Source: a virus
Strand: one strand, 5' to 3'
IMG/VR virus record: IMGVR_UViG_3300030380_002584
Location: 6,275 to 44,106 of that record
DNA length: 37,832 nucleotides
The notes beneath the pieces were generated by a model, which saw only the letters and a list, made by a program, of their open reading frames with translations, ran no database searches and was not told where the DNA came from. Positions 1-37,832 of the stretch are shown piece after piece. Numbering within the stretch: the stretch's first letter is position 1; every line of letters begins with the position of its first letter. The translations under genes and the position numbers were made by a program.

Positions 1-3
1 GCA

Positions 4-780
4 TTACAATACACCTCTGTTGTTTAGTCGTTTGCTAATGTTCTTTGCAATACGTTTCGCACCTTGTTTGTTTGGCTCTATCTCGTTGTAATAACAAGTA
101 GTTCCCATAAAGTTGCGTAAGTCAAGAACATCAAACGTTTGTCCAATGTTGTCGTGTCTGTTTTGATAATCGTTAGCTAGTCTGTACAATCTGTCGTTCC
201 ACATAGAAACAATAGAGTGTGCAACATTATCAACACCATCAAAACGTTGTGGGTTAAAAGCTAAGTTACCATCATAACAAGTAAGCAATAAGAAGTATCT
301 TCTACTCTTACGTAGTTGGTGCAACATGGTTTCGTATGCGAACATAAGTTTGTCTAACTCTGTGTTCATCAATCCCATTGTCATATTGTTGTCATCAGAT
401 ACAGTTAGCAAGTTTATCTTATCTAGTAAGTCGTTACCACCTGCACTAATCACAACGTTATTACCAACAACTTTGCTTACGTTGTCAATGCAATCATAGA
501 TAGTAAATCCATCTACACTTTGGTCGTTTATTCTCGCCATGTATGTAGGGTTTGCGTGATACTCTGCGAAGTATTCTACAGTACCTTTACCTGTTCCTGT
601 ATATGCTTTGCAATCAATAACACTGTCGCCAATAAAAGTTATATCGGCTTTGTTATTTACTTTCCTATGATTAAACGTGTATGGTTTTGTAAATGAAGTT
701 TGTACTACTGGCTCTTTACCGAAGTCAAACTGTTCATCAACAAACCAACTGTTGTCTATATCATCTATTCCTTTAGACAT
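4..780 (-). CDS. SGNH-hydrolase-like protein, probable pseudoenzyme
   Basis: A 258-residue protein with the layout of the SGNH/GDSL hydrolase family (esterases and lipases acting on acyl or carbohydrate esters). Seen: block I as IGDSV (nucleophile Ser53), a Gly in the block II position (near residue 91) and block III as SAGGND (residues 112-117). The last block, normally DxxHPN with the catalytic Asp and His, reads NEIEPN at 232-237, so both residues of the dyad are replaced (Asp to Asn, His to Glu). The ATG is preceded by AGAAAGGA at 785-792. There is no signal peptide or membrane segment. It is transcribed away from the late genes, downstream of a hairpin array at 832-1024. Fold assignment is fairly safe; enzymatic activity is doubtful, and a binding or structural role is possible. 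Confidence 0.7.
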   Translation of the reverse strand: MSKGIDDIDNSWFVDEQFDFGKEPVVQTSFTKPYTFNHRKVNNKADITFIGDSVIDCKAYTGTGKGTVEYFAEYHANPTYMARINDQSVDGFTIYDCIDNVSKVVGNNVVISAGGNDLLDKINLLTVSDDNNMTMGLMNTELDKLMFAYETMLHQLRKSRRYFLLLTCYDGNLAFNPQRFDGVDNVAHSIVSMWNDRLYRLANDYQNRHDNIGQTFDVLDLRNFMGTTCYYNEIEPNKQGAKRIAKNISKRLNNRGVL

Positions 781-802
781 AATTTCCTTTCTGTCAATAT
801 GT

Positions 803-811
803 ATTGTAGCA
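803..811 (-). promoter_or_regulatory. possible extended -10 element for the SGNH-like gene
   Basis: Read on the minus strand this is TGCTACAAT, an extended -10 (TGn plus TACAAT) whose -10 hexamer ends 22 nt before the ATG at 780. No convincing -35 is visible. It lies just downstream of the U-run that ends the hairpin array, so the gene may have its own promoter as well as readthrough. Confidence 0.35.
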
Positions 812-831
812 TATTGTAAATATATATCTAC

Positions 832-899
832 AAAAAAAACTATCTAGTTTTCGGTAGTTCAAAACAGGGCATTGAAAAGAACTCTTACTAACTAGATAG
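832..899 (-). terminator. possible intrinsic terminator closing the hairpin array
   Basis: On the minus strand the stem arms at 899-890 and 849-840 (10 bp, AT-rich, 40-nt loop) run straight into eight T at 839-832. The U-run is strong, but the loop is long and the stem weak in G+C, so termination efficiency is uncertain. It lies 52 nt before the start codon of the SGNH-like gene, a position suited to attenuation. Confidence 0.4.
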
Positions 900-1024
900 C
901 TTGTAACACACAACTATCCAACCATTTGCTTTCGTTCCATTTGTGGAATTTTGCTATGTGCTACAAGCTACCTACACTATTCATACGTACATATGAAGTA
1001 AAGGGCTACAGCGTGTAAGTAGCT
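832..1024 (-). ncRNA. candidate structured RNA: three tandem nested hairpins
   Basis: Three long inverted repeats follow one another with no gene: 840-849/890-899 (10 bp perfect), 897-910/957-970 (13 of 14 paired) and 966-977/1013-1024 (11 of 12 paired). Each encloses a smaller hairpin: 858-862/872-876, 935-939/944-948 (TTCCA..TGGAA) and 980-985/992-997 (TTCATA..TATGAA). Neighbouring long stems share TAGCT/AGCTA bases at 897-900 and 966-970, so adjacent stems compete and could switch. On the minus strand the last stem is followed at once by eight U (839-832), as in an intrinsic terminator. It sits between two minus-strand genes, so it could be a free small RNA, a leader that controls the SGNH-like gene, or a DNA element. 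No known RNA family is recognised. Confidence 0.45.
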
Positions 1025-1050
1025 AATAATTTACATTATCATATCTGTAA

Positions 1051-1224
1051 TTATATGTTGTCTTTTTCTCTAACTTTTTTTAGTCTTATATCTTTTATAA
1101 TTTTATCTGCTTTACGCAAAAGTAAATAATGTTCTGTCCAACTAGCTAACCAGTTAGCAATAGTTAATGCACCTACTAGATACACAGGCAACAGTAACCA
1201 AAAGTATATTTCTAATGTACTCAT
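1051..1224 (-). CDS. small single-span membrane protein
   Basis: A 57-residue protein, not recognised. Residues 5-28 (EIYFWLLLPVYLVGALTIAN and onward) form one hydrophobic segment; the rest is a positively charged helix rich in Lys/Arg (KADKIIKDIRLKK), which predicts an inner-membrane protein with a cytoplasmic C-terminus. The start at 1224 is chosen over an upstream ATG at 1254 because GGAAAGGAAAC lies just before it. The longer form would add ten residues (MLTCKKGKET) that overlap this ribosome-binding site. It is followed by the hairpin array. Small membrane proteins in phage early regions often act in exclusion or host takeover, but nothing here shows which. Confidence 0.55.
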   Translation of the reverse strand: MSTLEIYFWLLLPVYLVGALTIANWLASWTEHYLLLRKADKIIKDIRLKKVREKDNI

Positions 1225-1333
1225 TGTTTCCTTTCCTTTCTTACACGTTAGCACACTCTTTATTTTAAGTAAGCAGTTGTTTACATATAATCACACATCA
1301 GGTACTCTTAATTATAAGAAACGAAAGGCAGAT

Positions 1334-1495
1334 ATGATTTGCACAATTTGTGGTCAGGTTATCAGGAACGTTGATGACAGGCACAATGCAGAGCCAGTAG
1401 CAAGTGGTGTGTGTTGTAACTGGTGTAACTATACAAAAGTTATTCCTAGTAGATTAGAACAACATAAGCATTTGATAGATACAATTAATTTGTAA
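1334..1495 (+). CDS. small zinc-ribbon protein (NAEPVA..CCNWCN type)
   Basis: A 53-residue protein with two metal-binding knuckles: CTIC at residues 3-6 and CCNWC at 27-31. The segment RHNAEPVASGVCCNWCN followed by KVIPSRL matches a small zinc-ribbon family common in phage genomes (N-A-x-P-V, G-x-CC-x-x-CN, VIPxR), recognised from memory. It may bind a nucleic acid or a protein partner; its role is unknown. The ATG at 1334 follows GAAAGG at 1324-1329; an in-frame ATG at 1277 would add 19 residues without family resemblance. It is divergent from the minus-strand gene ending upstream, so the 1225-1333 gap must hold promoters for both directions. Confidence 0.7.
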   Translation: MICTICGQVIRNVDDRHNAEPVASGVCCNWCNYTKVIPSRLEQHKHLIDTINL

Positions 1496-1535
1496 ATAGA
1501 TGTTGCATAAAACTACAGGGTGGTAATATAGTTTT

Positions 1536-1685
1536 ATGAGTAGATACACATTGACCAAAACACAGGTTAATAACAGGCAAGAATTAGTTTGTATGGATAT
1601 TAATTCTGTAGTCGTTTCCACAGGAAACAGTAAAAGGAACTCAAAGGATAGGTTTTGGGGTGTGTATCTTACTCAATCAATTTAG
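1536..1685 (+). CDS. hypothetical 49-residue protein
   Basis: An ATG-to-TAG frame encoding 49 residues, basic and polar, with one Cys (residue 19), no membrane segment and no recognised motif; it ends in WGVYLTQSI. Its ribosome-binding site is weak (CAGGGTGG about 12 nt upstream). It fits the spacing of the surrounding run of small plus-strand genes, and its stop codon lies inside the repeated leader used by the next gene. It could be a chance frame; support is positional only. Confidence 0.4.
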   Translation: MSRYTLTKTQVNNRQELVCMDINSVVVSTGNSKRNSKDRFWGVYLTQSI

Positions 1686-1829
1686 AAAGGTTGGTTAGAA
1701 ATGGAAAAAGAAATGTTAAAAGCAATTACTAAATTACTAGATATAGATACAGAGTTAGATATATTAAAAGGCGAAACATTTATGTATTTAACAGAAGTAA
1801 TGGAACAGTTAGAAAGAAAGGTTGGTTAG
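1684..1829 (+). repeat. 15-bp direct repeat used as ribosome-binding leader
   Basis: AGAAAGGTTGGTTAG occurs at 1684-1698 and again at 1815-1829, each time 2 nt before an ATG (1701 and 1832) and each time including a stop codon of the gene before. The duplicated leader supports both small genes being translated and suggests that this stretch grew by tandem duplication. Confidence 0.75.
1701..1829 (+). CDS. hypothetical 42-residue acidic helical protein
   Basis: A 42-residue protein of mixed Glu/Lys helix (MEKEMLKAITKLLDIDTELD at the start) with heptad-like Leu/Ile spacing and no Cys or membrane segment. It is unrecognised. The ATG sits 2 nt after the leader AGAAAGGTTGGTTAG, which is repeated before the next gene, so the two are probably expressed alike. 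Its stop lies 2 nt before that gene's start. Confidence 0.55.
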   Translation: MEKEMLKAITKLLDIDTELDILKGETFMYLTEVMEQLERKVG

Positions 1830-1831
1830 TA

Positions 1832-2113
1832 ATGAGTAAGCAAGGTCATAGTCAAGAACAGATTGACAGGAAGTTACATTTTATTGATAATCTTAATGAG
1901 GAAATATTAAGGTTAAAAAATGTTAAATCTCTTTACGAGCAGGATAAAAAATTAATGAAAGGTTTTGTTGGTAAGTATCACGATACAGATATTCTTAAAA
2001 ACAATATTCAAATTTATGAACATCAAGTTAGGATATTGGAAAGCGAATTGTTGATTGATAAGTTACGCAAACAGAATTACAAGATTAAGGCACAACACGA
2101 TTTGTTAGTTTAA
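1832..2113 (+). CDS. hypothetical coiled-coil protein
   Basis: A 93-residue, very charged protein that is helical throughout. Residues 9-45 and 55-90 carry heptad-like hydrophobics typical of an antiparallel coiled coil or helical hairpin. No enzyme motif or zinc ligands are seen. The start follows the repeated leader AGAAAGGTTGGTTAG at 1815-1829. It is the last gene of the small plus-strand cluster and is followed at 2136 by an intrinsic terminator. Function unknown; small coiled-coil proteins in this position often bind host proteins, but that is a guess. Confidence 0.65.
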   Translation: MSKQGHSQEQIDRKLHFIDNLNEEILRLKNVKSLYEQDKKLMKGFVGKYHDTDILKNNIQIYEHQVRILESELLIDKLRKQNYKIKAQHDLLV

Positions 2114-2135
2114 TCACCTAACTAACCGAAGGGAA

Positions 2136-2172
2136 GGCATCTGTTTGCGAGAGCAGGTGTCTTTTCTTTTTG
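2136..2172 (+). terminator. intrinsic terminator after the small early genes
   Basis: GGCATCTG (2136-2143) pairs with CAGGTGTC (2154-2161) as 8 bp including two G-U pairs, with a 10-nt loop, followed by TTTTCTTTTT. It lies 23 bp after the stop of the coiled-coil gene and separates that cluster from the gene-free region. Confidence 0.7.
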
Positions 2173-2269
2173 TCCTTCGTTTGTTTGCATCTCCTTCACA
2201 CTTTACAAGCAGGTAATCCTTCAGAGAACTAAGTTAACTATATATCCCCAGTATTAAAACAAAAGGGGT

Positions 2270-2320
2270 ACACAACATCTAGTATGTCTACAGAACACAC
2301 ACACAACATATAGTGTCTAC
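2270..2320 (+). repeat. imperfect direct repeat pair
   Basis: ACACAACATCTAGT followed by ATGTCTAC at 2270-2291, and ACACAACATATAGTGTCTAC at 2301-2320: the same block with one substitution and a 2-bp length difference, 31 bp apart. Such repeats resemble iterons, but two copies are few. Confidence 0.6.
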
Positions 2321-2439
2321 TACATAATGCATTAGGTCTATGTCGCACACAGGCAATATTGTACACGCTTTCACATAGGGGGGTTAAATGTGGGGGGCGC
2401 TTATGTATTGTGTATACCCTTTAAAAATATGCTGTTAAG

Positions 2440-2483
2440 TATGGTACTAAATGTAGTGGTACTATATATAGTGGTGTACCATA
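2440..2483. repeat. inverted repeat enclosing repeated TAGTGGTac units
   Basis: TATGGTAC (2440-2447) and GTACCATA (2476-2483) are perfect 8-bp inverted arms. Between and into them run TAGTGGTAC (2454-2462) and TAGTGGTGTAC (2469-2479), direct repeats 15 bp apart. The mix of direct and inverted copies suggests a protein-binding site read on both strands. Confidence 0.6.
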
Positions 2484-2497
2484 ATAGCTAGTAAAGT

Positions 2498-2525
2498 GTG
2501 TTTTTTTTATGTTAGTGTTTTTTTT
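2498..2525 (+). repeat. tandem GTG(T)8 repeat
   Basis: GTGTTTTTTTT occurs at 2498-2508 and exactly again at 2515-2525, 17 bp apart. The second copy is flanked by GTTAG/CTAAC (2511-2515 and 2529-2533). It may be an easily melted element. Confidence 0.6.
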
Positions 2526-2532
2526 AAGCTAA

Positions 2533-2548
2533 CTTGCTTATAAGTAAG
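2533..2548. repeat. 16-bp near-palindrome
   Basis: CTTGCTTATAAGTAAG is symmetrical except at one base pair (positions 4 and 13), with a perfect 8-bp core CTTATAAG. It looks like an operator for a dimeric regulator or part of an origin. Confidence 0.5.
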
Positions 2549-2661
2549 TAAACATAGAGAGTACAGCTAACCCTGTGTCATCCCTCCCAAAACCGATAAC
2601 AAATCTATTTATGACTTATTTTAATATATGAAGTAATGGGCTTTAACCCCAGTTACCATGG

Positions 2662-2717
2662 TCCTGCTAGTCCACTTTATTGATGTTTTTATCAAGAATC
2701 CTTTTCTAAAAGCAGGA
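2662..2717. repeat. long hairpin with nested hairpin
   Basis: TCCTGCT (2662-2668) and AGCAGGA (2711-2717) form a perfect 7-bp stem; inside, TTGAT (2680-2684) pairs with ATCAA (2691-2695) across GTTTTT. Just upstream TGGG..CCCA around 2637-2651 could form a further small hairpin. Confidence 0.5.
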
Positions 2718-2743
2718 AGAATCCCCTGATTGTTTGTTAACTG

Positions 2744-2795
2744 TATCACATAAATTATTTAATTACAAGTTTCACTAACTAGCAACTATGTGATA
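2744..2795. repeat. 9-bp perfect inverted repeat
   Basis: TATCACATA (2744-2752) and TATGTGATA (2787-2795) are exact reverse complements 34 bp apart. The right arm runs into a second GTGATAT copy (2790-2804 holds GTGATAT twice). Such spacing suits looping by a bound protein. Confidence 0.55.
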
Positions 2796-2848
2796 TAGTG
2801 ATATTGGGTTTTATGATTTCTTTATTCATTAGCCCTCCTTTCTGATTG

Positions 2849-2884
2849 ACAGCAACTTCCCTCTAGCAATAGAGGGTTTGCTGT
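2849..2884. repeat. strong compound hairpin
   Basis: Outer arms ACAGCAA (2849-2855) and TTGCTGT (2878-2884) plus inner arms CCCTCT (2859-2864) and AGAGGG (2871-2876) make a 13-bp stem with a small asymmetric bulge and the loop AGCAAT. This is the strongest secondary structure in the gene-free region. It lacks a following U-run, so it is not a standard terminator. Confidence 0.7.
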
Positions 2885-2903
2885 ATAGACAACCCTTAAA
2901 TAC

Positions 2904-2991
2904 AAAAAAATTTTTTTACGCACAGCTAGTTGGGGGGGAAGCTATACTAGCAACAGCACAAGAAAGTCTTGTGTATATGTAGAAATACATA
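2904..2991. repeat. row of four short perfect dyads with a G7 loop
   Basis: In order: A7T7 palindrome (2904-2917); GCTAGT/ACTAGC (2925-2930/2946-2951) whose 15-nt loop holds GGGGGGG (2932-2938); CACAAGA/TCTTGTG (2957-2963/2967-2973) with a 3-nt loop; TATGTA/TACATA (2976-2981/2986-2991) closing a GAAA tetraloop. A further AGATT/AATCT pair lies at 3021-3034. Each is perfect, and they are spaced by a few bases only. Confidence 0.65.
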
Positions 2992-3091
2992 GAAAAGAGA
3001 AAGCAGCTTTAAATCATATAAGATTTTGTAATCTAGTGGATTTGAGTAGATTCTTTTTTTTTCATAACAGTTTGGACAACTGTACGTGCAG

Positions 3092-3114
3092 AACCTCACT
3101 TCGGTGAGGTTTTG
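3092..3114 (+). terminator. UUCG-capped terminator hairpin
   Basis: AACCTCAC (3092-3099), loop TTCG (3100-3103), GTGAGGTT (3104-3111) and then TTG: a perfect 8-bp stem with the very stable UUCG tetraloop. The U-run is short (TTTT counting the stem end). It lies directly before the -10 element at 3115 and probably insulates the late operon from upstream transcription. Confidence 0.7.
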
Positions 3115-3123
3115 TGGTATAGT
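3115..3123 (+). promoter_or_regulatory. extended -10 promoter element for the late operon
   Basis: TGGTATAGT: a TGn extension plus TATAGT, 27 bp before the first ATG of the basic mini-gene train (3151). The same TGnTATART pattern recurs near 24214, 26064 and 33738. No good -35 is visible because that position falls in the terminator stem. Confidence 0.5.
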
Positions 3124-3150
3124 AATGGCATAGCAACAACAGGAGAAATA

Positions 3151-3222
3151 ATGCCTAACAAACCAGGTAAAAAGAAAAAAAGATACTCTGCAAAACGCAA
3201 GAGTAAAAAAATGGGATATTAA
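3151..3222 (+). CDS. 23-residue lysine-rich mini-protein
   Basis: Encodes MPNKPGKKKKRYSAKRKSKK followed by MGY: 12 of 23 residues are Lys or Arg. An AGGAG at 3141-3145 sits 5 nt before the ATG, the best ribosome-binding site of the train. Its stop overlaps the next start as TAATG, so the two are translationally coupled. Such peptides may bind DNA or RNA in packaging or capsid filling, but no family function is known to me. Confidence 0.6.
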   Translation: MPNKPGKKKKRYSAKRKSKKMGY

Positions 3223-3332
3223 TGTTAAGTCCTAAACAAAAAAAAATAGCTAAAAAAGCACCACCATTTAACAGAATTACTGGTGCAGATTTTAAAAAAT
3301 TAAGAGATAGTAAAAGAAGAAAAAAAATATAA
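3222..3332 (+). CDS. 36-residue basic mini-protein (SPKQKKIA..ITGADF type)
   Basis: Encodes a 36-residue basic protein with the segment LSPKQKKIAKKAPP, then NRITGADFKKLR and a C-terminal KRRKKI. The pattern PKQKKIA..P..ITGADF is one I recognise from small proteins near the terminase of marine phages; function unknown. It starts on the last base of the previous stop (TAATG) with no separate ribosome-binding site, and its own stop overlaps the next start the same way. Confidence 0.7.
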   Translation: MLSPKQKKIAKKAPPFNRITGADFKKLRDSKRRKKI

Positions 3333-3589
3333 TGGCAACATACCAAGGTAAATCTGTATCTTTAAATTCTCCACGTGCAATTAAAAAAGGTGAACCTGGT
3401 TATGGTCGTAAAAAATCTGTAGTGTATGTTAAGGATGGCGACAAAGTTAAAAAAGTAATGTTCGGTGACCCTAACATGAAAATAAGAAAAGGTAATGCTG
3501 CTGCACGTAAATCGTTTCGTGCTAGACACAAATGTGATACTGCAACAGATAAAACTACACCAAGGTATTGGAGTTGTAAAGCATGGTAA
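3332..3589 (+). CDS. conserved basic phage protein (FGDPNM..KSFRARH..YWSCK type)
   Basis: An 85-residue basic protein. The C-terminal half FGDPNMKIRKGN, then KSFRARHKCD and TTPRYWSCKAW is a hallmark of a widespread small phage family found near portal or terminase genes (from memory); its function is not known to me. Two Cys (in HKCD and WSCK) with nearby His could bind a metal. The N-terminus is a beta-rich basic segment. It is coupled by TAATG to the gene before and overlaps the gene after by 7 nt. Abundant basic proteins here may be virion or packaging factors. Confidence 0.8.
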   Translation: MATYQGKSVSLNSPRAIKKGEPGYGRKKSVVYVKDGDKVKKVMFGDPNMKIRKGNAAARKSFRARHKCDTATDKTTPRYWSCKAW

Positions 3590-3759
3590 AAGTTAAAGGT
3601 GTTGATGTTTCTAGTCTTACAAAAAGACAGCAACAGTCAATGAAAAAACATTCTAAGCACCATACAAAAAAACATATACAATACATGACCAACTCTATGA
3701 AAAGAGGTAGTACCTTTACTAAAGCACATAAAAATGCACAAAAGAAAGTAGGTAAATAA
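3583..3759 (+). CDS. conserved basic protein (HHTKKHIQYM..FTKAHKNAQKKVGK type)
   Basis: A 58-residue protein rich in Lys and His. The layout SLTKRQQQSMKKHSKHHTKK, then HIQYM and a C-terminal FTKAHKNAQKKVGK matches a small phage family that I recognise only as conserved and uncharacterised. It starts inside the stop region of the previous gene (ATGGTAA) and ends in TAATG with the next gene. It is predicted to be two short helices, with no membrane segment. Confidence 0.75.
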   Translation: MVKVKGVDVSSLTKRQQQSMKKHSKHHTKKHIQYMTNSMKRGSTFTKAHKNAQKKVGK

Positions 3760-3902
3760 TGGCTAGAAAAGGTCTTTATTACAATATAAATAAAAGGAAA
3801 AAAGCAGGAACAAGTAGGTCAAAAAAGAATTCTACAATTAGTCCTAAAGCATATGCAAATATGAAAGCTGGATTTCCTAAAAAGAAAAAACGTAAAAAGT
3901 AA
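3759..3902 (+). CDS. conserved basic protein (KGLYYNINKRKKAG type)
   Basis: A 47-residue, extremely basic protein that begins MARKGLYYNINKRKKAGTSR. Close relatives in many phages read KGLYANINAKRKRIKAGSG (from memory), so this is a divergent member of a very common, uncharacterised small phage family. Its tail is KKKKRKK. It starts on the TAATG overlap with the previous gene. It may bind DNA or RNA electrostatically. Confidence 0.75.
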   Translation: MARKGLYYNINKRKKAGTSRSKKNSTISPKAYANMKAGFPKKKKRKK

Positions 3903-3904
3903 TT

Positions 3905-4000
3905 TTGATAGACATACCATGTCCTAAGTGTGGGGTGGTATTAAAACCAAAGGATAATATGAGGTGCAAGAACAAAGAGTGTGATGGCTACAACAAATAA
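3905..4000 (+). CDS. 31-residue zinc-ribbon mini-protein with TTG start
   Basis: A frame from TTG at 3905 encodes 31 residues with CPKC at 6-9 and a second pair C21/C26 (MRCKNKECDG), a plausible four-Cys zinc ribbon. The four well-spaced Cys in so short a frame argue against chance. There is no ATG upstream of the first Cys pair and the ribosome-binding site is weak, so the start is uncertain. It overlaps the start of the terminase by 17 nt. Confidence 0.5.
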   Translation: MIDIPCPKCGVVLKPKDNMRCKNKECDGYNK

Positions 4001-5912
4001 AAAACTTTGTTATGCAGCAGGTTGTCATAGACCATTACCTCCAAAAGCAAAAAAATACTGTAGTAAACGTTGTTACAACAGGATTAATATGCAAAAAAAA
4101 CGTGCTAGAAAAGCAGGTAAAGAATGGTCACAACAAGATGATGTACTTGATATACCTAGCAAAAAAACTAATGTACAGTCACGTAGAGGTCAAGTCTATA
4201 ACGACATTGTAGAATCAGGTTTAGCTGCAGATATACATACAGAAAAAATTACAATAACAGAAGTAGCAGAAGTATTAGGAACTACACAAGGTGCAGTATC
4301 TATGGCGTACTCTGCATACGTAGAAGATTTAAAAACAAAAGCAGAACAAGATGAGTGGTCATTACCACAAGTAGCAGAAAAAACATTAGTAGATTTTGAT
4401 GATTTTAGACAAAGATATTTTCAGACAGAACAAGGTGTAGCATACGAAACACCTGAATTTCACAAACAGTGGATAGAACAGATTATGGATGCTATAGAGA
4501 ATGGTGGACAGCACATGATATTGTCACCACCTAGACATGGCAAAACAGATTTGTTAATACATTTTGCTGTGTGGCTTATTTGTAAAAATCCTAACATACG
4601 TATCTTGTGGGTTGGTGGTAACGAAGAGATTGCAAAAAATGCATTAGGTTCTGTACTTGACCAATTAGAAAGTAACGAATTACTTATAGAAGAGATATGT
4701 GGACCTGGTGCAAAATTTAAACCTACATCACGTACAGGTAAGTCTTGGTCACAAAATGGTTTTACTGTAGGCACTAGAACAGTTACAGGTATTAAGTCAC
4801 CAACAATGGTCGGTATTGGTCGTGGTGGTAAGATACTTTCTCGTGACTGTGACATAATTATTGCTGATGACATTGAGGACCACAACTCTACTATGCAACC
4901 ATCATCAAGAGAAAACACAAGAAGTTGGTGGACAACAACATTGTCTAGTCGTAAAGAGGAACACACAGCTATGGTGGTTATTGGTTCTAGGCAACATTAT
5001 GATGATTTATATTCACATTTACTAGATAACGAATCTTGGACTACAACAGTAGAAGAGGCACACGATACAGCTTGTAACTTACCTGATTGGAACGAAGATG
5101 ACCATGTAGATTGTATGCTTTGGTCAGGTAAACGTACATACAAATGGTTAATGGATAGAAAACGTGCAGCAGAAACTACAGGTGGTAGAGCTATATACGA
5201 AATGGTTTATCTAAACGTTGCTATGCCTGATGGACTTGCATTGTTTGACAGAGTAGAGATAGAAACTTGTCGTGACCAAAAACGTGATATAGGACACATA
5301 CCACATGGTACAAGATTGATTGCAGGATTAGACCCTGCATCTACAGGTTATCAAGCAGCATTTTTATGGGCATATGAACCTGTAGAAAATAAATTACATA
5401 TGGTAGATATGAATAACAGTTTAGGTGGTGGTATACCACAAGCATTAGAAATAATAAAAGAATGGTGGATGAAGTATAACTTGTCACACTGGGTTATAGA
5501 AGAAAATGGTTTTCAAAAAGCAATACGACAAGATAAATCTATTAGAGAGTTTGCATCAGGACATGGTATATTTTTAGAAGGACACGAAACATTTAAAAAC
5601 AAGTTTGACCCTATGTATGGTGTTACAGCTATGCGACCAATGTTTCAAGAACAAAATATTTCTTTGCCATATCTTAGCTTTGAGGCACAAGAGAAGGTAA
5701 ACTTATATACAAGTCAGTTGGTGTATTTTAGTTCTGCTAAAAATAAAAGCAAGAGCGTAGGCACAAAAACTGATATAGTTATGGCTAGTTGGTTTCCAAT
5801 GAGAGCCATAAGAAGAATGCAAAAGGAACGTTTTGCAGAGTTAGGGTACGATTATAATCCTAGCTTTGAAGGGTACGAACCTAGTAGTATGGATTTAGAT
5901 AATTGGAGTTAA
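3984..5912 (+). CDS. terL: terminase large subunit with N-terminal zinc finger and HTH
   Basis: A 642-residue ATP-driven DNA-packaging motor. Seen: a four-Cys finger at the N-terminus (C9, C14, C26, C30); an HTH-like segment at about 85-110 (ITEVAEVLGTTQGAVSMAY); the Walker A-type motif PPRHGKT ending at K187-T188; Walker B DIIIADD (290-296) with Glu298; and an RNase-H-like nuclease with D450 (AGLDPAS), E506/E507 (VIEEN) and D597 (KTDIVMAS). Usual large subunits are about 450-550 residues, so about 130 extra residues sit at the front. No separate small subunit is seen nearby, and the HTH resembles what small subunits use to bind pac/cos, suggesting a fusion. The ATG at 3984 is preferred to the adjacent GTG at 3981. 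The portal follows without a gap. Confidence 0.93.
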   Translation: MATTNKKLCYAAGCHRPLPPKAKKYCSKRCYNRINMQKKRARKAGKEWSQQDDVLDIPSKKTNVQSRRGQVYNDIVESGLAADIHTEKITITEVAEVLGTTQGAVSMAYSAYVEDLKTKAEQDEWSLPQVAEKTLVDFDDFRQRYFQTEQGVAYETPEFHKQWIEQIMDAIENGGQHMILSPPRHGKTDLLIHFAVWLICKNPNIRILWVGGNEEIAKNALGSVLDQLESNELLIEEICGPGAKFKPTSRTGKSWSQNGFTVGTRTVTGIKSPTMVGIGRGGKILSRDCDIIIADDIEDHNSTMQPSSRENTRSWWTTTLSSRKEEHTAMVVIGSRQHYDDLYSHLLDNESWTTTVEEAHDTACNLPDWNEDDHVDCMLWSGKRTYKWLMDRKRAAETTGGRAIYEMVYLNVAMPDGLALFDRVEIETCRDQKRDIGHIPHGTRLIAGLDPASTGYQAAFLWAYEPVENKLHMVDMNNSLGGGIPQALEIIKEWWMKYNLSHWVIEENGFQKAIRQDKSIREFASGHGIFLEGHETFKNKFDPMYGVTAMRPMFQEQNISLPYLSFEAQEKVNLYTSQLVYFSSAKNKSKSVGTKTDIVMASWFPMRAIRRMQKERFAELGYDYNPSFEGYEPSSMDLDNWS

Positions 5913-7694
5913 ATGCCTTTAGATAGCAAAAAGTTATATGACAAGATAGATTACCTAAGAGTAATTAATCAAGAACAAATGATTGATAGGTCTAGGATTC
6001 GTGACATTATGAATGGTGGTGAAGCTGCAGTAAAAGCACTTCTTGGTAATTCAGTTAATGTAGAGTATCACGAACTACCTGCACCTAACTTATTTTTAAC
6101 AGCACTAGAAAGATTTGCACAAAAATTAGGTAGAAGTCCTGATTTAAAAATAGATATTATAAATGAAAAAGATAGCGAAAGAGCTAGAAAAAAATCAGAA
6201 AAAATTGAACGTATTGTTACTTCATACGACAAGTTTCAAAAATTACATATGCAGTTACCACAAGCTGCAAGATGGTTACCTGGTTATGGTTTTATAGCAT
6301 GGACTATAGGACATAAAAAAGATAAAGATGGTAATCCATATCCCTATGCTGAATTACAAGACCCATTTAGTTGTTACCCTGGAATATTTGGTAATGACCA
6401 ACAACCACAAGAATTAGCAATAATTCGTAGAGTGCCACATACAATATTGGCAGAACAATATCCTGAAGCTAAACAGTACATATTTGCACAAGAAGAAAAT
6501 AATGATGGTTTTCAAAACCCATATTCTGCACTTTTAGATAGCACAGATAGAGCAGGAGGATGGGCTAACTCTACAGGACATGGCAAAGTTGTAGTTGAGT
6601 ATAGAGATATAGAAGGAACTTATGTATTCCTACCTGAAAATAAAAAGATAATAGATTTTATGCCTAACGTATTAAAATCAGGACCTTGTTTTGTTGTAGC
6701 TAAAAGATATGCGTTTGACCAAATGCAATCACAATTTCAACATATTACAGGTCTTATGGCAAATATGGCAAAGATAAACATACTTGGAACTATTGCCATG
6801 GAAGATGCAGTATTTACAGAAACAAACATTGTTGGTGAGATAGAGTCAGGAAAATATAGAAAAGGCAGATTTGCTGTAAACTATTTAACACCTGGTTCGC
6901 AAGTGTCTAAGCCAGTCAATAATCTACCATACCAATTATTTCAACAAGTAGATAGACTTGAAAGACACCTGCGACTTGGTGCTGCTTATCCTGTGTCTGA
7001 TGATGGACAATCTCCTAATTCTTTTGTTACTGGTAGAGGATTAGAAGAACTAGGACAATCTGCATCACTTCATGTAAGAGAATATCAAACAGTCCTTAAA
7101 GAAGCATTACAAGAGATAGATGCTAAAAGATTAGAATATGATGAAGTAATGTTTCCTAGTTTACGTAAACCTATAGCAGGTAGGCACAAAGGAACATCTT
7201 ACAAAGAATCTTATACACCATCATCTGACATATCAGAAGTTTATGAAACAAGAAGAGTGTATGGCGTAATGGCAGGTTTTGATGAGCCACAAAAAATTAT
7301 TACAGGGTTGCAATTAAAACAACAAGGCATTATTGATACACAGACATTACAAGAAAACATGGATGGATTAGATAACATTACTAAAATACAACAACGTATA
7401 AATGCAGAAAAAGCAGAAACAGTATTGTTTGAATCTCTTATGTCACAAGCTGCACAAGGTAATCCTAAAGCAACTATTGCTGCTATAGAGATAAGAAAAA
7501 ATCCACAAAAAATGTCAGAGATATTAGATAAGTTTTATACAGCAGAAGGTGAAGAACCTAGCGAAGAAGAACTAGCACTATTAGGACAAGGTGGACCACA
7601 AATACCTACAGGTCCAGGTGGTGGATTACCAGGAATAGACCAAGTGTTAGGTGCATTAGGTCAAGGACCACCACAAGGAGGACCAGTTGCCTGA
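5913..7694 (+). CDS. portal protein
   Basis: A 593-residue protein that would form the dodecameric ring through which DNA is packaged and ejected. The evidence is position (abutting the terminase), length and the typical composition: an alpha-helical N-terminus, a central region with LERFAQKLG and later LGAAYPVSDDGQS, then a long helix-rich stretch with VREYQTVLKEALQEID and EVMFPSLRK. The C-terminal tail is acidic, then Gly/Pro/Gln-rich (PTGPGGGLPGI), presumably disordered. Sequence alone does not identify the Pfam portal family, but no other gene here can be the portal. The last codons carry an AAGGAGG ribosome-binding site for the next gene. Confidence 0.85.
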   Translation: MPLDSKKLYDKIDYLRVINQEQMIDRSRIRDIMNGGEAAVKALLGNSVNVEYHELPAPNLFLTALERFAQKLGRSPDLKIDIINEKDSERARKKSEKIERIVTSYDKFQKLHMQLPQAARWLPGYGFIAWTIGHKKDKDGNPYPYAELQDPFSCYPGIFGNDQQPQELAIIRRVPHTILAEQYPEAKQYIFAQEENNDGFQNPYSALLDSTDRAGGWANSTGHGKVVVEYRDIEGTYVFLPENKKIIDFMPNVLKSGPCFVVAKRYAFDQMQSQFQHITGLMANMAKINILGTIAMEDAVFTETNIVGEIESGKYRKGRFAVNYLTPGSQVSKPVNNLPYQLFQQVDRLERHLRLGAAYPVSDDGQSPNSFVTGRGLEELGQSASLHVREYQTVLKEALQEIDAKRLEYDEVMFPSLRKPIAGRHKGTSYKESYTPSSDISEVYETRRVYGVMAGFDEPQKIITGLQLKQQGIIDTQTLQENMDGLDNITKIQQRINAEKAETVLFESLMSQAAQGNPKATIAAIEIRKNPQKMSEILDKFYTAEGEEPSEEELALLGQGGPQIPTGPGGGLPGIDQVLGALGQGPPQGGPVA

Positions 7695-7893
7695 TATAAA
7701 TAAAACATTTTATGACATGATTAATCAAGAAGATTGGTCTGAAGATGTGTTTACAGGTATAGAAGAAGATACAAGTATTGTTATGAAAAACTACATTACT
7801 ATACCTACTCCACATCCACACTTTTTTATAAATTTAACTTTTGAATACGAATACAATCCACAATTAGGAGATGATTTATTTGGCGAAATATAA
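7687..7893 (+). CDS. hypothetical acidic protein, TTG start
   Basis: A 68-residue protein, acidic with aromatic residues (MPDINKTFYDMINQEDW..., later HPHFFINLTFEYEY); not recognised. The TTG at 7687 is chosen because a perfect AAGGAGG lies 5 nt upstream (7675-7681), inside the end of the portal gene, and the genes overlap by 8 nt. The only ATG near the N-terminus (7717) has no such site. It overlaps the next gene's start by 14 nt. Possibly a virion assembly factor, by position only. Confidence 0.65.
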   Translation: MPDINKTFYDMINQEDWSEDVFTGIEEDTSIVMKNYITIPTPHPHFFINLTFEYEYNPQLGDDLFGEI

Positions 7894-8284
7894 CAGAGGT
7901 AGAAAAAGTAAAGAGTTACAAGAAGCAACTGACCTAACACAAGGTGGTGCATTTGCTGACATTGTTGCACCTCCACGTAAAGAAGGCGACCCAACAGGAC
8001 AAACAACAATGTTAGAAGAACAAGCAGGTGCTATTAGTCCTATGCAAGGAACAGGACCTTCTGCACCCACACCACAACAAATGCCTATGTCACCTATGAA
8101 TATTGCAGCACCTACAAGTAAACCTTTTGAACCTGTTACATCAGGAATACCATTAGGTTTAGGAGATAATGGTCCTGCACCTATACAGACAGATACAGTT
8201 GCTAATATTTTTAAAGCAGCTAAAAGGGTTTTACCTGACCCAATATGGGATGAGTTACTAGAAGCAGATATAGATATAGGTTAG
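7880..8284 (+). CDS. hypothetical Pro/Gln-rich protein after the portal
   Basis: A 134-residue protein when started at TTG 7880 (MAKYNRGRKSKELQEATD...). The TTG is preferred because AGGAG at 7866-7870 is 9 nt before it but touches the in-frame ATG at 7871, too close for use. Residues 1-20 are basic and helical, the middle (about 30-105) is low-complexity Pro/Thr/Gln/Met, and the C-terminus (NIFKAAKRVLPDPIWDELLE) is an amphipathic helix. The build, two short anchors joined by a disordered linker, suggests a small virion or assembly protein. Function unknown. Confidence 0.65.
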   Translation: MAKYNRGRKSKELQEATDLTQGGAFADIVAPPRKEGDPTGQTTMLEEQAGAISPMQGTGPSAPTPQQMPMSPMNIAAPTSKPFEPVTSGIPLGLGDNGPAPIQTDTVANIFKAAKRVLPDPIWDELLEADIDIG

Positions 8285-8285
8285 T

Positions 8286-11200
8286 ATGGGATTACGACCT
8301 AATTTTTTTGTACCTTCAGATGCTAAAGAAGGACTAGCTGAAAAAACCAGTAGAAATTTAAGTGAAGTATCACAATACGAAAGAGCTATTACACCTGACT
8401 TAGCAGAAGCTATGCGTGATATGGCTTACTCATATCCATCTATGGATAAAAGACTTGTAGCTTATTTACCTATGATGGGATTAAAAGCAGATGATGAAGA
8501 TACTTTAAAAATAGCACAAACACAACAACGTGCTATGGAAAAAAAACAACGTGTAAAAGTTAATACACAAGTTAATCCATTTAAACGTGGCACACAATTA
8601 TCTTTTTTAGCTATGGATTCTGCATTTCAAAATATATCAAGAAACTTTAAATCATCAGTTGTTGCTGCACAACAAACAGATACACCACTTACTAAAGCAG
8701 TATTAGGCAACACATTAGCAGGATTAGTGCCAGGAGATGCATTAACAGAATCTATACGTAAATCTACATTGGGTAAAGAATTTAATGAGAAATATAGTGC
8801 AACTAAACAAGCATATGGAGAAAACGAATTTAATCGTGCTATAAACGAAATACAAGCAGGTAGACCACTTAACTTAGGTGTTGGTCTTTTACCTAATTCA
8901 ATAAAACTAGAAGATACAGATGTCTATAGTAAACAGATTAAATTAGGTAAATCACCAACAGAAGCGTATGAAATTGCTGCACAAACTTATGGTAGACCAG
9001 TAACTGAAGAGTTTGAAAGAGATGAGTACCAAAATACATACACAACAAAAACAGGTGAAAGAATACCTATATCCCCTGGTCGTATTGTCGCAGCACAGTT
9101 TTCACAAGAAGGTGATTTATCATATGCATTAGCATCAACAATTATTGATGGTGCATTTAGATTAGGTGCAGACCCAATTAACTTATTACTTGGTTATGGT
9201 GGTGCTGCTAAGACTGCAGGTAGAAAAATTGTATCAAAGGCAGAAGTTGCACAATATGTAGATGATGCTGAATTTATGACTAGAGCATTACGTACATTTA
9301 AACCTACTAAAGCAGGTGCAGAAGCTAGAAGAATGACATTTGGTAAAACTGCAGAACAAGTTATGGATTCTAAATGGGGAGATAAATTTGTAGAAGCATT
9401 AACAGTAAACGAATCTGTATCAAGATTAAAAGATATACCTGCATTAGGTAAAGTAGACCCTAAAGTATTGAACTTACTTGCACAAGTTAAAAACAAAGAC
9501 AGTATGCGTGAAATAGTTATGTCGTTGTTAAAACATGGTGATTTGTCTGATTTAATGATTGCACCTTATTCAGGTTCTTTTGTTGGTCAAGAAATAGCAC
9601 AAGCTGCTATGCAAACGCCATTAACTAAATTACCAATGCGACAATCAGTTGTTGCAGATATGGCTAATGAGTTAGCTAAAAAGTTTGCAGGTCAATCTAT
9701 AGATATTGCACCACTTAGAAATACAATAGGTGCATTACTTGGTAAAGCTAAGGATGACCCATTTAGAGGTGTTGTTGGTATTGGTGGTGCGTTAAAAAAT
9801 GCTATACCACAACGTGTTAAAAGATTGTTTGATTTAGCACCTAGTAGATTTGCTGCAGTTAATTACATTGGTGAAACTATAGAAAACATTGATGGCATAA
9901 TGATTACATTAGGTGAAACACAAAAAACTAGAGATTTTTATATACGCGAATTATTAGAAGCTAGAAATCAAGATGACATTGTACGTATTGTTAGAACAAT
10001 GAACAAGCGTATAGAAGCAAAAGTTATTAAAGATAATCCTGATTTACAAGGTGAAGAGGATTTAGTCAAAGGTGTTATGGATTTTGTCAATAACGAAATT
10101 GCAGAAAAAAGAAAGTATTTGTATGACAGTGATGGACAACCATTATCTTTTCCTGGAACTAAATTTAAGTTTAGACCTGACAGAGTAGATGAAGAGGGAA
10201 ACATACTAGAAGCTACAGAGATAGCAGTTCCTACAGCGTTTTCTATAGGACAGTTTTCAGATAACTTTGTACCTCTTATTGATTACAAAGAATTAGGTAG
10301 GTCATTAACATCTTTTAGAAGAATAGTAGGTCCTAATAGAAGTGGTCTAAGAAAATTAATATCTACTACTTGGGGTCAAAAAAATTACAAGTTAACAGAA
10401 AAAATATTAGAAAATGCAAAGATACCTACTAGAGGTATAAAGAAAAACTTACGTAGTGGTAAAACTACATTAGCACCTACTGGTTGGATAGATTATATAT
10501 ATTCTGATTACATAATGCAACGTGCATTAAAACCATCATGGATGTTAAGGTTTGCTTTGACATTACGTGTGCCACCTGAAGAAGCTGTACGTATTGGTAT
10601 GTATGGTGGTCCTAATGTGTTTACACATCCATTGTTATTAGCATCTATGAAAACTAATGGCATATTTAAAAACAGTCCTACAAACATACAACTTGTTGAT
10701 AGTTTAGGAGAACAGTTATTTTCTACAAGTATTGCTGCAGACCAAATAGATAGTGTTGCAGAAACTATTGGTAATGTAGATATGCAAAAAGCACTACAAA
10801 CAATTAAGTATGATGACATACAACAAATAATGAAAGTGTTACGACTTAACACAAATGCATCAGGACAAGTAGGAGATTCGTTTATACAAAATGCTATTGA
10901 TGGTGGTAATGCTACTGACTTTGCATTTGATGAAATTAAAGGGCAGTTAAAACAACTTAAAACACAAAAAGTTAAACCAGTTGGTAATCTTGGTAATTCA
11001 CTAGAATTGCGTGACACAGATACATTTCCTCTAATAAGACCTTTTGCTAATTTATCTGATATCAAAAAAAACATATCTGTAATACCTAATAAAAAATACA
11101 AACAAATAGTTGAGGTAGAAACTAATGCAGAAATAGCACAAGCAATACAAAACTATGCAAATAATCCATCTATACAAATGCAACTTAAAAAATTAAATCA

Positions 11201-14200
11201 TGGATTGTCTATACAAGTAAAAGACAATTCTGTAATACTTGATGTTACTGTACAACTAGACAGTGGTAGCACAGCAGCAGAAGCAGATACAGCATTAAAA
11301 AATGCATTAAGTATTGCTGTTAAATCACATCAACCAAAAATATATTTAAGAGAAGATGCATTTAATTTATTACCTGATAGTAACCCTATAAAAAACAGTG
11401 CTAGGTATATAGAAGATGGTGGATTATTTGAAATATCTGTATATGCACAACCTGACCCACGTATAGATAATGTTGATATTAACTCACCTGTAATAAAAGA
11501 AGTAATGGAATATTTGTTTGATAGTAATTTTCAAACAGCTAAAAAAATAATTAATAAAAAAGGTGGATATGCACAAGCTGCACCTTCAGGTACATTCTTA
11601 AACACTACACCTGAATACATAACAACTATGTCAGAACAGTCATTGTTAAAAGCATTAAAACCACAAGGTAGACAATTAAACGCAGCAGAAGATTTTTACA
11701 TTATGGTAGATAAGTTTGAAGCTGATGGAACAATAAATCCTAGATATTGGCGTGGTTGGATTCACGATATGCTACAAAAAGCTAATGACCCTTTGTATGT
11801 TGTAGTTGCTAGAGATGGTGCAGACAAAGCATTAGATTACTTTACTAACACAACACAAGGTAAAAAATACATAGATGAACTTATACGTAGAAGTGATGAC
11901 CCTGATGTACGTGCAGTAATACAGGATAAAGACCAATTATTAAAATATCTTAAAACTGCAGAGTATGAAGTAGGTAGATTACAAGGCAATCCAAGTATGA
12001 GTATAAGTCGTAATGGACAAGCTATAACAGAACAACAAGCTAGAGATATGATGAGAACTGCAGATGGTTCATTTAACTTTCCTGATTACAGTGTAGATTT
12101 ATCTATGGGTGCTAAAAAAGTTAGAGAGTTTATTGCTAATGGTGGCTTTGTAGATGGTGAAGATTGGTTAGAGTTATCACAAAAATATTCTGTATTGTCT
12201 AGCAAGACTAATAAATTCTTTGATGATTATTACAACAAAATAAAAGAAGTTTTTGATGAAGATATAGTAAAACTAGATTTAGGACCAAGGCGACAATCAT
12301 TTAATAATAATCCTAATTTAACTACAACAGGACAAATAGCATCAAGTGCTATTAATAGATTTGATGAAGTATTAGGTAATGCATACTCTGCTTTATTAGC
12401 TAGACCTTCTGACTGGTTAAATCGTGACCCAATGTTTAGATGGTCGTTTTACACATTAGCAGAAGATTTGTTGCCATTTATGACAGAAGATGTAAAAAAA
12501 GAATTTGTAGTAGGTGCAAAGACTTGGATTGATGGTAGTGATTTATATAAAAATTTACTTAAAAAATCTGACTTAGCATCTACAGAAAATACTATTACAT
12601 CCTTAGAACAAGCAGAAACATTACTTAAATACAAAGCTATGGAAGAAGTAAAGAACTTATTATATGCTAGTTCTGACAGACACGTGTTATCTGATGTTAT
12701 GGCTTCGTATGTACCATTTCCTGAAATATGGCAAGAGGTTATTAAAACATGGGGTAAATTATTAGTAGACAATCCACAGAAGTTTAATAGAACACGTATT
12801 GCTATTGATAGAGGTAAGGAAGCAAAACCTTGGGACACAGACAATGCATTCTTTACATCTGACCCTGTTACAGGAGAATTGTTATTTAACTATGTAGATG
12901 TTATGCATATGATGACATTTGGTATGACAGCTATACCTGGTGCATTTGGATTTTCACCACTGCAAAAAGGTTTACTAGGAGAAAACTTAGAAGAAGAAGG
13001 TGTAAGAGTAAGACCATATGGTTTCTTAGAAGGACTTAACTTAATATCTGCAAATGGTTTTTCACCAGGTTTTGGACCTATTGTAACATTTCCATTTAAA
13101 GTATTAACTAAAATAGCTACAGTACCAGGATTTTTAAATGATTTTGTATTAGGTAACTTTGAACAACCTGGTGGTGGAGTTAGTTTTATAGATGAATTAC
13201 CTTCATGGTTTAAAGGGTTCTTAAAAGCTGTACCACTTACACAAGAAGCAACAGAAGAAATAAATGCATCTTATTCTAAAACAGTTATGGATTTGTTTAC
13301 GTTGTATTACTACGCAGGTAAGTGGACACCTGATGATGAAGAATCAATAAAGATAGCTATGCAAGAAGCAGAAAAAGCTGCTGCTATGCATTGGTTAGTA
13401 AGAGGTTCTGCACAAGCATCACTTCCTACAGCTATACAACCACGTTACGAAGTTAAGGATAAAAATGGTGCATGGTGGACAGTACAGGTATTAGGTCAAA
13501 AGTATCAACAAATGTTAGAAGCTAATCAGTTTGATTATTACCAAACAACTGAACAATTTATAAATAGATTTGGTATGAACCCTATACCACTTAGACAATC
13601 ATCTACTGTTAAAAAAGGTAGATTCCCTGTCAAAAAAGATTCATATGCATTTTGGCAAAAAAATGAAAACAAAGAACTTATGGAAAGAAAACCATATACA
13701 GCTATATATTTAAGACCTGACAGAGTAGATGATGACTTTTCTCTACCTGCATTTATGGCAGGTGGTGAAGCACTTAATCCTAGTGCATATCAACGTGCTA
13801 CTGTGCAATCATTATTACAGTTTGAGTTAGAAGCATTTAAAGAAGAATTAAAAAATGATAAGTCATTATCTCCAACATCAAGAAAAGAAAGATACTCTTC
13901 ATTTAGAACTAAAAAAGAAGAAGAGTATGGTGTTATATCTTATGGAAGTCTAGGTGATGCTGTAGTACAAGCAGATAAATACCAAATTATATTAGAACTT
14001 AGAGATTGGAAAAACGAACCATTACTTAGAGAATCAACTGCGTTTGAACCTCTACAAAAGTTTTTTAAAGAATATGATAGAGCTATTGATGTCGTACTTA
14101 ATGGTGGTAAGTTTAGAGAAATAGAGATACCTAAAGGTGGTATACCAGGTAAAACTGCTGCTACACTAAGTGGTACATCAGGTAATATTGATTTGATACG

Positions 14201-14318
14201 TGAAGAGCTAGATGCATATGCTAGAGAACTAGCGTTAGAATACGAAGATACTGAATGGATAAGTATATATTTAGGTAGTTTTTGGAAAGAATTAGATAAT
14301 AGAAGGTATTTGAAATGA
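8286..14318 (+). CDS. giant virion protein, probable DNA-ejection/internal protein
   Basis: 2010 residues, the largest gene here; rich in Lys, Asp, Gln and Ala, mostly helical. No RNA-polymerase, protease or hydrolase motif is visible. Two stretches resemble, from memory, very large virion proteins of actinobacterial phages: IGQFSDNFVPLIDYKELGR with LKPSWMLRFALTLRVPPEEA near residues 665-765, and a late hydrophobic Gly/Pro/Phe-rich part (about residues 1550-1650: PYGFLEGLNLIS, GFGPIVTFPFKVL) followed by SWFKGFL. The hydrophobic late region could insert into a membrane. Located in the cassette with wall-active proteins between portal and scaffold, it fits an ejection protein that exits with the DNA, but this is inference. 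Its stop overlaps the next start (ATGA). Confidence 0.7.
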   Translation: MGLRPNFFVPSDAKEGLAEKTSRNLSEVSQYERAITPDLAEAMRDMAYSYPSMDKRLVAYLPMMGLKADDEDTLKIAQTQQRAMEKKQRVKVNTQVNPFKRGTQLSFLAMDSAFQNISRNFKSSVVAAQQTDTPLTKAVLGNTLAGLVPGDALTESIRKSTLGKEFNEKYSATKQAYGENEFNRAINEIQAGRPLNLGVGLLPNSIKLEDTDVYSKQIKLGKSPTEAYEIAAQTYGRPVTEEFERDEYQNTYTTKTGERIPISPGRIVAAQFSQEGDLSYALASTIIDGAFRLGADPINLLLGYGGAAKTAGRKIVSKAEVAQYVDDAEFMTRALRTFKPTKAGAEARRMTFGKTAEQVMDSKWGDKFVEALTVNESVSRLKDIPALGKVDPKVLNLLAQVKNKDSMREIVMSLLKHGDLSDLMIAPYSGSFVGQEIAQAAMQTPLTKLPMRQSVVADMANELAKKFAGQSIDIAPLRNTIGALLGKAKDDPFRGVVGIGGALKNAIPQRVKRLFDLAPSRFAAVNYIGETIENIDGIMITLGETQKTRDFYIRELLEARNQDDIVRIVRTMNKRIEAKVIKDNPDLQGEEDLVKGVMDFVNNEIAEKRKYLYDSDGQPLSFPGTKFKFRPDRVDEEGNILEATEIAVPTAFSIGQFSDNFVPLIDYKELGRSLTSFRRIVGPNRSGLRKLISTTWGQKNYKLTEKILENAKIPTRGIKKNLRSGKTTLAPTGWIDYIYSDYIMQRALKPSWMLRFALTLRVPPEEAVRIGMYGGPNVFTHPLLLASMKTNGIFKNSPTNIQLVDSLGEQLFSTSIAADQIDSVAETIGNVDMQKALQTIKYDDIQQIMKVLRLNTNASGQVGDSFIQNAIDGGNATDFAFDEIKGQLKQLKTQKVKPVGNLGNSLELRDTDTFPLIRPFANLSDIKKNISVIPNKKYKQIVEVETNAEIAQAIQNYANNPSIQMQLKKLNHGLSIQVKDNSVILDVTVQLDSGSTAAEADTALKNALSIAVKSHQPKIYLREDAFNLLPDSNPIKNSARYIEDGGLFEISVYAQPDPRIDNVDINSPVIKEVMEYLFDSNFQTAKKIINKKGGYAQAAPSGTFLNTTPEYITTMSEQSLLKALKPQGRQLNAAEDFYIMVDKFEADGTINPRYWRGWIHDMLQKANDPLYVVVARDGADKALDYFTNTTQGKKYIDELIRRSDDPDVRAVIQDKDQLLKYLKTAEYEVGRLQGNPSMSISRNGQAITEQQARDMMRTADGSFNFPDYSVDLSMGAKKVREFIANGGFVDGEDWLELSQKYSVLSSKTNKFFDDYYNKIKEVFDEDIVKLDLGPRRQSFNNNPNLTTTGQIASSAINRFDEVLGNAYSALLARPSDWLNRDPMFRWSFYTLAEDLLPFMTEDVKKEFVVGAKTWIDGSDLYKNLLKKSDLASTENTITSLEQAETLLKYKAMEEVKNLLYASSDRHVLSDVMASYVPFPEIWQEVIKTWGKLLVDNPQKFNRTRIAIDRGKEAKPWDTDNAFFTSDPVTGELLFNYVDVMHMMTFGMTAIPGAFGFSPLQKGLLGENLEEEGVRVRPYGFLEGLNLISANGFSPGFGPIVTFPFKVLTKIATVPGFLNDFVLGNFEQPGGGVSFIDELPSWFKGFLKAVPLTQEATEEINASYSKTVMDLFTLYYYAGKWTPDDEESIKIAMQEAEKAAAMHWLVRGSAQASLPTAIQPRYEVKDKNGAWWTVQVLGQKYQQMLEANQFDYYQTTEQFINRFGMNPIPLRQSSTVKKGRFPVKKDSYAFWQKNENKELMERKPYTAIYLRPDRVDDDFSLPAFMAGGEALNPSAYQRATVQSLLQFELEAFKEELKNDKSLSPTSRKERYSSFRTKKEEEYGVISYGSLGDAVVQADKYQIILELRDWKNEPLLRESTAFEPLQKFFKEYDRAIDVVLNGGKFREIEIPKGGIPGKTAATLSGTSGNIDLIREELDAYARELALEYEDTEWISIYLGSFWKELDNRRYLK

Positions 14319-15760
14319 CAACAGAAAAATCACAAAATCAAGTTATACAATATCTTGAAGAGTTAGATGAAAATAAAAATTATCCTGCAGATTTTGCTGT
14401 GTTTATTAGTGAAATAAATAAACGAATAATGATTCCTATACGTATCAGAAGAAGTGATGGAGAAATAAGTGCAGAAGAATATTCATTAAGTTATTTATTA
14501 TCATTACCAGGACCATCAAAAATAGGATTTAATTTTGGTGATTCACTTGTGCCATATGCAGAAACTCTTAAAAATCCTGCAAACTTAGAAACTTATCTAA
14601 ATACTTTAGAAAGTTATTTAGAAGCAGAGAGTGTTGCAAAACCATCTACTATTGGTGGAGAAGGTGTTACTGCTACAGACATAACTTACAACTCAATGGC
14701 AGATGTATCAATAGCACAAGATATATATAGCAATATTATTGATTGGAATACTGCAAATACAGAAGATGTAACTTACAGTGTAGATGACCCTAAAATACCT
14801 GGACTTGTTGCAGCACCGAGCAAAGCACAAGACCAAGATACAGGCGATATATATTTTAAATCTTATGATTTTTATTCAGGTCCAAATATGGCTATTAATG
14901 AAAACAACCAATACATTGACCCTAAAACTGGAGAACTTAAAAAAGATGGTGAAGGTAATGTACTTACACCAATATTTAGAGCAGGTTCAGCTTCATCTGT
15001 ATTTGAAGGATTAACAAAAGATGCAATATTTGATATACAAAAAGAATTAATATCATTAGGACTAGACCCATCTACATATGGATTTGACCCTGGTGTTGTA
15101 GATTTTACTGCAAAAGGTGAAGAAATAGATTTTGTTGCACAACTTATGGTAGAAGCTAATGATGCTAATGCTATGTTTCCACAACTAAATCTTATAGATA
15201 AAAATGCACCTACATTAATTGGTATGTTAAGACCATACTTAGATTACAAAAAAGGTGTAGATGAAAACACAAATGTATTTTTAGAAAGTTTACGTGAAGG
15301 TTTTGCAGGTGAAATAGTACCACCTACAGAATCAGAGGTAAAAGCTGTTGTTGATAAATTGTTTATAGAAAGAGGTATAAATCCTACAGCTAGAGATTAT
15401 CAAAAGTATGCAACAATATTTGGTAATTTACAAAAAGATGCAGCAACTAGACAATCAGAAATAGAAAATAACAAACTCTCGTTAGGTGATGTTATAGGTT
15501 TATCTACTACGTATGATACAACAACAGATATAGGACCATATACATATGGTGGATTTGGTGTAACAACTCCTACTGCAGCAGAAGCAAGAGAACAATTAGG
15601 TAAACCATTACTACAACCTATTGATGCACAGTTTGAATTAGCAAAGATAATAGATGATTTAGAAGCAGGTAGAATAGATGCAAGTCAAGAGTTTGCAGCT
15701 AGAACTGCAGCAGCACAAGAGTTTAAAAGAAATTTTATGGTATTTGAGGAGAATTTTTAA
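14315..15760 (+). CDS. hypothetical virion protein, acidic
   Basis: A 481-residue protein, acidic, with no signal peptide or membrane span. A late segment, about residues 340-385 (VVDKLFIERGINPTARDYQK and following YATIFGNLQ), resembles the 'GRxPTxxE' helical repeat seen in tail/ejection proteins of actinobacterial phages (from memory). The C-terminus is a long helix (LAKIIDDLEAGRIDASQEFA). It overlaps the genes on both sides (ATGA before, TAATG after), so it is tightly coupled to the giant protein and the transglycosylase-like protein and is probably part of the same complex. Confidence 0.6.
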   Translation: MTTEKSQNQVIQYLEELDENKNYPADFAVFISEINKRIMIPIRIRRSDGEISAEEYSLSYLLSLPGPSKIGFNFGDSLVPYAETLKNPANLETYLNTLESYLEAESVAKPSTIGGEGVTATDITYNSMADVSIAQDIYSNIIDWNTANTEDVTYSVDDPKIPGLVAAPSKAQDQDTGDIYFKSYDFYSGPNMAINENNQYIDPKTGELKKDGEGNVLTPIFRAGSASSVFEGLTKDAIFDIQKELISLGLDPSTYGFDPGVVDFTAKGEEIDFVAQLMVEANDANAMFPQLNLIDKNAPTLIGMLRPYLDYKKGVDENTNVFLESLREGFAGEIVPPTESEVKAVVDKLFIERGINPTARDYQKYATIFGNLQKDAATRQSEIENNKLSLGDVIGLSTTYDTTTDIGPYTYGGFGVTTPTAAEAREQLGKPLLQPIDAQFELAKIIDDLEAGRIDASQEFAARTAAAQEFKRNFMVFEENF

Positions 15761-17085
15761 TGTATAGTCCACAACAACTTTATCAGTTTATAGAATACGC
15801 TAAGAATTATCTTGAACTACAAGATGTACAATTTAAAAGTGGGGATAACTTTATAGACCCTAACAACGAAGAAGATGTTACTAAATTAATATCTATTGCA
15901 TTAGCAGAACATAGGGATGGTGATAAGCCATCAGGTTTTGCACAAAACATACCTGGTGACCAAGGTAGGTCAAGAGGACCATGGCAGATTTATGGAAGCA
16001 CATGGGAAAGTGTATTGCGTGAGTATGATGTATTTAATTCTTTTGAAGATATTAATGATGCACTAGATGACCCTGGACTTAACGCTATAGCTGCACTTCT
16101 TGTTGCACAATATGATGTAGGGGAAAGACAAGGTTTAGATAACTGGACTACAAAAGATATAGCAAGTCAACAAGAGTTTTTAGATGCAGCAAAAGAGTTT
16201 GATACACAACTAATAGAAAATCCTGAACGTATACAAAACCCTGATGGAACTATAGAAGAGATACCTGCAGAGCCAACAGCAGCAGGATTTGAGAAAACAC
16301 AATCACCACAGATATTAGAACAAAGTGCTAAAAGCATAGCCAATATGGCATCAGAATTAAAACTTGCAAGTAAAGGACAGTTACTTAAAAACAAAGAAAC
16401 ATACGTATCTTTTACTGGTAATCAAGTAAGAAGCATGGTTGGTGAAGATATAAACAATATGCATAAGAATTTATTAGCAGGTGTAAATATTGCAGACCTT
16501 AGTAACAGAGAAATTGCAGATTTATATGCTAAGAACATACATCCTTATCTGCCATATGATGCTTCGTATAGAGGCATAGATATGCAAGGTAATGGACAAA
16601 ACATTGTTGATTTATTACAAGGCAAGAATGTAAGTCCTAATGATAGTTTTTATGTACCAGGAGAACAAAAAGTAATTAGTGGTGATGATGTAAACAAAAG
16701 AGTTAACTTGCTTAAATCTTATATGTATCAATACTTTTTAAACAAAAAAGAACAAGAACCTTTGTCACAACTTAACAGTGTGTATGAGTATATATTTAGA
16801 ACTGCACACCCATACATAAAAGTTACAGATGATGTTATGGGTGCGTTAGGCGATACAACAAGTAATAAAAATTTAATCAAAGAAAGTGGTTACAATCCTT
16901 TTCCTTCTATGGTTAGTGGTCAAAATGAAGTTAGAAGAAGTGGTTACAATCCTGTGTCATCTGCACAAGAAGCTGCACCTACGTTTTTAAATAACTTAGA
17001 AAAAATATTAAGAGTAAAACCACAAGGTAGTAAAGTTCGTAGACCACAAGAGAGGAACGCAGTAAGCGATTTTTTAAATAGATAA
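15760..17085 (+). CDS. virion lysozyme/transglycosylase-like protein
   Basis: A 441-residue protein. Residues 40-120 look like a soluble-lytic-transglycosylase/lysozyme fold: a Glu in ALAEHRDG (E50, the expected acid), then RGPWQIYGSTW (72-82), matching the G-x-x-QI-x-x-xTW signature, and a following helix DPGLNAIAALLVAQ. This enzyme class cleaves the glycan strands of peptidoglycan, and in virions opens the wall for DNA entry. The remaining 300 residues are not recognised; the C-terminal part repeats SGYNP (in ESGYNPFPS and RSGYNPVSS) and ends very basic. AGGAG lies 8 nt before the ATG. Coupled to both neighbours, it fits the ejection cassette. Confidence 0.75.
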   Translation: MYSPQQLYQFIEYAKNYLELQDVQFKSGDNFIDPNNEEDVTKLISIALAEHRDGDKPSGFAQNIPGDQGRSRGPWQIYGSTWESVLREYDVFNSFEDINDALDDPGLNAIAALLVAQYDVGERQGLDNWTTKDIASQQEFLDAAKEFDTQLIENPERIQNPDGTIEEIPAEPTAAGFEKTQSPQILEQSAKSIANMASELKLASKGQLLKNKETYVSFTGNQVRSMVGEDINNMHKNLLAGVNIADLSNREIADLYAKNIHPYLPYDASYRGIDMQGNGQNIVDLLQGKNVSPNDSFYVPGEQKVISGDDVNKRVNLLKSYMYQYFLNKKEQEPLSQLNSVYEYIFRTAHPYIKVTDDVMGALGDTTSNKNLIKESGYNPFPSMVSGQNEVRRSGYNPVSSAQEAAPTFLNNLEKILRVKPQGSKVRRPQERNAVSDFLNR

Positions 17086-17261
17086 TGAAAGAAATAATAG
17101 AGTTTATAGAAGCTAATCCTGAATACAGTGAGTATCTTGTTGATGGTGAAGTGCAGTGGGAAACACTTGGTATTGATATAGATATAGAACGTAAAGCAAT
17201 AGATTATGTAAATGATGCAGAACTATTTATATCTGCAGTTTCTCTCGTTGATTTTGTATGA
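17085..17261 (+). CDS. small acidic protein wedged between virion genes
   Basis: A 58-residue protein with strong acidity (MKEIIEFIEANPEYSEYLVD then GEVQWETLGIDIDIERKAID); no Cys, no membrane segment, not recognised. It starts on the overlapping stop of the transglycosylase gene (TAATG) and its own stop overlaps the next start (ATGA), so its frame fills the gap exactly. This supports a real gene. It may be a chaperone or partner of the two flanking large proteins, by analogy to small acidic partners in other complexes. Confidence 0.65.
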   Translation: MKEIIEFIEANPEYSEYLVDGEVQWETLGIDIDIERKAIDYVNDAELFISAVSLVDFV

Positions 17262-20200
17262 ACCTAATTGAATTTACTACACTTGTATTTAATAATTTAG
17301 CAACTTACATTGATGATAATACTGATTTAGATTATAACGATTTATCAGATTCACAATTAGAAGCAGTACGTAATCAAATACGTTCTACTATTAGAGAAAC
17401 AGCAGATAATTATGATAGTAATAATTTTGCTGTAGCAGTAAGAACTAATATAGCTTCAAATTTAGCAGACCTTGCAGAAAATGCAGATATAGATTTGCCT
17501 AATAATTTTATAATAGAATTTTCTGATAAATTACAACAAATATCTGATGAACAAATTACACAGTTTTATTTAGTAGATGATGTTGTAGAACAAGCAACAG
17601 AAACCACACAAGCAGAACCAGTTGTAGATATGGACACTAGAGTGCAAGAACTTATGGATAACTCATCATCAGTAAGAGAAAAAACTATAAGGCAGATGGT
17701 AGATGATATTGCACAAGAAGAAAATCTTACAAACAGAGAAGGGTTATTAAAAAATGTAACAGTAGAAGATTCTATATTTTTTGGAGAAAATAAAAAAATT
17801 GTAATAGAAATAGTAAATACTGATACAGAGGTTGACAATATTGTAAATAGAGTTATTGATGGTGTAGAGGGTGATGACTTTGTTGTAGAAGTAGTTACAT
17901 ATGATGATGTAGATTCTGTGCATTTACGTGGTGCAAGACAGTTTGGTGTGCAAGATGTTACAAATAATTTACAACAGAAAGCAGAACAATCTAAAACATC
18001 TACACATTACTTTCCTGAAGCAAATGAACAAATGCAAATAAGGTTATCCAGTTTGTTAGAAGATAGAGAAAGAAACATTATATATAGAAGAGGAGAGGTA
18101 CAAAGAACACAAAATTTATATCGTAATGGTCCAAAAATAACTACAAATCAAACAGGTCATAAAGGTTTTGTTAAACATTTACGTAACAACTTACGTAATA
18201 ATGAAGTACAAAGCGTATTAGATACATCAAAAATAAAAGCTGTAATGGTTGCAGGTAATAAATCAGGTGGTACTACACAAAATATGTCGCCAATATTTAA
18301 GGGTGGTGTTAGTAAATATTTTAAAAAACTTGCAGAAAAACCTGATGGTGAAAGACTAGAAGCATTATCTAAAAAACCTGGATATACATTAGGTTATGTA
18401 TTTGTATCTCCTGATGGTTATGAACACATAGTATCTTTAGTGCATTCTGATGTGTATAATTTTAGAAATCAAAATAACAATATAAATTATATGAGGAATG
18501 CAAGAACTGCAAGTATAACTACAAACTTTTTTACTTTTCATCCACAAGCAGTAGATGGATATTATCCAAATATATTTGATGATAAATTTAGTGGTAAAAA
18601 GCTAATGATACAAAGAAAAGTTAATGAGTGGTTTCAAGGTATGTTACATCTTGCAGATTTAGATGGTGTTATATTAGACCAAAGTCCTATTAATGGACAA
18701 GTTGCTAACTTGTATCAAAAAGGTGGTTTTATATGGAATGATAATATACACATATATCAAGATAGATTAAGTCCAATGGATGGTGGTGGAGGTATGTTGC
18801 GTTTTCCTAGCAACAATAGAGAAGTAGTTGATGGTTGGAAAGCACAATTAAATATAAAACCTGAATGGCAAGTAGTTAACAGTGAAACATTTATAGAAAA
18901 CACACGTTGGTCTGAACCTAGACAAATAACAATGGTTGCTAAAAAAAGAAAGTATGGTCCAGGAGATTTAAAATATTCTGAAAGACACAAAGCATTAATA
19001 TCTTTGTCACAAGTTAATTACAACGATTTAACATCTTATCAAATAGAAAGAGTTAATTTTCAAATATTTGAAATAGCAGGTATAAATGGATTTAATACAA
19101 GTAAAATACTAGAACATCTTGATGCAAATACAGAAACAGCAAAATATTTATTTGATAGAACACAAGTAGATAGAGTAGTAGATAAAGCACTTAAAACTGT
19201 AAATCCTAAATTTCTTGCAGAAACTATTTTAAATTCATCACATATGGAAAATATTACTGGTGTCAATGTAGAACTATTATCTGACCAAGAAAAAGATTTA
19301 ATAAATTACAAAGACAAAATAACTATAGAAACAGCAGAAGATGGAAATATAAAATCATCAAGTGCATATAAAATATTTGAAACTGCATTAGATGGTGTAA
19401 GTCCACAAGTATTAACTGAATTAGAAATAGCAAATGCAGAAGGTCTTGATTTAGAAGATAGGCAAAAAGTTTACAACTTAGGTGAAGAAACTATTGTAAC
19501 AGAAGATACACCAACACCTGACCGAAGAACACTAGCTAGTAGAGTACAAACAGAAGAAGCTATAAGAAGCTACTCATTTGAAAGTGTTAGACAATTATAT
19601 AATGAAAATGTAGGCAATTATGAAGGATTTTATGGTCAAATAAGACAAACACTTGCAGATAATCCACAACTTATGAATGATGACTTTGGTTTACATGTAG
19701 TAGATTCTGACCACGTAAGCACATACTTAGTAGATGATGATGCATTAGTAGCACCTATACTAGAACAAAGTAATAACAGGTCATTTATTACAGATGAAGC
19801 TAGACACATATTTACTAGAAACTTACAAGCACTATTAGAAAAAGAAAATAGTACACTTTTAACTTCAGATATAAACTTTGTTGGTAGTCGTGATGGTATT
19901 AATTATATAGAAGTGGGTACTGTATATGAAAGTACATCTATACCATCAAGCACTGCACCTCCAAGATATTTACAAAAAGAATATACAACATACAGTTTAG
20001 ATAGGTCAAGAGATGGTACAAATATGAGGTTACGTAATGCTTTATCTACTTCTGAACTTCCAACACAGGCAATATCTAATGCATTAGCTTTAATGTTTAC
20101 AGAGTATGATGTGCCTTTAGATTACCCAAACTTTAGTGGTTTGCTAGATAAAATACATCCATCAGGAACTATAGGTTATCAAATGGGTGTTGTTAATAGT

Positions 20201-21622
20201 CGTGGTGCAGGTACTGTAAATCGTAGTAGAGGAAATACATCATTTGGTTTTGAGGATTACCAAGTATTAAGAGAAGCAACTACACCTGATGCATTACAAA
20301 CTACATTAGATGAATTTAGAAATCAACCAAGGCGACCAAGAGTTAGCAACACAGATGTATCACCACAACCTTTTTATACCAAGATGATGTTTGAAGATAT
20401 TAGAGCAGGTGTAAATAATAACGTAAATGATGTAATTAATTTGTTAAGTGATTTAGTAGATAACAAAACTACTGGTGCATTTAGTTTAAATATTTACAAA
20501 GATAGTTATACAAATAAAGTTGGCGAAGTATTTAAAAGACATGGACAACCAATACAATTTCGTGGAGTATCTGCACCAGACCCAATTAATTTTTTTGGTA
20601 AAGGTAATCGTTTACCTGATGAAGTATTTATAGGAGATGCAACATTAGTAGCACCACATCAAGATTTTATGAATGGTGTAATACTTGAATCATTAAGAAA
20701 CCCACAAGTAGATTATGGTAACTTACAACATGTATTAGGAAATCAGGTGATAGACAGTGCAAACAATGGTGAAGTTGTGCGACATTATGATGTAGCAGCA
20801 GAAACAGCAGTGCCATTAGTAGAAGATGACAACCTAGCACGTATACGTGCAAACTACAGTTTAGGCACAGACATAGGAGATGGTGGTGCTGACTTTGTCG
20901 GTAGTGCATTTAATCCTGATAGAACACCAGTAGGTTCTAAACCTGACCCTATGGCACTACGTAAAATTGCTAGAAGTTTTGCAAAAACAAAGACTGGTAA
21001 GACACTAGGACTAGCTTGGAAAACAATAGACATAGGTGAAACATTAATTGCTAAAGGTTTTGCACAAGCACAAAAAGCTGCAGCAGCAGCAGGTGCAGCG
21101 ACATTAGGTGGTGCAGCAGCGTTTGCAGCAACACTATGGGCAGTGTATGAAGTATCTAACCTTATAATTGCAGCAGGACAACAGATACCTGAACTAAAAA
21201 ATGTTATAGCAAAAAGAAATGAGATACTTAAAAATGGTGAAGAGTGGGAAAAACAAATTGTAGAAGAAACATTTTGGCAAGACTATGGTCCACAGATAAT
21301 AGAAGCATTACAACGTGCAGGAGATAGGTCACCATCAGAATTATTATCAGATAAAATATGGAGTTTTACTTTAGATAATTTACGCAGACAATCAGAGGGT
21401 GAAGTTTTTGAAGATGCGTTAATAGACACAAGTGAAGATTTAGACATAAGAGATGACATATATCGTGCAAGAGTACCTAACGACTATAAATTAGAGCAAA
21501 TGCAAAACAACATTGATTATGATAAAGTATTAACAGGATATTACAACAATAGACCTGAAGCTAATGTAATAGCAAATAGGACATTACAACTAGCTAATGA
21601 TGTTTATAATAGGGATAGATAA
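17258..21622 (+). CDS. giant virion protein, probable ejection/internal protein
   Basis: 1454 residues. The N-terminal ~250 are acidic and helical. Residues ~320-560 form an alpha/beta region with GYVFVSPDGYEHIVSLVHSD and QVANLYQKGGFIWND; the last of these resembles the 'A-x-x-LY-x-K-x-GF' motif of GNAT acetyltransferases, a weak hint only. A late Ala-rich hydrophobic segment (about 1270-1305: QKAAAAAGAATLGGAAAFAA then TLWAVYEVSNLIIAAG) could span a membrane. No full enzyme signature is seen. It starts on ATGA overlap with the small acidic gene and ends on TAATG overlap with the next. Its size, late amphipathic/membrane segment and neighbours suggest an internal protein ejected with the DNA. 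Confidence 0.65.
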   Translation: MNLIEFTTLVFNNLATYIDDNTDLDYNDLSDSQLEAVRNQIRSTIRETADNYDSNNFAVAVRTNIASNLADLAENADIDLPNNFIIEFSDKLQQISDEQITQFYLVDDVVEQATETTQAEPVVDMDTRVQELMDNSSSVREKTIRQMVDDIAQEENLTNREGLLKNVTVEDSIFFGENKKIVIEIVNTDTEVDNIVNRVIDGVEGDDFVVEVVTYDDVDSVHLRGARQFGVQDVTNNLQQKAEQSKTSTHYFPEANEQMQIRLSSLLEDRERNIIYRRGEVQRTQNLYRNGPKITTNQTGHKGFVKHLRNNLRNNEVQSVLDTSKIKAVMVAGNKSGGTTQNMSPIFKGGVSKYFKKLAEKPDGERLEALSKKPGYTLGYVFVSPDGYEHIVSLVHSDVYNFRNQNNNINYMRNARTASITTNFFTFHPQAVDGYYPNIFDDKFSGKKLMIQRKVNEWFQGMLHLADLDGVILDQSPINGQVANLYQKGGFIWNDNIHIYQDRLSPMDGGGGMLRFPSNNREVVDGWKAQLNIKPEWQVVNSETFIENTRWSEPRQITMVAKKRKYGPGDLKYSERHKALISLSQVNYNDLTSYQIERVNFQIFEIAGINGFNTSKILEHLDANTETAKYLFDRTQVDRVVDKALKTVNPKFLAETILNSSHMENITGVNVELLSDQEKDLINYKDKITIETAEDGNIKSSSAYKIFETALDGVSPQVLTELEIANAEGLDLEDRQKVYNLGEETIVTEDTPTPDRRTLASRVQTEEAIRSYSFESVRQLYNENVGNYEGFYGQIRQTLADNPQLMNDDFGLHVVDSDHVSTYLVDDDALVAPILEQSNNRSFITDEARHIFTRNLQALLEKENSTLLTSDINFVGSRDGINYIEVGTVYESTSIPSSTAPPRYLQKEYTTYSLDRSRDGTNMRLRNALSTSELPTQAISNALALMFTEYDVPLDYPNFSGLLDKIHPSGTIGYQMGVVNSRGAGTVNRSRGNTSFGFEDYQVLREATTPDALQTTLDEFRNQPRRPRVSNTDVSPQPFYTKMMFEDIRAGVNNNVNDVINLLSDLVDNKTTGAFSLNIYKDSYTNKVGEVFKRHGQPIQFRGVSAPDPINFFGKGNRLPDEVFIGDATLVAPHQDFMNGVILESLRNPQVDYGNLQHVLGNQVIDSANNGEVVRHYDVAAETAVPLVEDDNLARIRANYSLGTDIGDGGADFVGSAFNPDRTPVGSKPDPMALRKIARSFAKTKTGKTLGLAWKTIDIGETLIAKGFAQAQKAAAAAGAATLGGAAAFAATLWAVYEVSNLIIAAGQQIPELKNVIAKRNEILKNGEEWEKQIVEETFWQDYGPQIIEALQRAGDRSPSELLSDKIWSFTLDNLRRQSEGEVFEDALIDTSEDLDIRDDIYRARVPNDYKLEQMQNNIDYDKVLTGYYNNRPEANVIANRTLQLANDVYNRDR

Positions 21623-22839
21623 TGGCAATATTTAAAGAAGGTAGCTTACTACAAACACCTGATGAATTAATCGTAGTAAATAATGAATACTTCGCTGTAT
21701 ATAACTATACAGCTTCTAGTGGTGCAGTAATGCCTTTAGTTGTCACTATTGATTTGCCTGAAAGTTTTGTAGAAGGTGCGTTTGACCAAGCTGTAGAGTA
21801 TACATTAGATACATTTGCAAGTGAATATGGTTATGCATTTTTTCCAATGTTCAACTTATCTGACTTAAAAGTAGTAGACCCTGAAAATCCTAAGACAGAT
21901 GTTGATTGGTTATTGGAAAATGTGGAGAACGATTTACAAAAGAAAGCAACAGTATTTGGTAAAAGATGGTATTTAGATGATGAAGTACAACAACTGTTTG
22001 CTTATGGTTCTATAACAGGACAAGACATATCACCTTATTTAGAAACACTTAGTTGGTTTAAAGATAGTTCACCTGAACAAAGAAACTTTATACAACTTGT
22101 ATATACTAATCCAACTGAAGCAGCAAGAATTGTACAAGAAAATTACACTGCACTTAAATTACAAGTAGCACAACTTGGTATATCAGGTGAAGGTGTTGAT
22201 GATTTAGTTAGACAACTATCATCAGATATTGCACAAGGTAATATAACAACTGCAGAAGCTGCTACCACAATATCTTATCTTATAGACCCATACAGAATGG
22301 CTATGGCAGGTGGTATATCTGCATTAAATCAAGATTACACAGGTTATGTAGAAAAAATAAATGCTACACAAAATGGTGTATCAGATGCTAAAAATTTAAT
22401 TACACAATACTTAGGAGTAGATGCTGCACAGTCTATGACAGATAATGGTGTTGTAGAACAATACGCTGCTATGTTACGTGCAGATGCTTCACAAGGTGAA
22501 GGTGTTACAACTAACAGAGATATTATTATTGGACAATTACAAAATGCACATGATAAATTATTTCCTGGATATGCAGGTAGTCAACATCAATTATGGTCTG
22601 CACCTTTGTATAGAACATTTCAAACTATAACTGGTAAAAGTGCTTTGTCTAATCAAGATAAGAAAAACGTAGATATAATATCACAAAGTGTTGGTGGAGA
22701 TATGACATTGTTTGCAGGTGAAATAAGAAAGCAATACGAAAATGACCCTACATATCAAGACCAGGTATTAGGTGCTATGACTGGTGCATTTAAACAAGAT
22801 GTATCAGGTGTATTTACAGGACAAAGTTTGGTAGGTTAA
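21622..22839 (+). CDS. hypothetical virion protein
   Basis: A 405-residue protein. The first ~90 residues are beta-rich (EYFAVYNYTASSGAVMPLVV and following), the rest mainly helical, ending with conserved-looking segments LQNAHDKLFPGYAGSQHQLW and SQSVGGDMTLFAGEIRKQYE. No catalytic motif or membrane span is seen. It follows the 1454-residue gene with TAATG overlap and precedes the peptidoglycan-binding-domain protein by 2 bp. Probably a structural member of the ejection/adsorption complex; not recognised beyond that. Confidence 0.55.
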   Translation: MAIFKEGSLLQTPDELIVVNNEYFAVYNYTASSGAVMPLVVTIDLPESFVEGAFDQAVEYTLDTFASEYGYAFFPMFNLSDLKVVDPENPKTDVDWLLENVENDLQKKATVFGKRWYLDDEVQQLFAYGSITGQDISPYLETLSWFKDSSPEQRNFIQLVYTNPTEAARIVQENYTALKLQVAQLGISGEGVDDLVRQLSSDIAQGNITTAEAATTISYLIDPYRMAMAGGISALNQDYTGYVEKINATQNGVSDAKNLITQYLGVDAAQSMTDNGVVEQYAAMLRADASQGEGVTTNRDIIIGQLQNAHDKLFPGYAGSQHQLWSAPLYRTFQTITGKSALSNQDKKNVDIISQSVGGDMTLFAGEIRKQYENDPTYQDQVLGAMTGAFKQDVSGVFTGQSLVG

Positions 22840-22841
22840 TT

Positions 22842-24173
22842 ATGGAAATGACTACAGAAGAAATAAAAGCGTTACAAAGAGAATTAGGTGTTACTCCTGA
22901 TGGCATTATTGGACCTAATACTAGAGCAGCAGCAGAAGCAAAAATACAAGGTTCAAGGTCTATTGCAGAAGCACAAGCACAAGCAGAAAAGTTTGGTGAT
23001 ATAACAAACACTGAAGGACTTGTAAGAGGCAGTGATACATCAGTATCAGAACCTGAAGTAGTAGTACCTAAAGAAGGCGATACAAAAACTGAAAATGGTA
23101 TAAATTACGTATGGAATAATGGGAATTGGGAAGTTGTAACTGATGGTGAAGAAGAAACATTTAAACCATTTATGTTATACAACTCATCAGGTGCAGCAGT
23201 ATTAGTTAATAGCAAAGAAGAAGAAAATATATTTAGAAGTAATGGATTTACATTAACAGAGCCACCTGCAGGAGAAGGTAGTAAAATAGATACAAGTACC
23301 TTAGAAAATTTATTAGGTACATATGCTACACAAGCACAAGTACAAGAAATAGCACAAACAGGACCATCAACGTTTGAACAAGCTAAAGGTTTATATCCTT
23401 ATTTAGATGACAGATTAATTAGATTATTTTTAAATAAGTATGCAGAATCAGGAAATGAACGTTTAGCTTTAGCAGAAATGAGAGCTGACCCCATTATGAA
23501 TGACATATATCCTGGAATTAAAAGAGATGATGGTTCTTTAAGAATGACAGAACAAGAATATGTTGCTGCTGTAGATAATATGAAAGCTACAGTAAGAACA
23601 TACAACTTAAATCCTAACGAGTTTCAAGATGATATTGTTAGTGCAATTAGTGGTGATGTATCTCCATTAGAGTTTAGACAAAGAATGGAAGCAGGATATG
23701 AGGGTGTTGTTAATAACATACCACAAGTAAAACAAGCATATTTAGATAACTTTGGTATTGACTTACCTGATGAATCTATATTTGCTATGTTTGTATCACC
23801 TAACGTTGCAACAAAAATACTTGAAGGAAACATAAGAGCATCACAAGTTATAGGTGAAGCAGAAGCTGCAGGTTTTGGTAACATAACTGCACAAGTAGGT
23901 CAGTCATTAGTAACACAAGGTTTGACACAAGAAGGTGCTAGACAAGGATTTGGACAAGCTGCACTTACATTAGAAGGTCTACAAGGTGCTGCAGCTAGAC
24001 AAGGTAGAAGAGGACCTACTGCATCAGGATATGTAGAAGCTACACAATTAGGACAAGCAGAAGAGTTAAAGAATTTACAAAATATAACAGCACAAATACA
24101 ATCTGAAAGTGCTGCAGTGTTAGGTGCTGTTAGAACACAAACAGGTGCTGTAACTGGCTTAGAAGAAGCATAA
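22842..24173 (+). CDS. virion protein with N-terminal peptidoglycan-binding domain
   Basis: A 443-residue protein. Residues 6-32 (EIKALQRELGVTPDGIIGPN and on to TRAAAE) match the repeat of the peptidoglycan-binding domain PF01471 (xLQxxLGxxPDGxxGPxTxxA), which attaches enzymes to the cell wall; only about one repeat is present. Residues 70-110 resemble a small beta module (NGINYVWNNGNWEVV). The C-terminal half (from about 180) is helical with Gly/Ala/Gln-rich repeats (ITAQVGQSLVTQGLTQEGAR, then QGFGQAALTLEGL) similar to a helical module I recall in actinobacterial phage virion proteins. It may guide the virion's lytic enzyme to peptidoglycan. It is the last gene before the 205-bp leader of the capsid operon. 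Confidence 0.7.
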   Translation: MEMTTEEIKALQRELGVTPDGIIGPNTRAAAEAKIQGSRSIAEAQAQAEKFGDITNTEGLVRGSDTSVSEPEVVVPKEGDTKTENGINYVWNNGNWEVVTDGEEETFKPFMLYNSSGAAVLVNSKEEENIFRSNGFTLTEPPAGEGSKIDTSTLENLLGTYATQAQVQEIAQTGPSTFEQAKGLYPYLDDRLIRLFLNKYAESGNERLALAEMRADPIMNDIYPGIKRDDGSLRMTEQEYVAAVDNMKATVRTYNLNPNEFQDDIVSAISGDVSPLEFRQRMEAGYEGVVNNIPQVKQAYLDNFGIDLPDESIFAMFVSPNVATKILEGNIRASQVIGEAEAAGFGNITAQVGQSLVTQGLTQEGARQGFGQAALTLEGLQGAAARQGRRGPTASGYVEATQLGQAEELKNLQNITAQIQSESAAVLGAVRTQTGAVTGLEEA

Positions 24174-24195
24174 ACACAATATCTAGTATATATAC

Positions 24196-24222
24196 TTGCA
24201 CAACCACAATATATGGTATAAT
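24196..24222 (+). promoter_or_regulatory. promoter of the scaffold/capsid operon
   Basis: TTGCAC at 24196-24201 as -35, a 15-bp spacer, and TATAAT at 24217-24222 preceded by TGG (extended -10). It is the best sigma-70-like promoter in the window and lies at the one real gap in the structural operon, 157 bp before the scaffold gene. The spacer is shorter than the usual 17, but the extended -10 would compensate. Confidence 0.7.
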
Positions 24223-24277
24223 CAAATCAAGCTGCGTTTGTAAGTCTGCAGGATAATATGACTTCAATTTTGTAATC

Positions 24278-24357
24278 GGTCTTGATGCCTACTGACAAGA
24301 CCTGTCAAATAAAAACAGTAGTGTAAGACTAAAAGCAGTGGTTACTTATACACCACT
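24278..24357 (+). promoter_or_regulatory. structured 5' leader of the capsid operon
   Basis: Two perfect hairpins in the untranslated leader: GGTCTTG/CAAGACC (24278-24284/24296-24302, 11-nt loop) and AGTGGT/ACCACT (24337-24342/24352-24357, 9-nt loop). Neither is followed by a U-run, so they are not standard terminators. They may stabilise the abundant capsid mRNA or mark a processing site. Confidence 0.45.
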
Positions 24358-24378
24358 TGTAAAAATATCGTATAAAGA

Positions 24379-24843
24379 ATGGACAATAGAATAATGACAG
24401 AAGAACTAAACAATTCTGACACAGGCGAAAAGAACTGGAAAGAGATGAGAGAAAAACTTAATCTCTACGAGGCGAAAATCGCAGAATTTGAAGGTAAAGA
24501 AAGACAAGAAGTTTTTAACAAAGCAGGTCTTGACACTACTAAAGGTGTTGGAAAAGCAGTTGAGATGATGTACGAAGGTGATATGACTATTGAAGGAATA
24601 CAGCAATACGCATCAGAAGAATTTGGAGTTGAGTTTGGGAATCAAGACAGATTACAAGATACTGTACAAGCTACAGAACAAAGTCAGGATAGACTAAACA
24701 ACATACAACAAAATTCAGTTGTAGATTTATACAACGAGGATATAGTATCGCAAGTTCGTGAAGTAGAAAAATCAGGCAACATACGAAATTCAATAGCTGC
24801 CAAGTTATCTGTTATAGAGGAAGCGAAGAAAAACTCTAAATAG
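24379..24843 (+). CDS. scaffold (capsid assembly) protein
   Basis: A 154-residue, highly charged, mostly helical protein (EKNWKEMREKLNLYEAKIAE in the N-terminal coiled coil; DRLQDTVQATEQSQDRLNNI in the middle; IAAKLSVIEEAKKNSK at the basic end). Length, coiled-coil nature, basic C-terminal helix and position directly before the major capsid gene are those of phage scaffolds, which shape the procapsid and leave or are degraded. No protease is visible nearby. Start at ATG 24379, or at the in-frame ATG 24394 (TEELNN...), which is equally plausible; neither has a clear ribosome-binding site. Confidence 0.75.
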   Translation: MDNRIMTEELNNSDTGEKNWKEMREKLNLYEAKIAEFEGKERQEVFNKAGLDTTKGVGKAVEMMYEGDMTIEGIQQYASEEFGVEFGNQDRLQDTVQATEQSQDRLNNIQQNSVVDLYNEDIVSQVREVEKSGNIRNSIAAKLSVIEEAKKNSK

Positions 24844-24898
24844 ATTTTCTAAACTTCTTCAAACAATTTAGACAATTAACTTATAGGAGAAGTAAAAA

Positions 24899-26017
24899 AT
24901 GGCAAATATTTCGTTAACTAACAATACGATTTATGCACAAAACATTAATAACTTTACTGGTGAGTTGTTTAAAGTTGGTGGTCAAAGAACACCTTTACTG
25001 TCAGCAGTTGGTGGTTTGAATGGTGGTAAAACATTAAACTCTACATATTGGCAAGTCCAAGTAGAAGATAATGCAACCATTTCATCAGAACCAACCAAAG
25101 GACAAGAAGGTAGTAGCCCTACAGAATATCTCGGAAGAGATAGAGCTGCATATACTTATGTAACTCAAATATTCCATAAGGGTGTACAAATGACTTACAC
25201 AGCTTTAGCATCTACAGGTAACCAAAATCCTTTTGACTTGTCAGCTAATATTGCTAATTCATCTGATGGAGATGGAACAGTAACAGCAGCAGATAAACTA
25301 GGATTATTTGGTGGTAACCCAGTAAATGATGAATTTGCATTACAGCTTGAAAAAGCTATGGAAAAAGTGGCAAGAGAAGTTGAGTGGTTTGCATTCAATG
25401 GTTCTTTCTCTGATGGTGCTAATGTCACCCCAGGGTCAGGAACAAGAGAAATGTATGGTCTTGATGTATGGATAACCATAGGCAAGAACGCTAACAACGC
25501 TGCAGCAGTTAACCCATTAGGTGGTAACTGTTTCTACAATGACACAGATGGTGATGGAACAGGTACTGCACAAGTAATTAGTTTCAAAACTATTTCAGGT
25601 GCGTTGAAGAGGATGTATGATAACCATGCACCAATGAACCAACCTGTACTTTGTGTCACACCACAACAATTACTAGACCTTAACAATGAACTTGTTAAAG
25701 GTACAGTTGATATAGCAGGTGCAATCATTCCTAGAGATAGAAATGTTGCAGGAATTGACATTGATACAGTCATCACACCATTTGGTTCAATCGGACTAAT
25801 GGTCATTGACCCTAATATCATGCCAACAGGAACTGCTTTCATCTTAGACCTAGCTCACATACAACCAGTATTTACCAATATCCCAGGATTTGGTACTGTG
25901 TTTGTTCGTGACTTAGACCAAGATGCAAATGCTAGAATTGGTAAAGCAATTTATATGGAGATGGGATTTGAATTTGGTCCTCCTTCATACCATTGTAAAA
26001 TTCAAGCAGTAGCTTAA
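24899..26017 (+). CDS. major capsid protein
   Basis: A 372-residue shell protein. Evidence: position after the scaffold, the strong AGGAG site (24884-24888) and its own operon ending in a terminator. The N-terminus (NNFTGELFKVGGQRTPLLSA, then VGGLNGGKTLNSTYWQVQVED) and centre (TQIFHKGVQMTYTALAST; ALQLEKAMEKVAREVEWFAF) match the HK97-fold capsid family related to SU10-type proteins (PF17236-like; from memory). A mid insertion with Asp/Gly repeats (NDTDGDGTGTAQV) may be a surface loop. There is no N-terminal delta-domain or protease site. Codon use here is richer in C-ending codons (AACC, GGTA) than its neighbours, as expected of the most expressed gene. Confidence 0.9.
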   Translation: MANISLTNNTIYAQNINNFTGELFKVGGQRTPLLSAVGGLNGGKTLNSTYWQVQVEDNATISSEPTKGQEGSSPTEYLGRDRAAYTYVTQIFHKGVQMTYTALASTGNQNPFDLSANIANSSDGDGTVTAADKLGLFGGNPVNDEFALQLEKAMEKVAREVEWFAFNGSFSDGANVTPGSGTREMYGLDVWITIGKNANNAAAVNPLGGNCFYNDTDGDGTGTAQVISFKTISGALKRMYDNHAPMNQPVLCVTPQQLLDLNNELVKGTVDIAGAIIPRDRNVAGIDIDTVITPFGSIGLMVIDPNIMPTGTAFILDLAHIQPVFTNIPGFGTVFVRDLDQDANARIGKAIYMEMGFEFGPPSYHCKIQAVA

Positions 26018-26032
26018 ATAAAATTGAAGATT

Positions 26033-26061
26033 AGGGTGGAACTCCACCTCCACCCTTTTCT
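26033..26061 (+). terminator. intrinsic terminator after the capsid gene
   Basis: AGGGTGG (26033-26039) pairs perfectly with CCACCCT (26050-26056), 10-nt loop, then TTTC. An alternative shorter hairpin GGTGG/CCACC (26035-26039/26044-26048) with a 4-nt loop uses the same left arm. It would end most capsid transcripts and set the excess of capsid over connector and tail genes. Confidence 0.8.
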
Positions 26062-26063
26062 TC

Positions 26064-26072
26064 TGCTATAGT
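26064..26072 (+). promoter_or_regulatory. extended -10 element before the connector/tail genes
   Basis: TGCTATAGT, the TGnTATART pattern also found near 3115, 24214 and 33738. It lies only 9 bp before the ATG at 26082, which would give a leaderless or near-leaderless message; the AAGGAAAG between them overlaps the expected start of transcription. It could be a chance match. Confidence 0.35.
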
Positions 26073-26081
26073 AAGGAAAGT

Positions 26082-26411
26082 ATGATTAGTAAAACAGCTT
26101 TAATAGATATTTCAGCAGATAACAATAATTCATTAGGTGTAGAAACAGAGGGAATGTTACTTTGTGGTATTCAATTTCCTGCAGCTATGACTGGTTCTGC
26201 AATCACATTTGATTTTGCTTTAGACAATTCTACATGGGTAGATGTCAAAGAAACAGATGGAACTGATACAAGTTACACAGTTTCAGCAGGAGATGTGTTA
26301 AGAGTAGACCCTTCAGGTTGGGCTTTTGCTAGTAATGGTTACATAAGATTAACATCTGATGGAAACGAAACAGCAGACAGAAAAATAATATTACACTTTA
26401 GAAATAGTTAG
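26082..26411 (+). CDS. small beta-rich virion protein, decoration- or head-fibre-like
   Basis: A 109-residue beta-strand protein: ALIDISADNN, then MLLCGIQFPAAMTGSAITF, DVLRVDPSGW, YIRLTSDGNE and RKIILHFR. This strand pattern with PSGWAFASNGYIRL..SD resembles small beta-sandwich proteins encoded just after capsid genes in many phages (decoration or fibre-like; from memory). AAGGAAAG precedes the ATG by 2-3 nt. It follows the capsid terminator. No enzyme motif. Confidence 0.55.
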   Translation: MISKTALIDISADNNNSLGVETEGMLLCGIQFPAAMTGSAITFDFALDNSTWVDVKETDGTDTSYTVSAGDVLRVDPSGWAFASNGYIRLTSDGNETADRKIILHFRNS

Positions 26412-26419
26412 GATAACCA

Positions 26420-27427
26420 ATGAGCAATATTGGTAATCTCGTAGATAGAACTTATAGAGAGTATCTTGAACCTATGGATGATATTGTTAGTTACACAACA
26501 TTATCTACAACAATAAATGATTCAGCTACATCTGTTGTATTTAATGGTGACTTGTTATCTGTAGAAGAAGAAGATGCTTTAGATGCAGGTGCAATAATAG
26601 AAATAGGTCAAGAACTTATGATATGTACTGACCTAAATGCTGTTACTAATACAATTACAGTTACTAGAGCAGCTAGAGGTACAACTGCAACATCACACAC
26701 AGCAGGTGATTTAATAAAAATATCACCTCCATTTCCTCGTAAAAATGTATTTGATGCAGTATGTGACCAAATTAAAAACTTATTTCCTACAATCTTTGCA
26801 GTAGAAACACAATCAATAACTACAGGTACAGGATATACGCTTATAGGAAGTTATGATGCACCTGGAACACACAACTATATTGTTTCAATACTTAGTGCAA
26901 TATCACAATACACAGATTTTAGTGCAGGTTCTGATACTACTGGTGTAAACTTTTCACCTGTAACTTGTTCACTTGTTGAACTACCTAATCCTTTTACATA
27001 CACAGATAGTGATGGTGTATCAAGAACAATTACATACTCCACAGGTCCTTCTACTGTACACGCAATACAGTTTGCAGGTATAGCATCAGGTCATACAGCA
27101 CATGTAACATTTAAAAAGAAGTTTATAGAACCTACTGCAGAAACAGATACACTTGCAACAGTAGGGTTAGAAGATGAGTATGTGCCGATAATTATGGCAG
27201 GTGTAGCTGCACAAATGATGGCAGGTAGAGATATACCTACAGCTACTGCAGACTACATAACAGACCAATTAGCAGTATCTAACTTTCCTGTTGGGAGTGC
27301 AAATAGTGTTAGAAACTCTTTATTACAGTATCAACAACTTCTTATAAATCAGGCAAGAAAATATTTAAGAGCCAAATATCCTGAAGCAGTATCAGTTGAT
27401 GGAATGGTGTTCGGAATACAGGCATAA
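26420..27427 (+). CDS. head-tail connector / neck protein
   Basis: A 335-residue protein. Residues 1-100 combine an N-terminal helix (NLVDRTYREYLEPMDDI) with a beta domain carrying GAIIEIGQELMICTD and TVTRAARGTTATSHTAGD, a module found in phage head-closure and tail-adaptor proteins and again, diverged, in the gene at 29398. The rest is a beta-rich domain and a C-terminal helical part (LLQYQQLLINQARKYLRAKY). It lies after the capsid genes and before the tail gene, where adaptor and stopper proteins normally are. It is 8 bp from the previous gene and overlaps the next by TAATG. Confidence 0.6.
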   Translation: MSNIGNLVDRTYREYLEPMDDIVSYTTLSTTINDSATSVVFNGDLLSVEEEDALDAGAIIEIGQELMICTDLNAVTNTITVTRAARGTTATSHTAGDLIKISPPFPRKNVFDAVCDQIKNLFPTIFAVETQSITTGTGYTLIGSYDAPGTHNYIVSILSAISQYTDFSAGSDTTGVNFSPVTCSLVELPNPFTYTDSDGVSRTITYSTGPSTVHAIQFAGIASGHTAHVTFKKKFIEPTAETDTLATVGLEDEYVPIIMAGVAAQMMAGRDIPTATADYITDQLAVSNFPVGSANSVRNSLLQYQQLLINQARKYLRAKYPEAVSVDGMVFGIQA

Positions 27428-29397
27428 TGCCTAGAGTAGCCACAACAATCAATATAGCTAACCCAAAAAGATATGGGTATGATGTAAGAATAGATGACAT
27501 ACTACTTCGTTCTGCTGTTGGTCCAGGTAGGGAGATGCAAATACAATCATCTGATGTTCAAGAAGGTCAGATTAATGTTAAACAAAACCCTGAAGATTTT
27601 ACATCTAACTTAGGTCGTATATATTCTAGGAATAACTTTACAGGTGGACAGGGATTAGATACAGCACACAGAGCTAATGGTAGTCCTAAAGATACAACAA
27701 GATTTTTTGATAGCAAAGGTGTAGATGTATTTCATGGAGATGATGAAACTTCTTATCATGTCCATTTACTACATACTACTGCAGAAGAATTAAGTTTTAG
27801 TAACAGCAATAACTATTTAGCACAAACTACTAATGGAGATATGTATGTTACTGATGGTACAACAATTTACAAATCTACAGACAATGGAGATAATTGGAGT
27901 TCAGTAACAACAGGTCTTACAATCAATCATAACTTTACAGGTGCTGCAGCAGTAGGTGACCAGGTATATTTTACTACTGCTAATGGAACTGCAGCATCAG
28001 AGCTAATACAGTTTAATGGAACTTCTTGGTCAGAAAACACAACAGACCAAACATCTAATGCAGGACTTACAGGTGTGTGGTTTGCAAAAGGACAGTTGTT
28101 TATATCAGGAGATGATGGAACTGTAGAATATCTATGGGCAGTTAGTCCATTTAATAAAACTTGGTCAGCATCAGATTTAGCAGAAGCTGATGCAATCGTT
28201 ACATTTGAAGATAGCCACCATGTGTCACAAGTTGTAGATGCAGGTGCAGTTGTTTTAGCTGCCTCTACAAATGGTGATATATATTCTATAAAAGATGTAT
28301 CAGGAACTATGACACTGAAAGGTCAAACCAATATACCTTTTGAAGAAGTACATTCTATAGCTGCTTCTGAAGGTATTGTATTCTTTGGCACAAAAGAAAA
28401 AGCTAGAGATGTTGGTAGATTTTATCGTGCAGATTTAACTGTAGCTGATGACTTATATGTATTAGCTAACAGACAGTTAGTAAAAGAATGGGTTATATCA
28501 GGAGTAGATACAACACCTAAACACATGTTTGTATCAAGAGATAGTATTTACTGTGGCATAAAAGAAAGTGCTAGTGAAAGTTATCTATGGAGATATTACC
28601 TACCTACTGCAGGATTTGCTAGAGATTTAGAAATGGGAGAAGCAGGATTGGTTCTTGGTATTACACAATCAAATGGTAAGTTTATTATTTCTGTAGGTGG
28701 TGGAGGAATATACAAAGAAACTGCACTACACGAAAGCGAAGGATATATATTATTATCTGCAGCAGATTTCTTTACAGCAGAAAGCAAACAGTTTGTTGGT
28801 GCAGAAATATCTACATTTAGTTTGCCTAGTAATACATCAGTAGAATTATTTTATTCTACAAAATTTGAAGCATTAGATAATCCTAATGATGGTAGCTTTA
28901 TACTTGCATTAGACCAAGCTGCAGGTACAGGAGATACAGAAAAACAAATAGCTGAAGTATCTAGGTACATAGTAGGTAAAATTGTTCTTAAATCTTCATC
29001 AACTAAAGTAAATACACCTAAAGTTAAATCAGTGCAGTTTCGTGCATTAGCAAGACCTGAATTAGTAGTAGCACAAATACCAATAAATGTTTCAGATAGA
29101 GTGGAAAGACCAGGAAGAAAACCTATAAAAGTTAAAGGTCTTGGCGATACATTGTACAATGCACTTCGTAGTAAAGAAGGTGACAGTGTTACCTTAGAAT
29201 TGTTTGACCCATCTGAAATAATTAGAGGTGTTGTAGAAAGAATAAGTTATCCAATTAATTCTAATGTTGAAAGAGGAAGTGTTACACAGTATGCTATAAT
29301 TACTGTGCGTGGAACTAGACAACCTACTGTTACTGATGTAACAAGTACAAATGTGTTTGGTATCAACGCATTAGGTATAATGAGATTTGGAAGTTAA
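27427..29397 (+). CDS. tail protein with beta-propeller-like N-terminal half
   Basis: A 656-residue protein. An Asp-box/BNR repeat is visible at 150-157 (S-T-D-N-G-D-N-W), with further weaker repeats (FNGTSWSENT; STNGDIYSIKD; GIYCGIKES-like), giving a propeller of several blades over about residues 110-460. The last 200 residues are beta-rich (KPIKVKGLGDTLYNALRSKE, then ITVRGTR). A large propeller protein after the connector in a short-tailed phage fits the tail nozzle (analogous to T7 gp12), which seals the tail tip. It could alternatively be a receptor-binding or glycan-binding protein. Coupled on both sides. Confidence 0.6.
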   Translation: MPRVATTINIANPKRYGYDVRIDDILLRSAVGPGREMQIQSSDVQEGQINVKQNPEDFTSNLGRIYSRNNFTGGQGLDTAHRANGSPKDTTRFFDSKGVDVFHGDDETSYHVHLLHTTAEELSFSNSNNYLAQTTNGDMYVTDGTTIYKSTDNGDNWSSVTTGLTINHNFTGAAAVGDQVYFTTANGTAASELIQFNGTSWSENTTDQTSNAGLTGVWFAKGQLFISGDDGTVEYLWAVSPFNKTWSASDLAEADAIVTFEDSHHVSQVVDAGAVVLAASTNGDIYSIKDVSGTMTLKGQTNIPFEEVHSIAASEGIVFFGTKEKARDVGRFYRADLTVADDLYVLANRQLVKEWVISGVDTTPKHMFVSRDSIYCGIKESASESYLWRYYLPTAGFARDLEMGEAGLVLGITQSNGKFIISVGGGGIYKETALHESEGYILLSAADFFTAESKQFVGAEISTFSLPSNTSVELFYSTKFEALDNPNDGSFILALDQAAGTGDTEKQIAEVSRYIVGKIVLKSSSTKVNTPKVKSVQFRALARPELVVAQIPINVSDRVERPGRKPIKVKGLGDTLYNALRSKEGDSVTLELFDPSEIIRGVVERISYPINSNVERGSVTQYAIITVRGTRQPTVTDVTSTNVFGINALGIMRFGS

Positions 29398-29970
29398 ATG
29401 ACAGCACAAGAAGTAAAATTTGCAAACTTTTTTGAAACAACGCTAAATGGTATTTTAGCATCAGGTGCTACAGATATGACTTTAACAGCAGCACCCACAT
29501 CAGATGGAACATCTGCTATTGCTGCACCTTATTATTTAGTTATAGACCCTGACAACGCATCAACAAGAGAAGTAGTTTTAGTAACAGCAGCATCAGGTAC
29601 AACAGTATCTGCCATGACTAGAGATGTAGAAAGTAGACATACAACAGACCCTACACATGTAGATGGAACTGTAGTTCGTATGGCAGTTGTAAAAGAAATG
29701 TTTGAAGATATACACGATAGAATTGATGCAGGTGTTACTGCAAGTTCATCTACAGTTTTAACTAATAAGTCTATAGATAGTGATAACAACACTATTACTA
29801 ACATAGTCAACGCAGATATTAAATCTGCAGCAGCAATAGATGCAGCAAAGATACATAATGGTACTGTATCTAACACAGAATTTGGACACTTAAATGGAGT
29901 TACCTCTGCAATACAAACACAGTTAGATACAAAAGTTGGTATTGGTATGGTAATAGCATTAGGAGGATAA
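29398..29970 (+). CDS. tail fibre/adaptor-like protein
   Basis: A 190-residue protein. Residues 1-100 look like the beta module of the connector at 26420 (LVIDPDNASTREVVLVTAAS and MTRDVESRHT), and the C-terminal part (AAAIDAAKIHNGTVSNTEFG, then HLNGVTSAIQTQLDTKV) is the 'LNGVTSAIQTQLDxK' repeat common in tail fibre trimerisation regions. Thus it may attach the fibres to the tail. The ending VIALGG carries the AGGAGG ribosome-binding site of the next gene. Confidence 0.65.
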   Translation: MTAQEVKFANFFETTLNGILASGATDMTLTAAPTSDGTSAIAAPYYLVIDPDNASTREVVLVTAASGTTVSAMTRDVESRHTTDPTHVDGTVVRMAVVKEMFEDIHDRIDAGVTASSSTVLTNKSIDSDNNTITNIVNADIKSAAAIDAAKIHNGTVSNTEFGHLNGVTSAIQTQLDTKVGIGMVIALGG

Positions 29971-29971
29971 C

Positions 29972-30172
29972 ATGGGTATGCTTCTTATGCTTAAAGAAGG
30001 TGGAAGTCTAGGCATAGATACTATTGGTAATTTACCTATTGATGAAGATATAGATTTATTACCTGATGCAGGTGGAAGTTTAAGTTTTGCATTACGAATA
30101 GCTTATGAAGGACTTGTTGTGACAAGCGTGACACAGACAAGCACTCGTGCTATAGTAATGGGAGATAGTTAA
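29972..30172 (+). CDS. hypothetical 66-residue virion-region protein
   Basis: A 66-residue protein with the sequence MGMLLMLKEGGSLGIDTIGN and an acidic middle. AGGAGG at 29961-29966 is 5 nt before its ATG and lies within the last codons of the fibre-adaptor gene. It is not recognised. It could be a small fibre or baseplate partner. A 21-bp gap and a clear GGAG separate it from the next gene. Confidence 0.55.
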   Translation: MGMLLMLKEGGSLGIDTIGNLPIDEDIDLLPDAGGSLSFALRIAYEGLVVTSVTQTSTRAIVMGDS

Positions 30173-30193
30173 TTAATTATATTGGAGATATAA

Positions 30194-30517
30194 ATGGCAG
30201 AAACATTTCAAGCAGTTAATGTAGCATTAGGAAGTTCAGCAGATGCTGTAGCATATACTTGCCCTGGTTCTACAACTGCGATTGTTATACATTGTCAAGT
30301 CGCTAATGTTGATGGCACAAACGCAGCAGATTTAAACATAGACCATAATGATGGTTCTGTTGTTGCTGCATTAGTATCAACTCTTTCTGTTCCTGCAGAT
30401 ACAGCAGTTAATCCTATTGGAGGAAAACTCGTATTAGAAGCAGGAGATGAACTAAGAGCTTGGGCAGGTGCTGCCTCTGACTTAGAGATGACTTTAAGTA
30501 TATTAGAAATAACATAG
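30194..30517 (+). CDS. small beta-rich tail/fibre-associated protein
   Basis: A 107-residue beta-sandwich-like protein. The layout (VAYTCPGSTTAIVIHCQVAN, then LNIDHNDGS, VPADTAVNPIGGKLVLEAGD and a closing SILEIT) matches a widespread small phage protein near fibre genes (from memory): 'P..aivl..vaNvd...' and 'vL.aGD.L.a.a'. GGAG before the ATG at 30184-30187. Probably a fibre-tip or attachment protein; function not known. Confidence 0.6.
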   Translation: MAETFQAVNVALGSSADAVAYTCPGSTTAIVIHCQVANVDGTNAADLNIDHNDGSVVAALVSTLSVPADTAVNPIGGKLVLEAGDELRAWAGAASDLEMTLSILEIT

Positions 30518-30529
30518 GAGTTTTAAAAT

Positions 30530-31414
30530 ATGTCTAAATTTGGATATATAGGTGCAAACAAAGCACCATCACAATCTGATAGTTCAAATGCAGGTTTGTA
30601 TAGTATTGATGAACACGCTGATTTAGCAGGACCTAATGATGGTTCTCTTGCTGCAGGTGGAATAATTATGGAATATGTAGTTATTAGTGGTGGAGGTCAA
30701 GGTAATGGTGCAGGTGGTGGTTCAGGTGGTGGAGTTGTATCAGGTACATTTTCTGCAAAAACTGGAGTTGAATATACTGTTACAGTTGGTGGTGCAACAG
30801 GTACAAGTTCTATAGTAGGTGCTGATGGCAGAACTGTAGAGAGTGCTGCAGGTGGTGGTAATGGTGCGCAAACAGGTTTTAATGGTGGTGGTGGTAACAC
30901 TAATGGTAACAACAGAGGTTTTCCACAATTTAACACAGATGCTAGAGGAAAAATGGGTTCAATGGGTTCAGGTTTAGCAGGTGGTGGAGGTTCATCTACT
31001 GTAAGCATAGGTAGTAATGGTAGCAATAGAATATCAGGTTCAGGTGCTGCAGGTACAGATGCTTTTTCACAATGGGCTGCAGATACATCATCAGGACATT
31101 CATCACGATATGGTGGTGGAGGTGGTGGTTTGAGTAGAAGCCACGAACAACGACACTTTGCTAGTGGTGGCACTGGTGGTGGTGGTACAGGTGGAGAACA
31201 AGGTAATTATAATAACAATGCAACATCAGGAACAGCTAACACTGGTGGAGGTGGAGGTTCAGGTAATGGACAAGGAACTGGTGGTTCAGGACTTGTTATG
31301 ATTAGAGTTGCCGATAGCGAAGATGCTTTAACTACTACAGGTTCTCCTAGCACATATACTGCTAATAGTTATGACTATTATAAATTTACAGGCAGTGGAA
31401 GTTTTACAGTTTAA
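30530..31414 (+). CDS. glycine-rich tail fibre (receptor-binding) protein
   Basis: A 294-residue protein. After a 40-residue N-terminus, EYVVISGGGQGNGAGGGSGG opens a very Gly/Ser/Asn-rich domain (repeated GGGG blocks to about residue 250) that matches the glycine-rich adhesin type in which packed polyglycine II helices form a receptor-binding sandwich. Segments VVSGTFSAKTGVEYTVTVGG and GTGGSGLVMIRV fit the beta strands bounding this kind of domain. AGGAG precedes the ATG. The coding sequence is a run of GGT/GGA codons, an unstable low-complexity tract likely to vary among relatives. It is coupled to the next gene by TAATG. Confidence 0.75.
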   Translation: MSKFGYIGANKAPSQSDSSNAGLYSIDEHADLAGPNDGSLAAGGIIMEYVVISGGGQGNGAGGGSGGGVVSGTFSAKTGVEYTVTVGGATGTSSIVGADGRTVESAAGGGNGAQTGFNGGGGNTNGNNRGFPQFNTDARGKMGSMGSGLAGGGGSSTVSIGSNGSNRISGSGAAGTDAFSQWAADTSSGHSSRYGGGGGGLSRSHEQRHFASGGTGGGGTGGEQGNYNNNATSGTANTGGGGGSGNGQGTGGSGLVMIRVADSEDALTTTGSPSTYTANSYDYYKFTGSGSFTV

Positions 31415-31824
31415 TGGCACACTTTGCAAAAATAGAAGATGGAATAGTTACAGAAGTATGTGTAATTCATAACAGTGTTGTTGACCCTGAAGATAGTGGT
31501 TCAGATAACGAACAACTAGGAAAAGATTTTATTGCTTCATTAAATTTAGAAGGCACTTGGTTGCAAACATCTTACAATGGCAACTTTAGAAAACAATACG
31601 CACAAATTGGTTTTACCTATGATAGTTCTGCAGATGAGTTTGTATCATTTAAACCAATAGATTACGAAGGTGTTGAGTGTGCAAGTTGGACATTAGACAG
31701 TAATAATGACTGGCAACCACCAGTTGCTAAACCTACTGATGAACCTGCAGAAGCTAAATCATGGGTATGGGATGAAACTTCTTATCAAGCAGACAATACA
31801 CAAGGTTGGGTGCAAATACCTTAA
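31414..31824 (+). CDS. conserved marine-phage protein (MAHFAKI..QTSYN..YTYD)
   Basis: A 136-residue protein. MAHFAKIEDGIVTEVCVIHN, then GTWLQTSYNG, GFTYDSSADEF and a C-terminal WTLDSNNDWQPPVAKP correspond to a small family common near fibre genes of marine phages (from memory; often a fibre-distal or appended domain). Beta-rich, acidic. Function not known; virion association is likely. TAATG overlap links it to the glycine-rich fibre and it is followed by the first oxygenase-like gene after 18 bp. Confidence 0.65.
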   Translation: MAHFAKIEDGIVTEVCVIHNSVVDPEDSGSDNEQLGKDFIASLNLEGTWLQTSYNGNFRKQYAQIGFTYDSSADEFVSFKPIDYEGVECASWTLDSNNDWQPPVAKPTDEPAEAKSWVWDETSYQADNTQGWVQIP

Positions 31825-31842
31825 TCATAGAATGGTGGACAA

Positions 31843-32418
31843 ATGATTACAGAAATTAAAATAGTAGAGAATTTTTTAACTCCTACTTATCATAAAGAAC
31901 TGTTAAACAGCTTAGATAGTCCTAATATGCCATGGTATTTACAAAAAAATATATCTTTCCAAACAGATAACAAATTATCACATAAAAACTTTGGTTTTAA
32001 TAGAACATACTATGATGAAAATGGATGGCGTTTAGATACAGATAACACAATAGATATTATAAAACCTGCAGTATATCAAATTATGGACACAGTTGGTGGA
32101 GTACAACCTTTAAGAGTAAGAGCAGATATGACTATGCAAAGTGATGAAGAACATAAACATGGAATACATATTGATTATCCAACTGCTAATATAACTACAA
32201 TTTTATATATAAATGATAGTGATGGAGATACAATATTTTATGAAGAAAGAACTTCCGATACAACTAAAAGATACCAACCTAATGATTTAAGCGAGATGAA
32301 AAGAGTAACACCTGTAGCAAATTCACTTGTAATTTTTGATGGATTTCAATTACATACAGGATGTTCTCCTATAAAAAATAGTAATAGAATACTTATTAAC
32401 TCCAATTATTTAGTATGA
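31843..32418 (+). CDS. 2-oxoglutarate/Fe(II) oxygenase-like protein 1
   Basis: A 191-residue protein of the prolyl-4-hydroxylase-like 2OG-Fe(II) oxygenase class: HxD in GIHIDYPT (H109, D111), the distal His in FQLHTGC (H171) and a basic 2OG ligand in NRILIN (R182). It would hydroxylate a substrate using 2-oxoglutarate and oxygen; the substrate is unknown. Beta strands IIKPAVYQI and TTILYIND fit the jelly-roll. Such genes are frequent in marine phages beside fibre genes, with possible roles in modifying fibre or host proteins (unproven). It is the first of two tandem paralogues. Confidence 0.8.
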   Translation: MITEIKIVENFLTPTYHKELLNSLDSPNMPWYLQKNISFQTDNKLSHKNFGFNRTYYDENGWRLDTDNTIDIIKPAVYQIMDTVGGVQPLRVRADMTMQSDEEHKHGIHIDYPTANITTILYINDSDGDTIFYEERTSDTTKRYQPNDLSEMKRVTPVANSLVIFDGFQLHTGCSPIKNSNRILINSNYLV

Positions 32419-32436
32419 AAATAGAAAGGTATATTA

Positions 32437-32982
32437 ATGAAACCCTATAAAATTATAGATAATTTTTTAGATGAAAAATATTTTAAAGAATTACAAACAA
32501 CTTTTACAAGTAACAAATTTCCTTGGCATTATCAACCTATGTCCTCTAATACTCCTAATGGTTTTGATTTTGATTTTATGTTTACTCATAATTGTTATAA
32601 CTTTGATTATGGAGTTGCTAGTAGTGTATTTGAATTAATACAACCATTAATTATTAAAACTGGAATAGAGGCAGGTAAATCAAATTTAATGAGAGCAAAA
32701 TCAAATCTTTATACCAATCAAGCAGAAAATTTAGTACATCAAAAACACACAGATTATCCTGCTGAAATAGAATACAAGACAGCAGTATTTAATTTTACTA
32801 CTTGTGATGGTGGTACGATATTTTATATAGATGGTGAAGAAGAATTTGTAGAAAGTGTAGAAAATAGCATTGTTATATTTGATGGACCTACTGAACATGC
32901 AGGTGTAACTCAAACAAATTCTAATATACGAGTATTACTTAATATGGATTTTAATGAAGGTGAATATATTGGTAAATATTAA
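32437..32982 (+). CDS. 2-oxoglutarate/Fe(II) oxygenase-like protein 2 (tandem paralogue)
   Basis: A 181-residue protein with the same architecture as the gene before: HxD in QKHTDYPA (H104, D106), distal His in TEHAGV (H154), and Arg in NIRVLLN (R165). All ligands are present, so both copies may be active. The N-terminus MKPYKIIDNFLDEKYFKEL parallels the first copy's MITEIKIVENFLTPTYHKEL. Sequence divergence is high, so the copies are old or acquired separately. AGAAAGG lies 7-8 nt before the ATG. Its end overlaps the next gene. Confidence 0.8.
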   Translation: MKPYKIIDNFLDEKYFKELQTTFTSNKFPWHYQPMSSNTPNGFDFDFMFTHNCYNFDYGVASSVFELIQPLIIKTGIEAGKSNLMRAKSNLYTNQAENLVHQKHTDYPAEIEYKTAVFNFTTCDGGTIFYIDGEEEFVESVENSIVIFDGPTEHAGVTQTNSNIRVLLNMDFNEGEYIGKY

Positions 32983-33733
32983 ATTTATACCACACATTGA
33001 TGGGATGGATTTAGTGTCTGAAATTTGCCCACAACCTGCTAAAAATTTTATACCTGATTGGTTTAAAAAATTGCCAACTTATGCAGAGCGACCTGAAATA
33101 TTTCAAGATATGCAAGACCCAAGTAAACACTTTGGTTATTCTAGTAGAACTAAAACAGCAAAGAAGTGTCCTAGTTTTGTAGATGTATTTAATAATGGAT
33201 TTGTAATTCCTGCACCTTGTGATATTTATTGTTCTTATGATGAAGAAAAACAACAATGGTATGCAGAAACAGCATTAAAATATACAGGTAGAAATGCACT
33301 AGAAAATTTTTCTATATCTATATCAACACACCCTACACAACAATATCTTGACCATGAACCTAATGCACCTTATGAATATATATTTAAACTAGATAATGTA
33401 TGGAGTATAGTTACACCTAAAGGTTACAGCATTATGCAGATACCAATGTTGTGGCATAATAATCCTAAATTTGAAGTAGCTTATGGAATAGTACATACTG
33501 ACCAATATCATCAAATCAACATACAGTTAATGATGAAAAAAGGTTTAAAAGAAATGGAAATTAAAATGGGTACACCATTGTGTTACATAGTTCCTTACAA
33601 AAGAGAAGAATATAATTTAGTTCTTGAACCTTATGATGTTGCTTTTCACAATGCAGCAAATTTAAGAAACATTGGTAAATTTACTAATGGTTATACATCT
33701 TTATTTAGAAGATTAAATAAAAAATCAAAGTAA
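32969..33733 (+). CDS. conserved phage protein next to the oxygenases (DUF6065-like)
   Basis: A 254-residue protein when started at TTG 32969, which has GAAGGTG upstream at 32956-32962; the in-frame ATG at 32954 would add five residues (MKVNI). Recognised segments: EICPQPAKNFIPDWFKKLP, KTAKKCPSFVDVFNNGFVIP and MQIPMLWHN, a family I know from cyanophages and marine phages (possibly DUF6065), found with 2OG oxygenases. No catalytic motif is evident, so function is unknown. It overlaps the second oxygenase by 14 nt. Confidence 0.6.
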   Translation: MVNIKFIPHIDGMDLVSEICPQPAKNFIPDWFKKLPTYAERPEIFQDMQDPSKHFGYSSRTKTAKKCPSFVDVFNNGFVIPAPCDIYCSYDEEKQQWYAETALKYTGRNALENFSISISTHPTQQYLDHEPNAPYEYIFKLDNVWSIVTPKGYSIMQIPMLWHNNPKFEVAYGIVHTDQYHQINIQLMMKKGLKEMEIKMGTPLCYIVPYKREEYNLVLEPYDVAFHNAANLRNIGKFTNGYTSLFRRLNKKSK

Positions 33734-33737
33734 CTTA

Positions 33738-33746
33738 TGTTATAAT
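33738..33746 (+). promoter_or_regulatory. extended -10 element before the lysis cassette
   Basis: TGTTATAAT, a TGn plus consensus -10, 7 bp before the ATG at 33754 and just after the stop of the preceding gene. It is in the TGnTATART set. The leader would be close to zero. Confidence 0.45.
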
Positions 33747-33753
33747 GTCCTCT

Positions 33754-33900
33754 ATGGATTTTATATTTGGTTTTGTTCTTGGATATTTTGTTAAAGAAAT
33801 TTTGGTTTATCTTAAAAGATTAGCTGATGGACCTATTGAACATAACTGGGATAAAGAATGGGATTGGATGTCACCTCTCCAGGAAGATGATTTACCATAA
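33754..33900 (+). CDS. small membrane protein
   Basis: A 48-residue protein: hydrophobic residues 2-20 (DFIFGFVLGYFVKEILVYL), then a charged Trp-containing tail (HNWDKEWDWMSPLQEDDLP). One N-terminal membrane span with an acidic/aromatic C-terminus. Its stop is directly followed by the next ATG. Unrecognised; by position it may belong to the lysis set. Confidence 0.5.
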   Translation: MDFIFGFVLGYFVKEILVYLKRLADGPIEHNWDKEWDWMSPLQEDDLP

Positions 33901-34065
33901 ATGACAAACAATGGCTATACACAAAAGGAACTGCTTAATATGGTCATTGAAAGACTAGATAGACTAGAAGAAAAACTAGATGCTAAGTTAGATAAAGCAG
34001 AGTTTTATAAAGTATTAACGCTACTCGTAGCACTAGGTGGAGTTGTTGCAGCGATTGTAATGTAA
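33901..34065 (+). CDS. XhlA/holin-like protein
   Basis: A 54-residue protein with an N-terminal coiled coil (ELLNMVIERLDRLEEKLDAK) and a C-terminal membrane helix (FYKVLTLLVALGGVVAAIVM). This arrangement is that of XhlA-type holin accessory proteins, which help permeabilise the membrane at lysis. Its stop overlaps the start of the next gene (TAATG). Assignment by architecture, not by sequence identity. Confidence 0.6.
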   Translation: MTNNGYTQKELLNMVIERLDRLEEKLDAKLDKAEFYKVLTLLVALGGVVAAIVM

Positions 34066-35948
34066 TGCTGCGAGTTCTATTCGCAGTTTTCTTACTGCTA
34101 CCATTACCTTTATATGCTAATGAAAACAATACAGATACTTCTACCACTACTACTACTAGCACTACTACTACTACTATCCCAGGAGAAACAGAAGAAGTAG
34201 AAACCTTTGATGGTCCACCTCCTGTAGAAGAAGAGGAAATTGTAGAGGAAGAAACTACTACAACTACTACAACTACTACGACTATACCCACTTATGAACA
34301 AGCTACTGATATAGAGTTACCTGAAGATGAGTTAAACCTTGATGGTAATGAAGTAGAGAACAATATAGTTATTGATAACAATTATGATGGGCAGTTTGGT
34401 TGTACAGATTTTTGTATGAACTTACATTACTTCCAACATGGTAACGATAGTGAAGATTACACATTTATATTACCTGAAACTACCACAGTAGAAGAGGAAG
34501 AACTAGACATAGAGATATACGAAGTAGGTTTTACTATAGGTGCATTAAACAATGAAGGTACAGTAACTTATACACATACAGATGAAACAACACAAGAGAA
34601 TGTACTAGATGCACAGAGTAACTCTAACTTAGAAACTATGTTAGAAAAGGTAGTTTATAATATCTACGATACTTTAGATACTTTTATAGAAAGTTTTACC
34701 ATAACAATTAATGACTGGTCATTGTTAGATGACATATCTTTTAAGTATGTTATGCCTACTACAACTACTACCACTACAACAACTACTACAACTTTGCCTC
34801 CACCACCACCTGAGCCACCACCTCCACCACCTGAACCTGAAAAGTTTGAGGTTGTAATGGAAGATGGTTCTGTTGGTGAGTATCAAGAACACGAACTAGA
34901 AGATGGCACAGTTGAGCGTGACAATGAGCGTAAAGCTAACGAAGATAAGTTTGGTTGTTATATGACTGATGCACAAATAGAGCGTGGTGATTGTGATATA
35001 CCAGAGGAAGAACTAGAAGAAGAAGTTATAATTATAGAAGATGAAGAACAATACGATACCAAAGAAGAACTTTCTGATGATGATGATATGGTACTTGACC
35101 TGGAGTCTGAAGATGAAGTGGAAGAACTTGAACCTTTGGAAGAAGAGATTGTTATTAAAGAGGAAGATAAGATTGACATTGAGGAGTTTGAAGAGGAATT
35201 TATTATTGAAGAAGAAGTTATTGAGATACCAGAAGAAATAATAATTGTTGTAGAAGAGGAAGTTATAGAAGATGAGTTGGATAAAGAGATACCAGGAGAT
35301 GACATCATCAGAGAAGAAACAGTTCAAGAGGAAGATGTCAAAGACCAAGTTTTACAGGAAGTAGAAGAGCTTACTGAAGAAGAAGTAGCTGTTGAGGTTG
35401 CTGAAGTAGAAGAAGTCATAGAAAATATTGTTATAGAAGAAGTTACTACTGAAGAAGTTATAGAGGTTATAGAACAAGTCAATGACATTGGTGTACAAAA
35501 CCTAGACCAAGCAACAGAAGAAGTACAAGAAGTTGTACAAGCTGTTGTTGAAGAAGCAATAGAAAATGTAGAAGAACTCACAGAGGAACAAGTTGCAGTC
35601 GTAGCAGAAGTATTACAAGTAGAAGAAGATGATATTGAGATTATAGCTGAAGCTGTCAAAGAAGATAAAGTCGTAGCTGAAGCAGTAGAAGAGTATGTAG
35701 AGAGAGCTGTAGAAAATGCAGATGTAGAGAACTACACACTAGCTGATGTTGTAACAGAGGTACAGTACGAAGCATTCTTAGAAAACCCAATAGAAACATT
35801 TGTAGATTTAGATTTTGAAGGTATAACTATAAGCAATTTAGGAGATGATATGACACAAGACCAAAAAGAAAAAGCACAGGAGGTCGTAGTTCCTGTAATC
35901 TTGACTAGAATAGCTAGTATGGCAGCTTTTGTATTTAGGAGGAACTAA
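34065..35948 (+). CDS. secreted acidic protein with Thr-rich stalks
   Basis: A 627-residue protein. Residues 1-18 form a Sec-type signal peptide (MLRVLFAVFLLLPLPLYA). Then come Thr runs at 25-37, 64-73 and 232-243, the last followed by Pro-Glu runs (245-258); Cys pairs C113/C117 and C298/C310 in similar FGC-C modules; an extreme Glu/Asp-rich stretch from about 313 to 470; a helical repeat region (TEEQVAVVAEVLQVEEDD); and a hydrophobic C-terminus ending VVVPVILTRIASMAAFVFRR. It looks like an extracellular, wall-spanning protein with a C-terminal membrane anchor. It recalls Thr-rich surface proteins of actinobacteria (memory), but its role (lysis, superinfection exclusion, adhesion) is not shown. 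Acidic codons GAA/GAG dominate. Confidence 0.6.
   Translation: MLRVLFAVFLLLPLPLYANENNTDTSTTTTTSTTTTTIPGETEEVETFDGPPPVEEEEIVEEETTTTTTTTTTIPTYEQATDIELPEDELNLDGNEVENNIVIDNNYDGQFGCTDFCMNLHYFQHGNDSEDYTFILPETTTVEEEELDIEIYEVGFTIGALNNEGTVTYTHTDETTQENVLDAQSNSNLETMLEKVVYNIYDTLDTFIESFTITINDWSLLDDISFKYVMPTTTTTTTTTTTTLPPPPPEPPPPPPEPEKFEVVMEDGSVGEYQEHELEDGTVERDNERKANEDKFGCYMTDAQIERGDCDIPEEELEEEVIIIEDEEQYDTKEELSDDDDMVLDLESEDEVEELEPLEEEIVIKEEDKIDIEEFEEEFIIEEEVIEIPEEIIIVVEEEVIEDELDKEIPGDDIIREETVQEEDVKDQVLQEVEELTEEEVAVEVAEVEEVIENIVIEEVTTEEVIEVIEQVNDIGVQNLDQATEEVQEVVQAVVEEAIENVEELTEEQVAVVAEVLQVEEDDIEIIAEAVKEDKVVAEAVEEYVERAVENADVENYTLADVVTEVQYEAFLENPIETFVDLDFEGITISNLGDDMTQDQKEKAQEVVVPVILTRIASMAAFVFRRN
34137..34175 (+). 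repeat. ACT-codon repeat tract 1 (Thr stalk)
   Basis: Near-tandem ACT/ACC/TCT/AGC codons encode Thr25 to Thr37 of the secreted acidic protein. Such tracts change length by slippage or recombination in whole codons without breaking the frame. Confidence 0.75.
34254..34283 (+). repeat. ACT-codon repeat tract 2 (Thr stalk)
   Basis: Ten Thr codons (mostly ACT with ACA and ACG interruptions) encode Thr64 to Thr73, followed by Ile-Pro as after tract 1. Confidence 0.75.
34758..34835 (+). repeat. ACT- and CCA/CCT-codon repeat tracts (Thr then Pro stalk)
   Basis: Twelve Thr codons (34758-34793) are followed by a run of Pro codons broken by Glu. This gives a rigid stalk of about 30 residues. It resembles tracts 1 and 2 in codon content. 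Confidence 0.75.
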
Positions 35949-36454
35949 TGTTAACAAGCAGTAAAATATTGTATTCAAAAGGAAAAAATGATGAGTGTTA
36001 TACACCTCGCTATGGTGTGTTGCCAATATTAAAATATATTCCTACTGATGCTACTATTTGGTTGCCATTTGATACAGAGGATAGTTTTTTTTATAAAGAA
36101 ATATCTAAAACAAATCCTGTTATTGCAACACATATAGATAATGGGCAGGATTTTTATGACTATGAACCATACTATTGGGATATGATTATATCTAATCCTC
36201 CATTTACAAATAAAAGATTAATTTTTGAAAGAGCATTAAGTTTTAATAAACCTTTTGCTTTGTTAATGTCTAATACTTGGCTTAATGATGCAGCACCTAA
36301 ACAGTTGTTTAAACACAAAGATTTACAATTATTAATGTTTGATAAAAGAATTGAGTTTAATAATAATAATAAAATTACTTTTTCTAGTTCTTACTATTGT
36401 TGGAATTTTTTACCACAACAAATTATAATGGAAGAAATAAATAAAAAAATATGA
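35948..36454 (+). CDS. adenine-methyltransferase-like protein (NPPF motif), truncated build
   Basis: A 168-residue protein with NPPF at 83-86 (MIISNPPFTNKRLIFERALS), the catalytic motif IV of N6-adenine methyltransferases, and WLPFDTEDS (38-46) in place of the usual FxGxG SAM-binding loop. It continues FALLMSNTWLNDAAPKQLFK. It is shorter than normal methyltransferases and lacks a clear SAM motif and target-recognition domain; known phage relatives are annotated as methyltransferase-like, so activity is uncertain. AGGAGG is 4 nt before its ATG. It ends overlapping the next gene (ATGA). Confidence 0.6.
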   Translation: MLTSSKILYSKGKNDECYTPRYGVLPILKYIPTDATIWLPFDTEDSFFYKEISKTNPVIATHIDNGQDFYDYEPYYWDMIISNPPFTNKRLIFERALSFNKPFALLMSNTWLNDAAPKQLFKHKDLQLLMFDKRIEFNNNNKITFSSSYYCWNFLPQQIIMEEINKKI

Positions 36455-36639
36455 TTAAAAAAATTTGGAATTGGTTTATAACTATAGTTAAAGAAACATT
36501 AAACCTTAGTTGGACTTTGGTTGGTTTAATTATTGCAACGCTGACACTAACTGGTTCTGCACAGCAAGTTACAGGATTAGCTACTATAATTACACTAGCT
36601 ATTTGGTTATTGACCATTAGTTTTAGAAAAGGAGAATAG
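36451..36639 (+). CDS. two-span membrane protein, holin candidate
   Basis: A 62-residue protein with two hydrophobic helices (about 18-35 and 40-57: LSWTLVGLIIATLTL and LATIITLAIWLLTISF) and short charged ends. Class II-like holin topology. It begins on an ATGA overlap with the methyltransferase-like gene. It lies close upstream of a 12-residue mini-ORF and the DUF5675-like gene. Confidence 0.55.
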   Translation: MIKKIWNWFITIVKETLNLSWTLVGLIIATLTLTGSAQQVTGLATIITLAIWLLTISFRKGE

Positions 36640-36640
36640 T

Positions 36641-36679
36641 ATGGACTGCTGTGGTAGTGGTTGCTGTGGTGGTAAGTAA
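36641..36679 (+). CDS. 12-residue Cys-rich mini-protein
   Basis: Encodes MDCCGSGCCGGK. An AAAGGAG at 36628-36634 is 6 nt before the ATG. The stop overlaps the next start as TAATG. Two CC pairs separated by three residues could bind a metal or form disulfides. Its smallness makes expression uncertain, but the site and coupling are better than chance. Confidence 0.45.
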   Translation: MDCCGSGCCGGK

Positions 36680-36768
36680 TGTGTGCTACTTTTGTTAATG
36701 AAGAGGGTACTTACATTACGATATGTAACGATAAATATGGAGGTATAGGTGAAGTTAACTGTAGTTAG
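36679..36768 (+). CDS. 29-residue Cys-containing mini-protein
   Basis: Encodes MCATFVNEEGTYITICNDKY followed by GGIGEVNCS: three Cys (2, 16, 28). It starts on the TAATG overlap with the 12-residue frame and its last part contains the GGAGG ribosome-binding site of the next gene, which it overlaps by 20 nt. It could be a leader peptide for that gene; not recognised. Confidence 0.45.
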   Translation: MCATFVNEEGTYITICNDKYGGIGEVNCS

Positions 36769-37339
36769 AACACAATTTGGAACAGATGCAACAAATGGGT
36801 TGCTATTTATTAATGGTATTTTTGAGTGCTATACGCTAGAGGACCAGTATCAAGCAGTAAAGGTTATGCACGAAACCTGCATACCAGAAGGAACTTATGA
36901 TATTAAATTTAGAAAGACAGGTGGTTTCCATGCTAAGTATTCAGAGAGATATAAGAACGCACACTATGGCATGTTGCATATACAAGATGTGCCTAACTTT
37001 ACCTATATACTTATACACACAGGCAATACTGATGAACATACATCAGGTTGTTTAATTGTAGGAGAAACACAACAAGATTTAGAAATATCTAAAGATGGGT
37101 TTATAGGCAGTAGTACTGTAGCGTACAAAAAAATGTATGCAAAAGTTGCAGGGCAGTTGCTTCAAGGCAAAGATGTAACTATTGAATACACAACAATAAA
37201 TAAATTATTAGAAAAAGAAGTAGATAACAAAGCTAAAGACCATGTTGTTTTAGCTGACACAGTATATGAAAAACTACAAGAAATAAATGGAAATGTATTA
37301 CAAACTAATGCTATGTTGAAAGGCAGGTTAATACAATAA
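36749..37339 (+). CDS. DUF5675-like protein, candidate lysis/peptidoglycan protein
   Basis: A 196-residue protein from GTG 36749 with GGAGG (36739-36743) 5 nt upstream. Seen: CIPEGTY (44-50), YILIHTGNTDEHTSGC (86-101) with His90 and Cys101; this matches the DUF5675 (PF18925) pattern, a family of phage and bacterial proteins with a His..GC motif reminiscent of L,D-transpeptidases (memory). No standard endolysin (amidase, muramidase) is in the cassette, so this is the best candidate for the wall-acting lysis enzyme; the assignment is inference. The C-terminal ~65 residues form a helical extension. Next gene starts on the stop (TAATG). Confidence 0.6.
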   Translation: MKLTVVRTQFGTDATNGLLFINGIFECYTLEDQYQAVKVMHETCIPEGTYDIKFRKTGGFHAKYSERYKNAHYGMLHIQDVPNFTYILIHTGNTDEHTSGCLIVGETQQDLEISKDGFIGSSTVAYKKMYAKVAGQLLQGKDVTIEYTTINKLLEKEVDNKAKDHVVLADTVYEKLQEINGNVLQTNAMLKGRLIQ

Positions 37340-37620
37340 TGTTTGATAGAATTAAAAGAGCAAGAAACCAAGATGGTACATTTAAGAAAGATGTATGGTG
37401 GACACCCTGGTCTGATTCGTGGGAGTATAAAATGAGTGAAGAACTCAAAGATATGCTTGAAAGAGCCATTTGGACCTTTATTGAAGCGTTCATTGGTGCA
37501 TTGACAGTTGCTCCATTAGTTGGTGTAGAAGCTGAAACACTTCAGTTAGCTGCATTAGCTGGTGGTGGTGCTGCACTTGCAGTCATTAAGACATACGCAA
37601 AAAAACAAATTACTAAGTAG
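37339..37620 (+). CDS. r1t-type holin-like protein
   Basis: A 93-residue protein. After a polar N-terminus, LERAIWTFIEAFIGALTVAP and TLQLAALAGGGAALAVIKTY form two membrane helices; the ERAxWTFxEA pattern and the Ala/Gly-rich second helix fit the r1t/Phi-type holin family common in phages of Gram-positive hosts. It has a basic C-terminus (KKQITK). TAATG overlap with the DUF5675-like gene supports a lysis pair. Confidence 0.7.
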   Translation: MFDRIKRARNQDGTFKKDVWWTPWSDSWEYKMSEELKDMLERAIWTFIEAFIGALTVAPLVGVEAETLQLAALAGGGAALAVIKTYAKKQITK

Positions 37621-37641
37621 CTGATAACGTCATAGTCTTAC

Positions 37642-37649
37642 TGTATAAT
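37642..37649 (+). promoter_or_regulatory. possible -10 element for the last gene
   Basis: TGTATAAT: consensus TATAAT (37644-37649) with TG directly before it. It lies 22 bp upstream of the ATG at 37672, with AGAAAGG at 37659-37665 as ribosome-binding site. The -35 position (CTGATA) is weak. Confidence 0.45.
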
Positions 37650-37671
37650 ACTATTAACAGAAAGGCTGCAT

Positions 37672-37832
37672 ATGACTAAAAAGAAAGACTTAGGTAATAA
37701 CTATTACCGTTCCGGATGGCAACCGTCAGCTGAGTTTGACGAGCAATCAGGTCTCGGTGAAATAACACACATAGGAACTGACCCTAACTATAAGAATAAG
37801 TTTGATTCTATCCTACGAGAGTGGGGATTTGA
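37672..37832 (+). CDS. partial protein, start of the next module
   Basis: The first 53 residues of a gene running off the window. Begins MTKKKDLGNNYYRSGWQPSA, and continues with THIGTDPN and SILREWGFD. The last words recall the 'ILREWGFDP' region of early proteins of actinobacterial phages, but it is too short for a call. Base composition is a little more G+C-rich than the lysis genes. Preceded by a promoter-like -10 and AGAAAGG. Confidence 0.6.
   Translation, partial: MTKKKDLGNNYYRSGWQPSAEFDEQSGLGEITHIGTDPNYKNKFDSILREWGF

Follow-up and report, generated by a model that had tools for sequence, protein, structure and literature searches.

The window analysed here is a stretch of 37,832 nucleotides, i.e., bases 6275-44106 of a 44,106-base virus record. 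Near its end lies the ORF P0001 (627 aa, positions 34065-35948, + strand), which together with its relatives is named the c0 family. The features of P0001 and of its neighbours are the following (window coordinates; basis in brackets where one applies):

33745-33900, + strand: c14, 51 aa, N-terminal TM helix and acidic C-terminus ending EDDLP (30 relatives, in the same place before c7)
33901-34065, + strand: c7, 54 aa, coiled coil and C-terminal TM, XhlA-like shape (relatives)
34065-35948, + strand: P0001 (c0), exported, C-terminally anchored, 627 aa (ORF and relatives)
34065-34118, + strand: signal peptide, residues 1-18, cleavage between LYA and NE (rule-based test)
34137-34175, + strand: first Thr stretch, residues 25-37 (13 residues: 11 Thr and 2 Ser)
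34194-34760, + strand: ectodomain, residues 44-232, beta-sandwich (jelly-roll) (AF2, Foldseek)
34254-34283, + strand: second Thr run, residues 64-73 (10 Thr), an insert in the ectodomain
34758-34832, + strand: third Thr run and Pro-rich stalk, residues 232-256
34845-35009, + strand: segment 261-315 with the second Cys pair (FGCYMTDAQIERGDC), kept in most marine members
35010-35474, + strand: acidic tract, residues 316-470, 48% D+E (composition, pN/pS)
35475-35864, + strand: conserved all-alpha region, residues 471-600 (relatives, model, pN/pS)
35865-35945, + strand: near-invariant C-terminal anchor KEKAQEVVVPVILTRIASMAAFVFRRN (relatives, tails, pN/pS)
35937-35942, + strand: AGGAGG, the codons of the terminal RR and Shine-Dalgarno of the next gene (junction sequences)
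35948-36454, + strand: methyltransferase-like ORF, 168 aa, NPPF motif, between c0 and c6 (phrog_799, E=3e-30)
36451-36639, + strand: c6, two-TM partner, 62 aa, positive ends, invariant LTG[ST]A turn (relatives)
36749-37339, + strand: DUF5675 protein, H...SGC motif, likely endolysin (PF18925, E=8.9e-30; weak Tlde1 match)
37339-37620, + strand: r1t-type holin (phrog_443, E=3.5e-7; sub-threshold PF16945)

The order c14, c7, c0, c6, DUF5675 protein, r1t-type holin, phosphoesterase is found in about 110 loci of the close group, with sizes of about 50, 55 and 60 aa for c14, c7 and c6, respectively. The stop of c7 overlaps the start of P0001 by 1 nt; c7 is near the c0-c6 junction in 61/76 loci and has a weak sub-threshold match to phrog_937 «hemolysin» (E=0.03). 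The DUF5675 protein occupies the endolysin position in about 60 loci; with its H...SGC motif and weak Tlde1 similarity, it probably represents an L,D-transpeptidase-fold endolysin family, unannotated as such. In the promoter and terminator scan, sites were no more frequent than in shuffles. Upstream of the Pro-rich P0001, two tandem genes (31843-32418 and 32437-32982) resemble 2OG-Fe(II) oxygenases of the prolyl-hydroxylase type, and their PHROG label «DNA endonuclease V» was set aside on that ground. Two very large ORFs (8286-14318 and 17258-21622, i.e., 2010 and 1454 aa), without match in PHROGs, lie between the terminase and the major capsid protein (MCP).

Bases 1-2234 of the record repeat window positions 35263-37832 at 79-92% nucleotide identity. 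This repeated end holds the last 270 residues of P0001 (87% identical), c6, the DUF5675 protein and the holin, and its copy has no methyltransferase-like ORF. Probably, the record maps a circular or permuted genome of about 42 kb that was closed with sequence from two strains; a genuine, diverged duplication is a possible alternative. In RS345, an Actinomycetota MAG, a 58-kb contig carries its c0 region twice at a distance of about 44 kb, which is consistent with a genome of that size.

The anatomy of P0001 is read directly from its translation. The signal peptide (MLRVLFAVFLLLPLPLYA, followed by NE) has counterparts in the relatives that are unrelated in sequence and equally typical. A first, sequence-only reading had listed three Thr runs of 13, 10 and 12 residues among the features of 34065-35948, and this description is accurate in nearly every detail: all three runs are present, the first being not pure Thr. 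The second is missing in the relatives L065 and L077. The third (residues 232-243, 12 Thr) is followed by Pro runs at residues 245-249 and 251-256. The Thr and Pro runs are encoded by imperfect arrays of ACT/CCA triplets, thus their length is expected to drift, and the antisense ORFs across 34065-35948 are mirror images of the repeats. P0001 contains four Cys only (113/117 and 298/310), i.e., those of both FGC..C segments. The acidic tract (155 residues) has a net charge of -68, and the pI of the whole protein is 4.05. The top hydrophobic 19-mer (residues 606-624, Kyte-Doolittle 1.87) is followed by RRN, the C-terminal hydrophobic helix thus ending in FRRN.

Comparison of relatives with the P0001 of the window gave the following pN/pS per segment (uncorrected proportions, with partly saturated synonymous sites): anchor 0.065, C-terminal region 0.16, ectodomain 0.24 and acidic tract 0.55. 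A frame kept under such low ratios and relatives on hundreds of contigs indicate that P0001 is a translated gene, and rule out a repeat artefact.

Relatives of c0 in IMG/VR number 226 in one scan and at least 554 in another, and two more scans brought in divergent members. The carriers are hundreds of uncultured-virus contigs from sea and lake. No relative was found in INPHARED, nor any match of P0001 above cutoff in Pfam, PHROGs, NCBIfam, PDB and PADLOC; the family is undescribed to date. The signal-peptide rule is passed by 133 of the 142 distinct complete c0 proteins vs. 104 of 1754 other genes at the same loci (6%), signal peptides and TM anchors being both assigned by simple rules; of the nine that fail, most appear to be truncated fragments or to reflect the choice of start codon. 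A C-terminal hydrophobic helix with a basic end is present in 223/223 distinct tails, the last seven residues of which contain at least 2 basic and 0 acidic residues. Export of a phage-encoded protein and a hydrophobic anchor with a basic end, as proposed at first sight, thus extend to the family. Also conserved in the family is an alpha-helical C-terminal region, marked by the motif MTxDQ[KR]xKAxEVVVPVI...RR.

The other parts vary. D+E is below 20% in 23 of the 142 complete proteins, 17 of which are also without any Thr run of at least 5 residues. The freshwater members L224, L239, L252, L267 and L278 («freshwater» being read from data-set numbers and WhiB-bearing backbones) have neither poly-Thr nor acidity, with 12-17% D+E over the whole protein. 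L267 and L224, which were scanned, have a PA14 domain (PF07691) above its cutoff, and in L267 a PT-repeat stalk is also above cutoff. Among 558 c0 pairs with at least 90% identical C-termini, 207 differ in ectodomain class, the classes (jelly-roll, FN3-like, PA14) being assigned by simple motifs and the FN3-like one by eye. The outer domain is exchanged freely and the c0 tail and c6 remain together. Since the C-terminus and anchor are the most constrained parts and the Thr and acidic parts are variable, the working core would consist of the C-terminal region plus some displayed outer domain. The acidic and Thr parts behave as a stalk. In L041 (1-1980), an N-terminus of calcium-repeat type (DTDGDGLEDYSEYKNG...) is joined to the usual c0 C-terminus; it is either an exotic ectodomain or a chimeric assembly.

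The AF2 model of the ectodomain is a beta-sandwich of moderate confidence, with a mean pLDDT of 59 (70-86 in the C-terminal half). Foldseek against PDB points to CBM61, CBM35, the AlgX CBM, a depolymerase (E about 0.01) and toxin domains, with no match under E 0.001 in PDB or in BFVD. In its model, the C-terminal region is helical throughout and ends in a 29-residue helix; this model has no match in PDB. From PA14, the weak CBM-like jelly roll and the FN3-like class, c0 ectodomains are probably of adhesive or glycan-binding type.

Directly after c0 comes c6, a protein of 60-160 aa across the family, without signal peptide, for which no sequence match was found. It is short, with two predicted TM helices in an N-in/C-in layout (sequence layout by eye). 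The coupling of the two genes is seen directly: the c6 pattern is matched by 262 ORFs in 261 loci, 262/262 have an ORF directly upstream, and in 259/262 the gap lies between -8 and +1 nt, i.e., -4 (147), -1 (71), 0 (23), -8 (14) and +1 nt (4), the other three having inserts of 127-165 nt. The upstream ORF is of c0 type in all loci except the window. There the methyltransferase-like insert, found in the window record only, keeps both start/stop overlaps. The first Arg codon of the terminal RR is AGG in 118/138 junctions vs. 8% of the Arg codons elsewhere in the same genes. Because AGG supplies the Shine-Dalgarno of the next gene, part of the constraint on RR is at the DNA level; this leaves the invariance of the preceding hydrophobic helix unexplained.

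Moreover, c0 tails with TRI in the helix go with LNLSWT-type c6 (160/160) and those with SQ/SN with AQ/NQ-type c6 (100/100), no crosses being found in either set. The natural reading of this pairing would be a direct c0-c6 contact in the membrane, but two old linked lineages would yield an identical table. Some c6 have a long N-terminal extension rich in membrane-hugging repeats (c6 then having 130-163 aa in total): L134 697-1188, L143 8681-9079 and L249 4660-5064. Next to c6, freshwater phages encode a small Cys-rich lipoprotein (L267 8009-8404, L249 5073-5309), placed after c6 and before a 136-aa TM protein and the CHAP endolysin; it is a possible third member of the module.

The location in a lysis region, with the DUF5675 protein and the r1t-type holin downstream, agrees with the first reading, and so does the association of the relatives with lysis genes. 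A holin or endolysin relative lies within 5.5 kb of the junction in 76/76 distinct loci flanked by at least 2.5 kb on each side; an endolysin is among these neighbours in 74/76, and a holin or endolysin is present in 180/185 junction loci overall. As close-group loci share ancestry, locus counts are not independent, and independent support for the module comes from its recurrence in several unrelated backbones. L134 carries the pair with a different terminase and portal; L136 (G042:C11, from a genome in the order of RS345) is a phage with c0-c6, WhiB, an amidase endolysin and a holin; freshwater contigs with the pair reach 115 kb. The endolysin differs by backbone: DUF5675 in the window and L143, amidase in L136, CHAP in L267 and the freshwater contigs. 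In the freshwater and L143 backbones the lysis neighbours are kept and those on the other side are non-structural, thus c0-c6 is tied to lysis and not to the tail.

WhiB has been called a key indicator of actinophages (PMC10202952) and is above cutoff in 10 of 20 long contigs. It was sought in the window's own phage group and not found, so that the host of this group is deduced from the shared module and from the resemblance of its MCP and terminase to those of actinophages (the MCP resembles actinophage MCPs only, at 25-30%). We hold with good confidence that the hosts of the family are Actinobacteria, and with moderate confidence that the host of the window phage is actinobacterial, in line with the Gram-positive-type envelope proposed at the outset. 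MAG labels are unreliable in this respect, since the 6 loci retrieved from GTDB with the c0 C-terminus lie in MAGs whose labels are Gammaproteobacteria, Actinomycetota and Flavobacteriaceae. The sequence-only reading had suggested looking for the same C-terminal domain in host genomes: in those of the one order searched, that of RS345, it occurs on phage contigs only, and among 396 genomes sampled across the phylum RS345 was the sole one with a match. A host origin of the ectodomain was rejected as well, its matches in this order being confined to phage contigs. O-mannosylated Thr stalks were rejected too, no protein mannosyltransferase (PF02366) being above cutoff in 42 genomes of the same order.

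The place and the pairing of c0 suggest that it helps to break or to control the envelope of the cell as infection ends. Our preferred reading, to which we give a probability of roughly 0.45, is that P0001 is a wall-crossing lysis accessory, similar to spanins or LysZ in role and not in homology. c0 would be the surface subunit and c6 the partner in a two-protein membrane module that aquatic actinophages carry in their lysis cassettes. Sec would export c0 at a late stage of infection, and its C-terminal helix would keep it in the cytoplasmic membrane, presumably beside c6. The disordered stalk would take it across the wall, and the swappable domain, probably glycan-binding, would be presented outside. 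c0 could then grip the surface glycan layer from the membrane, as spanins or LysZ act; once the holins have fired and the wall has been opened by the endolysin, what is left of the envelope would be torn or unable to hold the cell. This reading is favoured because (i) c6 is directly downstream of a c0-type ORF throughout, the window insert aside; (ii) c0 tail and c6 types never cross while ectodomains swap; (iii) the anchor is the most constrained segment; (iv) all 76 flanked loci are near a holin or endolysin; (v) different endolysins accompany the pair in the distinct backbones that carry it; (vi) the ectodomains belong to adhesive or glycan-binding types; (vii) c6 shares its 2-TMD, N-in/C-in layout with LysF1a, a holin-like protein of mycobacteriophages (PMC13056207). 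According to the same source, LysZ of Corynebacterium phages is reported to act on surface lipoglycans, so such a job exists in actinophages. Against it, an outer membrane is called «unlikely» for Actinomarinales (PMC7771536), and in hosts thought to be devoid of one a strict spanin has nothing to fuse. The isolated actinophages of INPHARED lyse without the c0 family, and operon position means co-expression at best. The tail/c6 pairing may stem from two old linked lineages, and the ectodomain model is weak. Finally, such variability of the outer domain is not required of a lysis part and fits surface recognition or defence.

A rather unlikely alternative is superinfection exclusion or receptor masking, in which the ectodomain would occupy or block glycans used by other phages and its swaps would track host glycan variants and competing phages. 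It explains fast swapping on a constant anchor better than a lysis accessory does, c0 being exported and membrane-anchored with a large surface part, and it has exported precedents in Ltp of S. thermophilus phages and the Ltp-like gp41 of C. acnes phages (PMC3952083, PMC11480721). However, it explains the cassette position worse: a fixed place there suggests that c0 is made late, at a time when exclusion brings the least benefit. Proteins of Ltp type are also small and come from temperate or pseudolysogenic phages, P0001 has no PADLOC match, and the obligate two-TM partner would be without reason. This partner is central if c0 is instead an (anti)holin regulator of c6, taken as a class II holin-like protein: the c0 TM helix would restrain or trigger c6, and the ectodomain would sense outside conditions, for instance secondary adsorption or glycan binding. 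Such surface-linked control of lysis is unlikely, although it accounts best for the strict tail/c6 pairing and fits the translational coupling, the near-invariant TM segments of both proteins and a polar residue within the c0 helix, either Arg or Gln/Asn, whose identity follows the type of c6. Mycobacteriophage lysis is moreover controlled by holin-like 2-TMD proteins (PMC13056207). But the holin function of c6 is putative, an r1t-type or other holin is already in each cassette, and the TM pairing may reflect shared ancestry. An improbable elaboration is a phage-made surface receptor wired to a holin, whose ectodomain would sense a ligand (host glycan or adsorbing phage) and whose matched c0/c6 helices would delay or trigger lysis; if true, it would be a modular lysis switch with swappable input, widespread in actinophages of sea and lake.

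That P0001 is a virion protein (fibre or receptor-binding protein) is very improbable. It follows the tail-fibre region in the window (glycine-rich protein, 2OG oxygenases) and its ectodomains resemble adhesins, but fibres are built in the cytoplasm without a Sec signal, which 133/142 members have. In addition, the variable part is N-terminal, the constant part is a hydrophobic helix, and the freshwater and L143 backbones keep lysis and not structural neighbours. The acidic tract could itself act, by calcium or metal capture or by a charge keeping cells and virions apart, as its 155 residues at 48% D+E and the pI of 4.05 invite one to think. This is the least credible of all, since the tract is the least constrained segment and the freshwater members reach 12-17% D+E overall; it is disfavoured as the core of the family and could persist as a marine adaptation of the stalk. 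The sequence-only reading, sound on anatomy, had taken the Thr stalks and the acidic tract for the working part, with metal capture as one possible job; the former idea is not supported, since freshwater members have neither part (17 of 142 proteins are below 20% D+E and have no Thr run of 5 or more), and the weak constraint on the tract argues against metal capture as the core function. Neither the two-TM protein that overlaps P0001-type genes nor the exchange of ectodomains had been noticed in that reading.

The c0-c6 pair is thus a lysis-cassette module without database family, carried by hundreds of phage contigs of sea and lake. The hosts of the carriers would be ultra-small streamlined actinobacteria (Actinomarinales-like and probably Nanopelagicales), which are among the most abundant surface-water cells. 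If a lysis accessory is the right reading, the module would show how phages finish Gram-positive cells without mycomembrane, a final step for which, to our knowledge, hardly any proteins are known outside mycolata. The exchangeable ectodomains also constitute a catalogue of probable binders of the glycans on the surface of uncultured hosts.

By defining features P0001 is neither a spanin nor LysZ (no lipobox, reversed anchor, no similarity). As described in PMC13056207, LysZ is, like P0001, an actinophage lysis-cassette protein with one TM and a large outside part, and its proposed action on surface glycans is spanin-like. It differs by its size (177 aa), by an N-terminal TM in N-in/C-out orientation, and by having no signal peptide, C-terminal anchor, stalk, swappable domain or known overlapping two-TM partner; no similarity between LysZ and P0001 was found in the INPHARED phage collection. 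Spanins (lambda Rz/Rz1, unimolecular) form, like c0-c6, an overlapping two-gene, envelope-spanning late lysis module. The presumed topology of c0, an inner-membrane TM with a large extracytoplasmic domain, is theirs, and u-spanins share the C-terminal TM. On the contrary, P0001 has no Cys in the signal region and the relatives listed have no lipobox, c6 is a two-TM hairpin and not a lipoprotein, and the hosts are thought to be without outer membrane. Ltp-type proteins (TP-J34 Ltp, gp41 of a C. acnes phage) are, like c0, phage-encoded, exported and surface-displayed with a negatively charged region; unlike c0, they are small, N-terminally anchored and outside lysis cassettes, and no sequence relation was found. 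In the case of c7, XhlA of PBSX likewise combines a coiled coil with a C-terminal TM and belongs to a lysis cassette, the phrog_937 match being sub-threshold only. LysF1a, a holin-like protein of F1 mycobacteriophages (PMC13056207), and class II holins (S21) have the size class and two-TMD N-in/C-in layout of c6, the difference being that c6 is paired with an exported surface protein.
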